From an uncultured Microbacterium sp. (GTDB taxonomy: Bacteria; Actinomycetota; Actinomycetes; Actinomycetales; Microbacteriaceae), in assembly GCA_913774665.1 (NCBI GenBank), contig CAJYHN010000005.1, forward strand, positions 55,528-119,527: DNA of 64,000 nt. The letters are read 5' to 3'. Within the stretch, counting starts at the first letter, position 1; each line of letters starts with the position of its first letter. The position numbers and the translations under genes were made by a program. Below are positions 1-64,000 of this stretch, piece by piece. The notes under the pieces were generated by a model. That model worked only from the letters and a program-made list of their open reading frames with translations. It was not told where the DNA came from and did no database searches.

Positions 1-1
1 G

Positions 2-709
2 TACGTCGTGACGCGCGTCAACATCTTCACGCTGATGAAGTACCTGGGCCGCGAGTACCTGCTGATCGTGGGCACCTCGTCGTCCGAGGCCGCTCTTCCC
101 CGCCTCATCGCCAAGATGGAGCACCTGGGCGTCTCGAAGCCGGTCGTCGGCATCACGGTCCCGACGGGGTACTCGTTCAACCTCGACGGCACCGCGATCT
201 ACCTGACGATGGCCTCGCTCTTCATCGCCACCGCGATGGGCTCGCCCATGTCGATCGGTGAGCAGATCGGCCTCATGATCTTCATGATCATCGCGTCCAA
301 GGGCGCCGCGGGCGTCACCGGTGCCGGTCTCGCGACCCTCGCCGGTGGTCTGTCGGCCTACCGCCCCGACCTGGTCGACGGGGTCGGCGTCATCGTCGGC
401 ATCGACCGCTTCATGTCCGAGGCCCGCGCCGTCACCAACTTCACGGGCAACGCGGTGGCCACGATGCTCATCGGCGTCTGGACCAAGCAGTACGACGGCC
501 AGCGCGTCCGCGAGGTACTCGCCGGCACCATCCCGTTCGACGAGACGATCCTCACCGGTCACGACCACTCGGCGACTCCCGCGGCGGATGCCAAGGAGCA
601 GGCCTCCGCGGAGGTCGGCGCGGGCCCCGCGGCCACCGTCGACACGCAGTCGCTCGACGCTTTCCGCGCTCAGGCGGAGGCGGAGGCCGCGGCACGGGGT
701 CGCTCGTGA
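2..709 (+). CDS. dctA: C4-dicarboxylate/amino acid:cation symporter, C-terminal part
   Basis: C-terminal ~235 residues of a DAACS-family symporter (DctA/GltP), an inner-membrane carrier importing C4-dicarboxylates or acidic amino acids with cations. The start is outside the window; the frame is open from base 2. Hallmarks seen: the serine-rich re-entrant hairpin (GTSSSEAALP), the NLDGTAIY motif, the second hairpin (ASKGAAGVTGAGLATL) and a final helix with TNFTGNAVAT. The last ~50 residues are a hydrophilic Ala/Glu-rich cytosolic tail. The stop overlaps the GTG start of the next gene (GTGA). DctA is favoured over GltP by general resemblance; substrate is inferred. Confidence 0.85.
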   Translation, partial: YVVTRVNIFTLMKYLGREYLLIVGTSSSEAALPRLIAKMEHLGVSKPVVGITVPTGYSFNLDGTAIYLTMASLFIATAMGSPMSIGEQIGLMIFMIIASKGAAGVTGAGLATLAGGLSAYRPDLVDGVGVIVGIDRFMSEARAVTNFTGNAVATMLIGVWTKQYDGQRVREVLAGTIPFDETILTGHDHSATPAADAKEQASAEVGAGPAATVDTQSLDAFRAQAEAEAAARGRS

Positions 710-1539
710 CTCTGACGCACCACACCTTGGCGGGGGCGGCTTCGGCCGCCCCCGCCCCGGCGCGTGTCGACCTCGCGCGCACGTGGATGCTGCGCTCGCC
801 GCTGGCGGGCGGGCTCGATACCGCGGCCGACGTGCTCGTCCTCGACCTCGAGGACGGGCTCCCCGCCGGTCGGAAAGACGAGGGCCGCGAGCGGGTGCGC
901 CGCGCGGCAGCCGAGGCACCGGTCTGGATGCGCATCAGCGCGGCGGGAACCCGCGACGGAGAGGCTGACCTCGCCCTGGGCCGAGAGCTCGACGATCGCC
1001 TCGCCGGTGTCGTGCTGGCCATGTGCGCCGGACCCGACGACGTGGCCCACGTCGCGGCATCCCTCCCCTCCGGTGCCCCGATCGTCGCGATGGTCGAGTC
1101 GGCCGCGGCGCTCTTGGCCGCTCCCGCCATCGCCTCCCACCCCGCGACTCGTCGCCTGGCCTTCGGAACCGGCGACTTCCGGCGTGACACGGGCATGGCA
1201 GCCGACCGCATCGCGTTGTCGTGGCCGCGTGCCCAGCTCGTGGTGGCGTCGGCCGCGGCGGGGATCGCCGGCCCGATCGACGGCCCGTGCGGGCCGATCG
1301 AGCAGGCGAAGGATGCCGCGGTGCACGCGGTCGCGATGGGGTTCACCGGCACGCTCGCTCTCCGCGATGCCGCTGTCCCCGGCGCTCACGCGGGCTTCAC
1401 CCCCGCTCCCGCCGAGATCGAAGCCGCCCGGGCGCTGCTCTCCACGACGCCCGAGGGTCCGGTCGACGGGTCGTACGCCCCCACGCTGGCGCGGGCGCGG
1501 GCGCTCATCGAGCGAGCCGAGGCGCTCGCGGCTCTCTGA
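706..1539 (+). CDS. HpcH/HpaI aldolase / citrate lyase beta subunit (CitE-like) family protein
   Basis: 277-residue TIM-barrel enzyme of the CitE/malyl-CoA lyase superfamily, which cleaves or forms C-C bonds of acyl-CoA or keto-acid substrates with Mg2+. Seen: LDLEDG (residues ~48-53) and the metal/substrate acidic residues in AMVESAAAL and FGTGDFRRDTG. The usual N-terminal RSWLFVPG strand appears as RTWMLRSPL, so the GTG at 706 is kept as start although residues 2-22 look unconserved; ATG 787 would remove that strand. It overlaps the dctA-like stop by 4 nt, suggesting co-transcription and use of an imported dicarboxylate-derived substrate (inference). No CitF/CitD partners are present, so it is not a true citrate lyase. 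Confidence 0.8.
   Translation: MTLTHHTLAGAASAAPAPARVDLARTWMLRSPLAGGLDTAADVLVLDLEDGLPAGRKDEGRERVRRAAAEAPVWMRISAAGTRDGEADLALGRELDDRLAGVVLAMCAGPDDVAHVAASLPSGAPIVAMVESAAALLAAPAIASHPATRRLAFGTGDFRRDTGMAADRIALSWPRAQLVVASAAAGIAGPIDGPCGPIEQAKDAAVHAVAMGFTGTLALRDAAVPGAHAGFTPAPAEIEAARALLSTTPEGPVDGSYAPTLARARALIERAEALAAL
729..756 (+). other. 12-bp perfect hairpin with cUUCGg tetraloop at the dctA/citE junction
   Basis: Arms 729-740 and 745-756 pair perfectly (12 bp, nearly all G-C) around a TTCG loop closed by C-G, the ultra-stable cUUCGg tetraloop. It lies 20 nt after the dctA-like stop and inside codons 8-17 of the CitE-like gene. No U-tract follows. It may be a terminator for dctA or a translation-modulating structure. 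Confidence 0.6.
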
Positions 1540-1575
1540 GGGAGACGCCGGCGCGCCCGTCGGCTGCTCCCGAGG

Positions 1576-2133
1576 TCAGCCCCGCCGGAACCACCGTCGA
1601 CGCCGCGCCGGCGCGGCGATCGTGGCTGCGTCCTGACGCGCCCTGCGCCGCTCGATCCACGCCGCCACCTCGGCCTCCACATCGACGGTCGGCGTCACAA
1701 CGGGCGGGCCGCCCTGAAGCTGCCTCCGCGCTTCGATCACGCGGCGGTTGAAGTCTTCGATCGCCTCGCGCACCTCGGGTTCGTGTGCGATGGCATCCAG
1801 TCGCTCGGCCATCTCGGCGTGCTCGACCCGCAGGGTCAGAGCGGGTGGGCCGAGGCCGGTCAGCTGTTCGGTCTCGATCTTGCGCCGGATCCACCAGTCC
1901 GGGTCGTGCGAGGTGCCCAGATCGGGAAGAGGCTTGCCCGCGCCCGGGAGGTTGTCGAACTCGCCGCGTCGGATGGCCTGTTGGATCGAGGTCTCGACGA
2001 AAGCGGCGCGCTCCGCGGCGGTCGAGCCCCGCGCGGAACCCTCGGGCTCGACGGCTTCCGGCTCGAGGCCGGCGTCGCGGAGCTGTCGGTCCAGACGGTA
2101 GCGCTCCGCGGCCTGGCGGGCGTCGTCGCTCAC
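1576..2133 (-). CDS. DUF1992 (DnaJC28-like) family protein
   Basis: 185-residue cytosolic protein with the DUF1992 domain found in bacterial YhdN-like proteins and eukaryotic DNAJC28. The conserved core is seen at residues ~40-105: ...IRRGEFDNLPGAGKPLPDL followed by DPDWWIRRKIETEQL. The C-terminus ends in a very basic RRRRWFRRG tail. Biochemical function of the family is unknown. The GTG start at 2133 overlaps the stop of the upstream MpaB-type gene (GTGA), so both are probably translated from one mRNA. Confidence 0.85.
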   Translation of the reverse strand: MSDDARQAAERYRLDRQLRDAGLEPEAVEPEGSARGSTAAERAAFVETSIQQAIRRGEFDNLPGAGKPLPDLGTSHDPDWWIRRKIETEQLTGLGPPALTLRVEHAEMAERLDAIAHEPEVREAIEDFNRRVIEARRQLQGGPPVVTPTVDVEAEVAAWIERRRARQDAATIAAPARRRRWFRRG

Positions 2134-3062
2134 GCGGCCTCCCGGCCCTCACGCTCCAGCCGCGTCAGCCGCTGCCGCGCCATGTCCTGGGCCCGTGGGC
2201 CGGAGCCGAGGGCCCGCTCCGTCACCCGAAGGATCACGCGCGTCAGCGTCAGGACGGGCACGGGCCAGCGTCGCACCCCGAGCATCTTCCGATACCGGCG
2301 GGGGATGGTCGCCACCGCCGCGGCGAACAGCACGCGGTACGACAGTCCCATGAGGCCGGGGAACGGCGGCTTGCGCAAGAAGCGCACGACGTCCGCCACG
2401 CGCTCATCGCCGCGCAGCTCGCCGCGGTCGGCGAAGCCGTCGATCTCGGCGCGCAGGGCGGCACGGGTCAGGGGCGGATCCACGACCCGCATGAGGCGGC
2501 CGGCCGTCGCCCAGTCGGCGACGTACGCGTCGGGCCCGCCGGGGATGGGCGCGCGCGACACCTCGTGACCCGCCAGGAACGCGTCGGTGAAGGCGAGGTG
2601 CACCCACCGCACCAGGTCCGCCGCCTCGGCGGTATAGGCGCGCTCCGAACCGTCCCCGGCCCGATACTCGCCCTTCACGCGTCGGTGGAATCGTCCGACG
2701 CGCGCGGTTTCGGCATCCGCCTGGGTCTTCGATCCGTACGTCAGGGTGATGACCCACCGGACGGTTCCGGTGAGACGCCCGATGGGGTCTTCGCGATACC
2801 GCGACCAATCGTGCACCCCCGCCAGGGCGCCGGGGTGCAGCGCCTGCAGGAGCAGGGCCCGGATGCCGGCCACCAGGGTTCCCATCCCGGCGTGCACCGT
2901 CCACGCGGGGCCGTTCTCGACGAAGTACCCGGTGTCGTCGCCGTCGGCGATGGCGCGCACGTAGGGCGCCATGCCGGTGGGGTCTCCCGCCAGGGCGACG
3001 AGGATCTTCCCGCGCAGCGACTGGATCCACTCGGGCACGGGTCTCGAAGCGTCGATCGTCAC
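2130..3062 (-). CDS. MpaB-type oxygenase (DUF2236) family protein
   Basis: 310-residue all-alpha protein of the DUF2236 family, which includes MpaB and latex-clearing protein Lcp, haem b-dependent oxygenases. Seen: the Q(A)LHPGALAGVHDWSRYREDPIGRLTGT region (~73-103) with the conserved HP...GV pattern, then histidines in RFHRRVKGEY and WVHLAFTDAFLAGHE that fit haem ligation and the pocket. GTG start at 3062; a GGAAGG tract immediately precedes it. First gene of a two-gene overlapping unit with the DUF1992 gene. The real substrate cannot be told from sequence. Confidence 0.85.
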   Translation of the reverse strand: MTIDASRPVPEWIQSLRGKILVALAGDPTGMAPYVRAIADGDDTGYFVENGPAWTVHAGMGTLVAGIRALLLQALHPGALAGVHDWSRYREDPIGRLTGTVRWVITLTYGSKTQADAETARVGRFHRRVKGEYRAGDGSERAYTAEAADLVRWVHLAFTDAFLAGHEVSRAPIPGGPDAYVADWATAGRLMRVVDPPLTRAALRAEIDGFADRGELRGDERVADVVRFLRKPPFPGLMGLSYRVLFAAAVATIPRRYRKMLGVRRWPVPVLTLTRVILRVTERALGSGPRAQDMARQRLTRLEREGREAA

Positions 3063-3108
3063 CCTTCCAGCGTGCCACCGTCTGAGCGGGTGGGCTCCGC
3101 TGGGGGGA

Positions 3109-3639
3109 TCAGTGACCCTCGTGGGAGATGACGGGGACCGTTCCGTCGTCGCGGAGCAGGACGGCGTTCTGTGTCGCCCCCAGAGCGGGGGTGACCACGA
3201 CGGCGATGACAGCCGCCGCTACCAGCAGCCCCACGACGCTCATCGGTTGAGCGGTACGCGGCGCGGTCGAGTCGCGGGCGGTGCGGCGCAGGTGAAGCGC
3301 GGCCGACGCTCCGACGACGACGAGCAGGAGGGATTCCGCAGCGACGCCGACGATGCTCGTGTGAGCGGGCGCGGCGAACATCAACGCGACAGTGAGGGCG
3401 AGGGCGACCAGCGCTCCCGCCAGGGTCGTCCGCGGGACGACGAGCCGTCCGGTGGACAGCGCGGCCGCGCCCCACACGAGGGAGGCGAGACCGAGGATCA
3501 CCATCCCGATCCCGAGACCGCTCGCGACGGCCCCGGAATCGGGACGGATGATCGCACCCGCGCCGAGGGCGGCGGCGGTGAGGCCGGCCCCCCAGGCGGA
3601 TACGGAGGGCCACGACCTCACGAAGGTCGCAGCAGTCAT
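3109..3639 (-). CDS. Membrane protein of unknown function
   Basis: 176 residues, about six hydrophobic segments: ~15-35, ~42-62, ~72-95, ~98-118, ~135-155 and a last amphipathic stretch. No motif I recognise. ATG at 3639 is chosen because it follows the stop of the DUF4383 gene by 2 nt; the open frame continues upstream to 4260 but only as an antiparallel frame of the neighbour. It ends with a His-containing tail (ISHEGH). Likely co-transcribed with the upstream DUF4383 protein, giving a small two-protein membrane unit. Confidence 0.8.
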   Translation of the reverse strand: MTAATFVRSWPSVSAWGAGLTAAALGAGAIIRPDSGAVASGLGIGMVILGLASLVWGAAALSTGRLVVPRTTLAGALVALALTVALMFAAPAHTSIVGVAAESLLLVVVGASAALHLRRTARDSTAPRTAQPMSVVGLLVAAAVIAVVVTPALGATQNAVLLRDDGTVPVISHEGH

Positions 3640-3641
3640 GT

Positions 3642-4052
3642 TCAGACCGCCGCGGTGCGGGGAACGTTGCGCTCGGTGCCCAGACCGACACCCAGCAGCA
3701 CGACGGCGCTGGCGAGGTGCAGGAAGTGGTCGGGCGTGTTCAGCGCGAGGATGTTGGCTCCCGTGCCGACGAGGAAGAAGCCCACGATGCCGAGGAGCAG
3801 GTAGACGGCGCCGACGGTCGTGTTGACGCCCTTGGCGGCGCGTGCGTTGGCGAGACCCGAGACGAGGAGCGCGGCACCGATCAGGAGGTGCGCGATGTTG
3901 TGCAGCGGGTTGACCTCGAAGATGCCGAGGAGCAGACCGCCCTGCGTGGCGATGAAACCGACGCCGCCGGTGACGGCGAAGCCGAGCAGACCGACCAGAA
4001 GGTAGACAGCGCCGAAGACGGTGGCCACGAGACGGTTGGGTGACGAGCTCAT
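3642..4052 (-). CDS. DUF4383 domain membrane protein
   Basis: 136-residue protein with four transmembrane helices in the DUF4383 arrangement: AVYLLVGLLGF (TM1), the conserved NPLHNIAHLLIGAALL (TM2), VYLLLGIVGFFL (TM3) and TPDHFLHLASAVVLLG (TM4). The repeated N-x-x-H/H-x-x-L-H histidines are characteristic. Function unknown. ATG 4052 is preceded at good spacing by a GGGAGG ribosome-binding site; upstream in-frame codons have no such site. Confidence 0.9.
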   Translation of the reverse strand: MSSSPNRLVATVFGAVYLLVGLLGFAVTGGVGFIATQGGLLLGIFEVNPLHNIAHLLIGAALLVSGLANARAAKGVNTTVGAVYLLLGIVGFFLVGTGANILALNTPDHFLHLASAVVLLGVGLGTERNVPRTAAV

Positions 4053-4304
4053 GATGAACCTCCCAGATTGTTGGCAGCGACCGTCCGGTCGCCTCACCAC
4101 ATCTTCGGAGACAATGCTCGATTCGGATTGGGCTTTGCGCCCACTGGCACTTCTCCGGTATGCAACCGGAAACGACAGAAGGCCCCCGAGTACTCTCCGA
4201 GGCCCTCCGCAACAGATCCGACGATAGGGAAAGCCCTCGACCGGACCGAGGGGATTGCATTTCCCCCGCTGTTCACCTACCTCCCCATCTGCCACACTCT
4301 CGCC

Positions 4305-4733
4305 ATGCGTTTCGAAACGACCCTGTCGCAGATGGGCGACAACACCGGGATCGAGGTTCCCTCCGAGGTCCTCGACGCCCTCGGGGGCGGAAAGCGCGCC
4401 GCGGTGGTCGTCGAGGTGAACGGCTTCACATACCGCAGCACGATCGGCTCGATGGGTGGGAAGTCGCTGATCCCCTTCTCCTCTGACAAACGGGCGAGCA
4501 CCGGTTTGTCCGGAGGGGATGCCATCTCCGTCGACCTCACCCTCGACACCGAGCCCCGCACGGTCGAGGTGCCCGACGATCTCGCCGCAGCCCTCGCCGC
4601 GGCCGGCGCGCGCGGCCCCTTCGACGCGCTCTCACCGAGTGCGCGTAAGGCGCACGTGACCGCTGTCGAGGCAGCGAAGGCGGCCGACACCCGCTCGCGC
4701 CGCATCGACGCGATCGTTGCGAAGCTGTCCTGA
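4305..4733 (+). CDS. DUF1905 + YdeI/OmpD-associated domain protein
   Basis: 142-residue soluble protein. Residues ~1-85 form the DUF1905 beta-barrel-like domain (with GIEVPSEVLDALGGGKRAAVVVEVNG), residues ~90-142 the bacteriocin-protection YdeI/OmpD-associated helix region (FDALSPSARKAHVTAVEAAKAADTRSRRI). The family is small and poorly characterised; the E. coli-linked name does not prove a bacteriocin role here. A second DUF1905 protein lies at 46717. ATG start chosen; CACACT lies 6 bp upstream and could be a weak -10 for a leaderless mRNA. Confidence 0.85.
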   Translation: MRFETTLSQMGDNTGIEVPSEVLDALGGGKRAAVVVEVNGFTYRSTIGSMGGKSLIPFSSDKRASTGLSGGDAISVDLTLDTEPRTVEVPDDLAAALAAAGARGPFDALSPSARKAHVTAVEAAKAADTRSRRIDAIVAKLS

Positions 4734-4776
4734 ACGATTGACCCTCCCCGGGCGATAGCCTGGACGGGGAGGTCAC

Positions 4777-5409
4777 GTGGGGCGCACGAAGGAGGCCATC
4801 GCCGAGGGACTGTCGATCGCGACAGCCGCGGCGCGGCTCGCCGTGCGCAACCGCATCCTCGTCGACACGATCGCCCGCGGTGGCCAGTTCGACGGCGAGG
4901 TCTTCGCGGAGCTGGCGCGCGAGACGCTGCGCTCCCTCGCCGACGAGCAGGACCAGGCCGCCGAACGCGTGACCCACCAGCGCAAGCGCGCGTGGGGGCG
5001 GTTCTCGGATTCGTCCGGCACCCACGACTACCGTGACCGCGACACGCGCAATCTCCGCCGCCGCGCGAAGCAGTCCCGCGGTGTCGCGAAAGAACTGCGC
5101 GCGCTCGCCGACGATCCCGAGCGGGTCAAGGCTTTGGTCGGCGATGCGCGGATCGCCGCGTGGGGAGATGTCGAGGCGAACCTCAGTCAGCGCCTCGACG
5201 TCGAAGGCATGACGGCGGATGCCGATCCCGAGTATGCCCAGATGCGCAAGGCGCGGATGGACGCCCTCCGCATGGTCGATCTGGCCCGCCTCGCGTCACA
5301 GGCGAAGCGCCGGTCGAAGGAACGGGCCGCCGCCGATGACGCGGAGGCGCCGAGCGACGCATCGGACGCGGGCAAGAGCGGCAAGAAGAAGAAGTCCGCC
5401 GCGCGCTGA
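4777..5409 (+). CDS. Hypothetical basic, helix-rich cytosolic protein
   Basis: 210 residues, no signal or membrane segment, almost entirely predicted helical and charged. Residues ~70-130 are rich in Arg/Lys (YRDRDTRNLRRRAKQSRGVAKELR) and the C-terminus is low-complexity with GKSGKKKKSAAR, which suggests nucleic-acid contact (inference). GTG 4777 has a clear GGGGAGG site 5 nt upstream, and TAGCCT 4755-4760 could be its -10. I do not recognise a characterised family; similar proteins are sometimes mislabelled asparagine synthase, for which I see no domain. Confidence 0.75.
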   Translation: MGRTKEAIAEGLSIATAAARLAVRNRILVDTIARGGQFDGEVFAELARETLRSLADEQDQAAERVTHQRKRAWGRFSDSSGTHDYRDRDTRNLRRRAKQSRGVAKELRALADDPERVKALVGDARIAAWGDVEANLSQRLDVEGMTADADPEYAQMRKARMDALRMVDLARLASQAKRRSKERAAADDAEAPSDASDAGKSGKKKKSAAR

Positions 5410-5650
5410 CCCCTCACCTTCTGATCGTCAGTCGGACGATTCACGCTGAATTGTGCGCATTTCCGATCGGGCGATAGCCCGGCCCGCGGTTGACCCTGGC
5501 TCGCCTCTAGCGACTGCCGCAGTCCGACGTGCCCACCCGCTCAAGAAGATCCGGCAACCCCATCTCACACGGATAGGCGGTCGGCCGGCGCGCCCGTTCG
5601 CAGGCTCGGACGCCAGCTCGCCGGACTCTTCCACCGGCATCCGGGCAGAG
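5410..5650. other. Intergenic, nothing recognised
   Basis: Between the basic protein gene and the tRNA terminator I see no coding pattern, no tRNA-end duplication that would mark an attachment site, and no clear promoter. Open frames here are short and lack start signals. Confidence 0.5.
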
Positions 5651-5690
5651 AAAAAGCCCCGGCGGAATTTCTTCACGCCGGGGCTTTTCT
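5651..5690 (-). terminator. Intrinsic terminator downstream of tRNA-Arg
   Basis: Stem AAGCCCCGGCG (5654-5664) pairs with CGCCGGGGCTT (5676-5686), 11 bp. Read on the minus strand it is followed by a T-run (complement of 5651-5655), as expected for a terminator of the tRNA transcript. The opposite strand also has a T-tract (TTTTCTT), so it may work both ways. Confidence 0.85.
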
Positions 5691-5708
5691 TACTGTCTCA
5701 ACACAGTG

Positions 5709-5781
5709 TGCGCCCGAAGGGACTCGAACCCCTAACCTTCTGATCCGTAGTCAGATGCTCTATCCATTGAGCTACGGGCGC
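5709..5781 (-). tRNA. tRNA-Arg (anticodon ACG)
   Basis: 73-nt cloverleaf on the minus strand. Acceptor GCGCCCG (5781-5775) pairs with CGGGCGC (5716-5710); the discriminator is A (5709). D-arm AGCTCAATGGATAGAGC, anticodon stem TCTGA/TCAGA with loop CTACGGA giving anticodon ACG at 5748-5746, and the T-loop GGTTCGAGTCC are all intact. CCA is not encoded. A34 needs conversion to inosine to read CGN codons; the deaminase gene tadA is also in this window (43206). Confidence 0.97.
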
Positions 5782-5932
5782 AGGGCCTCCGCGCGAAACG
5801 GCGCGCAGGCCGTGGTCAAGCATAGCCGGGAGCATCGGAGACGTCTAATCGGCTCGGAACGGCGTGCATCCCGGGCGTGGCGCGGCGGTGACGGGAGGGT
5901 GTCGGGGCGGGGTGGGGACGTACGCTGGCGGG

Positions 5933-7429
5933 ATGAGCGCATACACCTCCGCGTTCGAGCTGTTCTCCATCGGGATCGGACCCTCGAGCTCCCACACCGT
6001 CGGCCCCATGAAGGCCGCCCTCCAGTTCGTCGCGCGACTCGAGGACGACGGTGTCCTCGAGCGGGTGGCATCCGTCTCGTGCGCCCTGTACGGCTCGCTC
6101 GGGGCGACCGGCATCGGCCACGGCACCCCCGACGCGGTCGTGGCGGGCCTCCAGGGTCTCGATCCCGAGACCGTGGACCCGGATGCCGTGCGGCGGGCGT
6201 GGTCCGACTGGCCCGAGGGGCGACGGCTCGCTCTCGCGGGTCGGCACGAGATCCCGTTCGCGAAGGCCGACATCGCGCTCGAGCCGCGCACGCGTCTTCC
6301 CGGCCACCCGAACGCGATGACGCTCGCCGCCCGCGACGGCGACGGGTCCGTGATCGCGGAAGACACGTTCTACTCGATCGGCGGCGGCTTCATCCGTCGC
6401 GAGGGCGAGCCCGCTCGCGTGGCGGCGGCGCCGGTGCCGCTCGACTTCGATGACGCGGCGACCCTGATCGAGCTCTGCGACGAGCGCGGCATCACGATCG
6501 CCGAGGCCGCACGCCTGAACGAGGCGGCCCTGCGCTCCGACGAAGAGATCGCGGCGGGCCTGGACCGCATCTGGGATGCCATGGCCGCGTGCGTGAACGC
6601 CGGACTCGAGAACGACGGCGTGCTGCCCGGCATCCTGAAGGTGAAGAGGCGGGCCGCAGTCATCCGCGGGCAGCTGGATGCCATCGAGGCCGACGGGCAT
6701 CGCGAGCTCCCGGGGGAGTGGCTCGGGGCGTTCGCGCTCGCCGTCAACGAGGAGAACGCCGCCGGCGGTCGTGTCGTCACCGCACCCACCAACGGTGCGG
6801 CGGGGATCCTGCCCGCCGTTGCGATGTACTGGTGGCGCTTCCTGGCCGACTCGGGCCTCGGAGCCGGCAACGCCGTCACGCCCTACGGCGAACTCGTCGG
6901 AAGCGCCCTGCTCGGCTACGACGGTCACGCGGTGACGCGCGGCGAGGTCGCGGCATGGGACGACGGGGACGTGGCCGAGGCGAACCGTCGACGCGGCATC
7001 CGCCGATTCCTGCTCACCGCGACCGCCCTCGGCTCGCTCTTCAAAGCCAATGCATCGATCTCGGGCGCCGAGGGCGGCTGCCAGGCAGAGGTCGGGTCCG
7101 CGTGCGCGATGGCGGCCGGTGGTCTGACCGCGGTCATGGGCGGGACCAATCGGCAGATCGAGAACGCCGCCGAGATCGCCATGGAACACCACCTCGGTCT
7201 CACGTGCGACCCCGTCGGTGGGCTCGTGCAGATCCCGTGCATCGAGAGGAACGCGATCGCGGCATCGACCGCGGTGACGGCGGCCCGGCTCGCCCTCCGC
7301 GGCGACGGGTCCCACTTCGTGTCGCTGGACGCCGTCGTCGAGACGATGCGTCAAACGGGGATCGATATGTCGACGAAGTACAAGGAGACCAGCGAGGGCG
7401 GTCTCGCGGTGAACGTCATCGAGTGCTGA
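5933..7429 (+). CDS. sdaA: L-serine ammonia-lyase (single-chain L-serine dehydratase)
   Basis: 498-residue [4Fe-4S] enzyme converting L-serine to pyruvate and ammonia. Seen: the family signature GPSSSHTVGPM near residue 18, the beta-domain YGSLGATG, NEENAAGGRVVTAPTNGAAG, and the cluster cysteines in GGCQAEVG, LTCDPVGG and IPCIERNA. It ends with the usual C-terminal KYKETSEGGLAVNVIEC, whose last Cys plugs the active site in known structures. It is ~44 residues longer than E. coli SdaA because of an insertion at ~300-355. TACGCT at 5921-5926 ends 6 bp before the ATG, implying a leaderless mRNA. Confidence 0.95.
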   Translation: MSAYTSAFELFSIGIGPSSSHTVGPMKAALQFVARLEDDGVLERVASVSCALYGSLGATGIGHGTPDAVVAGLQGLDPETVDPDAVRRAWSDWPEGRRLALAGRHEIPFAKADIALEPRTRLPGHPNAMTLAARDGDGSVIAEDTFYSIGGGFIRREGEPARVAAAPVPLDFDDAATLIELCDERGITIAEAARLNEAALRSDEEIAAGLDRIWDAMAACVNAGLENDGVLPGILKVKRRAAVIRGQLDAIEADGHRELPGEWLGAFALAVNEENAAGGRVVTAPTNGAAGILPAVAMYWWRFLADSGLGAGNAVTPYGELVGSALLGYDGHAVTRGEVAAWDDGDVAEANRRRGIRRFLLTATALGSLFKANASISGAEGGCQAEVGSACAMAAGGLTAVMGGTNRQIENAAEIAMEHHLGLTCDPVGGLVQIPCIERNAIAASTAVTAARLALRGDGSHFVSLDAVVETMRQTGIDMSTKYKETSEGGLAVNVIEC

Positions 7430-7443
7430 GGGGCACCCGCCGC

Positions 7444-7875
7444 TCAGTCCTGTGCGCGCAGTTTCGCGGTGAGGGAGTGCAGCTGAGCGAGTTCGTCGTC
7501 GTCGAGCCGGGCCATGCGCTCGGCGATCGACCGGCCATGCGCGGCGGCGATACGGCGGAAGGTCACGGCGCCGGTCTCGGTGGCCGTGACGAGAGAGCCG
7601 CGGCCGTCCTCGGGGTCGGCGCACTTGGTCAGCAGGCCCCGTGACACCATGCGCTCGACCAGGCGCGACACGCTCGGCTGGCTGATGAGCATGTTGCCGG
7701 TGACGTCGCGCAGGCGTGCGGTCATGCGCGGGGCGCGCGTGACGGTGAGGAGCACGTCGTACTCCGCCTGGGTCAGCTCGGTGCTTTCGAAATCCGACCG
7801 GATGTCTTCGAAGACCTCGTGCTGGGCGCGGAAGAGGCTCTCCCAGGCCTGCACGGCGAGACGGCGATCGGTCAT
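7444..7875 (-). CDS. MarR-family transcriptional regulator
   Basis: 143-residue winged-helix dimeric regulator. Seen: helix-turn-helix at ~50-80 (MTARLRDVTGNMLISQPSVSRLVERMVSRGLL) and the wing with the conserved D-x-R (DPEDGRGSLVTAT). Ligand and targets are unknown. ATG 7875 is chosen over upstream in-frame starts because TACGCT (complement of 7882-7887) ends 6 bp before it, giving a leaderless mRNA, and the protein then has normal MarR length. It lies convergent to sdaA with a 14-nt gap and ~50 nt downstream of the repeat/hairpin element copy 1. Confidence 0.9.
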   Translation of the reverse strand: MTDRRLAVQAWESLFRAQHEVFEDIRSDFESTELTQAEYDVLLTVTRAPRMTARLRDVTGNMLISQPSVSRLVERMVSRGLLTKCADPEDGRGSLVTATETGAVTFRRIAAAHGRSIAERMARLDDDELAQLHSLTAKLRAQD

Positions 7876-7925
7876 AGGTTCAGCGTAGGGCCGAGGGGGA
7901 CGAGTGTGCCGCACCCGGGGCAAGA

Positions 7926-8027
7926 GTAAGGGCCGGTCGGAGAGGCTTCCGGCCGGCCCTTGTCCCTGCACCAAGAGTGTCCTGCAATCACATGTCGGTA
8001 GCTGCCACAGCAAAACAACTACCGTGC
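7926..8027 (-). ncRNA. Candidate small RNA, copy 1 (duplicated element)
   Basis: Minus-strand candidate RNA of ~100 nt. A TATAGA -10 (complement of 8034-8039) precedes it; a 9-bp hairpin CGGTAGTTG/CAGCTACCG with loop TTTTGCTGTGG lies just after the start and a 14-bp GC-rich hairpin (7928-7961) ends it. An almost identical unit occurs at 15994-16091. The two copies are identical over the first part and differ only in a short linker and the terminal hairpin. Strand and transcription are inferred; no homology to a named RNA family is recognised. Confidence 0.45.
7928..7961 (-). terminator. Terminal hairpin of element copy 1
   Basis: Arms 7928-7941 and 7948-7961 form 14 pairs, with a T-G at 7937/7952 that is a wobble on the plus strand but an A-C mismatch on the minus strand. 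No long U-tract. It lies 52 nt upstream of the MarR start, so it could also attenuate read-through. Confidence 0.55.
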
Positions 8028-8056
8028 GAGCACTCTATAACGGTGAGGTAACGGAG
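7974..8056. repeat. 83-bp direct repeat, copy 1
   Basis: Identical over all 83 bases to 16038-16120, same orientation, 8.06 kb apart. Flanking similarity (terminal hairpin, a shared GCACCCGG, and ACGGAG followed by near-identical bases) shows that the duplicated unit was originally ~150 bp. No target-site duplications seen. Confidence 0.95.
8038..8054. promoter_or_regulatory. Tandem 11-bp-spaced operator-like site in copy 1
   Basis: TAACGG-TGAGG-TAACGG: two identical hexamers one helical turn apart, just upstream of and touching the minus-strand TATAGA -10. This layout is typical of OmpR/PhoB-type response regulators such as MtrA. The identity of the regulator is a guess. Confidence 0.4.
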
Positions 8057-8228
8057 GGGAAGAGGTTCCCGTTATATTTTCGTGATTTCTTCCGGGGCTC
8101 GTTCGGAGGGCGCCGGGGACCCGGCCATTGCGTTATCCGTCCCGCGCCTGGCGCGTCGTTAGGAGCGGTACGCAAGAACGCGGCAGCGGGGGAGTAGGTT
8201 CGCTTCATCCTCATCGCTTAGGGATCCC
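8057..8228. other. Intergenic, upstream of the ABC operon
   Basis: AT-richer than its surroundings at 8066-8092 (GTTATATTTT...). TAGGTT (8195-8200) could be the -10 of the operon, with the GTG start ~29 nt further on. I see no good -35 and no strong ribosome-binding site before the GTG. Confidence 0.35.
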
Positions 8229-11156
8229 GTGCGCCTCTCACCCTCTTCGTCGCGCGTCGTCTTCGGTGGCATGGTCGCCCTCGTCGCCGCGGTGACGACG
8301 GCGCTCGCCGTGCTCGTGCCCACCCTGACCGAGCAGGCCGGTGACGCCGGGGCGCGCAGCGTCGTCGCCGCCCGCTCAGGAGGCGAAATCGGCCTCGACC
8401 TCGGACTCCCGGCATCCGGAGACGTCGCCGCGCAGGACGATCTGGTGCGTCGCACGATCGCCCGCGTCATGCCGGCCGGTGTCGAGCTCTCGATCGAGAG
8501 GACCGAGACCGCGGGGCTCCTCGACGTGGGGACGGGGCGCGCCTATTTCGCGAGTATCGACGGGCCCGCCTTGCCGCTCGACGCCGGTCGATGGCCCGCC
8601 GCCGCCGCCGGCGAGGCCGCCCTCGGCTCAACGGTCGCCGAGACGCTGGGCATCGCCATCGGTGACACCCTCGCCCTCGGCGGGCGCACGGTGCAGGTCA
8701 CGGGGCTGTGGTCGTCGTCGCGCGCGTCAGCGGATCGGTGGTTCGGCGTGCGAGCGGCCTTCGCCGAGGGCGGGGGAGAGGGACCCGTCGCGGTATCGGC
8801 GGACGTCGTCGACGCCGCCGCCACCGCGGACGGTCTCTCGCGCGAGGTGCACTGGACGCTGCGCCCGGACGCCGCGCACCTCGACCTCGCGACGTTGCAG
8901 GGGGTGAGCGCGGGGTGGCGGGCGCTCCCGGACGCTCTGGCGGCGGAAGGGGTGGATGCCGCGGGCATCGAAACCGCCGGAGCCCTCGTCCCGACCGCGC
9001 AGCTCGCGTCGGCCCGCGCCGCCGTGCTGAACGCGGCCGCGCCCGTTTCGCTCACGACCGTCGCTCTCGCCTCGCTCGCGGTGACGACCCTCTTCGCCGC
9101 TCTGCTGGTGGACTCCGCGGCCGCCGAGCGGCGGATCCGCTGGGCGCGGGGCCAACCGCTGACGCGCATCACCGCCGCCGAGTCGGTGCGGGGACTCGTT
9201 CCCGGCGTCGTCGGTGCGATCGTCGGTGCGGTCTCGGTCTTCATCGCGCTCGCGCCGTCCGTTGCCGTCGTCCCCTGGATGATCGGTGCCGTGGTGGCGG
9301 GTTCTGTGATTCCGGCGGTGCTCGTGGCCGTCCTCGCCGCCCGCGACGTGAGCGTCCTCGGTCGCGCGGAGGGGGCCGCGTCGCCGTCGCGTCGGTGGGG
9401 TGCCGCAGTCGCGGCATCCGTCGTGCTCCTCGTGGCAGGCTTCACGACCTGGCGTGCGCTCACGCTCGGGTCGGTCGCGGGCGACGTTCGCGGCGGCCTC
9501 CCACCCGATCCCGTCGCCGTCGCGGCTCCCGCGGCACTCCTACCCGCCGTGGTCCTCGTGGCGACGGCCGCCCCGCTGCTGCTCACGCGGCGACTCCGGG
9601 AGCGGCGTGCGCAAGCGGGTCGCTCCACCGTGTTCCTGTCCGCGATGGGCGCGGCGCGGCGCCCGTTCGCCCTCGCCGCGATCATCGCCGTCGTGGGTGT
9701 GGCTGTCGCGCAACTCGGCTTCGCCGCGGTGTACCAGTCGACGTGGGAGGCGGGGTATCGCACCGCTCTCGCCGCCCAGGAGGGAACAGGTCTGCGGGTC
9801 GCGAGCGACGGTGAACAGCTGACGCCCGCGGTGCTCGACCGCGTCGCCGCGGTCGAGTCGGTTGCGGGAGTCGTGCCCGTGTGGACGGCGAACACCTCGA
9901 TCGCCGCGCGTTCGGCCTCGCTCGTGATCGCCTCCTCCGCCGCCGTGACCGCCCTCGCCGATCCCGCGGTCCCCGATCGTGACCGCCTGGCAGAGGGGGC
10001 GCGATCGGACGCTCCCGGCCCTCTTCTCCCCGAGAAGACACGAGCCCTGCGTGTGCAGGTGCGGGCGACGGATGCCACGGCGCAGGCTGCCGCGGTCGTG
10101 CTCGTGGACGGCTGGGGGCGGGTGACCTCCGTCGACGCCGGGAGCGACGGGGTCTTCGCGATCCCCGCTGTCTCCGTCGGCCCCGGAGGGTCATGGCGGC
10201 TGGCCGCGGTCGAGGTGGCCGTGTCGACGGCCGACGAGTTCGGGGCCCTGATCGCGATCGACGGCGTGAGCGTCGACGGAGCACCGCTCGACCTGGGCAC
10301 CGCTGTGATGCCCGTCGACATCAGCGGGGAGGCGATCGACATGCAGACGACGGCGGGTCCCGCCGAGGTGGCCGTCGGCAGCGCGATCACCCGGGTGCGG
10401 TTCGTGCCGGTCGCATCGACCGCCTCCGCCGTCGTCTCGCGGGCGTTCGCCGCGGCCTCCGGTGTGGCAGAGGGCGACAGTCTTCCGCTCTCGCTCGCGC
10501 CCGGTGCCGAATCGCGGCCCGTCCGCGTCGCCGCGGTCGTTCCGGTCATCCCCGGAGCGCCCCTCGATTCGGCCGTCTTCGTCGACGGCGGGACGGCGCT
10601 GTCGGCGCGCTTGCGTACCGCCACGGCACTCCCGGGCGCAGACGGAGCCTGGATCGCATCGGGTGCCGATCCCGAGCCCGTCGCCGCGGTGCTGCCCGAC
10701 GGCTCGCGGCTCGCGGGCACCGCCGCCGACGACGGGTACGTCGTGCTGTCGAAGGTGCCGACGTTGCTCTGGACGGGTGCCGTGGGCCTCGGAAGCCTTG
10801 CCGTGGCGGGGCTCGCCGCGATCGCCCTCGTCGCACGTCGGTCGAGGCGCGACGAAGCGATGTCGCTCCGCGTGATCGGTGTCGCAGCGGCAGCGCGCCG
10901 GCGCCTGCGCGTGACGGAGGCCGCCTCCGCGGTGGCGGCGGGCGCGCTGGTCGCCGTGGTGGCGACGGCGGTGACCGCGGTGCTTCTCCTGCCCGTCGTG
11001 ATCGCCGGGGCCCTCCCCCGAGCGATCTCGGTGGACTTCGTGGTCGATCCCGTGCTCGCTGGCGGTGTCGTCGTTCTCGCCGTGCTCGTCGCACTGGCCG
11101 TCACCGTGTGTTTCGCGATGCGCGACGACACCGCCGCGGACGGCGGCGAACGGTGA
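8229..11156 (+). CDS. FtsX-like ABC transporter permease (large)
   Basis: 975-residue membrane protein, first gene of a four-gene ABC operon. One N-terminal helix (~10-30), a large extracytoplasmic domain, a group of helices at ~275-460 and ~480-505, a second large extracytoplasmic domain (~510-855), and a C-terminal FtsX-type helix set (~860-965). This matches the duplicated FtsX permeases of MacB/LolCE-type exporters and mechanotransducers. Substrate unknown. GTG start at 8229; a short cytoplasmic end then TM1. Its stop overlaps the start of the second permease (GTGA). Confidence 0.85.
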   Translation: MRLSPSSSRVVFGGMVALVAAVTTALAVLVPTLTEQAGDAGARSVVAARSGGEIGLDLGLPASGDVAAQDDLVRRTIARVMPAGVELSIERTETAGLLDVGTGRAYFASIDGPALPLDAGRWPAAAAGEAALGSTVAETLGIAIGDTLALGGRTVQVTGLWSSSRASADRWFGVRAAFAEGGGEGPVAVSADVVDAAATADGLSREVHWTLRPDAAHLDLATLQGVSAGWRALPDALAAEGVDAAGIETAGALVPTAQLASARAAVLNAAAPVSLTTVALASLAVTTLFAALLVDSAAAERRIRWARGQPLTRITAAESVRGLVPGVVGAIVGAVSVFIALAPSVAVVPWMIGAVVAGSVIPAVLVAVLAARDVSVLGRAEGAASPSRRWGAAVAASVVLLVAGFTTWRALTLGSVAGDVRGGLPPDPVAVAAPAALLPAVVLVATAAPLLLTRRLRERRAQAGRSTVFLSAMGAARRPFALAAIIAVVGVAVAQLGFAAVYQSTWEAGYRTALAAQEGTGLRVASDGEQLTPAVLDRVAAVESVAGVVPVWTANTSIAARSASLVIASSAAVTALADPAVPDRDRLAEGARSDAPGPLLPEKTRALRVQVRATDATAQAAAVVLVDGWGRVTSVDAGSDGVFAIPAVSVGPGGSWRLAAVEVAVSTADEFGALIAIDGVSVDGAPLDLGTAVMPVDISGEAIDMQTTAGPAEVAVGSAITRVRFVPVASTASAVVSRAFAAASGVAEGDSLPLSLAPGAESRPVRVAAVVPVIPGAPLDSAVFVDGGTALSARLRTATALPGADGAWIASGADPEPVAAVLPDGSRLAGTAADDGYVVLSKVPTLLWTGAVGLGSLAVAGLAAIALVARRSRRDEAMSLRVIGVAAAARRRLRVTEAASAVAAGALVAVVATAVTAVLLLPVVIAGALPRAISVDFVVDPVLAGGVVVLAVLVALAVTVCFAMRDDTAADGGER

Positions 11157-13711
11157 GGCGGTGGTGGCGCACGATCGCACCGCATCGTTTCGCCCTGGCT
11201 CTCGTGTCGGTCGCGGTCGCTCTGCTCGTGGCATCCGGGGTCGCCGTTCCGCGCGTGCTCGACACGGTGGCCGAGGCGCGACTGGCGGCTGCACTTTCTC
11301 CGGAGAGCGACGCGGAGGCGGCCGCTGCGGCGAACGTCGTGTTGAGCGCCGACCTCGACGACTTCGCGTTGGGCGCCGACACCGTCGACGACGTGGCCAC
11401 CACCCTCGAGCGATACCCCTCGACCGTCGATGAGCCGCTGCGGTCGGCGCTGGGGGAGCCAGCGTGGCTTCTGACGTTCCCCGACGTCACGGCGGTCGCC
11501 GTCGACGGCTCGCTCCTGCGCGTCCGCGTGGGAACGGCGCCCGAGTACCAGCGGCAGTGGTCGGTCGTCGAGGGCACGCCCCCGCGACCTGCTGTCGTCG
11601 GCGCTCCGGTCGAGATCGCCCTCGAGCAGTCCGTTGCGGCGCGCGTCGGCGCGAGCGTCGGCACCGCGTGGCAGGGTCCCGACGGTTCCTTGGTCGTCAC
11701 GGCACTGATCAGCGACGCGCAGGGCGGTCCGTCGGCGCAGGACGTCTTCCACCGGGCGGCTTCGTCCCGCGTCAATGCGACCGAGGACCTCGTCACGGTC
11801 GGGGCCTACGTCGACCCGGGGTCGGTCGCGACGCTCGGCCCGCAGCTCGCGCGCGCTCAGCTGGTCGCGACCCTGCCCGTGCGTGCACAGGGCCTGACCT
11901 CACGCGACATCTCAGGTCTCGATAAGGCGGCGAACAAGACCTCCGCCCAGGGGACCACCCTGGCGAGCGGATTCCCCGTGACGGTCTCGACGCGACTGTC
12001 CGCCCTGCTCGATCGGGTGCGCACCGCGCAGGACGCGCTCGTCGCCCTCACGGCCCTCCTCGTCGCCGCGCCCCTCGGCGCCGCGATCCTCCTGAGCGCT
12101 CTCGCGGTCACCGCGGCCGAGCGCCGCCGCGCGGGGGAGCGTCGTCTCGTCTCGGCGCGTGGTGCGGCGACCGGCCGCGTCATGGCGAGCGCGGCCGTCG
12201 AGGCGTCGCTCGCGGCTGCTGTCGGAGGGGCGGTCGGGTGGGCGCTCGCGGTCGCCCTGACGCCTCGATCGACGGTTCCGGATGCCGCCGCCACCGGGCT
12301 CGGCCTCATCGCCGTCGCCGTCGTCGGGGTGGCGGCGGTGGCCGCGACGTGCGCGCGCCAGGCGGTGCGGCCGACGCGGGTGCCGGCGGTGGTGCGGATC
12401 GCGCGGGACGGGGTCGTGATCGCCGTCACCGTCGTCTCCCTCTCGCTCCTGCTCGGCCGCGGTGTCCCCGCCGCGGGAGTGGATCCGTTGCTCAGCCTCA
12501 GCGTGCTGCTGGTGGCGGTCTCCGCGGGTCTCGTGCTCGCTCGCGTGCTCGGCCCGCTGGTGAGTCCCCTGGCCGGGATCGCGTCGCGCGGCCGTTCCCT
12601 CGGCGCCGCTCTCGCCTTGTCCCGGCTGGCGCGAGGGGGCGGTCGCGCCCTGCAGATCACCGGCGTCACGATCGCCGTGGCCACCGCGACCCTCTCCCTC
12701 GGCCTGGGGCAGCTGACCGGCGATGGCATCTCGGCCGCGGCTTTCCGCAGCGTCGGTGCCGACGTGCGCGCGTGCGGCGACGATGCCTCCGTCACCGCGA
12801 CGAGCCGAGAGGCGACCTCGGTCGACGGGGTCGCCGCCGTCGCACGGGTGCGCCGGCTCGACGGCATCCCGGTGACGGGTGACGCACGACTGCGGCCCGT
12901 CACGGTGCTGTCCGCATCGACCGCGGACCTGCACCGCGTCACGCCCGCCGTCCCCGAGCTCGGCGACACCGCTCCCGTCTCGGCGGTGATGTCGCGTTCT
13001 GCGGCGGACCTGCTCGAGGGCACGGTGACGGTCGGGGGTCGCGAGGTGTCGGGCGTGACCGTCGTCGATGACGACGCCCTGCCAGCGTTCGCGGACTCGT
13101 GGGTGCTGCTCGACGATCGCGCGGCGGAGGCACTCGCCGCACCCGTCGGGGCGTCGTGCCTCGTCATCGCCGCGATGCCCGGCGCGCCCTCGGACGTCGT
13201 CGCGGAACGCGTGCGCGAGGCGGGTCCCGGGCTCGAGGTGGTCGACGTGGCGTACGAGACGGCTCAGCGGCTGACCGCGCCCACCGCGTCGACGATCCTG
13301 GAGCTCCTGGCGGGTGCCGCCGCTCTCGCGGTCCTCACCTCTCTCGCGCTCTCGGTCATCACGGAAGCCGCAGCGGCGCCCGAGCGGCGGCGGACGCGCG
13401 CGGTGCTGTCGGCGTTGGGAGCGGGTCGGTTCCGCGGCGTGGTCGCGCTCGAGACGGTGCCTCTCGCGCTCGTCGCAGCCGTCGTCGGGTGGGTCGTCGG
13501 GTGGGTGGGGGTCGCGGTCGTCGCGGGCGCGGGCGGGCTCGCCGACCGCCTGGGCATCGCCGCACCGGTATCGATCGCAAGCGTGGTGGCGACGGCGGGG
13601 GCGGCTGTACTGATCGTCGGGGTGATCGGTGCCGCGGCGGCGCTCACGGCCACGATCGCAGGAGAGCGCCGCTTCGCACGTCACGATGAGGGAGAGGAGC
13701 GAGGCTCATGA
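11153..13711 (+). CDS. FtsX-like ABC transporter permease (second)
   Basis: 852-residue permease paralogous in layout to the preceding one: N-terminal helix (~12-32), extracytoplasmic domain (~33-285), helix bundle (~290-500), second extracytoplasmic domain (~520-690) and a C-terminal FtsX domain with helices ~715-740, ~765-790 and ~810-835. GTG 11153 overlaps the previous stop by 4 nt; the frame is open far upstream but there only antiparallel coding is seen. Probably forms a heterodimer with the first permease, driven by the two ATPases that follow. Confidence 0.85.
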   Translation: MRRWWRTIAPHRFALALVSVAVALLVASGVAVPRVLDTVAEARLAAALSPESDAEAAAAANVVLSADLDDFALGADTVDDVATTLERYPSTVDEPLRSALGEPAWLLTFPDVTAVAVDGSLLRVRVGTAPEYQRQWSVVEGTPPRPAVVGAPVEIALEQSVAARVGASVGTAWQGPDGSLVVTALISDAQGGPSAQDVFHRAASSRVNATEDLVTVGAYVDPGSVATLGPQLARAQLVATLPVRAQGLTSRDISGLDKAANKTSAQGTTLASGFPVTVSTRLSALLDRVRTAQDALVALTALLVAAPLGAAILLSALAVTAAERRRAGERRLVSARGAATGRVMASAAVEASLAAAVGGAVGWALAVALTPRSTVPDAAATGLGLIAVAVVGVAAVAATCARQAVRPTRVPAVVRIARDGVVIAVTVVSLSLLLGRGVPAAGVDPLLSLSVLLVAVSAGLVLARVLGPLVSPLAGIASRGRSLGAALALSRLARGGGRALQITGVTIAVATATLSLGLGQLTGDGISAAAFRSVGADVRACGDDASVTATSREATSVDGVAAVARVRRLDGIPVTGDARLRPVTVLSASTADLHRVTPAVPELGDTAPVSAVMSRSAADLLEGTVTVGGREVSGVTVVDDDALPAFADSWVLLDDRAAEALAAPVGASCLVIAAMPGAPSDVVAERVREAGPGLEVVDVAYETAQRLTAPTASTILELLAGAAALAVLTSLALSVITEAAAAPERRRTRAVLSALGAGRFRGVVALETVPLALVAAVVGWVVGWVGVAVVAGAGGLADRLGIAAPVSIASVVATAGAAVLIVGVIGAAAALTATIAGERRFARHDEGEERGS

Positions 13712-14646
13712 CGGACAGCTCGGTCGAGATCGAGTGCGTCGATCTGGTCAGGATCTACCGTGGAGCGGGTGTCGAGGTGCAGGCCCTGCAGGGACTGAAT
13801 CTGCGGGTCGAGAGGGGCGAACTCACGGCGATCGTGGGGGCGTCGGGGTCGGGCAAGTCGACGCTGTTGTCGATCCTGTCGGCCCTCGATGTCGCGAGCG
13901 CGGGACGCGCCCATGTCGCCGGTCGAGACCTTCTCGCGCTCACCCCGCGCCAGCGGGCGGAGTACCGCCGCACGGTGGCGGGATTCGTGTGGCAGCAGAC
14001 GGCCCGGAACTTCCTCCCGGGGCTGACGATCGCCGAGAACCTCGATCTCACGTTGTCGGTGGGTCGCATACCGCGCCGCGAGCGCTCCGCGCGCGCGGCG
14101 GAGATGCTGTCGATGCTCGACGTGACGGGGGTCGCCGACCGCCGGCCGGGCCAGGTCACCGGGAGCGAACGCCAGAGGGCGGCGATCGCGCTGGGCCTGG
14201 CCAACGGATGCCGCGTGCTGTTCGCCGACGAACCCACCGGAGAGCTCGACGACGCCAACTCCGCCCAGGTGCTCGAAGCGATGCGCGCCGTGAACGAACG
14301 TTCCGGGGTGACGGTGCTCATCGTGACCCACGATCAGAGCGTTGCCGACCACGTACGCCGCACCGTCGGCATCCGGGACGGACGCACCTCGGTCGAGGTG
14401 TTCCGCGACGAGGCGGGAGCAGGTCGAGACGCGCGCGAGTACGCGGTGCTCGATCGAGCCGGCCGTCTACAGCTTCCGCGCGAGCACATCGACCGGCTCG
14501 GCATGCGCGACCGCGTGCGGTTGCAGCTCGAGAACGACCACATCCGCGTGCATCCGGCCGAGACCGCGGAGGGTTCCGCGGCGGCGACGGAAAGGTCGGA
14601 TGCCGCGAGCCCCCAGGCCGCGACCAGAAGGAGCCGGCGACGATGA
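13708..14646 (+). CDS. ABC transporter ATP-binding protein with C-terminal AbrB-like domain
   Basis: 312 residues, MacB/LolD-type NBD. Walker A GASGSGKST (~44-52), Q-loop FVWQQ, Walker B VLFADEPTG and H-loop THD are intact. The ABC signature reads TGSERQR instead of LSGGQ. After the NBD, residues ~245-285 (from YAVLDRAGRLQLP to ENDHIRVHP) look like a SpoVT/AbrB swapped-hairpin unit, which is unusual for this family. A low-complexity Ala/Ser/Arg tail follows. ATG overlaps the permease stop (ATGA); GAGGGAGAGGAG upstream gives a good ribosome-binding site. Confidence 0.88.
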   Translation: MTDSSVEIECVDLVRIYRGAGVEVQALQGLNLRVERGELTAIVGASGSGKSTLLSILSALDVASAGRAHVAGRDLLALTPRQRAEYRRTVAGFVWQQTARNFLPGLTIAENLDLTLSVGRIPRRERSARAAEMLSMLDVTGVADRRPGQVTGSERQRAAIALGLANGCRVLFADEPTGELDDANSAQVLEAMRAVNERSGVTVLIVTHDQSVADHVRRTVGIRDGRTSVEVFRDEAGAGRDAREYAVLDRAGRLQLPREHIDRLGMRDRVRLQLENDHIRVHPAETAEGSAAATERSDAASPQAATRRSRRR

Positions 14647-15323
14647 GCGGAGACGACATGATCAGGGTCGCGGGCCTCACCCGCTCCTTCGGGCGCGGGG
14701 CTGCGCGCACGACTGCTCTCTCCGACGCGTCGATCTCGGTCGCCGCCGGGGAGTTCGTCGTGCTGCGGGGCCCGTCGGGGTCGGGTAAGACGACGTTGCT
14801 GACCCTCGCCGCGGGCCTGGATGAGCCCGACGCGGGCGAGGCATGGATCGGCGATGTGCGCGTGACGGGGGCGGGGGAGGCGGATGCCGCGCGCGTCCGC
14901 CGTGACGTGATGGGTTTCGTCGATCAGGACTTCGCGCTGGTTCCCTTCCTGACCGCCGCCGAGAACATCGAGCTCCCGCTCCGGCTGCGCGAGGCGGGAG
15001 CGCGCGAGCGTCGATCGCGGGTGGCGGAGATGATCGCTGCGGTCGGTCTCGCCGACCATGCCGCGCAGCGGCCCGAGGAGTTGTCGGGCGGGCAGCAGCA
15101 GCGCGTTGCGGTGGCGCGTGCCCTCGTGCACCGGCCGACGGTGCTCATCGCCGACGAGCCCACGGCCCAACTCGACAGCGGCACGGCGGCATCCGTCATC
15201 TCGCTCATCCTGGAGCACGTGCGCCGGGACGGGATGGCCGCGCTCGTCGCGTCGCATGACATCACCGTCGCGGAACGCGCGGACCGGGTGATCGAGATCC
15301 ACGACGGACGAGTGCGGGTGTGA
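14643..15323 (+). CDS. ABC transporter ATP-binding protein
   Basis: 226-residue NBD of the MacB/LolD type with all canonical motifs: Walker A GPSGSGKTT (~41-49), Q-loop VDQDFALVPFLTAAEN, signature LSGGQQQR, Walker B VLIADEPTAQLD and H-loop SHD. Last gene of the operon; ATGA overlap with the previous ATPase. As its partner NBD has a deviant signature, a heterodimer would have one canonical and one degenerate ATP site (inference from the general ABC mechanism). Confidence 0.92.
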   Translation: MSGDDMIRVAGLTRSFGRGAARTTALSDASISVAAGEFVVLRGPSGSGKTTLLTLAAGLDEPDAGEAWIGDVRVTGAGEADAARVRRDVMGFVDQDFALVPFLTAAENIELPLRLREAGARERRSRVAEMIAAVGLADHAAQRPEELSGGQQQRVAVARALVHRPTVLIADEPTAQLDSGTAASVISLILEHVRRDGMAALVASHDITVAERADRVIEIHDGRVRV

Positions 15324-15329
15324 GCCGCG

Positions 15330-15947
15330 TCAGCGACCGCGCACGTGATTCCACTGCGTGATGACCTCGGTGCCGTGCTCGAAGCCGAGCTCGCTGACGG
15401 CCGAGGTGCCGAGCACGAAGTAGCGCCCGCCCGCGGCGGTGAGCCCGAGCCACGTGCCCGCGAGCGCGCGCAGGAAATGCCCGTGCGAGAACAGCAGGAC
15501 CTGCTGGCCTGAGCGCACGCGAGGGCGCAGCTCCTCGAGCAGCGACTCCGCTCGGGCCGTGACCTGGGCGACGCTCTCGCCGGGTGTCTCGCCGGCGGGG
15601 GTGCCGTCCCAGACGGTCCACGCGCGGCCGAGGCGCTCGATGATCTCGGGGGTCGTGAGGCCCTCGTACGCGCCGTAGTCCCACTCGACCAGGCGCGGGT
15701 CGCATCGCGCGTCGGGATAGCCCGCACGGGCGGCGGTCTCCACCGCGCGCTGCAGGGGGCTCGTGAGCACGAGGTCGTATTTCCGAGTGGCCAGGAGGGT
15801 GCCGGCGAGCTCCGCCTTGTACGCACCGGTCTCGGTGAGCGGGATGTCGGTGAGTCCCGTGTGCTTGCCGGTGCGGCTCCACGCCGTCTCGCCGTGGCGC
15901 ACGAGAACGATGCGCCCGTCTGGCTCGGTCAGCTCTTCGTCCTTCAC
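15330..15947 (-). CDS. Histidine phosphatase (phosphoglycerate mutase-like) family protein
   Basis: 205-residue branch-1 histidine phosphatase. The catalytic RHGET motif (~17-21) and the partner TSPLQRAVETA (~65-75) and second His in FSHGHFLRAL are present. Substrate unknown; members include phosphatases of sugar phosphates, alpha-ribazole phosphate and others. GTG 15947 preceded by GGAAGGATGG is preferred over in-frame upstream TTG codons that lie within the repeat element. It is convergent with the ABC operon (6-nt gap) and lies downstream of repeat copy 2. Confidence 0.85.
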   Translation of the reverse strand: MKDEELTEPDGRIVLVRHGETAWSRTGKHTGLTDIPLTETGAYKAELAGTLLATRKYDLVLTSPLQRAVETAARAGYPDARCDPRLVEWDYGAYEGLTTPEIIERLGRAWTVWDGTPAGETPGESVAQVTARAESLLEELRPRVRSGQQVLLFSHGHFLRALAGTWLGLTAAGGRYFVLGTSAVSELGFEHGTEVITQWNHVRGR

Positions 15948-15993
15948 GCATCCATCCTTCCGCGCCGCGGGCTCCTCGGCACCCGGAGACGGA

Positions 15994-16091
15994 CGAAGGG
16001 CCGGTCGGGAGATTCCCGACCGGCCCTTTCCTGCACCAGAGTGTCCTGCAATCACATGTCGGTAGCTGCCACAGCAAAACAACTACCGTGC
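15994..16091 (-). ncRNA. Candidate small RNA, copy 2 (duplicated element)
   Basis: Second copy of the unit described at 7926-8027, on the minus strand with the same TATAGA -10 (complement of 16098-16103), the same 9-bp hairpin, and a perfectly paired 14-bp terminal hairpin. The linker is a few bases shorter than in copy 1. It lies ~50 nt upstream of the histidine phosphatase start, as copy 1 does for the MarR gene. Confidence 0.45.
15996..16028 (-). terminator. Terminal hairpin of element copy 2
   Basis: AAGGGCCGGTCGGG (15996-16009) pairs perfectly with CCCGACCGGCCCTT (16015-16028), loop of 5. Compared with copy 1 the loop and inner pairs have changed while the stem length is kept. Confidence 0.6.
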
Positions 16092-16120
16092 GAGCACTCT
16101 ATAACGGTGAGGTAACGGAG
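16038..16120. repeat. 83-bp direct repeat, copy 2
   Basis: Identical to 7974-8056 over 83 bases. The tandem TAACGG site is at 16102-16118. The two copies bracket the MarR-side intergenic region, the four-gene ABC operon and the phosphatase gene. Confidence 0.95.
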
Positions 16121-16151
16121 CGGAAGGGGTCGGCGACCGTTCTTTCCTGTT

Positions 16152-16694
16152 TCATAAGTTCCGCGCGCGGAGGGCATTCCTCCCCAGCTGTGCGGTGTCG
16201 CGATCTCTCCCCCCGTTCTGAGAAGCGGCCTCGACGTCCGCGGGCCTGAGGGCGCGCGTCCAGGCCACCTCGCGCTCGAGCTGACCCGTGCTCCGGAACA
16301 GCCGTACCTGGTACGTACCGGCCAGCGCGGCGGCGAGCTCATCGCGATCCGCGGGGGCGAAGCCCAAGCCCTGCCAGAAGGGCCCCGAGCGGCGGCTGAA
16401 CAACCACGCTCGGGACGCACCCTCCTCCGCGGCCCGCGACAGAGCGAAGCGAGCCAGGTGGGAGCCGCGCCCCCGAGAGCGGGCCTCCGGCCGAACGGCC
16501 ACGCTGCGGATCAGGGCGTGCCTGCCGTCCGCGCTCAGTTCGTAGCCGGTGCTTCCCGTCACGACGCCGGTGGCATCGCGCGCGATCCAGAGACGGACCG
16601 TCGGCGCATCGAGGCCGCTCAGGGTGAGGTCGACGGCTGCGAGGAAGCCCGTCACCGCGTCGACGTCCTCCGGTCGGCAGCGTTCGAGGTTCAT
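16152..16694 (-). CDS. GNAT-family N-acetyltransferase (ArsN2/arsinothricin-type resemblance)
   Basis: 180 residues. Seen: the GNAT core with IRSVAVRPEARSRGRGSHLA (motif A, acetyl-CoA pyrophosphate loop R-x-x-G-x-G, ~68-85) and the terminal LFSRRSGPFWQGLGFAPADRDEL strand. The FWQ.LGF.P.DR pattern resembles the small ArsN2-like group, but no arsenic genes are nearby, so substrate is left open. ATG 16694 chosen; an in-frame TTG 12 nt upstream is the alternative. The C-terminal ~35 residues are not part of the GNAT fold. Confidence 0.8.
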   Translation of the reverse strand: MNLERCRPEDVDAVTGFLAAVDLTLSGLDAPTVRLWIARDATGVVTGSTGYELSADGRHALIRSVAVRPEARSRGRGSHLARFALSRAAEEGASRAWLFSRRSGPFWQGLGFAPADRDELAAALAGTYQVRLFRSTGQLEREVAWTRALRPADVEAASQNGGRDRDTAQLGRNALRARNL

Positions 16695-16768
16695 GTCTCG
16701 AGTCAATCAGCTGCGGCGATGCCCACCGCGGATCCGTGCCCCGCCCGTACGCCTGAAAGGATGGGAGC

Positions 16769-17578
16769 GTGCCCCACGACATCCGCCTCATCGCCGTCGA
16801 CATGGACGGCACCCTCCTCGACGGCGAAGGGAACGTCCCCGCACCCCTGTGGGAGCTCCTGCCGCGCCTGGCCGAGCGCGGAGTGGCCTTCGTCCCCGCC
16901 TCGGGCCGGCAGCTCGCCACCCTGCAGCGGTCGTTCGGCGAGGCGGCGGGCGAGATGACCTTCATCGCCGAGAACGGCGCCTATGTCGTGAGCGCGGGCG
17001 TCGAGGTGTCCTCTGACACGATCGATCTCGAGGTCGTCGAACGGGTGGTCGGGCATCTCCGCGGTCTCGGCGAGCGGGGATACGACCTGGGGGTCGTGCT
17101 GTGCGGCAAGCGGTCGGCATACATCGAACGCTCCGACGCCGCCTTCCGCCGCCAAGCGGAGACGTATTACGCCGCGCTCGAGGTCGTCGACGACGTCCTC
17201 GCGGTCGACGACGAGGTGCTCAAGATCGCGATCTACGACTTCGCCGTCGCCGAGGAGAGTGTCGCTCGCGCGCTCGACGAGGTCGCCGAGACCCACCGCG
17301 TCGTCGTCTCGGGGCGCCACTGGGTCGACATCATGAACCTCGACGTCGACAAGGGCGCAGCCCTGCGCCGCCTGCAGACCGCCCTCGAGGTCACGCCCGC
17401 GCAGACCGCCGCGTTCGGCGACTACCTGAACGACCTCGAGATGCTGGATGCCGCGGACTGGTCGTACGCGATGCGCGAGGCCCACCCCGAGGTCGTCGCT
17501 CGCGCCCGCTACCGTGCCCCCTCGAACCTCGACCACGGCGTGCTGACGACGATCGACGAGCTCTTCCCCGACGCCTGA
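16769..17578 (+). CDS. Cof-type HAD-IIB family phosphatase
   Basis: 269-residue cytosolic phosphatase. HAD motif I DMDGTLLD (~11-18), motif II PASGRQ, the Cof-type C2 cap in the middle, the motif III lysine (DKGAALRRL) and motif IV FGDYLNDLEML are all present. Acts on sugar phosphates or flavin/pyridoxal phosphates in relatives. GTG start with AAAGGATGGGAG site upstream. Stands alone between two minus-strand genes. Confidence 0.92.
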   Translation: MPHDIRLIAVDMDGTLLDGEGNVPAPLWELLPRLAERGVAFVPASGRQLATLQRSFGEAAGEMTFIAENGAYVVSAGVEVSSDTIDLEVVERVVGHLRGLGERGYDLGVVLCGKRSAYIERSDAAFRRQAETYYAALEVVDDVLAVDDEVLKIAIYDFAVAEESVARALDEVAETHRVVVSGRHWVDIMNLDVDKGAALRRLQTALEVTPAQTAAFGDYLNDLEMLDAADWSYAMREAHPEVVARARYRAPSNLDHGVLTTIDELFPDA

Positions 17579-17612
17579 GGTTGCAGACCCCGACGGCGCA
17601 GGAATCGAACGC

Positions 17613-18815
17613 TCAGACCCCCGACGCGTCCAGCGCCGCACCCAGGTCGGCGAGCAGGTCGTCGGGGTCTTCGAGACCGACCGACAGCCGCAGGTGTCCG
17701 TAACGCCGGAACTCCTCCGGGTAGGTCGCCGTCCGCGGGCCGTCGGCGGCGGTGTGCACGATCAGGCTGTCGTCGTGGCCGAGCGAGAAGCCCGAGGTGA
17801 CGAGCCGCAGCTGCGCGACGAACCTGTTCTGCACCTCGGGCCCGCCGTCGACGGCGAACGCCATCATCCCGCCGTATCCGCGCCCGCCGAACTGGCGCCC
17901 TGCGATCCCATGGCCGGGGTGGGACTCGAGGCCCGGATACGCCACGAAGGCCACCCGCGGATCCGCCTCGAGGAACGCGGCAATGCGCTCCGCGGACGAC
18001 AGGTGCTGACGCAACCGCAGGGGGAGGGTGACCGAGCCCCGCTCGATCATCCAGGCGTTGAAGGGCGAGATGACGCCGCCGACGTCGACCATCGCGTCGG
18101 CCTTGATCGGCTCGATCAGCTCCGAGCGCCCGATCACCGCCCCGCCCATCGCATCGCCGTGGCCGTTGATGTACTTCGTCAGCGAGTGCACGACCAGATC
18201 GGCGCCGTCGGCGAGAGGTCGGTAGAACGGAGGCGGAGTGAAGGTCGAGTCCACCATCAGCAGTGCTCCGGCCGCGTGCGCGATGTCCGCGATCGCGGCG
18301 ACGTCCGTGACTTTGGTGGTCGGGTTCGCGATCGCCTCGACGCACACGAGCGCGGTCTCGGGCCGCATCGCCGTGCGGACGGCATCCGGATCCGAGATGT
18401 CGACGAAGGTGGCGTGGATGCCGTAGCGACGGGGGAGCAGCTCGCTCCAAAGTCGCCACGTGGCCTCGTAGACGACGTCGCTCACCACGACGTGATCACC
18501 CGCGCTCACGTGCGTGAAGAACACCGCGTGGAGGGCGGCGACCCCGGAGGCGAGGGCGACGGCCTCTTCTCCGCCCTCGAGGGCGGCGAGCTTCCGCTCG
18601 AGAGCGAGCTGGTTGACGCCGGTGTTGCGGGTGTAGAGCCCGGGCGCGGTGGCCGACCAACTGATCTCGCTCGGGTCCTCGGGGAGCTCGTAGGAGTTCG
18701 ACATGACCAGCGGGGTGCGCAGGGCGCGTGTGCTGTCGAGCTGCTTGCCGGCGTGGACGGCGAGGCTCGCCTCGGCGAGGGTGCCGCTGTCGGTGCGGTC
18801 GGGGCGCTCCGTCAT
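17613..18815 (-). CDS. PLP-dependent trans-sulfuration enzyme (Cys/Met metabolism family)
   Basis: 400-residue fold-type I PLP enzyme, cystathionine gamma-synthase/gamma-lyase/methionine gamma-lyase family. Seen: Y-x-R near YTRNTGVNQLALERKLAALEGGE, the GVAALHAVFF phosphate-binding region, the D-S pair MVDSTFTPPPFYRPLADGAD, and the Schiff-base lysine in HSLTKYINGHGD. Which reaction it catalyses cannot be settled from sequence alone. ATG 18815 is preceded by GGAAGGACGGCGAG. Divergent from the amino acid permease. Confidence 0.88.
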   Translation of the reverse strand: MTERPDRTDSGTLAEASLAVHAGKQLDSTRALRTPLVMSNSYELPEDPSEISWSATAPGLYTRNTGVNQLALERKLAALEGGEEAVALASGVAALHAVFFTHVSAGDHVVVSDVVYEATWRLWSELLPRRYGIHATFVDISDPDAVRTAMRPETALVCVEAIANPTTKVTDVAAIADIAHAAGALLMVDSTFTPPPFYRPLADGADLVVHSLTKYINGHGDAMGGAVIGRSELIEPIKADAMVDVGGVISPFNAWMIERGSVTLPLRLRQHLSSAERIAAFLEADPRVAFVAYPGLESHPGHGIAGRQFGGRGYGGMMAFAVDGGPEVQNRFVAQLRLVTSGFSLGHDDSLIVHTAADGPRTATYPEEFRRYGHLRLSVGLEDPDDLLADLGAALDASGV

Positions 18816-18942
18816 CTCGCCGTCCTTCCTCCGGCACCGGCTGGAGTCGGTGCGCTCCATTCAGCGTAGCCAGCGGTCATCAACTACTCTGACGTGCGGT
18901 CGCCCGAACGCGCGGCCCTCGAGGACGAATGCGAGAACCCTC

Positions 18943-20397
18943 ATGAACCGACCCTCGGGTCCCGCCGTCGACCGCTCCGAGTCGGGCGAGCCGAAGAGGC
19001 AGCTGCGACGCGCGATGGACGCGCGGCACCTCGTCATGATCGCCCTCGGCGGCGTCATCGGGTCGGGTCTCTTCCTGAGTTCGGGCTACACGATCGCCCA
19101 GGCGGGTCCGCTCGGAGCCGTGCTCGCGTACCTGCTGGGCGCGTTCGTCGTGTGGCTCGTGATGGTGTGCCTCGGCGAGCTCGCCGTGACCTACCCCGTC
19201 TCGGGCTCGATCCACATCTACGCCGCGCGCACCATGGGGCCGGCGACGGGCTTCGCCACGGCATGGCTGTACTGGCTGTGCTGGGTCGTCGCTCTGGGGT
19301 CGGAGTTCACGGCATCCGGGATCCTCATGCAGAGGTGGTTCCCTAACGTCGACGTGTGGGTGTGGTGCGTGGTCTTCGCCGCGGTGCTGTTCACCCTCAA
19401 CGCCATCTCGGCGCGCGTGTTCGGCGAGACCGAGTTCTGGTTCGCCCTCATCAAGGTGCTCGCGATCGTCGCCCTCATCGTGCTGGGCGGCATGGCGATC
19501 TTCGGGTTCACGCCGCTCTCGTCCGAGCCGCACGCGGCCGTGCTGCTGAGCAACTTCGCCACCCCGGAGGGGCTCCTCCCCGCCGGTCTCGGCGGAGTGC
19601 TCATCACCTCGCTCGCCGTGTTCTACGCCTTCAGTGGCGCGGAGATCGTCGGTGTCGCCGCCGGTGAGACGAAGGACCCTGCCCGCAACATCCCCCGCGC
19701 CCTGCGCTCGACGGTGCTGCGCCTCCTGGTGCTCTTCGTGGGCTCGATCGTCGTGATCTCCGCCCTGCTGCCGTACGACAAGGCCGGCGTCAGCGAGAGT
19801 CCCTTCGTCGAGGTGTTCGACATCGTCGGGGTGCCCTACGCGGCGGACATCATGAACTTCGTCGTCATCACGGCCCTGCTCTCGGTCGGCAACAGCGGGC
19901 TGTATTCCTGCGCGCGCATGCTGTTCTCCCTCGCTGAAGAGGGATACGCACCCCGCGCCTTCACAAAGCTGACCCGCCGCGGCATCCCGATGACGGCGCT
20001 CCTGGTGAGCCTCGCGATCGGCCTCGTCTCGCTCATCACCAGCGTCGTCGCCGCCGAGACGGTGTACATCGTGCTCGTCTCGATCGCCGGCTTCGCCGCG
20101 GTGGCGGTGTGGATGGCCATCGTCGCGGCGCAGTTCCTCCACCGGCGGCAGTTCCTGCGCGAGGGGGGAGACCTCTCGACCCTCGCCTACCGCACGCCGA
20201 TGTACCCGTTCGTGCCGATCGTCGCCTTCGTTCTGCTGACCGCGTCGATCGTGGCGATCGCGTTCGACCCGAACCAGGTCGCCGCCCTGTACTTCGGCAT
20301 CCCGTTCGTGGGTCTCTGCTACCTGTTCTTCTGGCTGCGCTACGGCCGCAAGGGCACGGTTCCCGAGCGCCGCGACGAAGAGGCGCCGGTCGCCTGA
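18943..20397 (+). CDS. APC-family amino acid permease
   Basis: 484-residue, 12-TM amino acid/amine transporter (AAT/GABA permease type). Seen: the conserved first helix MIALGGVIGSGLFLSSG (~32-48), then AYLLGAFVVWLVMVCLGELAVTYPVSGS and the amphipathic FSGAEIVGVAAGETKDPARNIPRA loop. Cytoplasmic hydrophilic N-terminus of ~25 residues. TACTCT at ~18886 could be its -10. Followed 117 nt later by a flavin amine oxidase on the same strand, so an amine substrate is possible (inference). Confidence 0.9.
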   Translation: MNRPSGPAVDRSESGEPKRQLRRAMDARHLVMIALGGVIGSGLFLSSGYTIAQAGPLGAVLAYLLGAFVVWLVMVCLGELAVTYPVSGSIHIYAARTMGPATGFATAWLYWLCWVVALGSEFTASGILMQRWFPNVDVWVWCVVFAAVLFTLNAISARVFGETEFWFALIKVLAIVALIVLGGMAIFGFTPLSSEPHAAVLLSNFATPEGLLPAGLGGVLITSLAVFYAFSGAEIVGVAAGETKDPARNIPRALRSTVLRLLVLFVGSIVVISALLPYDKAGVSESPFVEVFDIVGVPYAADIMNFVVITALLSVGNSGLYSCARMLFSLAEEGYAPRAFTKLTRRGIPMTALLVSLAIGLVSLITSVVAAETVYIVLVSIAGFAAVAVWMAIVAAQFLHRRQFLREGGDLSTLAYRTPMYPFVPIVAFVLLTASIVAIAFDPNQVAALYFGIPFVGLCYLFFWLRYGRKGTVPERRDEEAPVA

Positions 20398-20514
20398 ACC
20401 GAGCGACGTGTACACCGCGTCCAGTCCGCCGCCGCTCGGAGGCCGGAGTGGCGGATGCCGAGGGCTCGCCGCTCGCAGTAGCGTCGCCGGAACATCGATC
20501 ATGCGGGAGGACCC

Positions 20515-21837
20515 ATGGAAGCCGTCGACACCCTCGTCGTCGGGGCGGGCATCTCGGGACTCGCCGCCGCTCGACTGATCGCGCGGGGCGGGCGCCGTGT
20601 CGTCGTGCTCGAGGCGCGGGACAGGGTGGGTGGGCGCGTCTTCACCGATCGCTCCGGCGGCCACGTCACCGACCGCGGCGCATCGTGGATCCACGGGATC
20701 ACCGACAGCCCCGTCGCGGCCGCAGCACAGGCATTCGGCATGCCGATGGTGGAGTTCACCGTCGGCGGGTATCAGCCCGACTCCCGCCCGTTGACGTACT
20801 TCGACGCCCGGGGCCGGCGCCTCGATGCCGAGGCGGTGGCGGGCTACGCCGCGGATATCCGCGCGCTCAACGCGACGCTCGCGCGAGTCATCGACGATGC
20901 CGAGCCGACGGCGACCTACGCGGACGTCGTCGAGCGCGCGCTGGCTCTGCAGGACTGGGACCCCGAGCGCACAGAGCGTGTGCGGGAGTACAACGACCGC
21001 CGCGCTCAAGAGCAGTACGGCATCGGCATGGGCGAGCTCGGTGCGCACGGCCTCGACGATGACACCGTCGACGGCGACGAGGTCGTCTTCCCTCGGGGGT
21101 ACGACGAGCTCGCCACGAACCTCGCTGTGGGGCTCGACATCCGGCTCGGTCACGTCGTCTCGCGCGTCGAGCGATCGGCCGCCGGCGTCGTGGTCGACAC
21201 GGATCGCGGGACGTTCCTCGCGAGAGACGCCGTGGTCACGGTCCCCGTCGGCGTCCTGCACGCCGGAGACCTGGTGATCGAGCCCCCTCTCCCGCACGCG
21301 CATCGCCGAGCGCTCGGGCTTCTCCGGATGAACGCCTTCGAGAAGGTCGTGCTGCGCTTCGCCGAGCGATTCTGGGATGCCGAGGTCTACGGCATCCGTC
21401 AGCTCGGCGACGAGGGGGAGTGGTGGCACTCCTGGTACCACCTCGGGCGGCTTCACGACGAGCCCGCCCTGCTCACGTTCGCCGCAGGACCCGCCGCCGT
21501 GGCGACCCGCGAGTGGAGCGACGAGCGGATCATCGCGTCGACGATGGCCCAGCTGCGCCGCCTCTACGGCGATGGTGTCCCCGATCCGACGAGCGCGATC
21601 GTCACGCGCTGGCAGGACGACCCGTTCTCACGCGGGTCCTACGCCTACATGCTGCCCGGTTCGATCGGCGCCGACCACGACGATCTCGCCGCCCCGGTCG
21701 ACGGGGTGCTGCATCTCGCCGGAGAGGCGACGTGGGGTGACGACCCCGCCACCGTCCCCGGTGCGATGCTCTCGGGGCACCGGGCGGCGCAGAACGTTCT
21801 CGCGCGCGAGATCCCCGTCAGCGACCTCTGGGCGTGA
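20515..21837 (+). CDS. Flavin-containing amine oxidase (monoamine/polyamine oxidase-like)
   Basis: 440-residue FAD enzyme oxidising primary or polyamines. N-terminal Rossmann motif VVGAGISGLAAARLIARGG (~8-26) with the acidic strand end VVLEARDRVGGRVFT, substrate-side GASWIHG, and the C-terminal FAD motif DGVLHLAGEATWGDDPATVPGAMLSGHRAA. No signal peptide, hence cytosolic. ATG has a GGGAGGA site; TAGCGT (20470-20475) may be a -10, so it may have its own promoter in addition to read-through from the permease. Confidence 0.88.
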   Translation: MEAVDTLVVGAGISGLAAARLIARGGRRVVVLEARDRVGGRVFTDRSGGHVTDRGASWIHGITDSPVAAAAQAFGMPMVEFTVGGYQPDSRPLTYFDARGRRLDAEAVAGYAADIRALNATLARVIDDAEPTATYADVVERALALQDWDPERTERVREYNDRRAQEQYGIGMGELGAHGLDDDTVDGDEVVFPRGYDELATNLAVGLDIRLGHVVSRVERSAAGVVVDTDRGTFLARDAVVTVPVGVLHAGDLVIEPPLPHAHRRALGLLRMNAFEKVVLRFAERFWDAEVYGIRQLGDEGEWWHSWYHLGRLHDEPALLTFAAGPAAVATREWSDERIIASTMAQLRRLYGDGVPDPTSAIVTRWQDDPFSRGSYAYMLPGSIGADHDDLAAPVDGVLHLAGEATWGDDPATVPGAMLSGHRAAQNVLAREIPVSDLWA

Positions 21838-21848
21838 CTTCGCGGACG

Positions 21849-21870
21849 GTCCTCGAGCCCCGCCGAGGAC
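21849..21870. terminator. Hairpin between convergent genes
   Basis: GTCCTCG (21849-21855) pairs perfectly with CGAGGAC (21864-21870). It lies between the stops of the amine oxidase and the sulfurtransferase, where a bidirectional terminator is expected. No U-tract. Confidence 0.45.
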
Positions 21871-21888
21871 TCTGAGCCCGTCGAAGAG
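21870..21888. repeat. Short intergenic repeat of the CTTCGACGGGCTCAG type
   Basis: CTCTGAGCCCGTCGAAGAG is an imperfect palindrome; its reverse complement contains CTTCGACGGGCTCAG, a motif I recall as common in intergenic regions of Micrococcales genomes. Only one copy was noticed in this window, so the repeat status rests on memory. Confidence 0.35.
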
Positions 21889-21896
21889 ACCGGGTA

Positions 21897-22757
21897 TCAG
21901 CGCGCCTCCGGCCCCGTCGCCACCGGGAGCTCGGGGTGGTTCGACCATTGACTCCACGACCCGGGGAAGAGTCGCGGCTCGAAGCCCGCGAGCGTCAAGG
22001 CGACGGCCTGGTGCGCGGCCGTCACCCCCGAACCGCAGTAGACGCCGACGCTCATGCCGTCCTCGGCCCCCAGCATCCGGAACCGCGAACGCAGCTCGTC
22101 GGGGGAGCGGAAGCGTCCGTCGTCGCCGACGTTCTCGGTGGTCGGGGCGCTCACCGCCCCGGGTACGTGGCCCGCGCGAGGGTCGATCGGTTCGACCTCG
22201 CCGCGATAGCGCTCCCCGGCCCGGGCGTCGAGCAGCAGCCCGTCGTCCGCGAACGCGGCCACCTCGTCGAGCGCGAGGGTGGGCATCGCGCCGGAGGCCA
22301 GCGAGATCGAGCCGGGCGCGGGGGTGGCGGCATCCCCCTCCTCGACAGCGAAGCCGGCCCCGGTCCAGGCGGATAGCGCTCCGTCGAGAAGGCGCACGTC
22401 GGCGACTCCGGCCGCGCGCAGCAGCCACCAGGCGCGGGCGCTCGACATGTTCTTCAGGTCGTCGTAGACGACGACGGTGTCGCCCGCGTCGATGCCCCAC
22501 CGACGGGCGGTCTGCTGCAACGAGTCGATCGAGGGCAGCGGATGCCGGCCCTCGGTCGGCGCGCCGTGGGCGGCGAGGTCGTGATCGAGGTCGACGTACT
22601 GCGCGCCGGGGATATGTCCGGCGCGGTAGTCGGGCCGACCGTCGGGCCGGTCCAGCCGCCAGCGGACGTCGAGCACACGGACGGGGCCGCCGTCAGCGAA
22701 GGCCCCGGCGTCGAGGGCGTCGTGCAGTTCTTCGGCGGTGGTGAGAATCGAGGCCAT
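21897..22757 (-). CDS. Sulfurtransferase with two rhodanese domains (thiosulfate/3-mercaptopyruvate type)
   Basis: 286 residues: an inactive N-terminal rhodanese domain (~5-125, with VLDVRW and VVVYDD), a linker, and a catalytic C-terminal domain (~155-275) with the active-site loop CGSGVTA. That six-residue loop is of the mercaptopyruvate/thiosulfate sulfurtransferase type. It moves sulfane sulfur to thiol or cyanide acceptors in the cytosol. The open frame extends upstream but ATG 22757 gives the normal family start. It follows a decayed DUF4188 gene by 4 nt. Confidence 0.9.
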   Translation of the reverse strand: MASILTTAEELHDALDAGAFADGGPVRVLDVRWRLDRPDGRPDYRAGHIPGAQYVDLDHDLAAHGAPTEGRHPLPSIDSLQQTARRWGIDAGDTVVVYDDLKNMSSARAWWLLRAAGVADVRLLDGALSAWTGAGFAVEEGDAATPAPGSISLASGAMPTLALDEVAAFADDGLLLDARAGERYRGEVEPIDPRAGHVPGAVSAPTTENVGDDGRFRSPDELRSRFRMLGAEDGMSVGVYCGSGVTAAHQAVALTLAGFEPRLFPGSWSQWSNHPELPVATGPEAR

Positions 22758-22761
22758 GCCC

Positions 22762-23130
22762 TCAGTCTGTCGCTTCCGAACCGCGTGTGCGGCCATCGGC
22801 GACGCGCGCGCGGGCACGCTCGTGACGCGAGGCGACCGGCACGATCTCGGTCGCTCGCGGCAGGCCCATCGGCGGGGTCGCGACGTAGATGGTCTCGGCG
22901 CGCTCGACCACGTGCGTCTCGTGCCAGACGCCGACGGCCCCGGGCACCGCGCGCGCCCGCTTGTGGAAGCGCGTCCACGCCGGGCGGTACTCCTGGCTCG
23001 GCGCCGAGGCGTAGGTGTTGAGCTTTTCGAGCGACGACCAGTACTGCACGAGGTAGGGGCCACGGGCGCCGAGCAGCATCGTGAAGCCGAGGAGTCCGGA
23101 CTCGGGATCGTGCCGCCGTCGGTCATGGAC
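22762..23130 (-). pseudogene. 5'-truncated DUF4188 protein gene
   Basis: The minus-strand frame from ~23130 to the stop at 22762 encodes the C-terminal half of a DUF4188 protein: ESGLLGFTMLLGARGPYLVQYW, then YRPAWTRFHKRAR and VGVWHETHVV match the family's end. The N-terminal half (about 60 residues with the usual FLIGMRIN-type strand) is absent: upstream of ~23125 the frame is unrelated and the plus strand is coding instead. No start codon with a ribosome-binding site is left. Best read as the remnant of a deletion. Confidence 0.7.
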
Positions 23131-23313
23131 AGCTACGTCGCGCATCTCGCCGCGATCGGCGAGGCGGAACTCGCCGCGACACCCGAGACGTCGATGGATG
23201 ACGCGGTGCGCTACGTCGTGCTCGGCACCGCTCTCGTCGAGCCGCTCATCCTGGCGTTGCGGCGGGTCGCCGAGCAGGTCGCCGCGTCGCGACGCTTCTC
23301 GGCGGGAGCTTAG
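23110..23313 (+). pseudogene. Orphan C-terminal gene fragment (unknown family)
   Basis: The plus strand from GTG 23110 (or ATG 23125) to the TAG at 23313 has strong GC3 coding bias and encodes about 62-67 residues, mostly helical (VAHLAAIGEAELAATP... LVEPLILALRRVAEQVA). It abuts the broken end of the DUF4188 gene on the opposite strand. It looks like the tail of a protein, perhaps a regulator once divergent from DUF4188, but I cannot assign a family. Confidence 0.5.
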
Positions 23314-23600
23314 GGATTCGGGTTCGACGCCGCGCCGTCGAGCCAGAGCGTGTCGCTCTCGTCTCCGTGCGGCCCGCTGCGACCGACGTGCGCGTCGCCG
23401 ATCCGCGGGCCCTTCGTGATCACGTGCACGAGGGCCATGCCGTGGCCCCGCCCGAGGTCGTACTCGTCTTTCAACCACTCCAGGATCGGGGTCGCCTTCG
23501 TGCCCGGTCCGAAACCGCGCTGCTCGGCCAGGGCGATGAACTGCCGCGGGGTGAGACCCGTCTTGGTCTCGATGGTGTCGAGATACGCCTGGAAAGACAT
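23310..23600 (-). CDS. DUF4287 domain-containing protein
   Basis: 96-residue small cytosolic protein; the first ~65 residues are a DUF4287 domain (SFQAYLDTIETKTGLTPRQFIALAEQRG and GTKATPILEWLKDEYDLGRGHGMALVHVI). Function unknown; the domain often accompanies DUF5655. ATG 23600 has TAGCCT (complement of 23607-23612) ending 6 bp upstream, so the mRNA is probably leaderless. Its stop overlaps the stop of the plus-strand fragment by 4 nt. Confidence 0.9.
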   Translation of the reverse strand: MSFQAYLDTIETKTGLTPRQFIALAEQRGFGPGTKATPILEWLKDEYDLGRGHGMALVHVITKGPRIGDAHVGRSGPHGDESDTLWLDGAASNPNP

Positions 23601-23681
23601 GGCCGCAGGCTAGCGCGCACCTCCGACAGTGGTCCAGGCGAGAGCACGGATCGGCGTCGCCGGCCGTTGTACGGTCGAGGG

Positions 23682-24653
23682 ATGGTCGTCACCGTTCATC
23701 GTTCCGCTGTCGCGGACATCGCCCCGCTCACGCTGTACCGCATCCTCTGGATGCGCGTGGCCGTGTTCGTGGTCGAGCAGGAGGCCGCTTACCCCGAGAT
23801 CGACGGCCGCGACATCGAGCCCGGCGCCGAGCTGTTCTGGGCCGCCGACGGCGACGAGATCCTCGCGACGCTCCGCGTTCTCCGGGAGGCGGGCAACACG
23901 CGCATCGGCCGGGTCGCCACCGCTCCCGCGGCTCGAGGGCGCGGCATCGCCGCCGACCTCATGCGGGCGGCGATCGATCTGCTGGATGCCGAGGCTCCCG
24001 GCATCCCGATCCTGCTCGACGCTCAGGCGCACCTCGCGCCCTGGTACGGGCGGTTCGGGTTCGTCGTGTCGGGAGCCCCCTTCGCCGAGGACGGCATTCC
24101 CCACGTGCCGATGCGGCGGACCCGCCTCGGCGGCAAGCGGATCGTGCTACGCGAATGGACGCGTTCCGACGACGACCGGGCGTTCCTGTTCGACATGTAC
24201 CGCCGGCCGGAGGTGCGGCGATACCTCGGCGATGGAAAGGTGATGGTCGAGCCGGCCGAGGTCGACGCCCTCCTCGACCGCTGGCAGGCACTCGCCGAGG
24301 GGGTTCTCGGCGTGCGTGCCGTCACGACCGTCGGCGGGGAGCGGTTGGGATCGGTCCTCCTCAAACGCATCCCCTGGTCGGCGGGTGTCGCCGCGGGCCG
24401 AGACGACGATATCGAGATCGGCTGGCACTTCCACCCCGACGCGTGGGGCCACGGGTACGCCGCCGAAGCGGCATCCGCGCTGCTCTCCCTCGCCCGGGCG
24501 CAGGGCATCGAATGCATCGTCGCGGTGATCAATCCGGCGAACTCCGCCTCGGGAGCGCTGGCCGAACGCATCGGGATGCGCCCGGCGGGCCGGACGCGCG
24601 ATTACTACGATGTCGAGTGCGAGCTCTACGTCTCGCCCGTCGGCGAGTACTGA
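23682..24653 (+). CDS. Two-domain GNAT acetyltransferase (ElaA-type + RimJ/RimL-type)
   Basis: 323 residues with two acetyltransferase domains in one chain. Domain 1 (~1-148) is ElaA-like: LYRILWMRVAVFVVEQEAAYPEIDGRD, RIGRVATAPAARGRGIAADLM and WYGRFGFVVSG. Domain 2 (~152-323) is RimJ/RimL-like: IVLREWTRSDDDRAFLFDMYRRPEVRRYLGD, IEIGWHFHPDAWGHGYAAEAA and NPANSASGALAERIGM. Both keep their acetyl-CoA loop (R-x-x-G-x-G; W-G-x-G-Y-A). Substrates unknown. TACGGT (23670-23675) ends 6 bp before ATG 23682, implying a leaderless mRNA. Confidence 0.88.
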   Translation: MVVTVHRSAVADIAPLTLYRILWMRVAVFVVEQEAAYPEIDGRDIEPGAELFWAADGDEILATLRVLREAGNTRIGRVATAPAARGRGIAADLMRAAIDLLDAEAPGIPILLDAQAHLAPWYGRFGFVVSGAPFAEDGIPHVPMRRTRLGGKRIVLREWTRSDDDRAFLFDMYRRPEVRRYLGDGKVMVEPAEVDALLDRWQALAEGVLGVRAVTTVGGERLGSVLLKRIPWSAGVAAGRDDDIEIGWHFHPDAWGHGYAAEAASALLSLARAQGIECIVAVINPANSASGALAERIGMRPAGRTRDYYDVECELYVSPVGEY

Positions 24654-24654
24654 C

Positions 24655-24876
24655 CTAGAGCTGGATGCCGTTGTCCTCGTCGTTCACCCCGACGTTGCGG
24701 CCGCGGCTCGACTCGTAGGCGAGGAGCCAGCCGACCGACACGGCGGCGGCGATGACGATGCCGAGCCACACGTTCTGCCACACCAGGCCGAACAGCACTC
24801 CCAGGCCCAGCAGAAGTACGCTCCCGAGAACCCAGTACGTCCGTCCGCGTGGCCAGCCCGTTCCCGTCTGCGTCAT
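24655..24876 (-). CDS. Small two-helix membrane protein
   Basis: 73 residues: short basic N-terminus, hydrophobic segments ~14-30 and ~34-52 (the second followed by YESSRGRNVG), acidic C-terminus NDEDNGIQL. Likely two transmembrane helices with both ends cytosolic. No family recognised. TAGGCT (complement of 24883-24888) ends 6 bp before the ATG, a leaderless start that supports the call. Confidence 0.75.
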   Translation of the reverse strand: MTQTGTGWPRGRTYWVLGSVLLLGLGVLFGLVWQNVWLGIVIAAAVSVGWLLAYESSRGRNVGVNDEDNGIQL

Positions 24877-24892
24877 GGGCTCAGCCTAGGGG

Positions 24893-25882
24893 TCACCGAT
24901 CGCGGTGATCCTCAGGGTGCAGGCGCGGGCCGCGGCGCGGTTCGAGCGCTGCGCCGGCGTAGATCAGACGGATGACGCGCTGACGGTGCCCGGCGAACGG
25001 CTCGAGCAGCTCGAGCATGCCGTCGTCGTCGGTGCGATGCCCGGTGAGGGCGAAACCCACCTGGTGGGAGAGGTGGTAATCGCCCACGCTCACGGCATCC
25101 GGGTCGCCGAAGGCGCGGATCCGCGTCTCGGCGCTCGTCCAGATGCCCACCCCGCGGAGGCTGATGAAGACGCGATCGCGGGCCTCGCCGTCGACGGCCG
25201 CCTCGGCGGCGCGGACGATGGAGGCACCCCGGCGCGATGTCTCGACGATGGTGCGCGACTGCGGCGGCTCGAGACCCGCGCGATGCCATGCCCACGAGGG
25301 GACGAGCCGCCAGCCGTCGACGTCGGGAGGAGCGAACATCGGCCGCGGGGTCGGACCGGGAGCTCGCTCGCCGTACCAGGTGACGATGTTCCGCCAGGCG
25401 GAGAAGGCCTGCATGCTCGTGACCTTCTGCTCCATGATGGCGCTGACCAGGGCGTCGAAGACGAGGTCGGTGCGGCCGATGCGGAGGTCGGGGTGCCGGC
25501 GATGCCACTCGGCGACGGACGGATGCCGCGACGCGTCGAACCCGTCTGGATCGTCGTCGCGACCGCACAGCGCGGGGAGCTGATCGAGCGCCCACTCGGC
25601 TCCCGGCCCCCATGCCGCCGCCTTGACCGCACCGCCGACGCGCATGCGCAGGGCGAGGGTGGCGACCCCGAGCGGGGTGCGACTCACCCGCCAGACGATG
25701 CCCCCGGCCGAGAGCGGCTGGGAGGAGAAGTACGTGGGATCGTTCGCACCGTGACGCTGTGCCGCCACGGCCCTGCCGATGTCGACCGGACGCGCGGGGC
25801 GGTACTCCGACTCGATCGGGTCGCCCGCGGGGTCGACCGATTCACGCGGCGCGTGATGCGCGCGAACGCCGATCGACCTCAT
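24893..25882 (-). CDS. AlkA-like DNA-3-methyladenine glycosylase (HhH-GPD)
   Basis: 329-residue base-excision repair enzyme removing alkylated purines. The helix-hairpin-helix and catalytic Asp are visible: SLRGVGIWTSAETRIRAFGDPDAVSVGDYHL (~245-275; Asp in GDYHL). The upstream helix has ALVSAIMEQKVTSMQAFSAWR, matching the AlkA glycosylase core. The N-terminal ~85 residues are an AlkA N-like beta domain. ATG 25882 has TAGGGT ending 6 bp upstream (leaderless). The bases after the stop overlap no other gene. Confidence 0.88.
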   Translation of the reverse strand: MRSIGVRAHHAPRESVDPAGDPIESEYRPARPVDIGRAVAAQRHGANDPTYFSSQPLSAGGIVWRVSRTPLGVATLALRMRVGGAVKAAAWGPGAEWALDQLPALCGRDDDPDGFDASRHPSVAEWHRRHPDLRIGRTDLVFDALVSAIMEQKVTSMQAFSAWRNIVTWYGERAPGPTPRPMFAPPDVDGWRLVPSWAWHRAGLEPPQSRTIVETSRRGASIVRAAEAAVDGEARDRVFISLRGVGIWTSAETRIRAFGDPDAVSVGDYHLSHQVGFALTGHRTDDDGMLELLEPFAGHRQRVIRLIYAGAALEPRRGPRLHPEDHRDR

Positions 25883-25947
25883 GCCGACACCCTACGTCCG
25901 AGCGCCGACATCGCGGCATCCGCACCCGGAGAAAGGGGAATGGGGCG

Positions 25948-26670
25948 TCAGAACCGGTCGGGCGAAGGGGTCCCGTGTCCGTAGCGGATCGACACGTCGG
26001 CGTGGCGGTCGAAGCGGTACCCGACCCCGCGCACGGTGCGCACGATGTCCTCGTACACGCCGAGCTTCGCGCGCAGGCGCCGCACGTGCACATCGATGGT
26101 GCGCTCACCCGGGGCGTCTTCGTCGGTCGAGCCTTCCCAGAGGGATGCCACCAGCTCGGTGCGCTCGATCGTGCGGCCCTCGCGCAGCACGAGGTACTGC
26201 AGCAGCTCGAACTCCTTGAACGTGAACGCCGCGGACTCGCCGTCGATGAGCACGCGCTTGCGCGAGATGTCGACCACGACGCCACCCGGCGCGCGGTCCT
26301 CTTCGATGGGCTCGTCCTTGGTGCGCGCGATCGCCGACGGCTCGTGCAGGGCCAGACGCACCACGTCCACATCGCGTCCGCCGGACCCGACCGGCGCGAG
26401 AGCGACCGTCGCGTAGGTTTCGGCGGCGGGGGCCAGCTCGCCGAGCGTGCGTCGCAGGGCTTCGACGAGAGTGCCGAGGCTGACGCCGGCGGCGGCGGCC
26501 TTGGCCTCGTCGATGCCGACGTAGAGAGCGAAGCCCCGCGGGGCGGTGGTGGCGGGGGCGGCGGGGCGAGCGGCGGGGGCGGTCGCTGCGGTCGCGTGAG
26601 CAGCGGCGTCGCGGGCGGCGGGACGGACAGCGGCGGCGGAGGGGCGGTCGAGAACGGCGGAGATCGACAT
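25948..26670 (-). CDS. Orphan OmpR/PhoB-type winged-helix regulator without receiver domain
   Basis: 240 residues. C-terminal ~95 residues are a Trans_reg_C winged helix: GGVVVDISRKRVLIDGE, FTFKEFELLQYLVLREGRTIERTELVASLW, ERTIDVHVRRLRAKLG and VRTVRGVGYRF. The N-terminus has no phosphorylatable receiver: ~45 residues of Ala/Pro low complexity, then an ~75-residue alpha/beta segment (ALYVGIDEAKAAAAGVSLGTLVEALRRTLGEL). It probably acts as a non-canonical DNA-binding regulator. A leaderless Cys-rich leader peptide lies 178 nt upstream on the same strand. Confidence 0.88.
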   Translation of the reverse strand: MSISAVLDRPSAAAVRPAARDAAAHATAATAPAARPAAPATTAPRGFALYVGIDEAKAAAAGVSLGTLVEALRRTLGELAPAAETYATVALAPVGSGGRDVDVVRLALHEPSAIARTKDEPIEEDRAPGGVVVDISRKRVLIDGESAAFTFKEFELLQYLVLREGRTIERTELVASLWEGSTDEDAPGERTIDVHVRRLRAKLGVYEDIVRTVRGVGYRFDRHADVSIRYGHGTPSPDRF

Positions 26671-26847
26671 GAGGAGAAAATCCTTGAGTGTGTGAACCCG
26701 GGCGTCAACGAGAGCGGGGTTCGACGGGAGGGAGAGGCCGAAGGGCCTGAGTGCGGTGCCGGGGTACGCGTGATCGACGCGGACGCCAGGCGGCCGAGGG
26801 ACGACGTCGGTGTTCAGAAACCGAGGTGGTCCGAGCGAGGGTCGCTG
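26671..26847 (-). other. Leader region between leader peptide and winged-helix regulator
   Basis: 177 nt without a gene. In the minus-strand RNA there is a small hairpin AGGCC-CUUC-GGCCU at 26736-26749 and several GC-rich pairings that could form alternative structures. No clear intrinsic terminator with a U-tract. AAGGA lies about 12 nt before the regulator's ATG. Confidence 0.4.
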
Positions 26848-26949
26848 TTAGCGGCACATTCGACAACACATCGCAACGCGGCCGGGCACCATCATGCCGG
26901 CAGTCCTGTTCGCCTCCCGGGCGGACAGAGAACGCGCGTTGAGAGTCAT
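26848..26949 (-). CDS. Leaderless cysteine-rich leader peptide (33 aa)
   Basis: Small ORF beginning MTLNARSLSARE and ending GRVAMCCRMCR-stop. Its ATG at 26949 starts 6 bp after a CATAAT -10 box, so transcription should begin on the A of the ATG. The Cys codons include two adjacent TGT, which are rare in this GC-rich genome, followed by TGC just before the stop. The design matches the leaderless polycysteine attenuator ORFs described for mycobacterial cysteine operons. Here the downstream gene is the orphan winged-helix regulator. Confidence 0.65.
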   Translation of the reverse strand: MTLNARSLSAREANRTAGMMVPGRVAMCCRMCR

Positions 26950-26955
26950 GGGGGG

Positions 26956-26985
26956 ATTATGACGCAGCGTGTCCGCGCTCGTCAA
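26956..26985 (-). promoter_or_regulatory. Sigma-70 type promoter of the leader peptide
   Basis: Minus strand TTGACG (26985-26980), 18-bp spacer, CATAAT (26961-26956), then CCCCCC and the ATG. This is the closest match to the housekeeping consensus that I found in the window. Confidence 0.75.
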
Positions 26986-27105
26986 ATCGATATGGATGCC
27001 GTCGGGAATGCGCATCCTGCTCGGTTTCGCGGCCCCCCGCGCCGTCGCACCGTGCATTCTGCCTCGACGGAGCCCGCGCGTCGTGAGCGGCGTAGCCTCT
27101 CCGTC

Positions 27106-27405
27106 ATGGCCGACCTGCTTTTCGCCGACGACAAGACCGCGTCCCGCTACACGTTGCACGATGGAGACGACCTCGTCTCGGTCCTCGATTATCGCGACGA
27201 CGGGCGCACGGTCGCCCTGACCCGCGCCTTCACCATCCCCACCTTCCGCGGGCACGGCTACGCCGCCGTGATCACCGAGCGCGCGGTCGACGCGATCGAG
27301 GCGGCGGGCGACCGCGAGATCCTGCCCGTGTGCTGGTACGTGGGGGAGTGGTTCGAAGCCCACCCCGAGCGGGCGGCCATCCTGCACCAGCGACCCGCTT
27401 CCTGA
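27106..27405 (+). CDS. Small GNAT-like N-acetyltransferase (YjdJ/NATD1 type)
   Basis: 99 residues, the minimal GNAT_acetyltr_2-like fold: VLDYRDDGRTVALTRAFTIPTFRGHGYAAVITERAVDAIE gives the acetyl-CoA loop (F-R-G-H-G-Y-A), and ILPVCWYVGEWFEAHPE the C-terminal strand with the W-Y-x-x-E-x-F/W pattern of the family. TAGCCT (27093-27098) ends 7 bp before the ATG, implying a leaderless mRNA. Substrate unknown. Confidence 0.88.
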   Translation: MADLLFADDKTASRYTLHDGDDLVSVLDYRDDGRTVALTRAFTIPTFRGHGYAAVITERAVDAIEAAGDREILPVCWYVGEWFEAHPERAAILHQRPAS

Positions 27406-27496
27406 ACCGAGCGCCTACAAAGACCGCACCCTGCCGTCAACCCCTGCCGGGCCCTCCGACCGCACGACGAAGCTGGTGGGGTCGAAAGGGGAAGTC

Positions 27497-27706
27497 ATGA
27501 CAGACGACCGCGACCTGCCCGAGGGTGTCATCAACGCCGTCCCTCCCGGTGGATGGGAGAGCGGCGCTGTCGCTGACGGCGAGACCGCAGAGCAGAACGA
27601 GCACGCGAAGGGCTCGCCGCGCCTCAACGACGCGGAGCCCTCGGACCCGATCGAGGGGGATGCCGCCAGCCAGGGCATCGACCCCGACCTGAGCACGGAG
27701 GACTGA
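27497..27706 (+). CDS. Small acidic hypothetical protein
   Basis: 69 residues, strongly acidic, disordered-looking, no hydrophobic core. AAAGGGGAAG site upstream of the ATG. Followed after 1 nt by a second small acidic protein that also starts MTDD, so the two are co-transcribed. No family recognised; similar small acidic ORFs are common in Microbacteriaceae. Confidence 0.65.
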   Translation: MTDDRDLPEGVINAVPPGGWESGAVADGETAEQNEHAKGSPRLNDAEPSDPIEGDAASQGIDPDLSTED

Positions 27707-27707
27707 T

Positions 27708-28025
27708 ATGACGGATGACACCCGGGCGCCCCAGCCCACCAGCGCCCCCGACGGGGGAGCGGACGCCGCGGACTCCGTCGGCGGCGCCGTTCACCGCGAC
27801 CGCAAGATCTCGCGGCCCGACGAGCAGTCGGAACCGGCCATGGACACCCACCCGACCGACGACGAGGCCCGCATCGCCGGCGTCGTCGTCCAGACGCGCG
27901 CCGACGTCGGCGACAAGAGCGAGGAGCGCATCGCCGACGTGCTGCGTCAGCGGTTCCGCGACATCGGCCTCGACCTGGGTGACGACCGCATCCGCGCCTT
28001 GGCCGCGGAGATCTCAGGCTCCTGA
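27708..28025 (+). CDS. Hypothetical protein with disordered N-terminus and helical C-terminus
   Basis: 105 residues. First ~50 are Asp/Pro/Ala-rich; the last ~45 (IAGVVVQTRADVGDKSEERIADVLRQRFRDIGLDLGDDRIRALAAEI) look like a compact helical unit. Starts 1 nt after the stop of the preceding small gene and is followed by a good terminator, so the pair forms a two-gene transcript. Function unknown. Confidence 0.7.
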   Translation: MTDDTRAPQPTSAPDGGADAADSVGGAVHRDRKISRPDEQSEPAMDTHPTDDEARIAGVVVQTRADVGDKSEERIADVLRQRFRDIGLDLGDDRIRALAAEISGS

Positions 28026-28037
28026 TCCCTCGAGAAC

Positions 28038-28073
28038 GCCCCGCCCCGGAAAGACCCGGCGGCGGGGCTTTTC
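28038..28073 (+). terminator. Intrinsic terminator of the two small acidic genes
   Basis: GCCCCGCC (28038-28045) pairs with GGCGGGGC (28061-28068), with further inner CCGG pairing, followed by TTTT (28069-28072). Confidence 0.88.
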
Positions 28074-28143
28074 CGTGCGTCGAACCCGTCGCATCGGGCG
28101 TTTGCTGCGAGCCGATGTCGGAGGTGCGACGTACCGTGTCTGC

Positions 28144-29298
28144 ATGCGGATCCTGCACACCTCCGACTGGCACATCGGGCGCTCCTTCCACGGGTACTCG
28201 ACCCTCGATGCGCTGAGCGGCGTTCTCGACGCGCTCGTCGCGCAGGTGCGCGAGAACTCCGTCGACGTGGTGATCGTCGCGGGCGACGTCTTCGATTCCG
28301 CAGCCCCCTCGGCGGCCTGCTATCCCGTTTTGACGTCGACCCTGGCGTCGCTGGCGGACGCCGGAGCGCGTGTCATCGTCACGAGCGGCAACCACGACTC
28401 GGCTGCCCGTCTCGGCTTCCAGTCCGCCCTGTTGCGCGACGAGATCACGGTCGTCACCGATCCGCACGCCGTCGGTACGCCGGTGACCATCGACGATGAG
28501 TACGGGTCCGTGCACTTCTACGGCATCCCGTATCTCGAGCCCGCCATCGTGCGCCACCTCTGGGACGGTGTGGAGCTGCGAAGCCAGGCGCAGACCATGC
28601 AGCACGCGCTCGACCTCGTCCGCACAGACCTCGCCGAGCGCGGTGGGCGTTCGGTAGTGGCGGCTCACTGCTTCGCCGCAGGTGTCGACGCGACCCCGGG
28701 GGTCGAACGCGAGATCCGTCAGGGGGGTCTCGACGTGGTTCCGCTCTCCGCCTTCGACGGGCCCGATTACGTCGCGCTCGGACACATTCACGGCCGCCAG
28801 CAGATCTCCGCCCGCGTCCGCTACGCCGGAGCGCCGGTGCACTACAGCTTCGGCGAGGCGGGCAAGCCGCGCGGATCCTGGTTGGTGGATCTCGATGCCG
28901 ACGGGCTCGCGAACGTGAGCTGGCTCGACCTGCCCGTTCCCCGCCCGCTCGTCACCCTCCATGCTCCGCTCGACGAACTCCTGACCGACGAACGCTTCGC
29001 CGGTTTTCACGAGCACTGGGTGCGCGCCGAGTACACCGACTCCACCCCGCAGCCCGATCCCATGCGCCGGCTGCAGGCGCGCTTCCCCTGGTGCGCCACG
29101 GTGGTTCACCTCCCCGCGCAGACCCTGCCCGAAGACGGGGCGGGGTACGCCCGACGGGTTCGGTCCGCACGCGACGATGGCGAGGTCATCGACACCTTCC
29201 TCGCCCACGTACGCGAGGGAGAGGGAGCCTCCGAGGCCGAGCGCGCCCTCATCCGCGAGGTGCTCGACTCCCGGTCCGTCGCGGAGGCGAAGGCGTGA
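28144..29298 (+). CDS. sbcD: Exonuclease SbcCD subunit D
   Basis: 384-residue Mre11-type metallophosphoesterase, nuclease partner of SbcC in processing DNA ends and hairpins. Motifs: HTSDWHIGR (metal ligands, ~5-13), AGDVFDS (~49), SGNHD (~82), AHCF and GHIHGRQ (~218). C-terminal capping domain follows. TACCGT (28132-28137) ends 6 bp before the ATG (leaderless). The stop overlaps the GTG start of sbcC (GTGA), so the two subunits are translationally coupled. Confidence 0.95.
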   Translation: MRILHTSDWHIGRSFHGYSTLDALSGVLDALVAQVRENSVDVVIVAGDVFDSAAPSAACYPVLTSTLASLADAGARVIVTSGNHDSAARLGFQSALLRDEITVVTDPHAVGTPVTIDDEYGSVHFYGIPYLEPAIVRHLWDGVELRSQAQTMQHALDLVRTDLAERGGRSVVAAHCFAAGVDATPGVEREIRQGGLDVVPLSAFDGPDYVALGHIHGRQQISARVRYAGAPVHYSFGEAGKPRGSWLVDLDADGLANVSWLDLPVPRPLVTLHAPLDELLTDERFAGFHEHWVRAEYTDSTPQPDPMRRLQARFPWCATVVHLPAQTLPEDGAGYARRVRSARDDGEVIDTFLAHVREGEGASEAERALIREVLDSRSVAEAKA

Positions 29299-32200
29299 AG
29301 CTCCACAGCCTCGTCCTCGAGGGTTTCGGGCCGTTCCTCGAGGCGCAGACCGTCGACTTCGACGTGTTCACCGCTGACGGCATCTTCCTCATCACGGGGC
29401 GCACAGGAGCCGGCAAGTCGAGCGTGCTCGACGGGGTCTGCTACGCCCTGTACGGAGGCGTTCCGCGGTACGACGGTGCGGAGCGTCGCTTGCGCAGCGA
29501 CCACTGCGAGCCCGACGACCCGACCCGCGTGACACTGGAGTTCAGCGCCGAGGGTGAGCGCTGGCGCATCACCCGGTCTCCGGAGTTCGAGCGTCCGAAA
29601 CGACGCGGGGGCGGGACGACGAGAGAGCCTCATCGGGCGCTCCTCGAGGTCCTCGCTCCCGAGGGGTGGACGGGCGTCGCCGCGCGTCCGGTCGACGTCG
29701 CCGCTCGCCTGGACGAGATCCTCGGTCTGACGCAGCAGCAATTCCTGCAGGTCATCCTGTTGGCGCAGAACCGCTTCGCGCGTTTCCTCCTCGCAAAGAA
29801 CGACGAACGACTGAGCCTGCTCCGAACGTTGTTCGGTACCCGCTCCTTCGAGCAGTACGCGGTCGATCTCGACGAACGCCGGAAGCGCGCGTCCGAGCGG
29901 CTCGCCACCGAGGGCGTCGAAGTCGCGACCCTCCTCGACGAGGCCGAGCGTCTCGCCCTCGAGCTCGACGCCAAGGCCTCGACGGTCGACGCGGTCTACG
30001 ACGAATCGGTCGCTGGTGCAGCGCTCGGCGTCGGTGATCGGGTCGCTCGGGTCGTGCGAGCCGTGGAGCGCGCCGACTATCGCGTCGAGTCGGCGGCGCG
30101 CGAACGCGACGACAGCAACGCGCGTCTCGATCAGGCGCTGATCGCCGAGCGCGAAGCGACCGCCCTCGCGGAGCGCCAACGCGATCGCGCACGTCTGCGC
30201 GCTCGCTTGACGGCCCTCGAGGCGGACGACGACCGGATCGCCGACGCACGCGACCGGTCGTCCGCCGCGGCCGAGGCAGAGACCCTGCGCGGCGCGATCG
30301 ACGCGGCCGGGTCGGCGCGCAGGGGGCTCGCCTCTGCACGAGACCGCTTCGGCGCCGCGGCTGAGAAGGCCCGCCGGCTCGGCGAGCCGGTCGGCTCCGC
30401 GTCGTCCCCCGAGGTCAGCGTCGACCGGGCAGAGCTCGTCGCCCGCGACGACGAGATCACCGCGCTGCTCGCCCGCGGCGAGTCCGCCCTCGCCGCCGAG
30501 ATCGAACTCGACGAGCTCGTCGCCGAAGCCGACCGGTTCACCGCCGTCCTCGCCCGTGCCACCGCGGATCGTGAGGCGTTGGTCGAAGGCCGACTCGAGG
30601 TTCCCGAGCTTCTGCGCGGTCTCGACGAGCGAATCATGCGACTCGCCGGAGCTGAGACCCGCAAGTCCGCCGCGGCGACCGCGCGAGACGATGTGATTCG
30701 CCGACTCGAGGCCGCGCGCCGCGCCGCGGCCCTGCTCGAGGACCGCGAACGGGCGGATCTGGCGGCTCTCGTTCGCGCCGACGAGGTGCAGCGTGCCGTC
30801 GATGCCTGGACTTCCCTTCTCCGTCGTCGTCTCGCGGGCGCCGCCGTCGAGCTGGCCCACGGTCTCGCCGACGGCGAACCGTGCGCCGTGTGCGGCTCGC
30901 GCGAGCATCCGCGCCCTGCGCGTGGTGACGACGTTCCTGTATCCGACGACGAGATCAACGCCGCCGAAGATCGCAAGAACGTCGCCGTCGAGCAGGACCG
31001 ACTCGCCTCCGACGCCGCGCGTGTCGCGCGTGACGCTCACACGCTGGCCGCGGCCCTCGCGGGAGGAGAGAGCGTCGAGGTCCTCGAGGAGCGTCTGGCC
31101 CAGACGGAAGAGGTCCTGTCGTCCGCGAACGCCGAGGTGGACGAGCACGAGCGCGTGCAGGAGGAACGGACCCGGGCCGCAGAACTCGATGCGGCGATCT
31201 CCGAGCGCATCGACGGTCTCTCAGACAAGCTCGCGAACACGCGTCAGTCTCTCGCGCTCACCGAGCAGCGGATCGAGATCCTGCGCGTCGAGATCGCCGC
31301 GGCGCGCGGAGATTTCGACAGCGTGGCCGAGCGGCAGCGCGACCTCGGTTCCCGACGAGAAGCCGTGCGCGAGCTCGTCGCCGCGCAGGACTCGCTCGAG
31401 ACGGCCACCGCGCACGAGCGCGAGACCGCAGCGATCGTCGAGGGCCTCGTGGTCGACAGTTCGTTCCCCGACGTCGAGGCCGTGACCCGGGCTCTCCGGC
31501 CCGCGTCGGAGCGGCACCGCCTCGACACCGCCATCGCAGAGCACGACGCGGCGGTCGCCTCCGTGCGCCAGCGATTGCTGGATCTGGAGTTGCTCCTCGT
31601 CGATGCCCCCGACGAACCCGTCGACCTGGCCCCGTTCGCGCTCGCCGTCGCCGAGGCGCGTGAGGCCGTCCAGCGTTCCTCCGCCACGCACGCCTCGGCT
31701 CGGGCGCTGGCCGACCGGCTGAGGGGGCTCGCGCAGCGCGCCGACGCGGGTCACACGGCGGTGGCAGCGCTCTCTGACGAACACGCCGTGATCGCCCGAC
31801 TCGCCGACACCGTCGCCGGGCGCGCTCCGAACACGCGTCGGATGACGCTCGAGACCTTCGTGCTCGCGGCCGAGCTCGAAGAGATCGTGACCGCGGCCAA
31901 TCTGCGGCTCGACGACATGTCGTCCGGCCGGTACCGCTTGCAGCACAGCGACGCCCTGGCGGCCCGCGGTGCCGCGAGCGGGTTGGGACTCGAGGTGGTC
32001 GACGCCTTCACCGGGCAGAGTCGGCCCCCGCAGTCGTTGTCGGGCGGCGAGACGTTCCTCACTTCGCTCGCGCTGGCTCTCGGTTTGGCCGAGGTGGTCA
32101 CGGCGCGCGCGGGCGGCATCCGGCTCGACACGCTCTTCATCGACGAGGGATTCGGATCGCTCGATGACGACACCCTCGACCTCGCCATGCGAACGCTCGA

Positions 32201-32345
32201 CGAGCTGCGGCAGGGGGGCCGGACCGTCGGGGTCATCAGCCACGTCGCGGCCATGAAAGACCAGCTGCCCGCTCAGCTGCACGTCACAGCGACACCCCGA
32301 GGTCCGAGTGTGATCCGGCAGGGGGTGAGGGCGACTCTCGGCTGA
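29295..32345 (+). CDS. sbcC: Exonuclease SbcCD subunit C (SMC-like ATPase)
   Basis: 1016-residue Rad50-type ATPase. Walker A GRTGAGKSS (~35-43) with the preceding LEGFGPF, a Q-loop LTQQQFLQVILLAQNRF, long coiled-coil arms (~190-870) with a zinc-hook CAVCGS at ~530-535, signature LSGGETFLTSLALALGL and Walker B LFIDEGFGSLD near the end, then the H-loop ISHVAAMKD. Complete, no frameshift. Functions with SbcD in double-strand break and hairpin cleavage. Confidence 0.95.
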   Translation: MKLHSLVLEGFGPFLEAQTVDFDVFTADGIFLITGRTGAGKSSVLDGVCYALYGGVPRYDGAERRLRSDHCEPDDPTRVTLEFSAEGERWRITRSPEFERPKRRGGGTTREPHRALLEVLAPEGWTGVAARPVDVAARLDEILGLTQQQFLQVILLAQNRFARFLLAKNDERLSLLRTLFGTRSFEQYAVDLDERRKRASERLATEGVEVATLLDEAERLALELDAKASTVDAVYDESVAGAALGVGDRVARVVRAVERADYRVESAARERDDSNARLDQALIAEREATALAERQRDRARLRARLTALEADDDRIADARDRSSAAAEAETLRGAIDAAGSARRGLASARDRFGAAAEKARRLGEPVGSASSPEVSVDRAELVARDDEITALLARGESALAAEIELDELVAEADRFTAVLARATADREALVEGRLEVPELLRGLDERIMRLAGAETRKSAAATARDDVIRRLEAARRAAALLEDRERADLAALVRADEVQRAVDAWTSLLRRRLAGAAVELAHGLADGEPCAVCGSREHPRPARGDDVPVSDDEINAAEDRKNVAVEQDRLASDAARVARDAHTLAAALAGGESVEVLEERLAQTEEVLSSANAEVDEHERVQEERTRAAELDAAISERIDGLSDKLANTRQSLALTEQRIEILRVEIAAARGDFDSVAERQRDLGSRREAVRELVAAQDSLETATAHERETAAIVEGLVVDSSFPDVEAVTRALRPASERHRLDTAIAEHDAAVASVRQRLLDLELLLVDAPDEPVDLAPFALAVAEAREAVQRSSATHASARALADRLRGLAQRADAGHTAVAALSDEHAVIARLADTVAGRAPNTRRMTLETFVLAAELEEIVTAANLRLDDMSSGRYRLQHSDALAARGAASGLGLEVVDAFTGQSRPPQSLSGGETFLTSLALALGLAEVVTARAGGIRLDTLFIDEGFGSLDDDTLDLAMRTLDELRQGGRTVGVISHVAAMKDQLPAQLHVTATPRGPSVIRQGVRATLG

Positions 32346-32388
32346 GAGCACGGGCGGTAGCCCCGGTCACCGGCTCTAGGCTGGACGC

Positions 32389-32571
32389 ATGCGCAAAAGC
32401 ACCCTCTGGACCGTCCTCGGCGTCATCGTCGCCGTGATCATCGCGTGGGTGCTCGTCAACATCCTGTTCTCGCTCATCGCGATCGCCTTCCGCCTCCTGG
32501 CCGTCGCGGTCGTCGCCGTCATCGTGTTCTTCGTGCTGCGCGCGGTCTTCGCTCGCCGCGACGTCGACTGA
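32389..32571 (+). CDS. Small membrane protein (60 aa)
   Basis: 60 residues, mostly hydrophobic: a helix at ~6-24 and another at ~28-52, with a basic N-terminus and RRDVD tail. TAGGCT (32377-32382) ends 6 bp before the ATG, supporting it as a leaderless gene. No family recognised. Confidence 0.7.
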   Translation: MRKSTLWTVLGVIVAVIIAWVLVNILFSLIAIAFRLLAVAVVAVIVFFVLRAVFARRDVD

Positions 32572-32653
32572 TAGACCGCGACCGCGGAGGACGAGATGCC
32601 CCCGCGCGCAAGCCCGGGTCCGGAGATCGACCCTCGGAGTACCGTCGGCGTCG

Positions 32654-34153
32654 ATGACTCCTCCCTCTGCGCCCACGGATTCCGCCCATCCCCCCACGCG
32701 TGACATCGTGCTGTCGCCGCGGCATCGGTGGCGTGCCTACTGGGTCGCGGTGGCGGTCGCGGCGCTGACGATCCTCGACCTCACGAAGGTCAACGTCGCA
32801 CTCCCGTCGATCGAGGCAGCGCTGAACGCCGGTCCGACCGAGTTGCAGCTCGTGGTCTCGGGCTACATCCTGACTTTCGGTCTCGTGCTCGTGTCGGCCG
32901 GACGCCTGGGCGACCTCCGCTCCCGGCGGGTGCTGTTCCTCGTCGGCCTGTCGCTGTTCCTCGTGACAAGCCTGGCGTGCGCGCTCGCCCCGAACACCAC
33001 GGTGCTCCTGGTCGCCCGGCTTCTGCAGGGTGTCGCCGCCGGCATCCAGATGCCCCAGGTGCTCGGGCTCGTCCAGCAGCTGTTCCAGGGCAAGGAGCGA
33101 GGCCGCGCGTTCGGGCTCTTCGGCGCCACGATCGGCATCGCGACCGCGTTCGGCCCGACCCTGGGCGGTCTGCTCATCGCCATCGGCGGCGACACCGACG
33201 GCTGGCGGCTCATCTTCTGGATCAACGTCCCGCTCGTGGCGATCGTCATCGCGCTGGCGGCGTGGCTGCTTCCCGACACGCGCACGAAATCACACCGCAA
33301 GCTCGATCTCGATCCGATCGGCGTCGTGCTGTTCGCGCTGACCATCCTGTCGTTGATGTGGCCGTTCCTATTCACGACCGGCAGCCCCGACGACAACCCG
33401 CACCGCTGGTGGTTCCTCGTGGCGTCAGTTGTTTTCGCCGCGGCTTTCGTCTTCTGGGAACGGCGATACGCGGAGCGCGGCCGGATGCCGCTCATGCCGT
33501 TCTCGATCTTCTCTCTTTCGTCCTATCGCAACGGCGTGCTCATCTCGACCGCGTACTTCTCCGCCGTTCCCGCGATGTTCCTTCTCGGCACGCTGTTCCT
33601 CCAGGGCGGACTCGGCCTCGAACCCGTCTTCGCGGGAATGGTCACGGTCGGCTTCGCCGTGGCATCCGCGGGAAGCTCATGGATCGGAGGCAACCTCGTC
33701 ACTCGGCTGGGGCGCCCCCTCGTCGTCTGGGGAATCCTGGGGATGGTCGCTACTGCCGTTGGGCTCGTCCTGGTCGCCCTGTTCACCGACCCCGGGTGGA
33801 CCCCCTGGGCGATGGCGGCGGTCATGACGTTCGGTGGTTTCGCCGGCGGACTCGTCATCTCGCCGAACCAGACGCTCACTCTCGCCGACATCCCGGTCAA
33901 GAGCGGCGGTGTCGCCGGATCGGTCGGCCAGCTCGGCCAGCGCATCGGCACGGCCGTGGGCACGGCCATCGCCCTCGCCCTGTTCTACGCGACGGTCTAC
34001 CGCGAGCAGGGCAGCGTCGACAACATGACTGTCCTCTATCACGACGCCTACGCGTCAGGCATGATCACGGTCGGCGTCTTCCTGGCACTCGCGCTCGTCG
34101 TGGGCGTCACCGACCTCGCGGGTCGAGCCCGCTCGGGGTCGCAGACGCCCTAG
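32654..34153 (+). CDS. MFS transporter, DHA2 (14-TM drug:H+ antiporter) type
   Basis: 499-residue multidrug/efflux-type permease of the EmrB/QacA group. Seen: motif D1-like LDLTKVNVALPSIEAAL in TM1, motif A GRLGDLRSRR (~83-92), motif C-like GATIGIATAFGPTLGG and 14 hydrophobic segments. Cytoplasmic N-terminus of ~25 residues. TACCGT (32640-32645) is 8 bp before the ATG, a possible leaderless start. No regulator is adjacent; substrate unknown. Confidence 0.9.
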   Translation: MTPPSAPTDSAHPPTRDIVLSPRHRWRAYWVAVAVAALTILDLTKVNVALPSIEAALNAGPTELQLVVSGYILTFGLVLVSAGRLGDLRSRRVLFLVGLSLFLVTSLACALAPNTTVLLVARLLQGVAAGIQMPQVLGLVQQLFQGKERGRAFGLFGATIGIATAFGPTLGGLLIAIGGDTDGWRLIFWINVPLVAIVIALAAWLLPDTRTKSHRKLDLDPIGVVLFALTILSLMWPFLFTTGSPDDNPHRWWFLVASVVFAAAFVFWERRYAERGRMPLMPFSIFSLSSYRNGVLISTAYFSAVPAMFLLGTLFLQGGLGLEPVFAGMVTVGFAVASAGSSWIGGNLVTRLGRPLVVWGILGMVATAVGLVLVALFTDPGWTPWAMAAVMTFGGFAGGLVISPNQTLTLADIPVKSGGVAGSVGQLGQRIGTAVGTAIALALFYATVYREQGSVDNMTVLYHDAYASGMITVGVFLALALVVGVTDLAGRARSGSQTP

Positions 34154-34175
34154 CCGCGGCCGGCGCTCCGGACGC

Positions 34176-34733
34176 TCAGACGCCGTATCGACTGCGGATC
34201 TCGGCGCGGAGCTCGTGACTGCACCGTTCCACGACGTCGTCCCAGAGTTCGGTGGCGCCATCCTGCGCGCGGTCCGACACGGCACGGAGGATCCGAATGG
34301 GCACGCCGAACTGCTGTGCCACCCAGATGAGCGCGTAGGACTCCATGTCGACGAGACTCCCGCCGAGGCCACGGATGAGCCGTACGGTCTCGGCATCGTC
34401 GACGAAGTGGTCTCCGGTGGCGATGACCATGCCGTCGTGGCCGGTCTCGACGCGAGCGGGGAGCGAAACGTGTTCGCCGAAGGCCCCGTCGAGGCCCTTC
34501 ACGTCGTGCTGGATAGCCGCGGCGATGTCGTAGATGCCGCCCTGGACGTCGTCGTCGATCGCCCCGGCGGTTCCGACGACGACGATCTCGTCGTAATCGC
34601 CCGCGCACAGGGCCCGCGTCAACGCGTAGGCGGCCGGGATCTTGCCCACTCCGGTGAGCAGGCGCTCGAAGCCGGGAATCTCCGCCTCGAAGGCGATCAG
34701 TTCGGACGCATGGGCGGCGACGAGGAGCTTCAC
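34176..34733 (-). CDS. MTA/SAH nucleosidase-like phosphorylase-family protein
   Basis: 185-residue member of the PNP/UDP family, resembling 5'-methylthioadenosine/S-adenosylhomocysteine nucleosidase, which cleaves adenine from these cofactors' by-products. Seen: GVGKIPAAYALTRAL, VVVGTAGAIDDDV, VDMESYALIWVAQQFGVP (ribose-binding M-E) and RAVSDRA (catalytic Asp). It is shorter than E. coli Mtn (~230), mostly lacking loop segments. GTG 34733; GACAAT lies 6 bp upstream as a possible -10. Confidence 0.8.
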   Translation of the reverse strand: MKLLVAAHASELIAFEAEIPGFERLLTGVGKIPAAYALTRALCAGDYDEIVVVGTAGAIDDDVQGGIYDIAAAIQHDVKGLDGAFGEHVSLPARVETGHDGMVIATGDHFVDDAETVRLIRGLGGSLVDMESYALIWVAQQFGVPIRILRAVSDRAQDGATELWDDVVERCSHELRAEIRSRYGV

Positions 34734-34819
34734 CCCACCATTGTCGCCGACGCCGCAGCGCGCACGCGACGCCCGCCCACGCGATGAAACGGGCGTTCAG
34801 GCGAGGGGAGAGTCGTCGC

Positions 34820-35764
34820 TCAGCCCTGTGCGGGCTCGGAGGCGGCCGACAGGTGCGCGAGTTCGTCGCTCGTCAACTCGAGCGACGCGCTGGCGAGCAG
34901 GTCGGCGACCTGCTCCACCTTCGAGGCGCTCGCAATGGGGGCGGCCACGGCGGGCTGCAGGCGCAACCAGGCCAGCGCCGTCGCCGCGATGGAGGCGCCG
35001 TGCGCGTCACCGACTTCTTCGAGAGCGTCGATCAGCTTCAGACCTGCGGGAGTGGCGAGTTTCGCCGCACCCTCCGCGCGAGGCGAGTCGCCCGTGGCAT
35101 CCGTCGTGCGGTACTTACCGGTGAGGAATCCGCTGGCGAGGGCGTAGTACGGCACGAGCGACATGCCGTACTGCTCGGCCACGGGCACGATGTCGCTCTC
35201 GACCTCGGTGCGGTGCACGAGGTTGTAGTGAGGCTGGATCGCGACCGGCAGGTCGGCTCCGGCGGCCTCCGCGAGTGAGATCCACTCGCGGATACGGGCC
35301 GCGGTGTAGTTCGACACCGCGACGTGGCGCACGAGCCCGTCCGTCACGAGATCGGCGAAGCCGGCCACGGTCTCTTCCAGCGGGGTGTCGGCGTCGTCGA
35401 AGTGCGCGTAGTACAGGTCGATCGTGTCGACACCGAGACGCGTCAGCGACGCCTCCGCGGCGGCACGGATGTTCTGGGCGCTCAGTCCACGGAACTGGGG
35501 GTGCTGGCTGACCTTCGTCGCCACGACGATGTTCTCGGGCTTGCGCGAGGCGAGCCACTCGCCGATGAGAGTCTCGCTCTCGCCGCCCGAGTTGCCAGGC
35601 ACCCAGGCGCTATAGGCGTCGGCGGTGTCGATGAAGTCGCCCCCGCCGGAGTGGAACGCGTCGAGGACGGCGAACGAGGTGTCGCGGTCCGCGGTCCACC
35701 CGAAGACGTTGCCGCCAAGGGAGAGGGGGAGGATGTCGAGGTCGCTGCGTCCGATACGCGTCAT
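34820..35764 (-). CDS. Aldo/keto reductase
   Basis: 314-residue NADPH-dependent (alpha/beta)8 oxidoreductase. Catalytic tetrad: Asp in FIDTADAYSAW (D and Y), Lys in VVATKVSQH and His in YYAHFDD. The C-terminal NADP-binding SASKVEQVADLL segment is present. Substrate unknown. ATG 35764 preceded by GGAAGGGCATC. Isolated minus-strand gene; a 75-nt spacer separates it from small membrane protein genes upstream. Confidence 0.9.
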   Translation of the reverse strand: MTRIGRSDLDILPLSLGGNVFGWTADRDTSFAVLDAFHSGGGDFIDTADAYSAWVPGNSGGESETLIGEWLASRKPENIVVATKVSQHPQFRGLSAQNIRAAAEASLTRLGVDTIDLYYAHFDDADTPLEETVAGFADLVTDGLVRHVAVSNYTAARIREWISLAEAAGADLPVAIQPHYNLVHRTEVESDIVPVAEQYGMSLVPYYALASGFLTGKYRTTDATGDSPRAEGAAKLATPAGLKLIDALEEVGDAHGASIAATALAWLRLQPAVAAPIASASKVEQVADLLASASLELTSDELAHLSAASEPAQG

Positions 35765-35839
35765 GATGCCCTTCCTGTCGAAATCGGTGACTTGGAGGTC
35801 AACGATCACTGTCGGAGGGCATTCCCGCGACGCGCCGGT

Positions 35840-35983
35840 TCAGCTTCCTCCGGACAGGATGCCGATCAGGCCGCTGACGAGCAGCCACAGGCCGATGCCT
35901 GCACCGGCGATCCAGATGACGACGGTGCCCGCCGGGTACTTCTTCTTCCCGTCGGAGCCGCCGGGGGTCTCGGGGGCGCTCAC
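35840..35983 (-). CDS. Small single-pass membrane protein (47 aa)
   Basis: 47 residues: hydrophilic N-terminus with GKKKYP, one transmembrane helix (TVVIWIAGAGIGLWLLVSGLIGIL). GTG 35983 overlaps the stop of the upstream 65-residue membrane protein (GTGA), which decides this start; longer upstream frames are antiparallel. No family recognised. Confidence 0.7.
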   Translation of the reverse strand: MSAPETPGGSDGKKKYPAGTVVIWIAGAGIGLWLLVSGLIGILSGGS

Positions 35984-36177
35984 GAGCGCACCATCATGAC
36001 GATCGAGACGATGAGCACAGCGAGTCCTCCGATGACGGCGATGGCGGCGATGACGGGTCCTCCGCCGGCCAGATAGGCGGTGACACCCAGGGCCAAGAAC
36101 AGCACGGCCAGCGCGATGCCGACGATCTGATAGACGCGATATCGCCGGCCGTCGTGCGTGGTCCTCTGTTCGCTCAC
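35980..36177 (-). CDS. Small two-helix membrane protein (65 aa)
   Basis: 65 residues: hydrophilic N-terminus (SEQRTTHDGRRYRVYQ), helices at ~18-36 and ~42-62. Coupled by a 4-nt overlap to the next 47-residue membrane protein, suggesting that both work together. No family recognised. Confidence 0.75.
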   Translation of the reverse strand: MSEQRTTHDGRRYRVYQIVGIALAVLFLALGVTAYLAGGGPVIAAIAVIGGLAVLIVSIVMMVRS

Positions 36178-36276
36178 GGTGCCCCCTCGTCACCAGGCTA
36201 CCGAAAAGCTGTGCGGCTCCTGAGCCGGTATGCGGGGAATCGCCCGAGTATGCGGATCGCGGCGTACCGTGGGCGC

Positions 36277-36774
36277 ATGGCTCGTCCCGTACCCGACCCC
36301 GTTCGTCCCGGCCAGGAATCCGTGTGGGACTATCCTCGCCCACCGCGCGTGGAGCGCGTCAGAAAGCGCGTGCAGATCGACTTCGGCGGCGTGCGGATCG
36401 CGGATACCGATGACGTCGTCCGCGTGCTCGAGACCAGCCACCCGCCGGTGTACTACGTGCCCATCGCGGCGTTCGGCGACGCGCTGACCCTGGGCGAGGG
36501 CGCGTCGTTCTGCGAGTTCAAGGGGGGAGCCCGGTACTTCGATGTCCACGGGGGCGGGGGAGCGGTCGCCGCTCGCGCCGCCTGGAACTACCCGCACCCC
36601 ATGCCCGGGTACGAGATCCTCGAGGACCGGGTTGCCGTGTACGCGGGCCCGATGGATCGCGTCGTGCTGGGCGGCGAGACGGTCGAGCCGCAGCCGGGCG
36701 GTTTCTACGGCGGGTGGGTGACGAGCGACCTCGCGGGCCCGTTCAAGGGCGTTCCGGGGTCGATGGGCTGGTAG
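36277..36774 (+). CDS. DUF427 domain-containing protein
   Basis: 165-residue protein of the DUF427 family (cupin-like beta-tent fold). Seen: VQIDFGGVRIADTDDVVRVLETSHPPVYYVP, TLGEGASFCEFKGGARYFDV, and the end AVYAGPMDRVVLGGETVEPQPGGFYGGWVTSDLAGPFKG. Enzymatic role unknown. ATG 36277 chosen because TACCGT (36265-36270) ends 6 bp upstream; an in-frame ATG at 36250 is the alternative. Confidence 0.92.
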   Translation: MARPVPDPVRPGQESVWDYPRPPRVERVRKRVQIDFGGVRIADTDDVVRVLETSHPPVYYVPIAAFGDALTLGEGASFCEFKGGARYFDVHGGGGAVAARAAWNYPHPMPGYEILEDRVAVYAGPMDRVVLGGETVEPQPGGFYGGWVTSDLAGPFKGVPGSMGW

Positions 36775-36812
36775 GACCCGTCAGCGCGTCGAGTCGCACC
36801 CGAAGCGGCGAC

Positions 36813-38873
36813 TCACTCGTTCCGGAACGCCTCCGGCACGGCCGCGTGCAGGTCGGCCAGCCACGCGCGGGCGTTGCCGTCCGAGGGGGCACGCCAATCG
36901 CCGCGCGGTGACAGCGAGCCCGCGGGCGACACCTTGGGCCCGTTCGGGATCGCGGTGCGCTTGAACTGCGCGAAGCCGAAGAACCGTTTCAGGAACACCT
37001 CGAGCCACCGCGCCACGGTGGCGAGGTCGTACGCCGGCCGCCCCGCCTCGGGGTAGCCGGGGGGCCAGGCGCCGGCATCCTGATCGCTCCAGGCGTGGGC
37101 CGCGAGGAAGGCGATCTTCGACGGTCGGAAGCCGAAGCGCAGCACATGGTAGAGCGTGAAATCGTGAAGGTTGTACGGGCCGATCCGGTCCTCCGTGGAC
37201 TGCATGCGGCCGTCCTGGCCGGCGGGCACCAGCTCGGGACTGATCTCGGTGTCCAGCACGGACTGGAGCACCTCGACGGTCTCATCGCTGAGCTCGCCCG
37301 AGGAGATCACCCAGCGGATGAGGTGCTGGATGAGCGTCTTGGGGACACCGGGGTTCACCGAGTAATGGCTCATCTGATCGCCCACGCCGTACGTGGACCA
37401 CCCGAGGGCGATCTCGGACAGGTCGCCGGTCCCGACGACGATCCCGTTGTTCTGGTTCGCCAGACGGAACAGGTAGTCGGTGCGGAGCCCCGCCTGGACG
37501 TTCTCGAACGTGACGTCGTGGACGGGCTGCCCCGCCGCGAAGGGGTGTCCCATGCGCGAGAGCATCTCGGTCGCCGCCGGGCGGATGTCGATCTCTTCGA
37601 TCGAGGCGCCGACGGCTTCGGCGAGGGCGATCGCGTTGCGCTTGGTCTTCTCGCTCGTGGCGAACCCGGGCAGCGTGTACGTGAGGATGTCGCTGCGCGG
37701 ACGCCCCATCCGGTCCATGGCGCGTGCGATCACGAGCAGCGCGTGCGTGGAGTCGAGTCCTCCGCTCACGCCGAGGACCGGCCGCGGGTCGCCGATGGCC
37801 TGGAGGCGCTGCACGAGACCCGATACCTGGATGTTGAACGCTTCGTAGCAGTCCTGGGCGAGGCGAGCCGGGTCGTCGGGGACGAAGGGGAATCGGTCGA
37901 CGGCACGGCGCAGGCCGAGGTCGGTCGCGGGCGGGGCGAGCTCGAACGACACCGTCCGGAAGGCGGGGCCCGTTGTGCGCCGGTTGTCGTCGAACGTGCC
38001 CTGCCGCAGGCGATCCTGTCGCAGACGGTCCAGATCGACGTCGGCGACGCTGCGCCGTGGTCCGTCGGGGAAGCGCTCGGTCGTGGCGAGCAGGTGCCCG
38101 CCCTCGTAGATCATGGTCTGGCCGTCCCACGAGACGTCGTTGGTCGATTCGCCCTGACCCGCGGCCGCGTAGACGTACGCCGCGAGGCACCGCATGGACT
38201 GCGACCGCGACAGAAGGGTCCGATCGTCGGCCCGCCCGATCGTGATGGGACTGCCCGACAGGTTGGCGAGCACCGTCGCCCCGGCGAGCGCCGCCCCCGA
38301 GGACGGCGGGATCGGCACCCAGACGTCCTCGCAGACCTCGGCGTGCAGGGTGAGACCGGGGACGTCGACCGCCTCGAACAGCAGGTCGGGTCCGAACGGC
38401 GCCGTCTCGCCGGCGACGCGGATGTGCTGACCGGCCTGGTCGTCTCCGCGCGCGTACCAGCGGTGCTCGTAGAACTCGCGATAGGTGGGCAGGTACGCCT
38501 TGGGGGCCACGCCGAGCACCCGACCGCGGTGGATCACGACGGCGCAGTTGAACAGGCGGTTGCCGTGGCGCAGCGGCGCGCCGACGAGGAGCACCGGAAG
38601 AAGATCGGCGGATGCCAGCACCAGGCGCTCGAGAGCGGTTTCGACGGCATCGAGAAGGGGATCCTGCATGACGAGGTCGTCGATCGCGTAGCCGGTGAGG
38701 CACAGCTCGGGGAAGACGGCGACGGCGACCCCCTCGGCGTCGCACGCGCGCGCGGAGTCCAGCACGGCGTCGGCATTGGCGGCGGGGTCGGCGACCGCGA
38801 CGGGAATCGTGCACGCCGCGACGCGCGCGAACCCGTGCCGGTACACGTTCTCGAACGGCAGGTCGGTGATCAC
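36813..38873 (-). CDS. nadE: Glutamine-dependent NAD+ synthetase
   Basis: 686 residues catalysing the last step of NAD synthesis: nicotinic acid adenine dinucleotide + Gln + ATP to NAD. N-terminal nitrilase-type glutaminase (~1-290) with Glu in FPELCLTGY, Lys in VAPKAYLPTYREFYE and nucleophile Cys in HAEVCEDVWVP. C-terminal synthetase (~330-640) with P-loop GVSGGLDSTHALL and GTGDLSEIALGW. Length and order are those of the actinobacterial two-domain form (as in M. tuberculosis NadE). GTG start at 38873. The stop lies in a 7-bp hairpin (36791-36797/36808-36814). Confidence 0.95.
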   Translation of the reverse strand: MITDLPFENVYRHGFARVAACTIPVAVADPAANADAVLDSARACDAEGVAVAVFPELCLTGYAIDDLVMQDPLLDAVETALERLVLASADLLPVLLVGAPLRHGNRLFNCAVVIHRGRVLGVAPKAYLPTYREFYEHRWYARGDDQAGQHIRVAGETAPFGPDLLFEAVDVPGLTLHAEVCEDVWVPIPPSSGAALAGATVLANLSGSPITIGRADDRTLLSRSQSMRCLAAYVYAAAGQGESTNDVSWDGQTMIYEGGHLLATTERFPDGPRRSVADVDLDRLRQDRLRQGTFDDNRRTTGPAFRTVSFELAPPATDLGLRRAVDRFPFVPDDPARLAQDCYEAFNIQVSGLVQRLQAIGDPRPVLGVSGGLDSTHALLVIARAMDRMGRPRSDILTYTLPGFATSEKTKRNAIALAEAVGASIEEIDIRPAATEMLSRMGHPFAAGQPVHDVTFENVQAGLRTDYLFRLANQNNGIVVGTGDLSEIALGWSTYGVGDQMSHYSVNPGVPKTLIQHLIRWVISSGELSDETVEVLQSVLDTEISPELVPAGQDGRMQSTEDRIGPYNLHDFTLYHVLRFGFRPSKIAFLAAHAWSDQDAGAWPPGYPEAGRPAYDLATVARWLEVFLKRFFGFAQFKRTAIPNGPKVSPAGSLSPRGDWRAPSDGNARAWLADLHAAVPEAFRNE

Positions 38874-38981
38874 CCCCTCAGTCTGTCAGCACCGCCCGAC
38901 GCCGGGCGGTCGGATCGTGGAAGAGGTCGACCCGTGGATGGCGGCATCCGATGTCGGTGGCCCCGATTAGCGTTGAGGACC

Positions 38982-41900
38982 ATGCGGTACATCGAGCAGG
39001 ACGCGCGTATCGTCTGGAGCGCCAGCGACCTCAAAGCGGCGGCGGAGTGCGAGTTCGCGTGGCTGCGCGCCATCGACGCGAAGATCGGTCGCGTCGCGCC
39101 CGTCGACGACCCCGAGGACGCCACCCTCGAACGCGCGGCCCGCCTGGGCACGGCGCACGAGCTGCGGGTGCTCGACGACGACCGCGCCCGCTTCGGCACG
39201 GCGGTGCGCGAGATCCCTGCGGCCCGCTCGTCCGACGCCGAGGCCCTCGCCGAGGCCGTGCGCCTGACCGACGAGGCTCTGGCCGACCCGTCCGTCGAGG
39301 TGGTGTATCAGGCCGCGTTCGCCACCGATGAGTTCGTGGGATTCGCCGACTTCCTCGTCCGCGAGCCCGACGCGTCGCCCGACGGAACGCGTCGGTGGAT
39401 CGTGCAGGACACGAAGCTCGCGCGCCGGGCCCGGGTGACCGCGCTCATGCAGCTCGCGGCCTACGTGGATCAGCTCGATCGTCTCGGCGTCCCGCGCGCC
39501 GACGAGGTGCAGTTGCTGCTCGGCGACGGCTCGACGAGCACGCACCGCGTCGACGACCTCCTCCCGGTCTTCGGTCTGCGCCGAGAGCGCCTGCGTTCGC
39601 TGATCGCCGACCGGAGGGTCGAGCTCGGCGCCGCCGGGCCGGCGATCGCCTGGGGCGATCCGCGCGGTGATCTCGGGGTCATCGCGTGCGGCCGGTGCGC
39701 CACGTGCGAACTCGAGGTCGTCGCTCACCGCGACCTGCTGCTGGTCGCCGGCATGCGCCCCGTCCAGCGCGACCGGCTGCGGGCCGGCGGCATCGAGACG
39801 ATCGATCAGTTGGCGTCCGCTCCGACGGCTCCCTCAGCTATGAGTGCCGACACTTTCGCGTCCCTCCGCACACAGGCGCGTCTGCAGCTCGAGAGCCCGG
39901 CGGGAGTGCCGGGCGGCGATGCCCCCGCCTCCGCCGTGCCGACCTTCGAGGTCCTCGCGCCGAAGTCGCTCGGGGTGCTTCCCCGGCCCGACCACGGCGA
40001 TCTGTTCTTCGACTTCGAGGGCGACCCGCTGTACACCGAGGGAGTCGGCGAGCACTGGGGCATCGACTACCTCTTCGGGTGGGTCGACTCGCGCGAAACC
40101 TACGGGGCCCTGTGGGCGCACACCTTCGACGAGGAGCGCGCGGCCCTCGAACGCTTCCTCGACATGGTGGCGCTGCGCCGCCAGCAGTACCCGGGCATGC
40201 ACATCTACCACTACGCCCCCTACGAACCGACCCATCTGCTCACGATGGCGGCTCGCTACGGCGTCCGCGAGGCGGACGTCGATCGGCTCCTTCGCGACGG
40301 CGTCTTCGTCGATCTGTACCCGGTCGTCCGACGAGCCCTGCGGGTGGGGTCGCGCTCGTATTCGATCAAGAAGCTCGAGCCCCTGTACATGGGCGACGAG
40401 GTGCGCACGAGCGACGTGCAGCGCGGAGACGACTCCATCGTGAAGTACGTCGAGGCTCGCGCGCTCGCCGCCGACGGCGACACGATCGCCGCTCAGCGCG
40501 TGCTCGACGATCTCGCCGACTACAACCGCTACGACTGCGTCTCGACCCGGCGACTGCGAGATTGGCTGGTCGAGCGCGCCCGTGAGTCGGGCGCCGTCCC
40601 GGCGCGAGGGGCCGAGCCCGACGAGCAGGCGTACGAGCCCTCGCCGCGCGCCACCGCCCTGCAGAGGTGGGCGGCCGACGCCGCCGAGCCCGACGCGACG
40701 GCACTTCGTCTCGCCGCTGCCGCCATCGACTACTACCCCCGCGAAGAGAAGACCTACTGGGCCACGCACTTCCTGCGCCTGCGCGAGCCGCTGTCGGTGT
40801 GGGAGGACACGCGTGACGTCGTGGTGGTCGATGCGGCGCGTTCCCGGGTGCTCGCCGATTGGCATGTCCCCGAGTCGGGGCGGGGCTCGCAACGCCGACT
40901 CGTCGAGCTTCGCGGCGAGGTCGCCCCCGGTACGCGCCTGAGCGCGGACGCCGAACCCTTCGCCGTCTACGATCTCCCCGCCCCGTTCCCGCTCGAGACA
41001 CGGCCGCGATGGATCCACGGTGCGCGTCGCACGACCGTTCGCGAGGTCCTCGACGACGGGGCCATCGTCGAAGAGATCGCCGCCGACGGCGTGACCTGGG
41101 ACGACCTGCCCCTCGCCCTCACCCCGCCCGCGCCGCCCCGCGCCGGCAACCAGCAGAAGGCGATCGACGCGTGGGCCGACGCCGTCCTCGCGGCAGCCCC
41201 GGCGATCCCGCAGGGAGCCGCGGCCGACATCCTCCGCCGGGTCCCGCCGCGGACCCTCTCGGGCGCGCTCGCCCCGGTCACCCGCATCGAGGGCCGCGGG
41301 GGCGACGACGATGTGGCGGCGATCGCTCGGAGCGTGGCCGACCTGGACCACAGCTACCTGGCCGTGCAGGGTCCTCCCGGCACGGGGAAGACCTACGTCG
41401 GCTCCCACGTCATCGCCCGCCTCGTCGCCGATCGCGGCTACCGCGTCGGGGTCGTGGCGCAGTCGCACGCGACCGTCGAGCACATGCTCGATCAGGTCAT
41501 CGCGGCGGGGGTGCCGGCGTCCCGCGTCGGAAAGGCTCCGAAGGACCCCGGCGCCTCGCACTCCTTCACCGTCCTGCCGAAGAACGGGATCGCGGCCTTC
41601 ACCGGCGAGAACGCCGCGACGGGTTTCGTCGTCGGAGGGACCGCGTGGGACTTCAGCCACGAGACCCGGATCCCCCGCGGCAGCCTCGATCTGCTCGTGA
41701 TCGACGAGGCGGGGCAGTTCTCGCTCGCGTCCACGATCGCGGTCTCGCTCGCGGCGCAGCGTCTTCTTCTGCTGGGCGACCCCCAGCAGTTGCCGCAGGT
41801 CAGTCAGGGCACGCACCCCGAGCCCGTCGACACCTCGGCGCTCGGGTGGATCATCGACGGAGCCGAGGTGGTGCCCGAGGAGTTCGGCTACTTCCTCGCC

Positions 41901-42530
41901 CGCACGCGCCGTATGCACCCCGCCGTCGCCGCGCCGGTGTCACGACTGTCGTACGAGGGCCGGCTCGCCGCGCATCCCTCCACCGCTCTGCGCCGCCTCG
42001 ACGGCGTCGAACCGGGTGTGCACGTGGTCCCGGTGCGCCACAGCGGAAATTCGACGTTCTCGAGCGAAGAGGCCGCCGAGGTCGCCCGATTGGTCGCCGA
42101 GCTCGTCGGACGCGAGTGGACGGGAGCCGAGGGAGGGGCGGGGGATGCCGCCACCGTGCACGAGCCTCGCCCGCTCCGGGCCGACGACATCATCGTCATC
42201 ACCCCGTACAACGCGCAGCAGGTCGCGGTCGAAGAGGCACTGGCCGCGGCCGGCTTCGCTGATGTCCCGGTCGGAACGGTCGATCGGTTCCAGGGGAAGG
42301 AGGCGGTCGTGGCGATCCTGACGCTGGCCGCCTCGTCGGGGCGGGAGGCCCCGCGCGGGCTCGAGTTCCTACTGCTGCGCAACCGCATCAACGTCGCGAT
42401 CTCGCGCGCGATGCAGGCCGCCTACGTGGTGTACTCACCCGCCTTGCTCGACGACCTTCCGCGGACCCCCGAGGGGGTCGCACGGCTCAGCGGCTTCGCG
42501 CGATTGGTGGGCGCTCAGGCCGTGCCGTAA
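38982..42530 (+). CDS. TM0106-family RecB-like nuclease fused to RecD/UPF1-type helicase
   Basis: 1182 residues in three parts. N-terminal (~10-260) RecB-like PD-(D/E)XK nuclease of the TM0106 type: [23 protein letters not shown], and four Cys (C23, then C236-x2-C239-x2-C242) that could bind an Fe-S cluster. Middle (~330-545) RNase H-like exonuclease domain starting [15 protein letters not shown]-terminal SF1 helicase: Walker A GPPGTGKT (~797), Walker B VIDEAG (~906), [18 protein letters not shown] and [11 protein letters not shown]. Likely acts in DNA repair or degradation. TAGCGT ends 8 bp before the ATG. Its 3' end overlaps the convergent upp gene by 16 nt. Confidence 0.88.
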
Positions 42531-43147
42531 AGGCGGTCGCCCGCGTCTCCGAGACCGGGCACGATGTAGCCCTTCTCGTTGAGGCGCTCGTCGACGGCGC
42601 CGAGCACGAGGGTCACGTCGTGCCCCTCGACCTGCTTCTCGATCGCCGCGACGCCCTCGGGGGCGCCGAGCAGGCAGATCGCGGTGACGTCCTGCGCGCC
42701 GCGCGCGAAGAGGAAGTTGATGGCCGCGCCGAGCGAGCCGCCGGTGGCGAGCATCGGGTCGAGCACGAAGCACTGACGGTCGCTGAGATCGTCGGGCAGA
42801 CGCTCGGCGTAGGTCGTCGGCTCGAAGGTCTCTTCGTCGCGCACCATGCCGAGGAAGCCGACCTCAGCGGTGGGGAGGAGCTTCACCATGCCCTCGAGCA
42901 TGCCGAGACCCGCTCGCAGGATGGGAACGACGATCGGGCGGGGCTCGCTGATCTTGACGCCCGTGGTCGTGGTGACCGGGGTCTGGATCTCGATGGGGTC
43001 GACGTGCACGTTGCGGGTCGCCTCGTAGGCGAGGAGCGTCACGAGCTCCTCCGTGAGCTGGCGGAACACGGGCGACGACGTCTGCACGTCACGCAGCACC
43101 GTGAGCTTGTGGGTGATGAGCGGGTGGTCGGCGACGTGGACACGCAT
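42515..43147 (-). CDS. upp: Uracil phosphoribosyltransferase
   Basis: 210-residue salvage enzyme making UMP from uracil and PRPP. PRPP motif [17 protein letters not shown]-terminal [16 protein letters not shown] and the C-terminal [10 protein letters not shown] uracil-binding end are all standard, and the length is normal. TAGCCT (complement of 43155-43160) ends 7 bp before the ATG, implying a leaderless mRNA. Divergent from tadA; tail-to-tail overlap with the nuclease/helicase gene. Confidence 0.97.
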
Positions 43148-43205
43148 AGGCTCAAGGCTAACCGCTCCATCCGCAGACCACCGCCCGTCTTTCCCCGGAG
43201 AACCC

Positions 43206-43667
43206 GTGACGCCCACCGCCCGCGACCTCGAAGCGATGCGGCGCGCCCTCGCCCTCGCCGATGCCGCGGCGGCCGACGGCGACGTCCCCGTGGGCGCCGT
43301 CGTCGTCGATGCCGCGGGCCAGGTCATCGGCGAGGGCCGCAACCTGCGCGAGGTCACGGGGGACCCGACGGCGCACGCCGAGGTCGTCGCGCTACGCGAG
43401 GCCGCCCGCAGCCTGGGCACGTGGCACCTGGCCCACTGCACCCTGGTCGTCACCCTCGAACCGTGCGTCATGTGCGCCGGCGCGATCCTCCAGGCGCGCA
43501 TCGAGCGGGTCGTCTTCGGATCGTGGGATGCCAAGGCCGGAGCCGCCGGATCCTTGTACGACGTCCTGCGCGACAGGCGACTTCCGTATCGCGTCGAGGT
43601 CGTCGGTGGGGTCGAGGAAGACCAGGCGTCGGACCGGTTGCGGGCGTTCTTCGAGGACCGTCGCTGA
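43206..43667 (+). CDS. tadA: tRNA adenosine(34) deaminase
   Basis: 153-residue zinc deaminase converting A34 to inosine in tRNA-Arg(ACG), whose gene is at 5709. Zinc/catalytic motifs [10 protein letters not shown] and PCVMCAGAI are intact, and the helix [20 protein letters not shown] matches TadA. GTG 43206 gives the normal start [15 protein letters not shown]. The upp-tadA divergent pairing is common in Microbacteriaceae as far as I recall. Confidence 0.95.
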
Positions 43668-43671
43668 CGAC

Positions 43672-44601
43672 TCAGCGGGGGAGGAGCGGAAGCACCTCCG
43701 CGCCGATCTGATCGGCGTGGTCGAGGTCGCGGAGATCCATCAGCTGGAAATAGACCCGTTCGGCGCCGCACGCGCGAAGTCGCTCGACCTTCTCGGCGAC
43801 CTGTGCGGGCGTGCCGACGATGTTCGCTCCGTCGTCGAACTGGTCGCGAGTGCGGCCGATCGCGGCGAGCCGACGGTCGATCTCGGCGTCGTCGGCCCCG
43901 ACGACGGTCGGAAGCGCGACCGAGAGCTTCAGCGTGCCCGGGTCGCGGCCGATCGCCTCGCACGCGGCGCGCACGACGGCGAATTTCTCGGACACCACGT
44001 CCTCGGCGACGAATCCGATGTTGAACTCGGTGGCGTACCGCGCGGCCAGTGCGGGTGTGCGTTTGGGACCGCCCCCGCCCACGATCACCGGAACCGGCGA
44101 CTGCACCGGTTTCGGGAGCGCCGGCGCCTCGTCGAGCTCGTAGTGATCGCCGTGGAACGTGAAGGTGTCGGCATCCGGGGTCGACCAGAGACCCGTCACG
44201 ACCTGGAGCTGCTCTTCGAGCAGGTCGAAGCGCTTGGACGGGAAGGGGATGCCGTAGGCGCGGTGCTCGCGCTCGAACCACCCCGTTCCGAGCCCCAGCT
44301 CGACGCGGCCGCCCGACATCGCGTCGACCTGGGCGACCTGGATCGCGAGGATCGCCGGGACCCGGTAGGTAACGGACGACACGAGGGTGCCCAGGCGGAT
44401 CCGCGACGTCTCGCGAGCGAGGCCGGCCAGCGTCGTCCACGCGTCGGTGGGACCGGGGCGCGGATCTCCCTCGCCCATGCGCAGGTAGTGGTCGGATCGG
44501 AAGAACCCGTCGAGACCGTGCGCCTCGGCGGAGCGCGCGAACGCGAGCTGATCGTCGTAGGAGAAGCCCTGCTGGGGCTCGGTGAACAGGCAGTACTCCA
44601 C
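43672..44601 (-). CDS. LLM-class F420-dependent oxidoreductase
   Basis: 309-residue luciferase-like TIM-barrel oxidoreductase. Seen: the N-terminal strand, [70 protein letters not shown] and the F420-family [26 protein letters not shown]. Probably uses F420H2, though FMN cannot be excluded. GTG start with GGAGG at good spacing. The alpha/beta hydrolase gene is 31 nt upstream on the same strand, so they may form an operon. Confidence 0.9.
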
Positions 44602-44632
44602 GGGGACCTCCGGGGGGCGGATGGGGGGTGGG

Positions 44633-45745
44633 TCAGTCGGCGGAGCGGAGGATGATCGCCTCTGTCGGGGGCGCCGGGTCGGCGGGGCGGCCGACGTAGC
44701 CGATGTGGGTCAGCAGAGCCTGGCGGAACACCGCCGGGCGTTCGAGATGCACGGAGTGACCGGCACCCTCGACGGGCACCTCGGTGACCTCGCCGCCCTT
44801 CTCGGCGTAGGCCGAGAGCACATCACGCGTCTGGGAGACCATGGGCTGCGCGGGCGCGACGTCGACGCCGGGCCAGTCGGGCACGACGCCGAGCGCGCCG
44901 AGGTGGTTGACGTCCGAGAACGAGGCGTCCGAGACGATGGCGTCGGCGGTGCCGTAGATCCACAGGATCGGCGGCTTGTCCGCGAGATCCGCGATGCCCG
45001 AGACATCGAAGTACTTCGGCGCGAGGGCGTTGAGCACTCCCGTCGTCCCGGGGGCGAAGCCCGGCCAGGTCGAGGTGGTGACCGAGTCGCCCGGGTAGTT
45101 GCCCGTGGCGGTGGACGTCGACAGCATCGCGTCGACCCAGACGTCCTCGTGCTCGCTCCGATAGCCCTCGGCGACGTAGCTGCTGCGGAACACGGAGCGG
45201 GGAGAGGTGGGCGCCTCGTCGGTGATGTCGTGGTCGATCAGGCGCTGGACGAAGTCGGGGTTCGCCGCGCCCGCGCCCGCGCCGGCGTCTTCGTCACTCA
45301 GACGGGAGCCGTCGCGACGCGTGCCGCCGAACCCGTACGGCGAGACCGGCGACTGCAGGGTCAGTGACAGGACGGGGTGATCGAGCGCGTACTGCAGCAC
45401 GACGGCTCCGCCCATCGACCAGCCGACGAGATGGGCGGCGGAGATGCCGAGGGCCTCGAACGTCGCGTGCAGGTCGTCGCTGAAATCGCGGACGCCGCGC
45501 GTGGCGTCGATCGGGCTGTGCTCTGTACGACCGAAGCCGCGCAGGTCGATCGCGATCACCCGCAGCTCGCTCGGCAGGTCCTGCATGATCTCCTGCCAGA
45601 ACAGCGAGGAAGCGACATTGCCGTGGACGAAGACCACCGTGTGCTCGGGGGAGGTGGAGGGGTCGTCACCGACGCGCTCGAGCACGTTCACACCCAGCCG
45701 GTCGGTCTCGACCAGGCGCGCGGTGATGCCGTCGAAGAGAGTCAT
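44633..45745 (-). CDS. Alpha/beta hydrolase
   Basis: 370-residue serine hydrolase. Oxyanion HGNVASS, nucleophile elbow GWSMGG (Ser ~115), acid in the IYGTADAIV strand and catalytic His in GAGHSVHLERP. It is ~80 residues longer than a minimal hydrolase: the cap region between ~150 and ~250 is extended, as in some haloalkane dehalogenase-like or lipase-like members. ATG 45745 chosen, preceded by GGAGGACTAGCG. Substrate unknown. Confidence 0.88.
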   Translation of the reverse strand: MTLFDGITARLVETDRLGVNVLERVGDDPSTSPEHTVVFVHGNVASSLFWQEIMQDLPSELRVIAIDLRGFGRTEHSPIDATRGVRDFSDDLHATFEALGISAAHLVGWSMGGAVVLQYALDHPVLSLTLQSPVSPYGFGGTRRDGSRLSDEDAGAGAGAANPDFVQRLIDHDITDEAPTSPRSVFRSSYVAEGYRSEHEDVWVDAMLSTSTATGNYPGDSVTTSTWPGFAPGTTGVLNALAPKYFDVSGIADLADKPPILWIYGTADAIVSDASFSDVNHLGALGVVPDWPGVDVAPAQPMVSQTRDVLSAYAEKGGEVTEVPVEGAGHSVHLERPAVFRQALLTHIGYVGRPADPAPPTEAIILRSAD

Positions 45746-45868
45746 CGCTAGTCCTCCGTGTCGCTCGCCGGTGCTCCGGCACACCGTTTTCCGACTCTAA
45801 CGCGCGCCCCTATCGGTCGCACTCAGGCTTGCCCCCGCCATGGGCGACGGGTTCGTAAACTGTGGCTC

Positions 45869-46714
45869 ATGACGGATGCCACGACCTCGCTGCCCCCGAT
45901 CGCGATCCTCGGAGCCGGTTCCATGGGCGGAGCGATCCTCCGCGGCCTCGTCGCCGCCGGCCTGACCGAGGGCGGAGTGACGGCCACCAACCGCTCCGTC
46001 GCCAAAGCCGCCGAGCTCGCCGAACTCGACGGGGTGACCAGCGTCGCCCTCGAGGTCAATCCCGCGGGTAACACCCACGCCGCGGCCGGCGCCGACATCG
46101 TGCTGGTGGGCGTGAAGCCCGCGATGGTGCCCGATCTGCTCGACGAGATCGCCCCGCACCTGCGACCCGGCGCGATCGTGGTGAGCCTGGCAGCGGGAGT
46201 CACCCTCGACACGTTCGCCGCTCACCTCGGTGAGGGCGTCTCCACCCTGCGCTCGATGCCGAACACCCCCTCGCTCGTCGGCGCGGGCGTGACGGGTCTC
46301 GCCGCTGGGGCCGCGGCGTCCGCCGACGACGTCGTGGTGGTCCGAGCGCTTTTCGAGACCGTGGGTTCGGTGCTCGAGGTCCCCGAATCGCAGATCGACG
46401 CCCTCTCGACCATCTCGGGCTCCGGCCCCGCTTACGTGTTCCTTCTCGTCGAGGAGTTCACCAAGGCCGCCGTGCGGATGGGGTTCGACGACGATCAGGC
46501 GCGTCTGCTCGCGGAGCAGACCTTCGTCGGGGCGACCGCGCTCATGGCATCCGCGGAGGTGGATCCCGCCGAGCTCCGCCGCCGCGTGACCAGCCCGAAG
46601 GGCACCACCGAGCGCGCCGTCGCCGTCCTGCAGGACGCTCGGCTCGACGACACCTTCACCACCGCCGCCGAGGCGGCCCTCGCCCGGGCGAAAGAACTGG
46701 CCGCGGGCAACTGA
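45869..46714 (+). CDS. proC: Pyrroline-5-carboxylate reductase
   Basis: 281-residue NAD(P)H enzyme making proline from pyrroline-5-carboxylate. Rossmann ILGAGSMGGAILRGL, VGVKPAMVPDLL, MPNTPSLVGAGVTGL and the dimerisation/active-site signature ISGSGPAYVFLLVEEFTKAAVRMG are seen. TAAACT (45856-45861) ends 7 bp before the ATG, implying a leaderless mRNA. In mycobacteria proC is followed by the BldC-like and bS22 genes; here they follow 3 kb later with the Trk genes between. Confidence 0.97.
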   Translation: MTDATTSLPPIAILGAGSMGGAILRGLVAAGLTEGGVTATNRSVAKAAELAELDGVTSVALEVNPAGNTHAAAGADIVLVGVKPAMVPDLLDEIAPHLRPGAIVVSLAAGVTLDTFAAHLGEGVSTLRSMPNTPSLVGAGVTGLAAGAAASADDVVVVRALFETVGSVLEVPESQIDALSTISGSGPAYVFLLVEEFTKAAVRMGFDDDQARLLAEQTFVGATALMASAEVDPAELRRRVTSPKGTTERAVAVLQDARLDDTFTTAAEAALARAKELAAGN

Positions 46715-46716
46715 CC

Positions 46717-47004
46717 ATGCGCCTGCGGTTCACCGGGACGATCTGGTACTGGCGCGGTCCCGCACCGTTCCTCTTCGTCTCGGTGCCCGCGGCGGAGGCG
46801 GCGATGATCGCCGAGGTCGCCCCGGTCGTCACCTACGGGTGGGGCATGATCCCGGCATCCGTCACGATCGGCCGCACCACCGTGACCACCTCGCTCTGGC
46901 CGAAGGACGGCGGTTACGTGGTGCCGGTGAAGAGAGCGCTGCAGGATGCCGAGAGCCTCGGCGTCGACGACGAGGTCGAGCTGACCCTGGACATCGACGC
47001 CTGA
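46717..47004 (+). CDS. DUF1905 domain-containing protein
   Basis: 95-residue single-domain protein: LRFTGTIWYWRGPAPFLFVSVPAAEAAMI, YGWGMIPASVTIGRTTVTTSLWPKDGGYVVPVKRALQDAE. The domain is the same as the first part of the 4305 gene product. It starts 2 nt after proC, so is probably translated from the proC mRNA. Function unknown. Confidence 0.9.
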   Translation: MRLRFTGTIWYWRGPAPFLFVSVPAAEAAMIAEVAPVVTYGWGMIPASVTIGRTTVTTSLWPKDGGYVVPVKRALQDAESLGVDDEVELTLDIDA

Positions 47005-47014
47005 ACCCGTCGAC

Positions 47015-47686
47015 TCAGCGGTCGAGCGAGGCGAAGCGCTCGATGTCGGAGTTCGTTCCCGACACGATGATGAGGTCGTGGTTGGTGACGACCGTGTTCG
47101 CCTCGGCGTAGCGGAACGGCCTGCCCGGGCTCTTCACGCCCACCACGGTCACGTTGTACTTCGACCGCACGCCGGACTCGTTCAGGCCCACCCCGCGGAC
47201 GAGTTTGGGCGGGTACATCTTGGCGAGGACGAAGTCGTCGTCGAAGCGGATGAAGTCGAGCATGCGGCCGCTCACGAGGTGGGCGACGCGTTCTCCGGCT
47301 TCGGCTTCGGGGTAGATCACGTGGTTCGCGCCGACGCGGGCGAGGATCTTGCCGTGCGACTGCGACACGGCTTTCGCCCAGATCTGCGGCACCTTGAGGT
47401 CGACGAGGTTGGCCGTGATGAGCACCGACGCCTCGATGAGCGAACCGACCGCGACGACCGCGACCTGGAAGTCCTGGGCGCCGATCTGGCGCAGGGCGTC
47501 GATGTTGCGGGCGTCGGCCTGCACGGCGTGCGTGACGCGCTCGGACCACTTCTGGACGAGCTCGAGGTTGCCGTCGACGGCGAGCACCTCGCGGTCGAGG
47601 CGATCCAGTTCACCCGCGCATGCGGCGCCGAAGCGCCCGAGGCCGATCACCAGGACGGGGGCGTCACTGCGGATGCGTTCAACCAA
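47015..47686 (-). CDS. trkA: TrkA/KtrA-type potassium uptake regulatory protein
   Basis: 223-residue RCK protein: N-terminal Rossmann nucleotide-binding RCK_N (VLVIGLGRFGAACAGELDRLDREVLAVD, ~10-37) and C-terminal RCK_C (~140-220). It forms a cytosolic ring gating the partner TrkH channel. TTG start at 47686 overlaps the TrkH stop by 8 nt, so the two are coupled, with TrkH first. KtrA or TrkA naming is a matter of convention; one RCK unit as here is KtrA-like. Confidence 0.92.
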   Translation of the reverse strand: MVERIRSDAPVLVIGLGRFGAACAGELDRLDREVLAVDGNLELVQKWSERVTHAVQADARNIDALRQIGAQDFQVAVVAVGSLIEASVLITANLVDLKVPQIWAKAVSQSHGKILARVGANHVIYPEAEAGERVAHLVSGRMLDFIRFDDDFVLAKMYPPKLVRGVGLNESGVRSKYNVTVVGVKSPGRPFRYAEANTVVTNHDLIIVSGTNSDIERFASLDR

Positions 47687-49121
47687 CGATGGGCCTTTCC
47701 ACGGGGAGCGCGTACAGCTGCGACCGGGAGGACGCAGCCACTGCCGCAGCGAGTGTCACTGTACCAATGCGCCCCATGAACATCGTGGCGGCCATGACGT
47801 ACGTGGCCGCATCGGGGAGGTCGGCAGTGAGCCCCGTCGACAGGCCCACCGTGGCGAACGCCGAGACAACGTCGAAGAGCACATCTTCGATCGGGGCGTC
47901 GGTGATCCGGCTGATGGTCACGGTCGAGATCGCGACGATCGTGGCCCCCCACGCGACGACGGAGAGGGCGACGCGCTGAACGTCGCTGGGGATGCGGCGC
48001 CCGAACGCCTGCACCGACGGGCGCCCCTTCGCCTCCGAGAAGACGGCGAGGGCGAGGACCGCCAGCGTGGTGACCTTGATGCCACCCGCGGTGGAGGCCG
48101 AGCCGCCGCCGACGAACATCAGCATCGAGCCGACGATCAGGGTGGCGCCGTTGAGATCGCCGATGTTGATGACGCTGAATCCGCCCGACCGCGTCATCGC
48201 CGAGAGGAAGAAGGCCTGGAACGTGGTGTCCCACGCATCCATGCTGCCGAATGTGAGGGGGTTGTCGTATTCCAGCAGCAGAATGACGCCGGCGCCGGCA
48301 AAGAACAGCACGACCGTGGTGATGATCGTGAGCTTCGCGTGCAGCGACCACAGGCGGAACCGCCAGTAGTGGCGCCACAGCGTGAAGATGACCGGGAATC
48401 CGATCGAGCCGAGGAAGACGCCCGCCATCAGCACGGTGAGCAGGTAGTAGTCCTGCGCGAACGGTGTGAGGCCGTCGGCGTTGGGGACGAAGCCGGTGTT
48501 CGTGAAGGCCATCGCCGCGTAGTAGGGCGCCTCCCACAGGGCCACGAGCGGGTTGATCCCGCCGATGATGAGCGAGGGGTAGATGAGGACGGTCAGGCCC
48601 GCCTCGATCACCAGGGTGGACAGGGCCACCGTGCGCAGCAGCTGGCCGACCTCGCCGAGGCGCACGGTCTGGCCCTCGTTCACCGGCCCACCGTGGACCC
48701 GCAGGGGGTTGCTGTCGCCCGCAGCGATCAGCTTCGCGCGCAGCCCGAGACGTTTCGAGATGACCAGGCCGAGGATCGAGGCGAGAGTCAGAACCCCCAG
48801 GGCGCCGACATTGACGCCGATGTAGGTGATGACCCGCCCCAGGGGCGAGAAGTCGGAGTACATGTTCAGCGTCGACAGTCCCGTCACGCAGATCGTCGAC
48901 ACCGCGGTGAACAGAGCGTCGGCGAAGGCGATGCGTTCGCCGGTCGCAGATGCGGCGGGGAGCGAGAACAGCGCGGTGAACAGGGCGATGAGCGTGACGA
49001 ACACGAGCACCGCGAATCTCGCCGGTGAGGCGGTCGTCAAGGTGCGCAGACGATCCCATGCCTCGTAAGCGATGCGACGCAGTCGCACGGCCAGTCGAGC
49101 CTCGTTCGGCGTCGCCGCCAT
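47679..49121 (-). CDS. trkH: TrkH/KtrB-type potassium uptake membrane subunit
   Basis: 480-residue K+ transporter with four M1-P-M2 repeats. Selectivity-loop glycines are recognisable in FTAVSTICVTGLSTLNMYSD, AMAFTNTGFVPN, SAMTRSGGFSVINIGD and SAFATVGLSTGLTADLP, and VGGGSASTAGGIKVTT is the gating loop region. N-terminal Arg-rich segment precedes TM1. First gene of the trkH-trkA unit, divergent from the ArsR gene with ~70 nt between starts. Confidence 0.93.
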   Translation of the reverse strand: MAATPNEARLAVRLRRIAYEAWDRLRTLTTASPARFAVLVFVTLIALFTALFSLPAASATGERIAFADALFTAVSTICVTGLSTLNMYSDFSPLGRVITYIGVNVGALGVLTLASILGLVISKRLGLRAKLIAAGDSNPLRVHGGPVNEGQTVRLGEVGQLLRTVALSTLVIEAGLTVLIYPSLIIGGINPLVALWEAPYYAAMAFTNTGFVPNADGLTPFAQDYYLLTVLMAGVFLGSIGFPVIFTLWRHYWRFRLWSLHAKLTIITTVVLFFAGAGVILLLEYDNPLTFGSMDAWDTTFQAFFLSAMTRSGGFSVINIGDLNGATLIVGSMLMFVGGGSASTAGGIKVTTLAVLALAVFSEAKGRPSVQAFGRRIPSDVQRVALSVVAWGATIVAISTVTISRITDAPIEDVLFDVVSAFATVGLSTGLTADLPDAATYVMAATMFMGRIGTVTLAAAVAASSRSQLYALPVERPIVG

Positions 49122-49189
49122 GCGCCGCTCCCTTCGGTGCCCGAACCCGAATCATGGTACTCGGGCCGGGGCGCCGCTAATCTGATGCC

Positions 49190-49585
49190 ATGGCGGACAT
49201 CTTCGACGTGATCGCTGACGGAACGCGTCGCGACATCCTTCAGCTGCTCCTCGACCGGGCGACCGGTGGCGAACGCGGAACGAGCGTGTCGCAGATCGTC
49301 GCGGCACTCGGGGTGAGTCAACCCACCGTCTCCAAGCACTTGAAGGTGCTGCGCGAGGCCGAGCTCGTGTCGGTTCGCGAAGAGGGCCAGCACCGCTACT
49401 ACAGCCTCGCGGTCGCGCCCCTCGACGAGGTCGACGACTGGCTCGTGCCGTTCTTCTCGATTGACGCCGACAACGAACCTGTGCTCCCGGAATCCGCGAT
49501 GCACGCCGCCGAGGTGGTGGGGCGCGCCGCCGCATCGGTGAAGCACTCCTTCTCGACCGCGTTCCGCAAGCTCCCGGGACGATGA
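49190..49585 (+). CDS. ArsR-type winged-helix regulator
   Basis: 131 residues. The HTH is at ~35-70 (VSQIVAALGVSQPTVSKHLKVLREAELVSVREEGQHRYYSL), typical of ArsR/SmtB. No metal-binding Cys cluster is seen (no Cys at all), so it is not a thiol-type metal sensor. The C-terminal ~45 residues are family-unlike. TAATCT (49178-49183) ends 6 bp before the ATG (leaderless). It is divergent from trkH, so it may control trkHA (inference). Confidence 0.88.
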   Translation: MADIFDVIADGTRRDILQLLLDRATGGERGTSVSQIVAALGVSQPTVSKHLKVLREAELVSVREEGQHRYYSLAVAPLDEVDDWLVPFFSIDADNEPVLPESAMHAAEVVGRAAASVKHSFSTAFRKLPGR

Positions 49586-49648
49586 CGACGACGGATGCCG
49601 CGGATTTCCGGCATCCACGAATCACATTCGTCACAGTGGGCCCATAGG

Positions 49649-49678
49649 TTTACAGCCGTCCCGGCCAGACCCTAGAGT
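49649..49678 (+). promoter_or_regulatory. Promoter of the BldC-like gene / bS22 unit
   Basis: TTTACA (49649-49654), 18-bp spacer, TAGAGT (49673-49678). A transcript from ~49685 would have a ~40-nt leader with a GAGGGG site before ATG 49726. Confidence 0.6.
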
Positions 49679-49725
49679 GTGCACAGCATTAGGAGGGTGA
49701 GTTCACCCGGAACGAGGGGTGAGCG

Positions 49726-49917
49726 ATGGCCGAGCTGCCGGACGTGCGGTTCTTGACGGTCGCCGAGGTCGCTGAGCTCATGCGCGTGTCGAAGATGACG
49801 GTCTACCGTCTCGTACACGCGGGAGAACTGCCGGCGGTGCGATTCGGACGCAGTTATCGGGTGCCCGAATCGGCGGTCGTCGAAGCCGTGCAACGACCGG
49901 TGTCCGACGTCGGCTAG
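49726..49917 (+). CDS. Excisionase-type / BldC-like helix-turn-helix protein
   Basis: 63-residue MerR-like winged helix: RFLTVAEVAELMRVSKMTVYRLVHAGELPAVRFGRSYRVPESAVVEAV. Such proteins in Actinobacteria (BldC group; M. tuberculosis Rv0500A) bind DNA as head-to-tail oligomers. The name excisionase comes from domain similarity only; no phage genes are nearby. It precedes the bS22 gene as in mycobacteria. Confidence 0.92.
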   Translation: MAELPDVRFLTVAEVAELMRVSKMTVYRLVHAGELPAVRFGRSYRVPESAVVEAVQRPVSDVG

Positions 49918-49999
49918 ACTGATCCGAGGCTTTTTTCCAACGCCTGCTGTTCCCGGGAGCCGAAATCGGCACCCAGACCCCGACTTAGTGAGGTTTTCC

Positions 50000-50098
50000 G
50001 TGGGTTCTGTCATCAAGAAGCGCCGTAAGCGCATGGCGAAGAAGAAGCACCGCAAGCTGCTTCGCAAGACTCGTCACCAGCGCCGCAACAAGAAGTAA
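50000..50098 (+). CDS. Small ribosomal protein bS22 (AURKAIP1/COX24-type), 32 aa
   Basis: Tiny, extremely basic protein from GTG 50000 (MGSVIKKRRKRM...) ending HQRRNKK-stop. It matches almost residue for residue the N-terminal two-thirds of the mycobacterial bS22 (Rv0500B), which sits in the 30S subunit near the decoding centre. Ribosome-binding site GAGG lies 5 nt upstream. It follows the BldC-like gene by 82 nt, the conserved actinobacterial order. Confidence 0.92.
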   Translation: MGSVIKKRRKRMAKKKHRKLLRKTRHQRRNKK

Positions 50099-50179
50099 GC
50101 GGCCACCACACCGAGCGCCTGTCCGATTCGCGACGGGCGCTTCGTGTATCCGGTGCCGTCCATCCCTCCGGAGGTAAGC

Positions 50180-50473
50180 ATGCAGTCCATCTCGGTCCAC
50201 GATCTGCACGCGGGGCGTCAGCGCCCGCTCATCGACGTGCGCGAAGAGCACGAATTCGCCGCGGGGCACGTCCCGGGCGCTGTGAACATGCCGATGTCCA
50301 CCATCGGCGAGCACCTCGACGAGCTTCCGGGCGAGCCCTTCGATGTCATCTGCCAGGCCGGCGGACGCTCGGCGCGGGTCGTCGAGGCGCTCTCGGCGCG
50401 CGGCCACGACGCCACGAACGTCGAGGGCGGCACGGGAGACTGGATCGCCGCAGGATACGACGTCGAGTCCTGA
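50180..50473 (+). CDS. Single-domain rhodanese-like protein
   Basis: 97-residue rhodanese domain with active-site Cys in CQAGGRSA (six-residue loop) and the conserved HVPGAVNMPMSTI helix. Carries sulfane sulfur or acts as thiol redox partner. ATG 50180 follows a textbook GGAGG. Located just before the glutaredoxin-like gene. Confidence 0.92.
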   Translation: MQSISVHDLHAGRQRPLIDVREEHEFAAGHVPGAVNMPMSTIGEHLDELPGEPFDVICQAGGRSARVVEALSARGHDATNVEGGTGDWIAAGYDVES

Positions 50474-50538
50474 TCGGTCGGCGGACACACGCGGCGCACG
50501 CCGCGACCGTCGTCGCCCCGCCTCCTAGGATGAGGAGG

Positions 50539-50817
50539 GTGACGACCCTCACGCTGATCGGTAAGCCCGACTGCCACCTCTGCGATGTGGCGGAGCAGAT
50601 CGTGGAGACCGTCGTCGCCGAGCTCCCCGAGGGAGCCGCTGAGCGCGTCACCATCGAACAGGCCTCGATCGCCGACGATGCCGCCCTCTACGAGAAGTGG
50701 TGGGAAAAGATCCCGGTCGTCCTCATCGACGGTGACCTGCACGCCCACTGGCGCGTTTCCGCCGACCGACTTCGCGCCGCTCTCCTCGCGGCAGACACCC
50801 AAGGAGCCTCCGCGTGA
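50539..50817 (+). CDS. Glutaredoxin family (DUF836-like) protein
   Basis: 92 residues with redox CxxC in KPDCHLCDVAEQIVE, then a thioredoxin-fold helix and the KIPVVLIDGDLHAHWRV cis-Pro strand. Similar to Rv0508-type small glutaredoxins. GTG 50539 is preferred over ATG 50530, since TAGGAT (50526-50531) ends 7 bp before it, a leaderless geometry, and the ATG would overlap the -10. The stop overlaps the next start by 4 nt. Confidence 0.88.
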   Translation: MTTLTLIGKPDCHLCDVAEQIVETVVAELPEGAAERVTIEQASIADDAALYEKWWEKIPVVLIDGDLHAHWRVSADRLRAALLAADTQGASA

Positions 50818-51116
50818 GCATCCGTCACATCGTTCTGTGGAAGCTCTCGGCCGACGACGCCGACACGCGTGCCCTGCACGCCGAGCAGATCGCCGAGCGC
50901 CTGCTCGCCCTCGCCCCCCTGATCGACGAGATCCAGCACATCGAGGTGGGGCGCAACGTCGTGAACCCGCAGTCGAACTGGGACGTCGCTCTGGTCAGTG
51001 AGTTCGCCGACGTCGACGCACTCGAGCGCTATCAGCTGCACCCCGCTCACCAGGAGGTCGCGGCGTTCGTCCGCTCCGTCGTGGCGGAGCGCTCTTCGGT
51101 CGACTACCCGTTCTGA
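50814..51116 (+). CDS. Dabb (stress-responsive A/B barrel) family protein
   Basis: 100-residue ferredoxin-like alpha/beta barrel: IRHIVLWKL, IEVGRNVVNPQSNWDVALVSEFADVDALERYQLHPAHQEVAAFV. The HP-x-H motif is typical. Enzymatic role, if any, unknown. Translated from the glutaredoxin mRNA (GTGA overlap). Confidence 0.92.
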   Translation: MSIRHIVLWKLSADDADTRALHAEQIAERLLALAPLIDEIQHIEVGRNVVNPQSNWDVALVSEFADVDALERYQLHPAHQEVAAFVRSVVAERSSVDYPF

Positions 51117-51157
51117 GCGGTGGCGGGGCGTCCGCGGAGTTTCGTGCTGGCCGTTTC

Positions 51158-51177
51158 TGATAATGGTTCTCAGTATC
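51158..51177 (+). promoter_or_regulatory. Fur/Zur-type operator in the promoter of the S53 peptidase operon
   Basis: TGATAATGGTTCTCAGTATC; its 19-bp core is an imperfect inverted repeat (GATAATG/CAGTATC around 5 bp) that resembles the classical Fur-family box at 17 of 19 positions of the GATAATGATTCTCATTATC form. It sits just upstream of TAGGAT (51180-51185), the likely -10, so binding would block RNA polymerase. Confidence 0.6.
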
Positions 51178-51185
51178 GATAGGAT

Positions 51186-51216
51186 CTCGATCGGTTCACC
51201 CGAACCCCCGATCGAG
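51186..51216 (+). other. 5'-UTR hairpin before the S53 peptidase
   Basis: CTCGATCGG (51186-51194) pairs with CCGATCGAG (51208-51216), 9 bp perfect; inner GGTTC/GAACC is an alternative pairing. The stem ends 10 nt before the ATG, covering the only ribosome-binding-like GAGAAAG. Confidence 0.55.
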
Positions 51217-51226
51217 AAAGCCATCC

Positions 51227-52999
51227 ATGCCCCCACGCCTTCGTCGTCGACAGACGACTTCCCTGGCCGCCCTGGTGATTGCCGCGGCGACCCTCTCCAC
51301 CGCCTGCAACGCCCCGCCCGCAGCGTCGGCCGGCCCCACCGATGGGCGACGCGTCCTCGCCGCCACCGCTCCCGGATGGGCATCCGCTGCCCCCGAGGTC
51401 GCCCTGGACGCACGCTTGTCGGCCACCGTCCTCCTCGCCGACTCGGCAACCCCCGCGGAGGCGAGCGCGGCGCGCTCGTGGCTCCAGGCCGTCGGGATCG
51501 ATGTCGTCCGCGACCGGGAGAGCATTCGCGCTCTCTCGGTGACCGGGTCGGCGTCGGCGTTCGCGTCGGCCTTCGACACCGCGTTCGGTCAGACGACCGT
51601 GGACGGGCGCGCGGCCGTCGCTCCCACCCGCGATCTGTCCGTCCCCCGCGAGGGGAGCGCCATCGAGTCCGTCGCCGGCCTCGTCGACACCGATGCGATG
51701 AACCCCAGCGCGGAGCCCTCTCCCGTGCGAAGCGACGACTGCGCCGCGTACTGGGGGCAGACGCTCTCGTCATCGTGGCCCTCGTCGGTCCAGGTCGAGC
51801 ACCGCTCCAACGCGCTGTGCGGGTACGGGCCCACGCAGCTCCGGGCCGTTCACCGACTGCCCGCCGACGCGCGCGGCGCGGGTGCGACGGTGGCGATCGT
51901 CGGGGTCTTCGACGACGACACGGTCGCCGCCAACACCGACACGTATTTCGCGCGGGAAGGCCTATCGACTCTGCGTGTCGGCCAGTACACCCACCATGCG
52001 CCCGCGAATCCGAACGTCACCCGGTGCGGGGGCCCGTCGGCCTGGACCGTCGAGCAGCACCTCGATGTGCAGGCGGTGCGCGCGATGGCGCCGGACGCCG
52101 ACATCGTCTACTGGGGTGCCGATGACTGCCTCGCGGCGACGCTTTATCTGCGTGTCCTCGACGCGGTCGAAGCTTCCATCACCCCGAGCGTGGTCTCCCT
52201 TTCGTTCGGTGGCCCGGAGGAGCTCGACACCGATGCTGACCGCACCCTCCTGAACCGCGTCCTCGTCGAAGCCGCGTCCCGGGGCGTGTCGGTGTTCGCC
52301 TCGAGCGGCAACGACGGCGACTACTCCCTCGCCGGCGACCACCACGACGAGACCGACGTGGCGACCCCGGCCTCGAGCCCGTACGTCACCGCGGTGGGCG
52401 GAGCCAGCATCGGCCTCGACGCCGACAACGGCATCGCCGTCGAGTCCGGATGGGAGGTGCAGACCCGCTTCGCGCAGAACGGGGGCATCATCCCGCCGGG
52501 CTTCCTCTACGGAGCCGGGGGCGGAGAGTCGGCCTTCTACCCGCGTCCGAGCTGGCAGAGCGACCGCATCGCCCACTCCGGGTCGGGGCGTCTCGTCCCC
52601 GACGTCGCGTCGCTGGCCGACCCCAACACGGGCTTCACCGTGGCCGTTCCCCGCGACGGGGCGGTGTCGTACGAAGCCCACGGGGGGACGAGCCTGGCCA
52701 CGCCGATGGTCGCGAGCATGGTGGCCATCGCCAAGGCGCGCACGGGGGTGAAAGTCGGCCTCGCCGCGCCCTTCCTCTACCGGCTGTCCGGGTCGAGCGC
52801 GATCCGTGACATCGTGCCCGCGTCCGCCGGTACGTGGTACCGCCGCGACAAGGGCACCGGTCAGCTCTGGCTCGAGACCCTCTACCTCTGGGATACGCGT
52901 CCGCAGTCCCTTCAATCGGCCACCGGGTGGGACCCGGTGACCGGCGTCGGCATCCCGAACGGCGCAGACTTCCTCGACCGATTCGGAGCAGACCAGTGA
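51227..52999 (+). CDS. Secreted S53 family serine-carboxyl peptidase (sedolisin)
   Basis: 590 residues. Signal peptide ~1-30 ends LSTACNA, a marginal lipobox, so possibly a lipoprotein. A prokumamolisin-type pro-domain (~40-150) precedes the catalytic domain. Catalytic Glu and Asp are in TVEQHLDVQ, oxyanion Asp in SSGNDGDY, and Ser in GGTSLATPM. Ca-binding end ATGWDPVTGVGIPN is present. Sedolisins work at acidic pH outside the cell. Weak ribosome-binding site inside a hairpin; a Fur/Zur-like operator overlaps the promoter. Its stop overlaps the start of the LAxTG protein gene (GTGA). Confidence 0.92.
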   Translation: MPPRLRRRQTTSLAALVIAAATLSTACNAPPAASAGPTDGRRVLAATAPGWASAAPEVALDARLSATVLLADSATPAEASAARSWLQAVGIDVVRDRESIRALSVTGSASAFASAFDTAFGQTTVDGRAAVAPTRDLSVPREGSAIESVAGLVDTDAMNPSAEPSPVRSDDCAAYWGQTLSSSWPSSVQVEHRSNALCGYGPTQLRAVHRLPADARGAGATVAIVGVFDDDTVAANTDTYFAREGLSTLRVGQYTHHAPANPNVTRCGGPSAWTVEQHLDVQAVRAMAPDADIVYWGADDCLAATLYLRVLDAVEASITPSVVSLSFGGPEELDTDADRTLLNRVLVEAASRGVSVFASSGNDGDYSLAGDHHDETDVATPASSPYVTAVGGASIGLDADNGIAVESGWEVQTRFAQNGGIIPPGFLYGAGGGESAFYPRPSWQSDRIAHSGSGRLVPDVASLADPNTGFTVAVPRDGAVSYEAHGGTSLATPMVASMVAIAKARTGVKVGLAAPFLYRLSGSSAIRDIVPASAGTWYRRDKGTGQLWLETLYLWDTRPQSLQSATGWDPVTGVGIPNGADFLDRFGADQ

Positions 53000-54990
53000 T
53001 CTCGCGTCCTCTTACCCGATTCGTCGGCCTTCTCGCCGGCGCGGTGGTGACAGCCGCCGTCGTCGCCGGGGTCGTCCCCGCGAACGCCGCGGTGACGATT
53101 CCCTCGACCTCGGCCTCCGGCATCCAGATGCTCGATGCCGACGGCGGCACGCTCCAGCAGCCCGCCCCCCTGAGCGAATGGACGAGGGGAGCCACGGTCG
53201 AGAACTCCCTCGCGCAGACCGGCGATGTGCTGAAGCTCAACACCACCCGTTCGACGGGTCTGACGTCCCGAGCAGCCTCCGACGGCGCGCAGGCGACGAT
53301 CGAGAGCGGACTGTTCCAGCTGCGTGACCGCGTCCCGATCGCCTTCACCGGGCTCCGCGCCAGCTGCGGGACGGATGGCAGCACCTCGGTGACGTTCGAC
53401 ACCCTGACCGTCGACGGCAAGAACGTCTTGAACACGGCGAAGCTCTCGGCGGGGTACACCGTCGCCCTGCCCTCCTCCGACACGTGGGGCTCGACGCGAC
53501 TGATCGTGGGGGAGCGCGCCGTCGATCACGGTCGGGCCCAGGTGACGGCGCTGCGGATCGAGGCCGAAGCGGGCTGGTCAGAGATCTGGCGTGTACGTCT
53601 CGGCGTCGTCGCCTGTGCTACGACGTCTTCGGCGTCGCCCGCCCTGGTCTCGGGCGTCACCGTCACGTCGCCGAGCGGAGCTGCCCTCATCCCGGGAGCC
53701 CCGCACCTGGATGCCGAGGGGTCGGTCTCCGCGCAGACGGTGAGCGGAACCGCTCCGGCGTCGACGGCCTCGGACGTCACCGTCGCGCATGCGGCCGACG
53801 GATCGAGCGCGGTCTCGGTGGGATCGTTCCGTCAGGTGCCGGACACCTCTTCGGTCGGCGAGTACATGTGGTCGGCCCTGCGCGTCTACGGCCTGCGTCT
53901 CACGGTGGACGCCGACGGCTCATCGCGCGTGACCTTCGCCGACACCGGATCCGCGGTCTTCGTCAACGGCATCTGGATCAACACGGGAACGGACCTCTAT
54001 ACGGGCGTGGATGCCGCGGGCACGCCACGCGTGCGCGTCCACCTGAACGAGCGCGTCGCGCAGAGCGACGGCAGCGTGCTGATCACCGCGCTGCGTTACG
54101 AAGACCTCACCGGCGTCTACCCCGCGGTCAGCCTCGGGGTCGTGCGGTGGTCTGCCTCGGCGGGTGGATCCACACCGACGCCGGAGCCGACGACGACCAC
54201 CGCGCCGCCGCTACCCGCGCGATACGCCTTCGCGGTCGACGCCACGGGTCCCTCGGCGATCGCCCCGGCTTTCGTCGCGGCGCCCGGGGAGACGAAGATC
54301 GCGCACGTCGCATCCGGCGGCGCCGGCGGACAGGCGGTGACCGACGGGTACGCCGGGCAGATCTCCGTCCGCGGCATCGAGACCGTCAGCTCCGATACGG
54401 CGGCCTCGGTCGGGGTGGACGACCTCGTCCTCTATCCCGGAACCGCAATGGAGGTGTCGCTGCGGAACGTGCGCCTCGAGGTCACGTCAGCCGGGACGAC
54501 GTTGACCACCGGGGGTGGAACAGTGGCCGGGCAGGCGGTTCCGGCGGGGGCGGTGGCGGCCGGAACCCGCTTCGCCGTCGCGGGGCGCACGGCGGTGATC
54601 ACGCTGAACACGCAAGCGGTCGACGGGCAGGCGCAGACTGCCGTCGCTCTCGAGGTCGATGACCGTCGCGGCCTCGGCGCGTTCGTGCGGGTCGGCGTCG
54701 TCACGGCCGACGCTCCGCGCCAGTCGCCCGATCCGGGAGGCGGGACGTCGCCCGCCCCGCAGCCACAGCCCTCGGGAGGTTCGTCTTCGGAGCAGCTCTC
54801 GCCCGGTCCGATCGGCATGAACGACGTGCGCGTCGCCGGCGGGGGCACCGCGTCGACGTCCGGTCCTCTGGCGAGAACCGGCGCGGATGTGTCGGCGCTC
54901 CCCGGGCTGGTGGGAGCGGGACTGTTCGCGGCGGTCGGCGGCGCCGTCTTGATCGTCTTCACCCGACGCCGTCGCATGCGGCGCGAGTGA
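52996..54990 (+). CDS. Secreted LAxTG wall-anchored protein with three related beta modules
   Basis: 664 residues. Signal peptide ~1-31 (AVVAGVVPANAA). Three diverged choice-of-anchor-like modules: ~32-210, ~220-400, ~420-610. Each ends with a similar strand pair (TALRIEA...RLGVV, TALRYED...SLGVV, VALEVDD...RVGVV). Thr/Pro linker (~395-415), Pro/Gly/Ser-rich stalk, then LARTG, a hydrophobic helix and RRRRMRRE, the layout for class E sortase. Translationally coupled to the S53 peptidase, suggesting a joint surface function. No known ligand. Confidence 0.82.
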   Translation: MISRPLTRFVGLLAGAVVTAAVVAGVVPANAAVTIPSTSASGIQMLDADGGTLQQPAPLSEWTRGATVENSLAQTGDVLKLNTTRSTGLTSRAASDGAQATIESGLFQLRDRVPIAFTGLRASCGTDGSTSVTFDTLTVDGKNVLNTAKLSAGYTVALPSSDTWGSTRLIVGERAVDHGRAQVTALRIEAEAGWSEIWRVRLGVVACATTSSASPALVSGVTVTSPSGAALIPGAPHLDAEGSVSAQTVSGTAPASTASDVTVAHAADGSSAVSVGSFRQVPDTSSVGEYMWSALRVYGLRLTVDADGSSRVTFADTGSAVFVNGIWINTGTDLYTGVDAAGTPRVRVHLNERVAQSDGSVLITALRYEDLTGVYPAVSLGVVRWSASAGGSTPTPEPTTTTAPPLPARYAFAVDATGPSAIAPAFVAAPGETKIAHVASGGAGGQAVTDGYAGQISVRGIETVSSDTAASVGVDDLVLYPGTAMEVSLRNVRLEVTSAGTTLTTGGGTVAGQAVPAGAVAAGTRFAVAGRTAVITLNTQAVDGQAQTAVALEVDDRRGLGAFVRVGVVTADAPRQSPDPGGGTSPAPQPQPSGGSSSEQLSPGPIGMNDVRVAGGGTASTSGPLARTGADVSALPGLVGAGLFAAVGGAVLIVFTRRRRMRRE

Positions 54991-54996
54991 AGAGAG

Positions 54997-55027
54997 GGGG
55001 CTCCGGGTGCGTCCCGGAGCCCCTTCC
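54997..55027. terminator. Bidirectional hairpin terminator between convergent genes
   Basis: GGGGCTCCGGG (54997-55007) pairs with CCCGGAGCCCC (55013-55023), 11 bp, TGCGT loop. TTCCC follows on the plus strand. It lies between the LAxTG gene and the convergent ABC ATPase gene. Confidence 0.85.
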
Positions 55028-55030
55028 CAC

Positions 55031-56095
55031 TCAGCCGATCGGGCGAACCGTGGCCGGCACGATCGCGAGAGCGAGACGCACGGGTTCACGGTCGCCGAGA
55101 CGCCGCTCGGGCGCGTGCTCGACGACGACGCGACTGCCGTCACTCGTGAGCACCGTCGAGCGGCGGACGCTGCCGAGGAAGGTCGACTCCTCGACCACTC
55201 CGTCGACGCCGGGGGAGTCGGGGCCGACGAGAAGGACGTTCTCGGGGCGCACGACGACCTCGCAGTGTCCGTCGTGCGCGGAGTCCGCGAGCGGGAGCTC
55301 CTGCCCCCACACCTCGACGGTGAGACCCTCGACGATCCCGGGCACGGCGCTCACCGGTCCGAGGACCTCGGCGACGGTGGTGTCCGCCATGCGGGAGTAC
55401 ACCTCGTCCGGGCTGCCCGCGGCGACGACGCGACCCTGGTCCATGACGACGAGGTGATCGGCGACCGCCGCGGCCTCGGCCGTGTCGCGCGTCGCCCAGA
55501 GCGTCGTGACGCCGCGCTCGCGAAGTTCTCGGACGATCCGGTCTCGCGTCTCGGCGCGAGCCGTGGTGTGCAGCGCCGCGAGGGCGTCGTCCAGGACGAG
55601 GGCCCGCGGGTGAGAGGCGAGCGCGCGAGCGAGAGCCCACCGTTGCCGGTCGCCGTGCGACAGCCGGTGCACGCTCTTGTCCGCGGTGCCGAGACCCACG
55701 AGGTCCAGCAGTCGATCGGTCTCGCCCTCGGGGTCGTCGTGGCCCGCGTGCCGCGAGGCCGCGACGATCGCCGCACGGACCCGTCCGAACCGCGCCACGG
55801 GGGTTCGGTCGCGCACTTCCGGGATGCGGGGTGCCGCGGCGCCCGAGCGTCCTTCGACGACCACGGTGCCGGCATCCGGTCGTTCCGTACCGCTCACCAC
55901 GCGCAACAGGGTCGACGCTCCGCAACCCGAGGGGCCGACGAGGGCGACGAGGGTGCCCGGAGCCACCTCGAGATCGATGTCGCGGAGGATCGGAACGCCG
56001 GCGCGCTCGCGAGTGACGTCGTGCAGGGCGATCGACCAGCCCGCGCGCGGTCGCTCCCCGGAGAGTGAGGTGTCCACGGGGATGACGGCGACCAT
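55031..56095 (-). CDS. Degenerate ABC ATPase with C-terminal TOBE-like domain
   Basis: 354 residues with the overall form of an import-type ABC ATPase (MalK/PotA-like): NBD ~20-245 and a C-terminal TOBE-like beta domain (~255-354). Key residues are replaced: Walker A GPSGCGAST (Lys to Ala60), Walker B LVLDDALAALH (Glu to Asp and the D-loop Asp to His), H-loop TRD (His to Arg) and signature LSHGDRQR. The reading frame is intact and long. No permease or binding protein is adjacent. ATG 56095 is chosen; ATG 56119 is possible. Confidence 0.82.
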   Translation of the reverse strand: MVAVIPVDTSLSGERPRAGWSIALHDVTRERAGVPILRDIDLEVAPGTLVALVGPSGCGASTLLRVVSGTERPDAGTVVVEGRSGAAAPRIPEVRDRTPVARFGRVRAAIVAASRHAGHDDPEGETDRLLDLVGLGTADKSVHRLSHGDRQRWALARALASHPRALVLDDALAALHTTARAETRDRIVRELRERGVTTLWATRDTAEAAAVADHLVVMDQGRVVAAGSPDEVYSRMADTTVAEVLGPVSAVPGIVEGLTVEVWGQELPLADSAHDGHCEVVVRPENVLLVGPDSPGVDGVVEESTFLGSVRRSTVLTSDGSRVVVEHAPERRLGDREPVRLALAIVPATVRPIG

Positions 56096-56128
56096 TCGTT
56101 CACGGTAGAAGGAACGCATGACGCACGA

Positions 56129-56154
56129 ACGCCCGGGGGGTGAACCCCGGGCGT
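56129..56154 (-). terminator. Hairpin downstream of aspS
   Basis: ACGCCCGGGG (56129-56138) pairs with CCCCGGGCGT (56145-56154), 10 bp, between the aspS stop and the ABC ATPase start. No U-tract. Confidence 0.6.
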
Positions 56155-56170
56155 CGCTCACTCGAACCTT

Positions 56171-57508
56171 TTACGGGGCGAGACGGGTGGGACCGCGGAA
56201 GAGGAACGTGACCTCGCGGATCGACGACTCGCCGAGCATCAGCATCAGGATGCGCGCGAGGCCCATCCCGAATCCGCCGTGCGGGGGAGCCCCGAAGCGG
56301 AAGAAGTCGAGGTAGAAGTCGAGATGCTCGGGGTCGAGGCCCTTCTCTTTGGCCTGTTCGATCAGCACATCCACGCGGTGCTCGCGCTGCGCGCCCGTCG
56401 TGATCTCGACGCCGTTGAACAGCAGGTCGTACGACTTGGTGAGCCCGGTCTCTTCATCACGCATGTGATAGAAGGCGCGGATCTCGGGGTGGTAGTCCGT
56501 GATGAAGACGAAGGGGTGGCCGTAGGTCTCGCGCACGTGCGCGGCGATCTGACGCTCGCCCTCGGGGTCGAGGTCGCCGTCGGTGCGGGGGATGTCGTAC
56601 CCGCGGGCAGCGACGATCTCGCGGGCCTCGGCCAGCGGAATGCGCGGGAACGGAATCGCGGGCACCTCGACCTCGACGCCGAAGAGCTCGCGGATCTCGT
56701 CGCCGTGCTTGTCGGCGACCGCCTGGAACGCGGTGTGCAGGAGCTCTTCCTGCATCCGCGCGACGTCTTCGTGCGAGTCGATCCAGCTGATCTCGGCGTC
56801 GATCGAGGTGAACTCGGTCGCGTGACGGCTGGTGAAGGAGGGGTCGGCGCGGAAGGCCGGGGCGATCTCGAAGATCTTGCCGAAGCCGGCGACCTGGGCC
56901 ATCTGCTTGAAGAACTGCGGGCTCTGCGCGAGGTAGGCCGTCTTGTCCTCGAAGTAGGGCACCTCGAACAGCTCTGCGTTGGACTCGGAGGGGGATGCCA
57001 TCAGCTTCGGGGAGTGCACCTCGATGTAGTCGCGCTCGACCCAGTAGGTGCGCATGGCGTGCTCGAGCGTGGTCTGCACGCGGAAGATGAGGTTGTTGCG
57101 ACGCTGGCGGAGGTCGATGAAGCGCCAGTCCATGCGCTTGTCAGGGCTGCTGTCGGCGGCGATGGGGGTCTCGGGGTTGGCCGCGGCCGCGATCTCGAGC
57201 TCGCCGACCTTGATCTCGACCCCGCCGAGCTTCACACGCTCGTCGTGCTTGAGCTCGCCGCGCACGGTGAGGAACGTGCCCGTCGCGAGGGCGCCGATCG
57301 TCTCGGTGAGGGCGAGGGCGGCGGCATCCTGCTCCGTCTCTTCGGAGGGGCGGGTCGCCGGGTTCACGAGCTGAACGGCGCCGGTCTCGTCGCGGAGGAC
57401 GACGAACTGCACCTTCTTCTGATCGCGCACGGTTTCGACCCATCCCGACACCTCGACGGGACCGGCGGGCAGGGACTTCAGCTGGTTGACCAGGACGCGT
57501 TCGCTCAC
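56171..57508 (-). CDS. aspS: Aspartate--tRNA(Asp/Asn) ligase, archaeal type
   Basis: 445-residue class II synthetase. N-terminal OB-fold anticodon domain (~1-105) with VEVSGWVETVRDQKKVQFVVLRD; catalytic core with motif 1-2 region (ERDYIEVHSPKL; FEIAPAFRADPSFTSRHATEFTSIDAEI) and motif 3 (GGFGMGLARILMLMLG). It lacks the ~150-residue GAD insertion of bacterial AspRS (~590 aa), so it is of the archaeal, often non-discriminating type. GTG 57508 gives VSERVLVNQL; upstream in-frame codons lack any site. It may also make Asp-tRNA(Asn), which needs GatCAB elsewhere. Confidence 0.93.
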   Translation of the reverse strand: MSERVLVNQLKSLPAGPVEVSGWVETVRDQKKVQFVVLRDETGAVQLVNPATRPSEETEQDAAALALTETIGALATGTFLTVRGELKHDERVKLGGVEIKVGELEIAAAANPETPIAADSSPDKRMDWRFIDLRQRRNNLIFRVQTTLEHAMRTYWVERDYIEVHSPKLMASPSESNAELFEVPYFEDKTAYLAQSPQFFKQMAQVAGFGKIFEIAPAFRADPSFTSRHATEFTSIDAEISWIDSHEDVARMQEELLHTAFQAVADKHGDEIRELFGVEVEVPAIPFPRIPLAEAREIVAARGYDIPRTDGDLDPEGERQIAAHVRETYGHPFVFITDYHPEIRAFYHMRDEETGLTKSYDLLFNGVEITTGAQREHRVDVLIEQAKEKGLDPEHLDFYLDFFRFGAPPHGGFGMGLARILMLMLGESSIREVTFLFRGPTRLAP

Positions 57509-57567
57509 GATCGACCAGTCTACGTGCGTGGTCCGCACCGAACCGGGCGCGAACCTACGATGGGGGC

Positions 57568-57957
57568 GTGACCTTCTCGATGCCGCCCGAGTCGTTCCGG
57601 ACCCTACGGCCCGAACCGGCGGCACGAAGAAGCCGCGGGTGGGATGTCGCCCTCACGATCGTGCTGCTCGTGATGCTCCCCCTCCTGGCGCTCGCCGCGT
57701 CGTACGCGGGGGTGCTCCTCGTCTACGCCGCGGATGCGTGCGGACCGGCCACCTGCGACACCGGACTGATGAACGTCGGCTTCTGGACCGCGGTCGTCTC
57801 ACCCTGGGTCGTGTTGATCTTCGGTGTCGTCATCTCCATCGTGCGACTCGTTCGTCACCGCCTCGCCTTCTGGGTTCCGCTCGTGACCGTCGTGGCGATC
57901 GCCGCCGTGTGGTTCGTCGCCGCCGCTCTCGTCGGCGCGGGGGTCTCGGCATCCTGA
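57568..57957 (+). CDS. Small membrane protein (three to four helices)
   Basis: 129 residues: hydrophilic N-terminus of ~24 residues, helices at ~27-55, ~68-95 (FWTAVVSPWVVLIFGVVISIV) and ~102-127. A short loop contains two Cys (ACGPATC) facing outside, which could form a disulfide. TACGAT (57556-57561) ends 6 bp before GTG 57568 (leaderless). No family recognised. Confidence 0.75.
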   Translation: MTFSMPPESFRTLRPEPAARRSRGWDVALTIVLLVMLPLLALAASYAGVLLVYAADACGPATCDTGLMNVGFWTAVVSPWVVLIFGVVISIVRLVRHRLAFWVPLVTVVAIAAVWFVAAALVGAGVSAS

Positions 57958-58057
57958 TCCGCTCGGGGGCAACCCCCAGGGAGGGCGCGGGTTCGCAACC
58001 TACCCTGGGAGCGGGCGCCCGCACCGGGCGGCCGATCACCGAGCGCGAAGGCACCCG

Positions 58058-58783
58058 ATGACCGACACCACCCTCACTCTCGCCCCGTTGCGGTCGGCTT
58101 CCGGCGCCGGGGAGGGACAGTCCTGGCTGACGTCGCTGGCGGACTGGACCGTCTCGCTCATGGAGATCATCGGGCCCATCGGGGCCGGTGTCGCGATCGC
58201 CCTCGAGAACCTCTTCCCGCCGCTTCCCAGCGAAGTCGTCCTCCCGATGGCCGGGCTCACCGCCAGTCGCGGCTCCTTCACGCTGTTCGAGGCGCTGCTG
58301 TGGACGACGATCGGCTCCGTCGTCGGCGCGTTCATGCTCTACGGTCTCGGCCGCTGGCTCGGGGCGGCGCGGCTGCGCAGGTTCGCCGCGAAGATGCCGC
58401 TGCTGCACGCCGAGGACGTCGACCGGACGGTGGCGTGGTTCGAGCGCCACGGCGGCAAGGCCGTGTTCTTCGGGCGGATGGTCCCCATCTTCCGCAGTCT
58501 CATCTCGATCCCCGCCGGGGTGTCGAAGATGCCGATGTGGCGCTTCGGTCTGCTCACCGGAGCGGGAAGCCTCGTCTGGAACACGATCTTCGTCCTCTCG
58601 GGCTTCCTCCTGGGCGAGAACTGGCACATCGTCGAGGAGTACGCGTCGATCCTGCAGTACGTGGTGATCGCCGCGGTCGCGATCGGCCTGGCGTGGTTCC
58701 TGTACTCGCGCGTCCGCTCGCTCCTCGCCGCCGAGCGTTCCCGCGATCGCGACGACGCCCCCGCCGCTCAGCACGACGCCTGA
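58058..58783 (+). CDS. DedA family membrane protein (VTT/SNARE-associated domain)
   Basis: 241 residues. Seen: ENLFPPLPSEVVLPMAG (E-x-x-x-P-x-x-P-E hallmark, ~48-65), GSVVGAFMLYGLGRWLG, then FFGRMVPIFRSLISIPAGVSKMPMWRFGLLTGAGSLVWN (F-x-x-R-x-x-P-x-x-R, P-A-G). These are proposed lipid flippases/half-transporters. ATG 58058 chosen. Acidic/charged C-terminal tail. Alone on its strand here. Confidence 0.93.
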   Translation: MTDTTLTLAPLRSASGAGEGQSWLTSLADWTVSLMEIIGPIGAGVAIALENLFPPLPSEVVLPMAGLTASRGSFTLFEALLWTTIGSVVGAFMLYGLGRWLGAARLRRFAAKMPLLHAEDVDRTVAWFERHGGKAVFFGRMVPIFRSLISIPAGVSKMPMWRFGLLTGAGSLVWNTIFVLSGFLLGENWHIVEEYASILQYVVIAAVAIGLAWFLYSRVRSLLAAERSRDRDDAPAAQHDA

Positions 58784-58868
58784 GCGCCGTCGCGTCGGTT
58801 ATCTCCACGTCGAGGCAACCGGCATCCGGACTCAGTCAGACCACAGAACCCGCCCGTAGACTGGCGTC

Positions 58869-59513
58869 GTGCCCGCCGACCGCCTTCATCTCGTGCGCCA
58901 CGGAGAGGTCCACAACCCCCGTCGCGTGCTCTACGGTCGGCTCCCCGGATTCGGCCTGAGCGTCGACGGGCGTCGGATGGCGCGTCAAGCGGCCGAACAC
59001 GTGAAGGGTCTGGACCGTCCGGTCTCGGCCCTCGTGGTCTCGCCCCTGCAGCGCACGCGCGAATCGGCGGAGCCGTTCGTGGAGATGTTCGGCGCCGAGC
59101 CGTTCATCGACGACCGCGTCATCGAGCCGACCAACGTCTTCGAGGGTCGGCGTATGAAGCAGGCCCTGGCGAACCCGCTCAACTGGCGCCACCTGAGCCG
59201 GCCGGCCGTTCCGAGCTGGGGCGAGCCCTACGAGCGGATCGTCGCCCGCATGACGGCGGCGATGACCGACGCCTGGGACCGCGTCCCGTCGGGCGACGTG
59301 GTCGTCGTCTCGCACCAACTCCCCATCTGGGTGACTCACCTCGCCCTGTCCCAGCAACCCACCCGCCACGATCCCCGCAAGCGCCGCTGCGCGCTGTCGA
59401 GCGTGACGAGCTTCGAACGGCGAGACGGCGCCGACGGCTCGACACGCTGGGTCGAGGTGGCGTACGCCGAGCCGGCGAGCACCGCCGGAGCCGTCGATGT
59501 AGGAGCCGTCTGA
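58869..59513 (+). CDS. Histidine phosphatase family protein, head of cytochrome c operon
   Basis: 214-residue phosphoglycerate-mutase-like enzyme: HLVRHGEVHN (catalytic RHG, ~8-13), VSPLQRTRESA, and second His in VVSHQLPIWV. Substrate unknown. TAGACT (58857-58862) ends 6 bp before GTG 58869 (leaderless). Its stop and the resA ATG share one base (TGATG). The order phosphatase-resA-ccdA-resB-ccsB equals M. tuberculosis Rv0525-Rv0529. Confidence 0.92.
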   Translation: MPADRLHLVRHGEVHNPRRVLYGRLPGFGLSVDGRRMARQAAEHVKGLDRPVSALVVSPLQRTRESAEPFVEMFGAEPFIDDRVIEPTNVFEGRRMKQALANPLNWRHLSRPAVPSWGEPYERIVARMTAAMTDAWDRVPSGDVVVVSHQLPIWVTHLALSQQPTRHDPRKRRCALSSVTSFERRDGADGSTRWVEVAYAEPASTAGAVDVGAV

Positions 59514-60118
59514 TGCGCAGAATCCTCACCGCCGCGGGGTCGATCCTCGCCGCGGCGACCTTGGTCGCCGGGCTGTCGGCCTGCACTGCCGACCCCCTCG
59601 CCGACCAGTACCGGGCCGGCGACAACAAGGGCTACATCGCCGCCAACGGGTTTCAGACCGACGAGATCGCCCCCGAGAACCGCAAGGAGCCCGTCGACTT
59701 CGCCGGCACCCTCGACAACGGCTCCGCGGTGTCGAGCGCCGACTTCGCGGGCAAGGTCCTCGTCGTCAACTTCTGGTACGCCACGTGCGGCCCGTGCATC
59801 ATCGAGGCCCCGCGCCTCGAGCAGGCCTACCAGAGCTTCCAGGGTCAGGACGTGTCCTTCCTCGGCATCAACACGTACGACCAGCCGGCCACGGCCCTGT
59901 CGTTCGCGCGCGACCACGGGGTGTCCTACTCCAGCGCCATGGCGGTCGGGGACGCCCAGCTCAAGCTCGCGTTCACCGGTGCGACGCCGCTGAACGCGAC
60001 CCCCACGACCCTCGTGCTCGACAAGCAGGGGCGCGTCGCCGCTCGCATCGTCGGCGAGCTGCCCGAGGCGTCGATCCTCGAGTCCATCGTGCGCACGCTG
60101 GTCGCGGAGAACGCGTGA
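59513..60118 (+). CDS. resA: TlpA/ResA-type thiol-disulfide reductase lipoprotein
   Basis: 201 residues. Lipoprotein signal with lipobox LSAC (Cys ~23), thioredoxin fold with active-site ATCGPC (~86-91), NFWYATCGPC, and cis-Pro region TPTTLVLDKQGR. It reduces apocytochrome c cysteines at the outer membrane face, receiving electrons from CcdA. Second gene of the operon, 1-nt overlap upstream, 4-nt overlap downstream. Confidence 0.93.
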   Translation: MRRILTAAGSILAAATLVAGLSACTADPLADQYRAGDNKGYIAANGFQTDEIAPENRKEPVDFAGTLDNGSAVSSADFAGKVLVVNFWYATCGPCIIEAPRLEQAYQSFQGQDVSFLGINTYDQPATALSFARDHGVSYSSAMAVGDAQLKLAFTGATPLNATPTTLVLDKQGRVAARIVGELPEASILESIVRTLVAENA

Positions 60119-60864
60119 ACCCGGGCGCCCTCGTCTTCGACGGGGCGCTGTGGATCGCCGTTCCCATCGCCCTGGCCGCCGGCCTCATCTCGTTCCTGTC
60201 GCCGTGCGTGCTCCCTCTCGTGCCGGGGTACCTCGGCTACATCGGCGGTGCCGTGGCGCCGCGCGGGGGTTCGGCATCCGCCTCCGGCAAGGGCCGCCTG
60301 CTCGGCGGGACCCTGTTGTTCATCGCCGGGTTCACTCTCGTGTTCATGGCGATCAACGTCCTCGGGGGAGCGCTCGGCCGTTTCTTCATCGAGTACGCCG
60401 ACCTCATCACCCGCGTCATGGGCGTGGTCGTCATCATCATGGGACTGGTCTTCATCGGTCTCTTCGGCCTCGCTCAACGCTCGGTGCGGATGCAGTCGAG
60501 GGGCAATCTCGGTCTCATCGGAGCCCCTCTGCTGGGCATCGCCCTCGGCATCGGGTGGACGCCGTGCATCGGCCCGACGCTGACCGCGATCATCTCGGTG
60601 TCCTACAACCTGGGCGACCCGGGCCGGGCCGCTCTCCTGGGGCTGGCGTACTCGCTGGGTCTCGGCATCCCGTTCCTGCTCCTCGCCCTCGGCCTCGGGT
60701 GGGCGACCAAATCCGTCGCGTTCGTGCGCTCGCACATCCGCGTCGTGAACCTCATCGGCGGAGCGCTCCTGATCGTGCTCGGCCTGCTGATGGTGACCGG
60801 ATTCTGGGGTCAGTGGATGTCGACCCTGCAGGGGGTGATCGGCAATGTCCAGCTCCCGCTCTGA
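60115..60864 (+). CDS. ccdA: Cytochrome c biogenesis protein CcdA
   Basis: 249-residue, six-TM thiol-disulfide transporter delivering electrons from cytosolic thioredoxin to ResA. The two redox cysteines are in FLSPCVLPLVPGYL (TM1) and WTPCIGPTLTAI (TM4). GTG 60115 overlaps the resA stop (GTGA); the open frame further upstream is not coding. Confidence 0.95.
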   Translation: MNPGALVFDGALWIAVPIALAAGLISFLSPCVLPLVPGYLGYIGGAVAPRGGSASASGKGRLLGGTLLFIAGFTLVFMAINVLGGALGRFFIEYADLITRVMGVVVIIMGLVFIGLFGLAQRSVRMQSRGNLGLIGAPLLGIALGIGWTPCIGPTLTAIISVSYNLGDPGRAALLGLAYSLGLGIPFLLLALGLGWATKSVAFVRSHIRVVNLIGGALLIVLGLLMVTGFWGQWMSTLQGVIGNVQLPL

Positions 60865-60886
60865 TCGTTCCGACCGAGGTAACACC

Positions 60887-62560
60887 GTGACCGACCCGCT
60901 GCGCCCCTCCGACCACGCCGACTCCGCGGCGGACGACGTCACGCAGCCGCGCCTCGGAGCGGTCGGCTGGCTGCGATGGGGTTGGCGTCAGCTGACGAGC
61001 ATGCGCACCGCTCTGGTGCTCCTGCTTCTTCTCGCGATCGCCGCCGTCCCCGGCTCGCTCGTGCCCCAGCGCACCGCCGACCCCAACGGCGTCACGCAGT
61101 ACTTCACCGACAACCCCGACCTCGCGCCGGTCCTCGACAAACTCAGCCTGTTCGACGTGTACAGCTCGCCGTGGTTCTCGGCGATCTACCTCCTGCTGTT
61201 CATCTCGCTCATCGGGTGCGTCCTCCCGCGGACCAAGCATCACTGGAAGGCCCTGCGCTCGCAGCCCCCGCGCACGCCCGCCCGACTCTCGCGACTGGAT
61301 GACCACCGCACCCGCACCATCGAGGTGGACGGTGACGCGGATGCCGTGGCGGCCGCGGCCGTCGAGAGCGCCGCCGCTCACCTGCGCAAGAGCGGCTACC
61401 GCGTCGCTCGCTACGACTCGCGAGGCGCCTTCTCGGTCTCGGCGGAGCGCGGCTACCTCCGCGAGACCGGCAACCTGCTCTTCCACGGCGCGCTCGTCGG
61501 CGTGCTGATCGCCGTCGGCGTCGGTGGCGGCTTCACGTACACCGGCCAGCGCGTCCTCGTCGAAGGGCAGGCCTTCAGCAACAGCCTGCTCGACTACTCG
61601 TCGTTCAACCCCGGCCGCTTCGTGGGCGGCGACACCCTCACGCCGTACTCGATGACCCTCGACTCCTTCGACGTCACGTACGTGCCGCCGGGACAACCCG
61701 GTTCGGGGCAGGCCGGCGACTTCGTCGCGCACGTGACGACTCAGGCTCCGGGCGCCGACCCGCAGGACGGCGAGGTGCGGGTCAACCACCCCCTCGACGT
61801 CCAGGGCGACCGCGTCTACCTTCTCGGCAACGGCTACGCCCCGACCGTGACGATCCGCGATGCCCAGGGCAACGAGGTGTTCCACGACTCGGTCGCCTTC
61901 CTCCCGCAGGATGCCAACATGACCTCGCTCGGCGTCATCAAGGTCGCGGATGGGCTGCCGCAGCAGCTCGGTCTTCTCGGCTTCTTCTACCCGACGATGG
62001 ACGTGCTGGACTCGGGCGCCCTCACCTCCACCTACGGCGCTCTCGAGTACCCCACGCTGACCCTTCGCGTGTACGAGGGCGACCTCGGCATCGACGACGG
62101 AACCCCGCGCTCGGTGTACACGCTCGATCCCTCGGGCATGACCCAGATCGCCGGCGGCGACAGCGGCACCCCGGCTCTGCAGCTGATGCCCGGTCAGACC
62201 GAGAACCTCCCGAACGGTCTGGGCACGATCACCTTCGAGAACGAGGCCCCGGCCGGCGCCGTCGGGTACGACCAATCCGTCAAGCGTTTCGCCTCGCTGT
62301 CGATCCACCGTGACCTCGCCGGCCCCTGGGTGCTGGGCTTCGCCCTCCTCGCCCTGTTCGGTCTGCTCGCCGCCCTCTTCGTCCCCCGTCGCCGCATGTG
62401 GGTCAAGGCGACGCCGCGCGACGGCGGAGTCGAGATCGAGTACGCCGGCCTCGCCCGGGGCGAGGACCCGACCCTCGCGGCGGCCGTCGACCAGCTCGTC
62501 GACAGGCACAGCGCGACCCTTCCCACCCAGAGCCACCCCGACACCGGAAAAGTAGACTGA
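60887..62560 (+). CDS. resB: Cytochrome c biogenesis protein ResB
   Basis: 557 residues. With CcsB it forms the haem-export/ligation complex of system II. Helices at ~38-60, ~95-115 (FSAIYLLLFISLIGCVLP), ~190-215 and a last one near ~475-495 (WVLGFALLALFGLLAALFVPRRR), separated by a large extracytoplasmic domain (~215-470). GTG 60887 is chosen because GAGG lies 7 nt upstream and it avoids overlap with ccdA; ATG 60845 is the alternative. Confidence 0.9.
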   Translation: MTDPLRPSDHADSAADDVTQPRLGAVGWLRWGWRQLTSMRTALVLLLLLAIAAVPGSLVPQRTADPNGVTQYFTDNPDLAPVLDKLSLFDVYSSPWFSAIYLLLFISLIGCVLPRTKHHWKALRSQPPRTPARLSRLDDHRTRTIEVDGDADAVAAAAVESAAAHLRKSGYRVARYDSRGAFSVSAERGYLRETGNLLFHGALVGVLIAVGVGGGFTYTGQRVLVEGQAFSNSLLDYSSFNPGRFVGGDTLTPYSMTLDSFDVTYVPPGQPGSGQAGDFVAHVTTQAPGADPQDGEVRVNHPLDVQGDRVYLLGNGYAPTVTIRDAQGNEVFHDSVAFLPQDANMTSLGVIKVADGLPQQLGLLGFFYPTMDVLDSGALTSTYGALEYPTLTLRVYEGDLGIDDGTPRSVYTLDPSGMTQIAGGDSGTPALQLMPGQTENLPNGLGTITFENEAPAGAVGYDQSVKRFASLSIHRDLAGPWVLGFALLALFGLLAALFVPRRRMWVKATPRDGGVEIEYAGLARGEDPTLAAAVDQLVDRHSATLPTQSHPDTGKVD

Positions 62561-62564
62561 CACC

Positions 62565-63572
62565 ATGCCCGGAACCGACCCGCTTCTCCTCGACGAGATC
62601 TCCCTCCTCCTGGTGTGGACGGCGGTCGCCATCTACGTGCTGGCGTTCTTCGCCTACGCCATCGACCTCGCGCGCCGCTCCGACCTCGCCCTGAAGGCGA
62701 AGGACGAGGTCGTCGCGCGCGAGCTCGTGACCGCGGGCGGCGGGGGAGTGATCTCCTCGACCGCCGGGTCTCCGGCATCCACTTCTCGGGCCACGCCCCG
62801 GTATTTCTGGGCCCGCCTCGGCACGGTGCTGACCGCGTTGGGCTTCGTGTTCCACCTGGTCGCGACAGTGCTGCGCGGCGTCGCCGCCGGGCGCGTGCCG
62901 TGGTCGAACATGTACGAGTTCGCGCTGACCGGTCTGCTGCTGATCATCGCGGTGTACCTCGTGGTGCTGACGCGTTTCGACCTGCGCTTCCTCGGTTCGT
63001 TGATGACCGGTCTGGCCGTGCTGCTGCTCGGCGGGGCGACGCTGGCCTTCCACGTCGAGGTCGTGCCGCTCGCCGACCCGCTGAAGTCGGTGTGGCTGGT
63101 CGTGCACGTGTTCGTGGCGAGCCTGGCTACCGCGTTGTTCGCTCTGGCCTTCGGTTTGTCGGTCGTTCAACTCATTCAGACGCGCCGGGAGCGCAAGCTC
63201 GCCGAGGCGCCCGCGGGGGCGGAGACCACGCGGAGCTTCCTGCGGACGATTCCGAACGCCGATGCGCTCGAGTCGCTCGCCTACCGCTTCGCGATCGTCG
63301 GGTTCATCTTCTGGACCTTCACCCTCATCGCCGGTTCCATCTGGGCGAACGACGCGTGGGGCCGCTTCTGGGGCTTCGACACCAAGGAGGTCTGGACCTT
63401 CGTCATCTGGGTGCTGTACGCCGGATACATCCACGCCCGCGCGACCCGCGGCTGGCGCGGCACCCGCTCGGCGTGGCTGTCGATCATCGGCTTCACCGCG
63501 GTGCTGTTCAACTTCACGATCGTCAACGTCTTCTTCAAGGGCCTGCACGCCTACAGCGGCTTGACCACCTGA
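62565..63572 (+). CDS. ccsB: Cytochrome c biogenesis protein CcsB (CcsA/ResC type)
   Basis: 335 residues, eight helices, haem-handling partner of ResB. The tryptophan-rich WWD-type loop WANDAWGRFWGFDTKEVWTFVIW (~268-285) and flanking His residues mark the family, with an N-terminal helix ~8-30. 4-nt gap from resB, last gene of the operon. Followed by a terminator. Confidence 0.93.
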   Translation: MPGTDPLLLDEISLLLVWTAVAIYVLAFFAYAIDLARRSDLALKAKDEVVARELVTAGGGGVISSTAGSPASTSRATPRYFWARLGTVLTALGFVFHLVATVLRGVAAGRVPWSNMYEFALTGLLLIIAVYLVVLTRFDLRFLGSLMTGLAVLLLGGATLAFHVEVVPLADPLKSVWLVVHVFVASLATALFALAFGLSVVQLIQTRRERKLAEAPAGAETTRSFLRTIPNADALESLAYRFAIVGFIFWTFTLIAGSIWANDAWGRFWGFDTKEVWTFVIWVLYAGYIHARATRGWRGTRSAWLSIIGFTAVLFNFTIVNVFFKGLHAYSGLTT

Positions 63573-63587
63573 CGGGGGACGCAGAGG

Positions 63588-63620
63588 GGTCCGCACGGCG
63601 TGAGCCGGGCGGGCCTTTTT
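63588..63620 (+). terminator. Intrinsic terminator of the cytochrome c operon
   Basis: GGTCCGC (63588-63594) pairs with GCGGGCC (63609-63615) with one G-T, followed by TTTTT (63616-63620). Confidence 0.75.
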
Positions 63621-63729
63621 CTGTTGTGGGGATGGATGCCCGGGGCGGACGGCGGGAGCCCGACGTCGTGGGTGCGCCGCGGGGTGCGGGGGGATACGTC
63701 GTATGCGCGGAGGCGTTGCGGGGCGGGGC

Positions 63730-64000
63730 GTGCACAACGGCGGGGCGGTTTGTGAAACGCCGGGTGGGGTGGCCGTGCTCGCGGCGTGTCGTCGAAAGCG
63801 CCCGCCGTTGTGCGCGGGTGAGGGAGGGCGCCGGGTGGGGTGTGCGCAACGGCGGGGCGTTTCGGGAGATGCCGGGTGGGGTGTGCACAACGGCGGGGCG
63901 TTTCGTGAGACGCCGGGTGGGGTGGCCGTGCTCGCGGCGTGTCGCCGAAAGCGCCCGCCGTTGTGCGCGGTTGGGGGGAGGGCGCCGGGTGGGGTGTGCA
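63730..64000. repeat. GC-rich interspersed palindromic repeat block, continues past window end
   Basis: A ~115-bp unit starts at 63730 and again at 63883, with a ~41-bp partial unit (63842-63882) between them. Each full unit has the core CAACGGCGGGGCG (63735, 63888), a hairpin GGCGTTT-CGTG-AGACGCC type, a second hairpin CGGCG-TGT-CGCCG type, and the inverted core CGCCCGCCGTTGTGCGC (63799, 63952). The two ends of each unit thus form a long-range inverted repeat. The block has no ORF with coding character. It resembles REP/BIME-like elements. Confidence 0.8.

Follow-up and report, generated by a model that had tools for sequence, protein, structure and literature searches.

Our analysis indicates that two copies of a repeat found in the window, i.e. 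the whole 64,000-nucleotide stretch of Microbacterium sp. DNA that was analysed, are probably genes for one stand-alone, trans-acting small RNA that would be controlled by MtrA, a regulator of the OmpR type, and would tune envelope or stress genes. For each copy, a minus-strand gene for a small RNA is predicted with near certainty, and the comparative data bear out the small RNA gene proposed by the first-pass annotation. OmpR-type control of the RNA promoter is predicted with good confidence and control by MtrA in particular appears somewhat probable, while the chances that the RNA pairs with mRNAs rather than binding a protein are about even. An RNA of about 96-100 nt would be read from the minus strand, starting at its own promoter of the sigma-70 type and ending at an intrinsic terminator.

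The two copies, located at positions 7974-8056 and 16038-16120, are identical at 83/83 bases in a pairwise comparison, exactly as claimed by the first-pass annotation for a direct repeat of 83 bp, and a longer alignment of both extends over 93 nt with 98% identity. The genome they come from (3.58 Mb, 14 contigs) contains exactly two copies, no further one being matched at E <= 0.001. The first-pass annotation had named, as speaking against an RNA, a family of identical copies spread over the genome and unconnected with terminators. This is not what is found: there are two copies only and the terminator lies within the conserved unit. The identity had been taken to suggest selection or recent gene conversion. 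Conversion is not needed to explain the 83-bp identity since the same 83-mer also occurs in two other genomes (G016 and G024). Both copies of the window may simply have retained the common form of the 83-mer, gene conversion being a further possibility.

Copy 1 of the predicted small RNA (about 100 nt) lies at 7925..8025 on the minus strand, its start being placed 7 nt past the -10 box and its end at the terminator, and corresponds to a folding unit conserved in 73 copies from the genus. Copy 2 (about 96 nt), whose ends are likewise inferred, lies at 15993..16089 on the same strand. Read on the minus strand, the unit consists of a direct repeat GTTACCTCACCGTTAT, a -10 box TAGAGT, a 9-bp hairpin, a linker and a terminator hairpin. 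The direct repeat (8037..8052 in copy 1; the same sequence at 16101..16116 in copy 2; minus strand) has a period of 11 bp and resembles an MtrA box located in the -35/-10 spacer. The -10 hexamers lie at 8032..8037 and 16096..16101 on the minus strand. A -10 box on this strand had already been proposed and is retained, but not its placement as TATAGA: TAGAGT, located directly after GTTA, fits better because 73/73 genus copies retain TA...T (TANNNT) at this position. Upstream of copy 1, a pair of oppositely oriented repeats ATCACGAAAATATAAC (8071..8086, minus strand; loose pattern) is presumed to be a second regulator site, and no counterpart was recognised upstream of copy 2. Hairpin 1, which has a 9-bp stem and a loop UUUUGCUGUGG, lies at 7996..8024 in copy 1 and at 16060..16088 in copy 2 (both minus strand); this is the inner hairpin of the earlier annotation, present as CGGTAGTTG / CAGCTACCG. 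In copy 1 it is followed by a conserved linker that may form a small hairpin ACAUGUGAUUGCAGGACACUCUUGGUGCA (7967..7995, minus strand) and that includes CATGTGATTGCAGGAC, the sequence by which all 73 genus copies were identified. The intrinsic-terminator hairpins lie at 7928..7960 and 15996..16029 on the minus strand, that of copy 2 being supported by its fold and by covariation; their U tract is weak. As had been noticed, the 3' stems of the two copies are unlike in loop and inner pairs. A short unit enclosed by its own promoter and its own intrinsic terminator, as expected for a trans-encoded small RNA, can thus be recognised, by sequence only.

Covariation argues for this structure, and its G-U pairs assign it to a strand. 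The alignment A1 contains 65 distinct rows of the 73 genus copies (identical trimmed rows being merged and a cut copy from G053 omitted), and its 26-pair structure forms in 97.6% of the cells. Both sides change in 13/26 pairs; the two-sided changes fill 64 cells, whereas shuffles give 12.9 (0/500). The signal is lost, with 0-3 two-sided pairs left, once the partners are shifted by 1-3 columns. The covarying pairs sit in hairpin 1 (5/9) and in the terminator (8/12). On the minus strand, these two stems include 75 G-U cells versus 15 A-C cells, counts that would be swapped on the plus strand; therefore, the RNA is assigned to the minus strand, in agreement with the order of -10 box and terminator. 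The strand, left unsettled by the first-pass annotation, can hence be regarded as settled. The short second stem hardly varies and shows no two-sided change. Being nearly invariant, this second hairpin is therefore unproven by covariation; furthermore, single-sequence folds disagree about it, and L063 alone folds differently.

Unlike the stems, the loop and the linker appear almost fixed. The loop sequence TTTGCTGTGGC is found in 65/65 rows of A1 and GCTGTGGC in 34/43 rows of A4, an alignment of 43 chosen rows (6 from the genus, 37 from the family) that omits near-duplicates and the diverged L115, L116, L122, L124 and L127. In the linker, GATTGC and TGGTG are present in 43/43 rows of A4. A small coding gene beginning at a GTG of this linker is very improbable: GTGATTGCAGGACAC... 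stays open for some codons and AGGA precedes TTG/GTG, but the core has gained 1-2 nt in L109 and L113 and lost 2-5 nt in L110 and L126, changes that shift the frame, and the stretch ahead of the terminator differs in length by several nt. These indels rule out a conserved reading frame. The Rfam search proposed by the first-pass annotation (Rfam 15; window positions 6000-18000 and seven family loci) gave no match to a curated family near its gathering score, the overlapping matches (mir-1343, PtaRNA1 and mir-9201) reaching 20.9-25.6 bits for gathering scores of 47-95.5.

The copy count in Microbacteriaceae, also proposed earlier, shows how widespread the RNA gene is. With copy 1 as DNA query (E below 1e-20), 57/59 genomes of the genus Microbacterium, which NCBI assigns to Microbacteriaceae, gave a match; the two genomes without match are 83% and 44% complete. 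These 57 genomes contain 73 copies with CATGTGATTGCAGGAC, a number also obtained by an independent profile search. In G524, a genome of the same genus with 100% completeness, no match was found under strict filters. At the family level, the covariance model R1 has matches in 246/299 Microbacteriaceae genomes belonging to 74/85 genera and none in the other 53. Inspection of some of the weak rows showed that G111, G162, G197 and G281 have the terminator only, and they were counted out together with G387 (E 0.008); strongly diverged rows include L116, L124 and L127. After this correction, about 241 genomes and about 70 genera remain, most of them accepted by E-value alone. A second search of twenty of the 53 matchless genomes (12 of 1.7 Mb or less and 8 of 2.1-4.1 Mb), using a broader model and less strict filters, gave a clear member (9.5e-11) in one of the smaller genomes, G213, and a terminator-only match in G117. 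Outside the family, the sampled order (248 genomes) and class (246 genomes) gave only terminator look-alikes (4 and 1 matches, respectively). The four matches from the order were rejected as homologs, being terminator hairpins without promoter repeat, loop or core. Moreover, a pattern scan of named genomes returned at least 119 stretches. Among the 80 matches listed, 78 bear Microbacteriaceae names and the other two come from metagenome bins whose names stop at phylum or order. The family membership of 18 genera among the matches listed was checked against NCBI, and five further genera among them are, we assume, Microbacteriaceae as well.

Some genomes of the genus carry several copies. Two or more are present in 15/57 genomes, where copies from the same genome share 68 to 82 identical positions of 82, and 42/57 genomes have one copy. 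In G001, a 10-kb contig (G001:C6; L062, 3.4-6.7 kb) carries two identical inverted copies, and a third one is located on the large contig G001:C5 (L063); all three are identical over the 82 positions compared, possibly as a result of amplification or of an assembly artefact. These three copies, like the two identical copies that flank about 8 kb in the window, could be expected from a passive or mobile repeat. Such a repeat is nevertheless hardly conceivable, as most genomes of the genus have one copy, the sequence is conserved over about 70 genera with covarying stems, and neither an exact pattern match in viral contigs nor any match in plasmids was found. Copy number (two in the genome studied here), conservation and covariation rule out a passive repeat; an origin from phages or plasmids was likewise rejected, on the searches of viral contigs and plasmids.

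Gene neighbours were called with a simple open-frame script in which the RNA was masked, so that gene starts are rough. Each copy had been reported to end about 50 nt before a minus-strand gene, which agrees with our measurements: about 50 nt for copy 1 and 46 nt for copy 2, counted from the inferred 3' end of the RNA to the MarR start at 7875 and to a histidine phosphatase frame taken to 15947. The names given to both neighbours also agree with Pfam. The gene of the MarR-family regulator (7444..7875, minus strand; MarR_2, 6.7e-11), located outside the RNA, is the commonest downstream neighbour. Two sets of copies, which may share genomes, were considered: 114 copies from the genus and family set (3 more being too short) and 77 from the named set (4 too short). 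MarR is the next gene on the same strand within 300 nt in 51/114 and 45/77 copies, as would suit a leader or attenuator acting in cis on the MarR gene. Such a role is improbable: in 25/114 and 18/77 copies the gene that follows is encoded on the opposite strand, with the RNA still conserved, the terminator separates the RNA from MarR, and in four Cryobacterium loci (L151, L167, L170 and L206) the RNA gene lies between MarR and an orphan regulator gene and is inverted relative to both. Opposite-strand neighbours and inverted loci exclude a MarR leader as a general rule and therefore argue for a stand-alone unit. Nearness to MarR or to the histidine phosphatase is an inherited neighbourhood and not a rule.

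The order upp, orphan Trans_reg_C gene, RNA, MarR and photolyase is found, completely or in part, in several genera. In the window, positions 25948-26670 (minus strand) encode an orphan protein for which Pfam recognises a DNA-binding domain of the OmpR type but no receiver domain. In many other genera, the gene of a relative of this protein directly adjoins the small RNA; in the window, about 18 kb separate the orphan gene from copy 1. Two RNA units are about 0.9 kb apart in related genomes, G006 and G024 for example. The two units of the window are separated by an ABC transporter block (8229-15323), with an ATPase identified by Pfam and an FtsX-like permease match below the cut-off, and this block is apparently an insertion.

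The promoter hints at a candidate regulator. GTTAY-N6-GTTAT, a direct repeat of 11 bp that adjoins the -10 box in the -35/-10 spacer, is present in 72/73 genus copies, the region being cut by a contig end in the 73rd, and in 45/50 family rows (a set that omits L094, L095, L102 and L121 of the family loci). The five other rows are the diverged L124 and four terminator-only rows; L129-L132 are such rows. The second pair, located upstream, is recognisable in 43/73 genus copies and 23/50 family rows by a loose pattern used without control. We considered a MarR operator and rejected it: 11-bp repeats stand in tandem both upstream and in the spacer, and the spacing of the two pairs in Microbacterium is, on our reading, about one helical turn off that in other genera. 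Tandem sites of the OmpR type fit this better than a fixed MarR palindrome.

In the excerpts of the literature at hand, MtrA boxes are described as G-T/A-n-A-C/T direct repeats separated by four bases (PMC6265350), as GTnAcC-n5-GTnAcn (PMC13189361) or, in C. glutamicum, as (A/G)TAACAAT repeats with a 3-bp linker (PMC3353115), with a period of about 11 bp in two of these sources (PMC6265350, PMC13189361). According to excerpts of the C. glutamicum study, MtrA represses when its box is near the -10 box and activates when it is upstream of the -35 box, and the Corynebacterium targets include the cell wall peptidases mepA, mepB, nlpC and rpf2 (PMC3353115). The repeat that abuts the -10 box would be bound by a response regulator of the OmpR type, and MtrA, which belongs to the MtrAB envelope system, is the most likely one. 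At this position MtrA would repress the RNA, and the oppositely oriented pair located upstream may serve to activate it. Compared with the MtrA regulon as excerpted (PMC3353115, PMC6265350, PMC13189361), the RNA promoter has the same GTnAC-type direct repeats of 11 bp, cell-wall peptidase and related genes lie near the motif, and MtrA is encoded in the genome itself (NF040689, 383.8 bits for a cut-off of 300); the difference is that the predicted regulated product here is an RNA.

A search for GTTAYN6GTTAY in 14 genomes of 13 genera gave 88 matches, against 23 for the reversed pattern. Sixteen of them are promoters of the small RNA, with all 14 genomes represented, and nine, from 9/14 genomes, are the upstream pair of the same promoters. 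Thirteen others correspond to GTTACTCACGTGTTAC, presumably a 16S rRNA sequence, leaving 75 matches without them. Among the 50 remaining sites, 38 were examined (20 loci with 21 sites having been picked by eye from the list); the neighbours of 22, again chosen by eye, were annotated and 16 sites were left unannotated. Twelve of the 38 have in their vicinity a gene for an M23 peptidase (3), a transglycosylase-like protein (3, one called through a domain of NCBIfam and one scoring slightly below the cut-off of Pfam), a GDPD protein (4, from four genera), a polysaccharide deacetylase (1) or a subtilase (1), and the neighbours of 10 of the 22 annotated sites belong to other families or to none. Since annotation followed a choice by eye and the count has no background rate to be set against, this is a pattern and not a statistical test. 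At four loci from four genera (L283, L312, L309 and L319), a GTTAC direct repeat stands just upstream of a GDPD gene that apparently encodes a signal sequence; by eye, the repeat has the orientation and position expected for activation.

The repeat could also serve another OmpR-type protein, for instance the orphan Trans_reg_C protein related to 25948-26670, a less likely solution that still deserves attention. Its gene adjoins the RNA in the order described above, it has a DNA-binding domain of the right type, and the 3.7-kb mtrA locus showed no GTNAY-N6-GTNAY repeat, which also favours a regulator other than MtrA. However, the repeat is also located near M23 peptidase, transglycosylase-like and GDPD genes, a set of genes that is MtrA-like, and the orphan protein lacks a receiver domain in Pfam. 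MtrA is kept as the more probable candidate.

Under MtrA control, the RNA would tune envelope or stress genes after transcription by means of its invariant loop and linker, acting by short-seed pairing with mRNAs or by protein binding. Targets were sought in the same 14 genomes, each scan having a single reversed pattern as control, which is a weak one. For the loop (11-mer), 19 exact complements were found, versus 17 for the reversed pattern; 15 of the 19 are the RNA gene itself, leaving four perfect complements elsewhere. For the second loop (12-mer), with one mismatch allowed, there are 68 complements, including 15 self matches, versus 139 for the reversed pattern; outside the RNA gene, 2 matches are perfect and 51 have one mismatch. 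Perfect long complements being so few (4 and 2 in 14 genomes), there is therefore no such target common to all genomes. Complements of these two conserved stretches even look depleted when self matches are removed (4 versus 17 and 53 versus 139, with one control each), perhaps reflecting avoidance of chance pairing. Duplex energies computed at 983 gene starts near RNA loci did not favour MarR starts. Serine dehydratase starts gave one low z-score (-3.8, n = 8), which is not independent evidence since it comes from related genomes and from many tests.

These results leave some room for an RNA that is not antisense and instead binds and titrates a protein, such as RNA polymerase, a ribosome factor or an RNA-binding regulator. 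We consider this possible although unlikely. The scarcity of perfect long complements would suit it, as would a loop and linker that do not change within the genus, unlike the covarying stems; but no protein partner is known, and seeds of 6-8 nt or mismatched matches would escape a search for complements. A trans-acting small RNA that tunes envelope or stress genes remains our preferred reading, with pairing and protein binding both considered as its mode.

OmrA and OmrB of enterobacteria are under OmpR control. They are described as twin small RNAs in excerpts of a published study (PMC12692685). The likeness lies in two near-identical small RNAs located close together and in a predicted regulator that comes from the OmpR family and belongs to an envelope-sensing system. 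The present RNA differs in having no sequence relation to them, since no Rfam family matches near its gathering score, in having its main predicted site in a repressing position and in being duplicated in only part of the genus (15/57 genomes). Ms1 RNA, with a length of about 300 nt, is much longer than the present RNA of about 96-100 nt. Both are conserved actinobacterial RNAs without obvious antisense target, judging for Ms1, a 6S-like RNA of Actinobacteria, from excerpts of its description (PMC9130861); the searched text of this paper contains no 'Microbacteri', 'Clavibacter' or 'Leifsonia'. In addition, among the titles and abstract openings listed for MtrA, none concerns an RNA with an MtrA box, and a literature search whose coverage mostly excluded subscription journals found no description of the present RNA. 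As far as these searches go, the kind of RNA (trans-acting small RNA) is known, and its family, its spread and its MtrA-type promoter are undescribed.

To our knowledge, few small RNAs have been described in Actinobacteria outside Mycobacterium, Streptomyces and Corynebacterium. Microbacteriaceae include plant pathogens and common bacteria of soil and water, and most of the genera examined retain this RNA, yet it has no match in Rfam 15. As a more tentative and rather doubtful extension, it might be a core RNA of the whole family and the RNA arm of MtrAB, switched by MtrA through the site at the -10 box, with an invariant loop that adjusts envelope growth post-transcriptionally by acting on a protein or on short mRNA seeds. 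Such an RNA would tie a widespread envelope regulator to RNA control.
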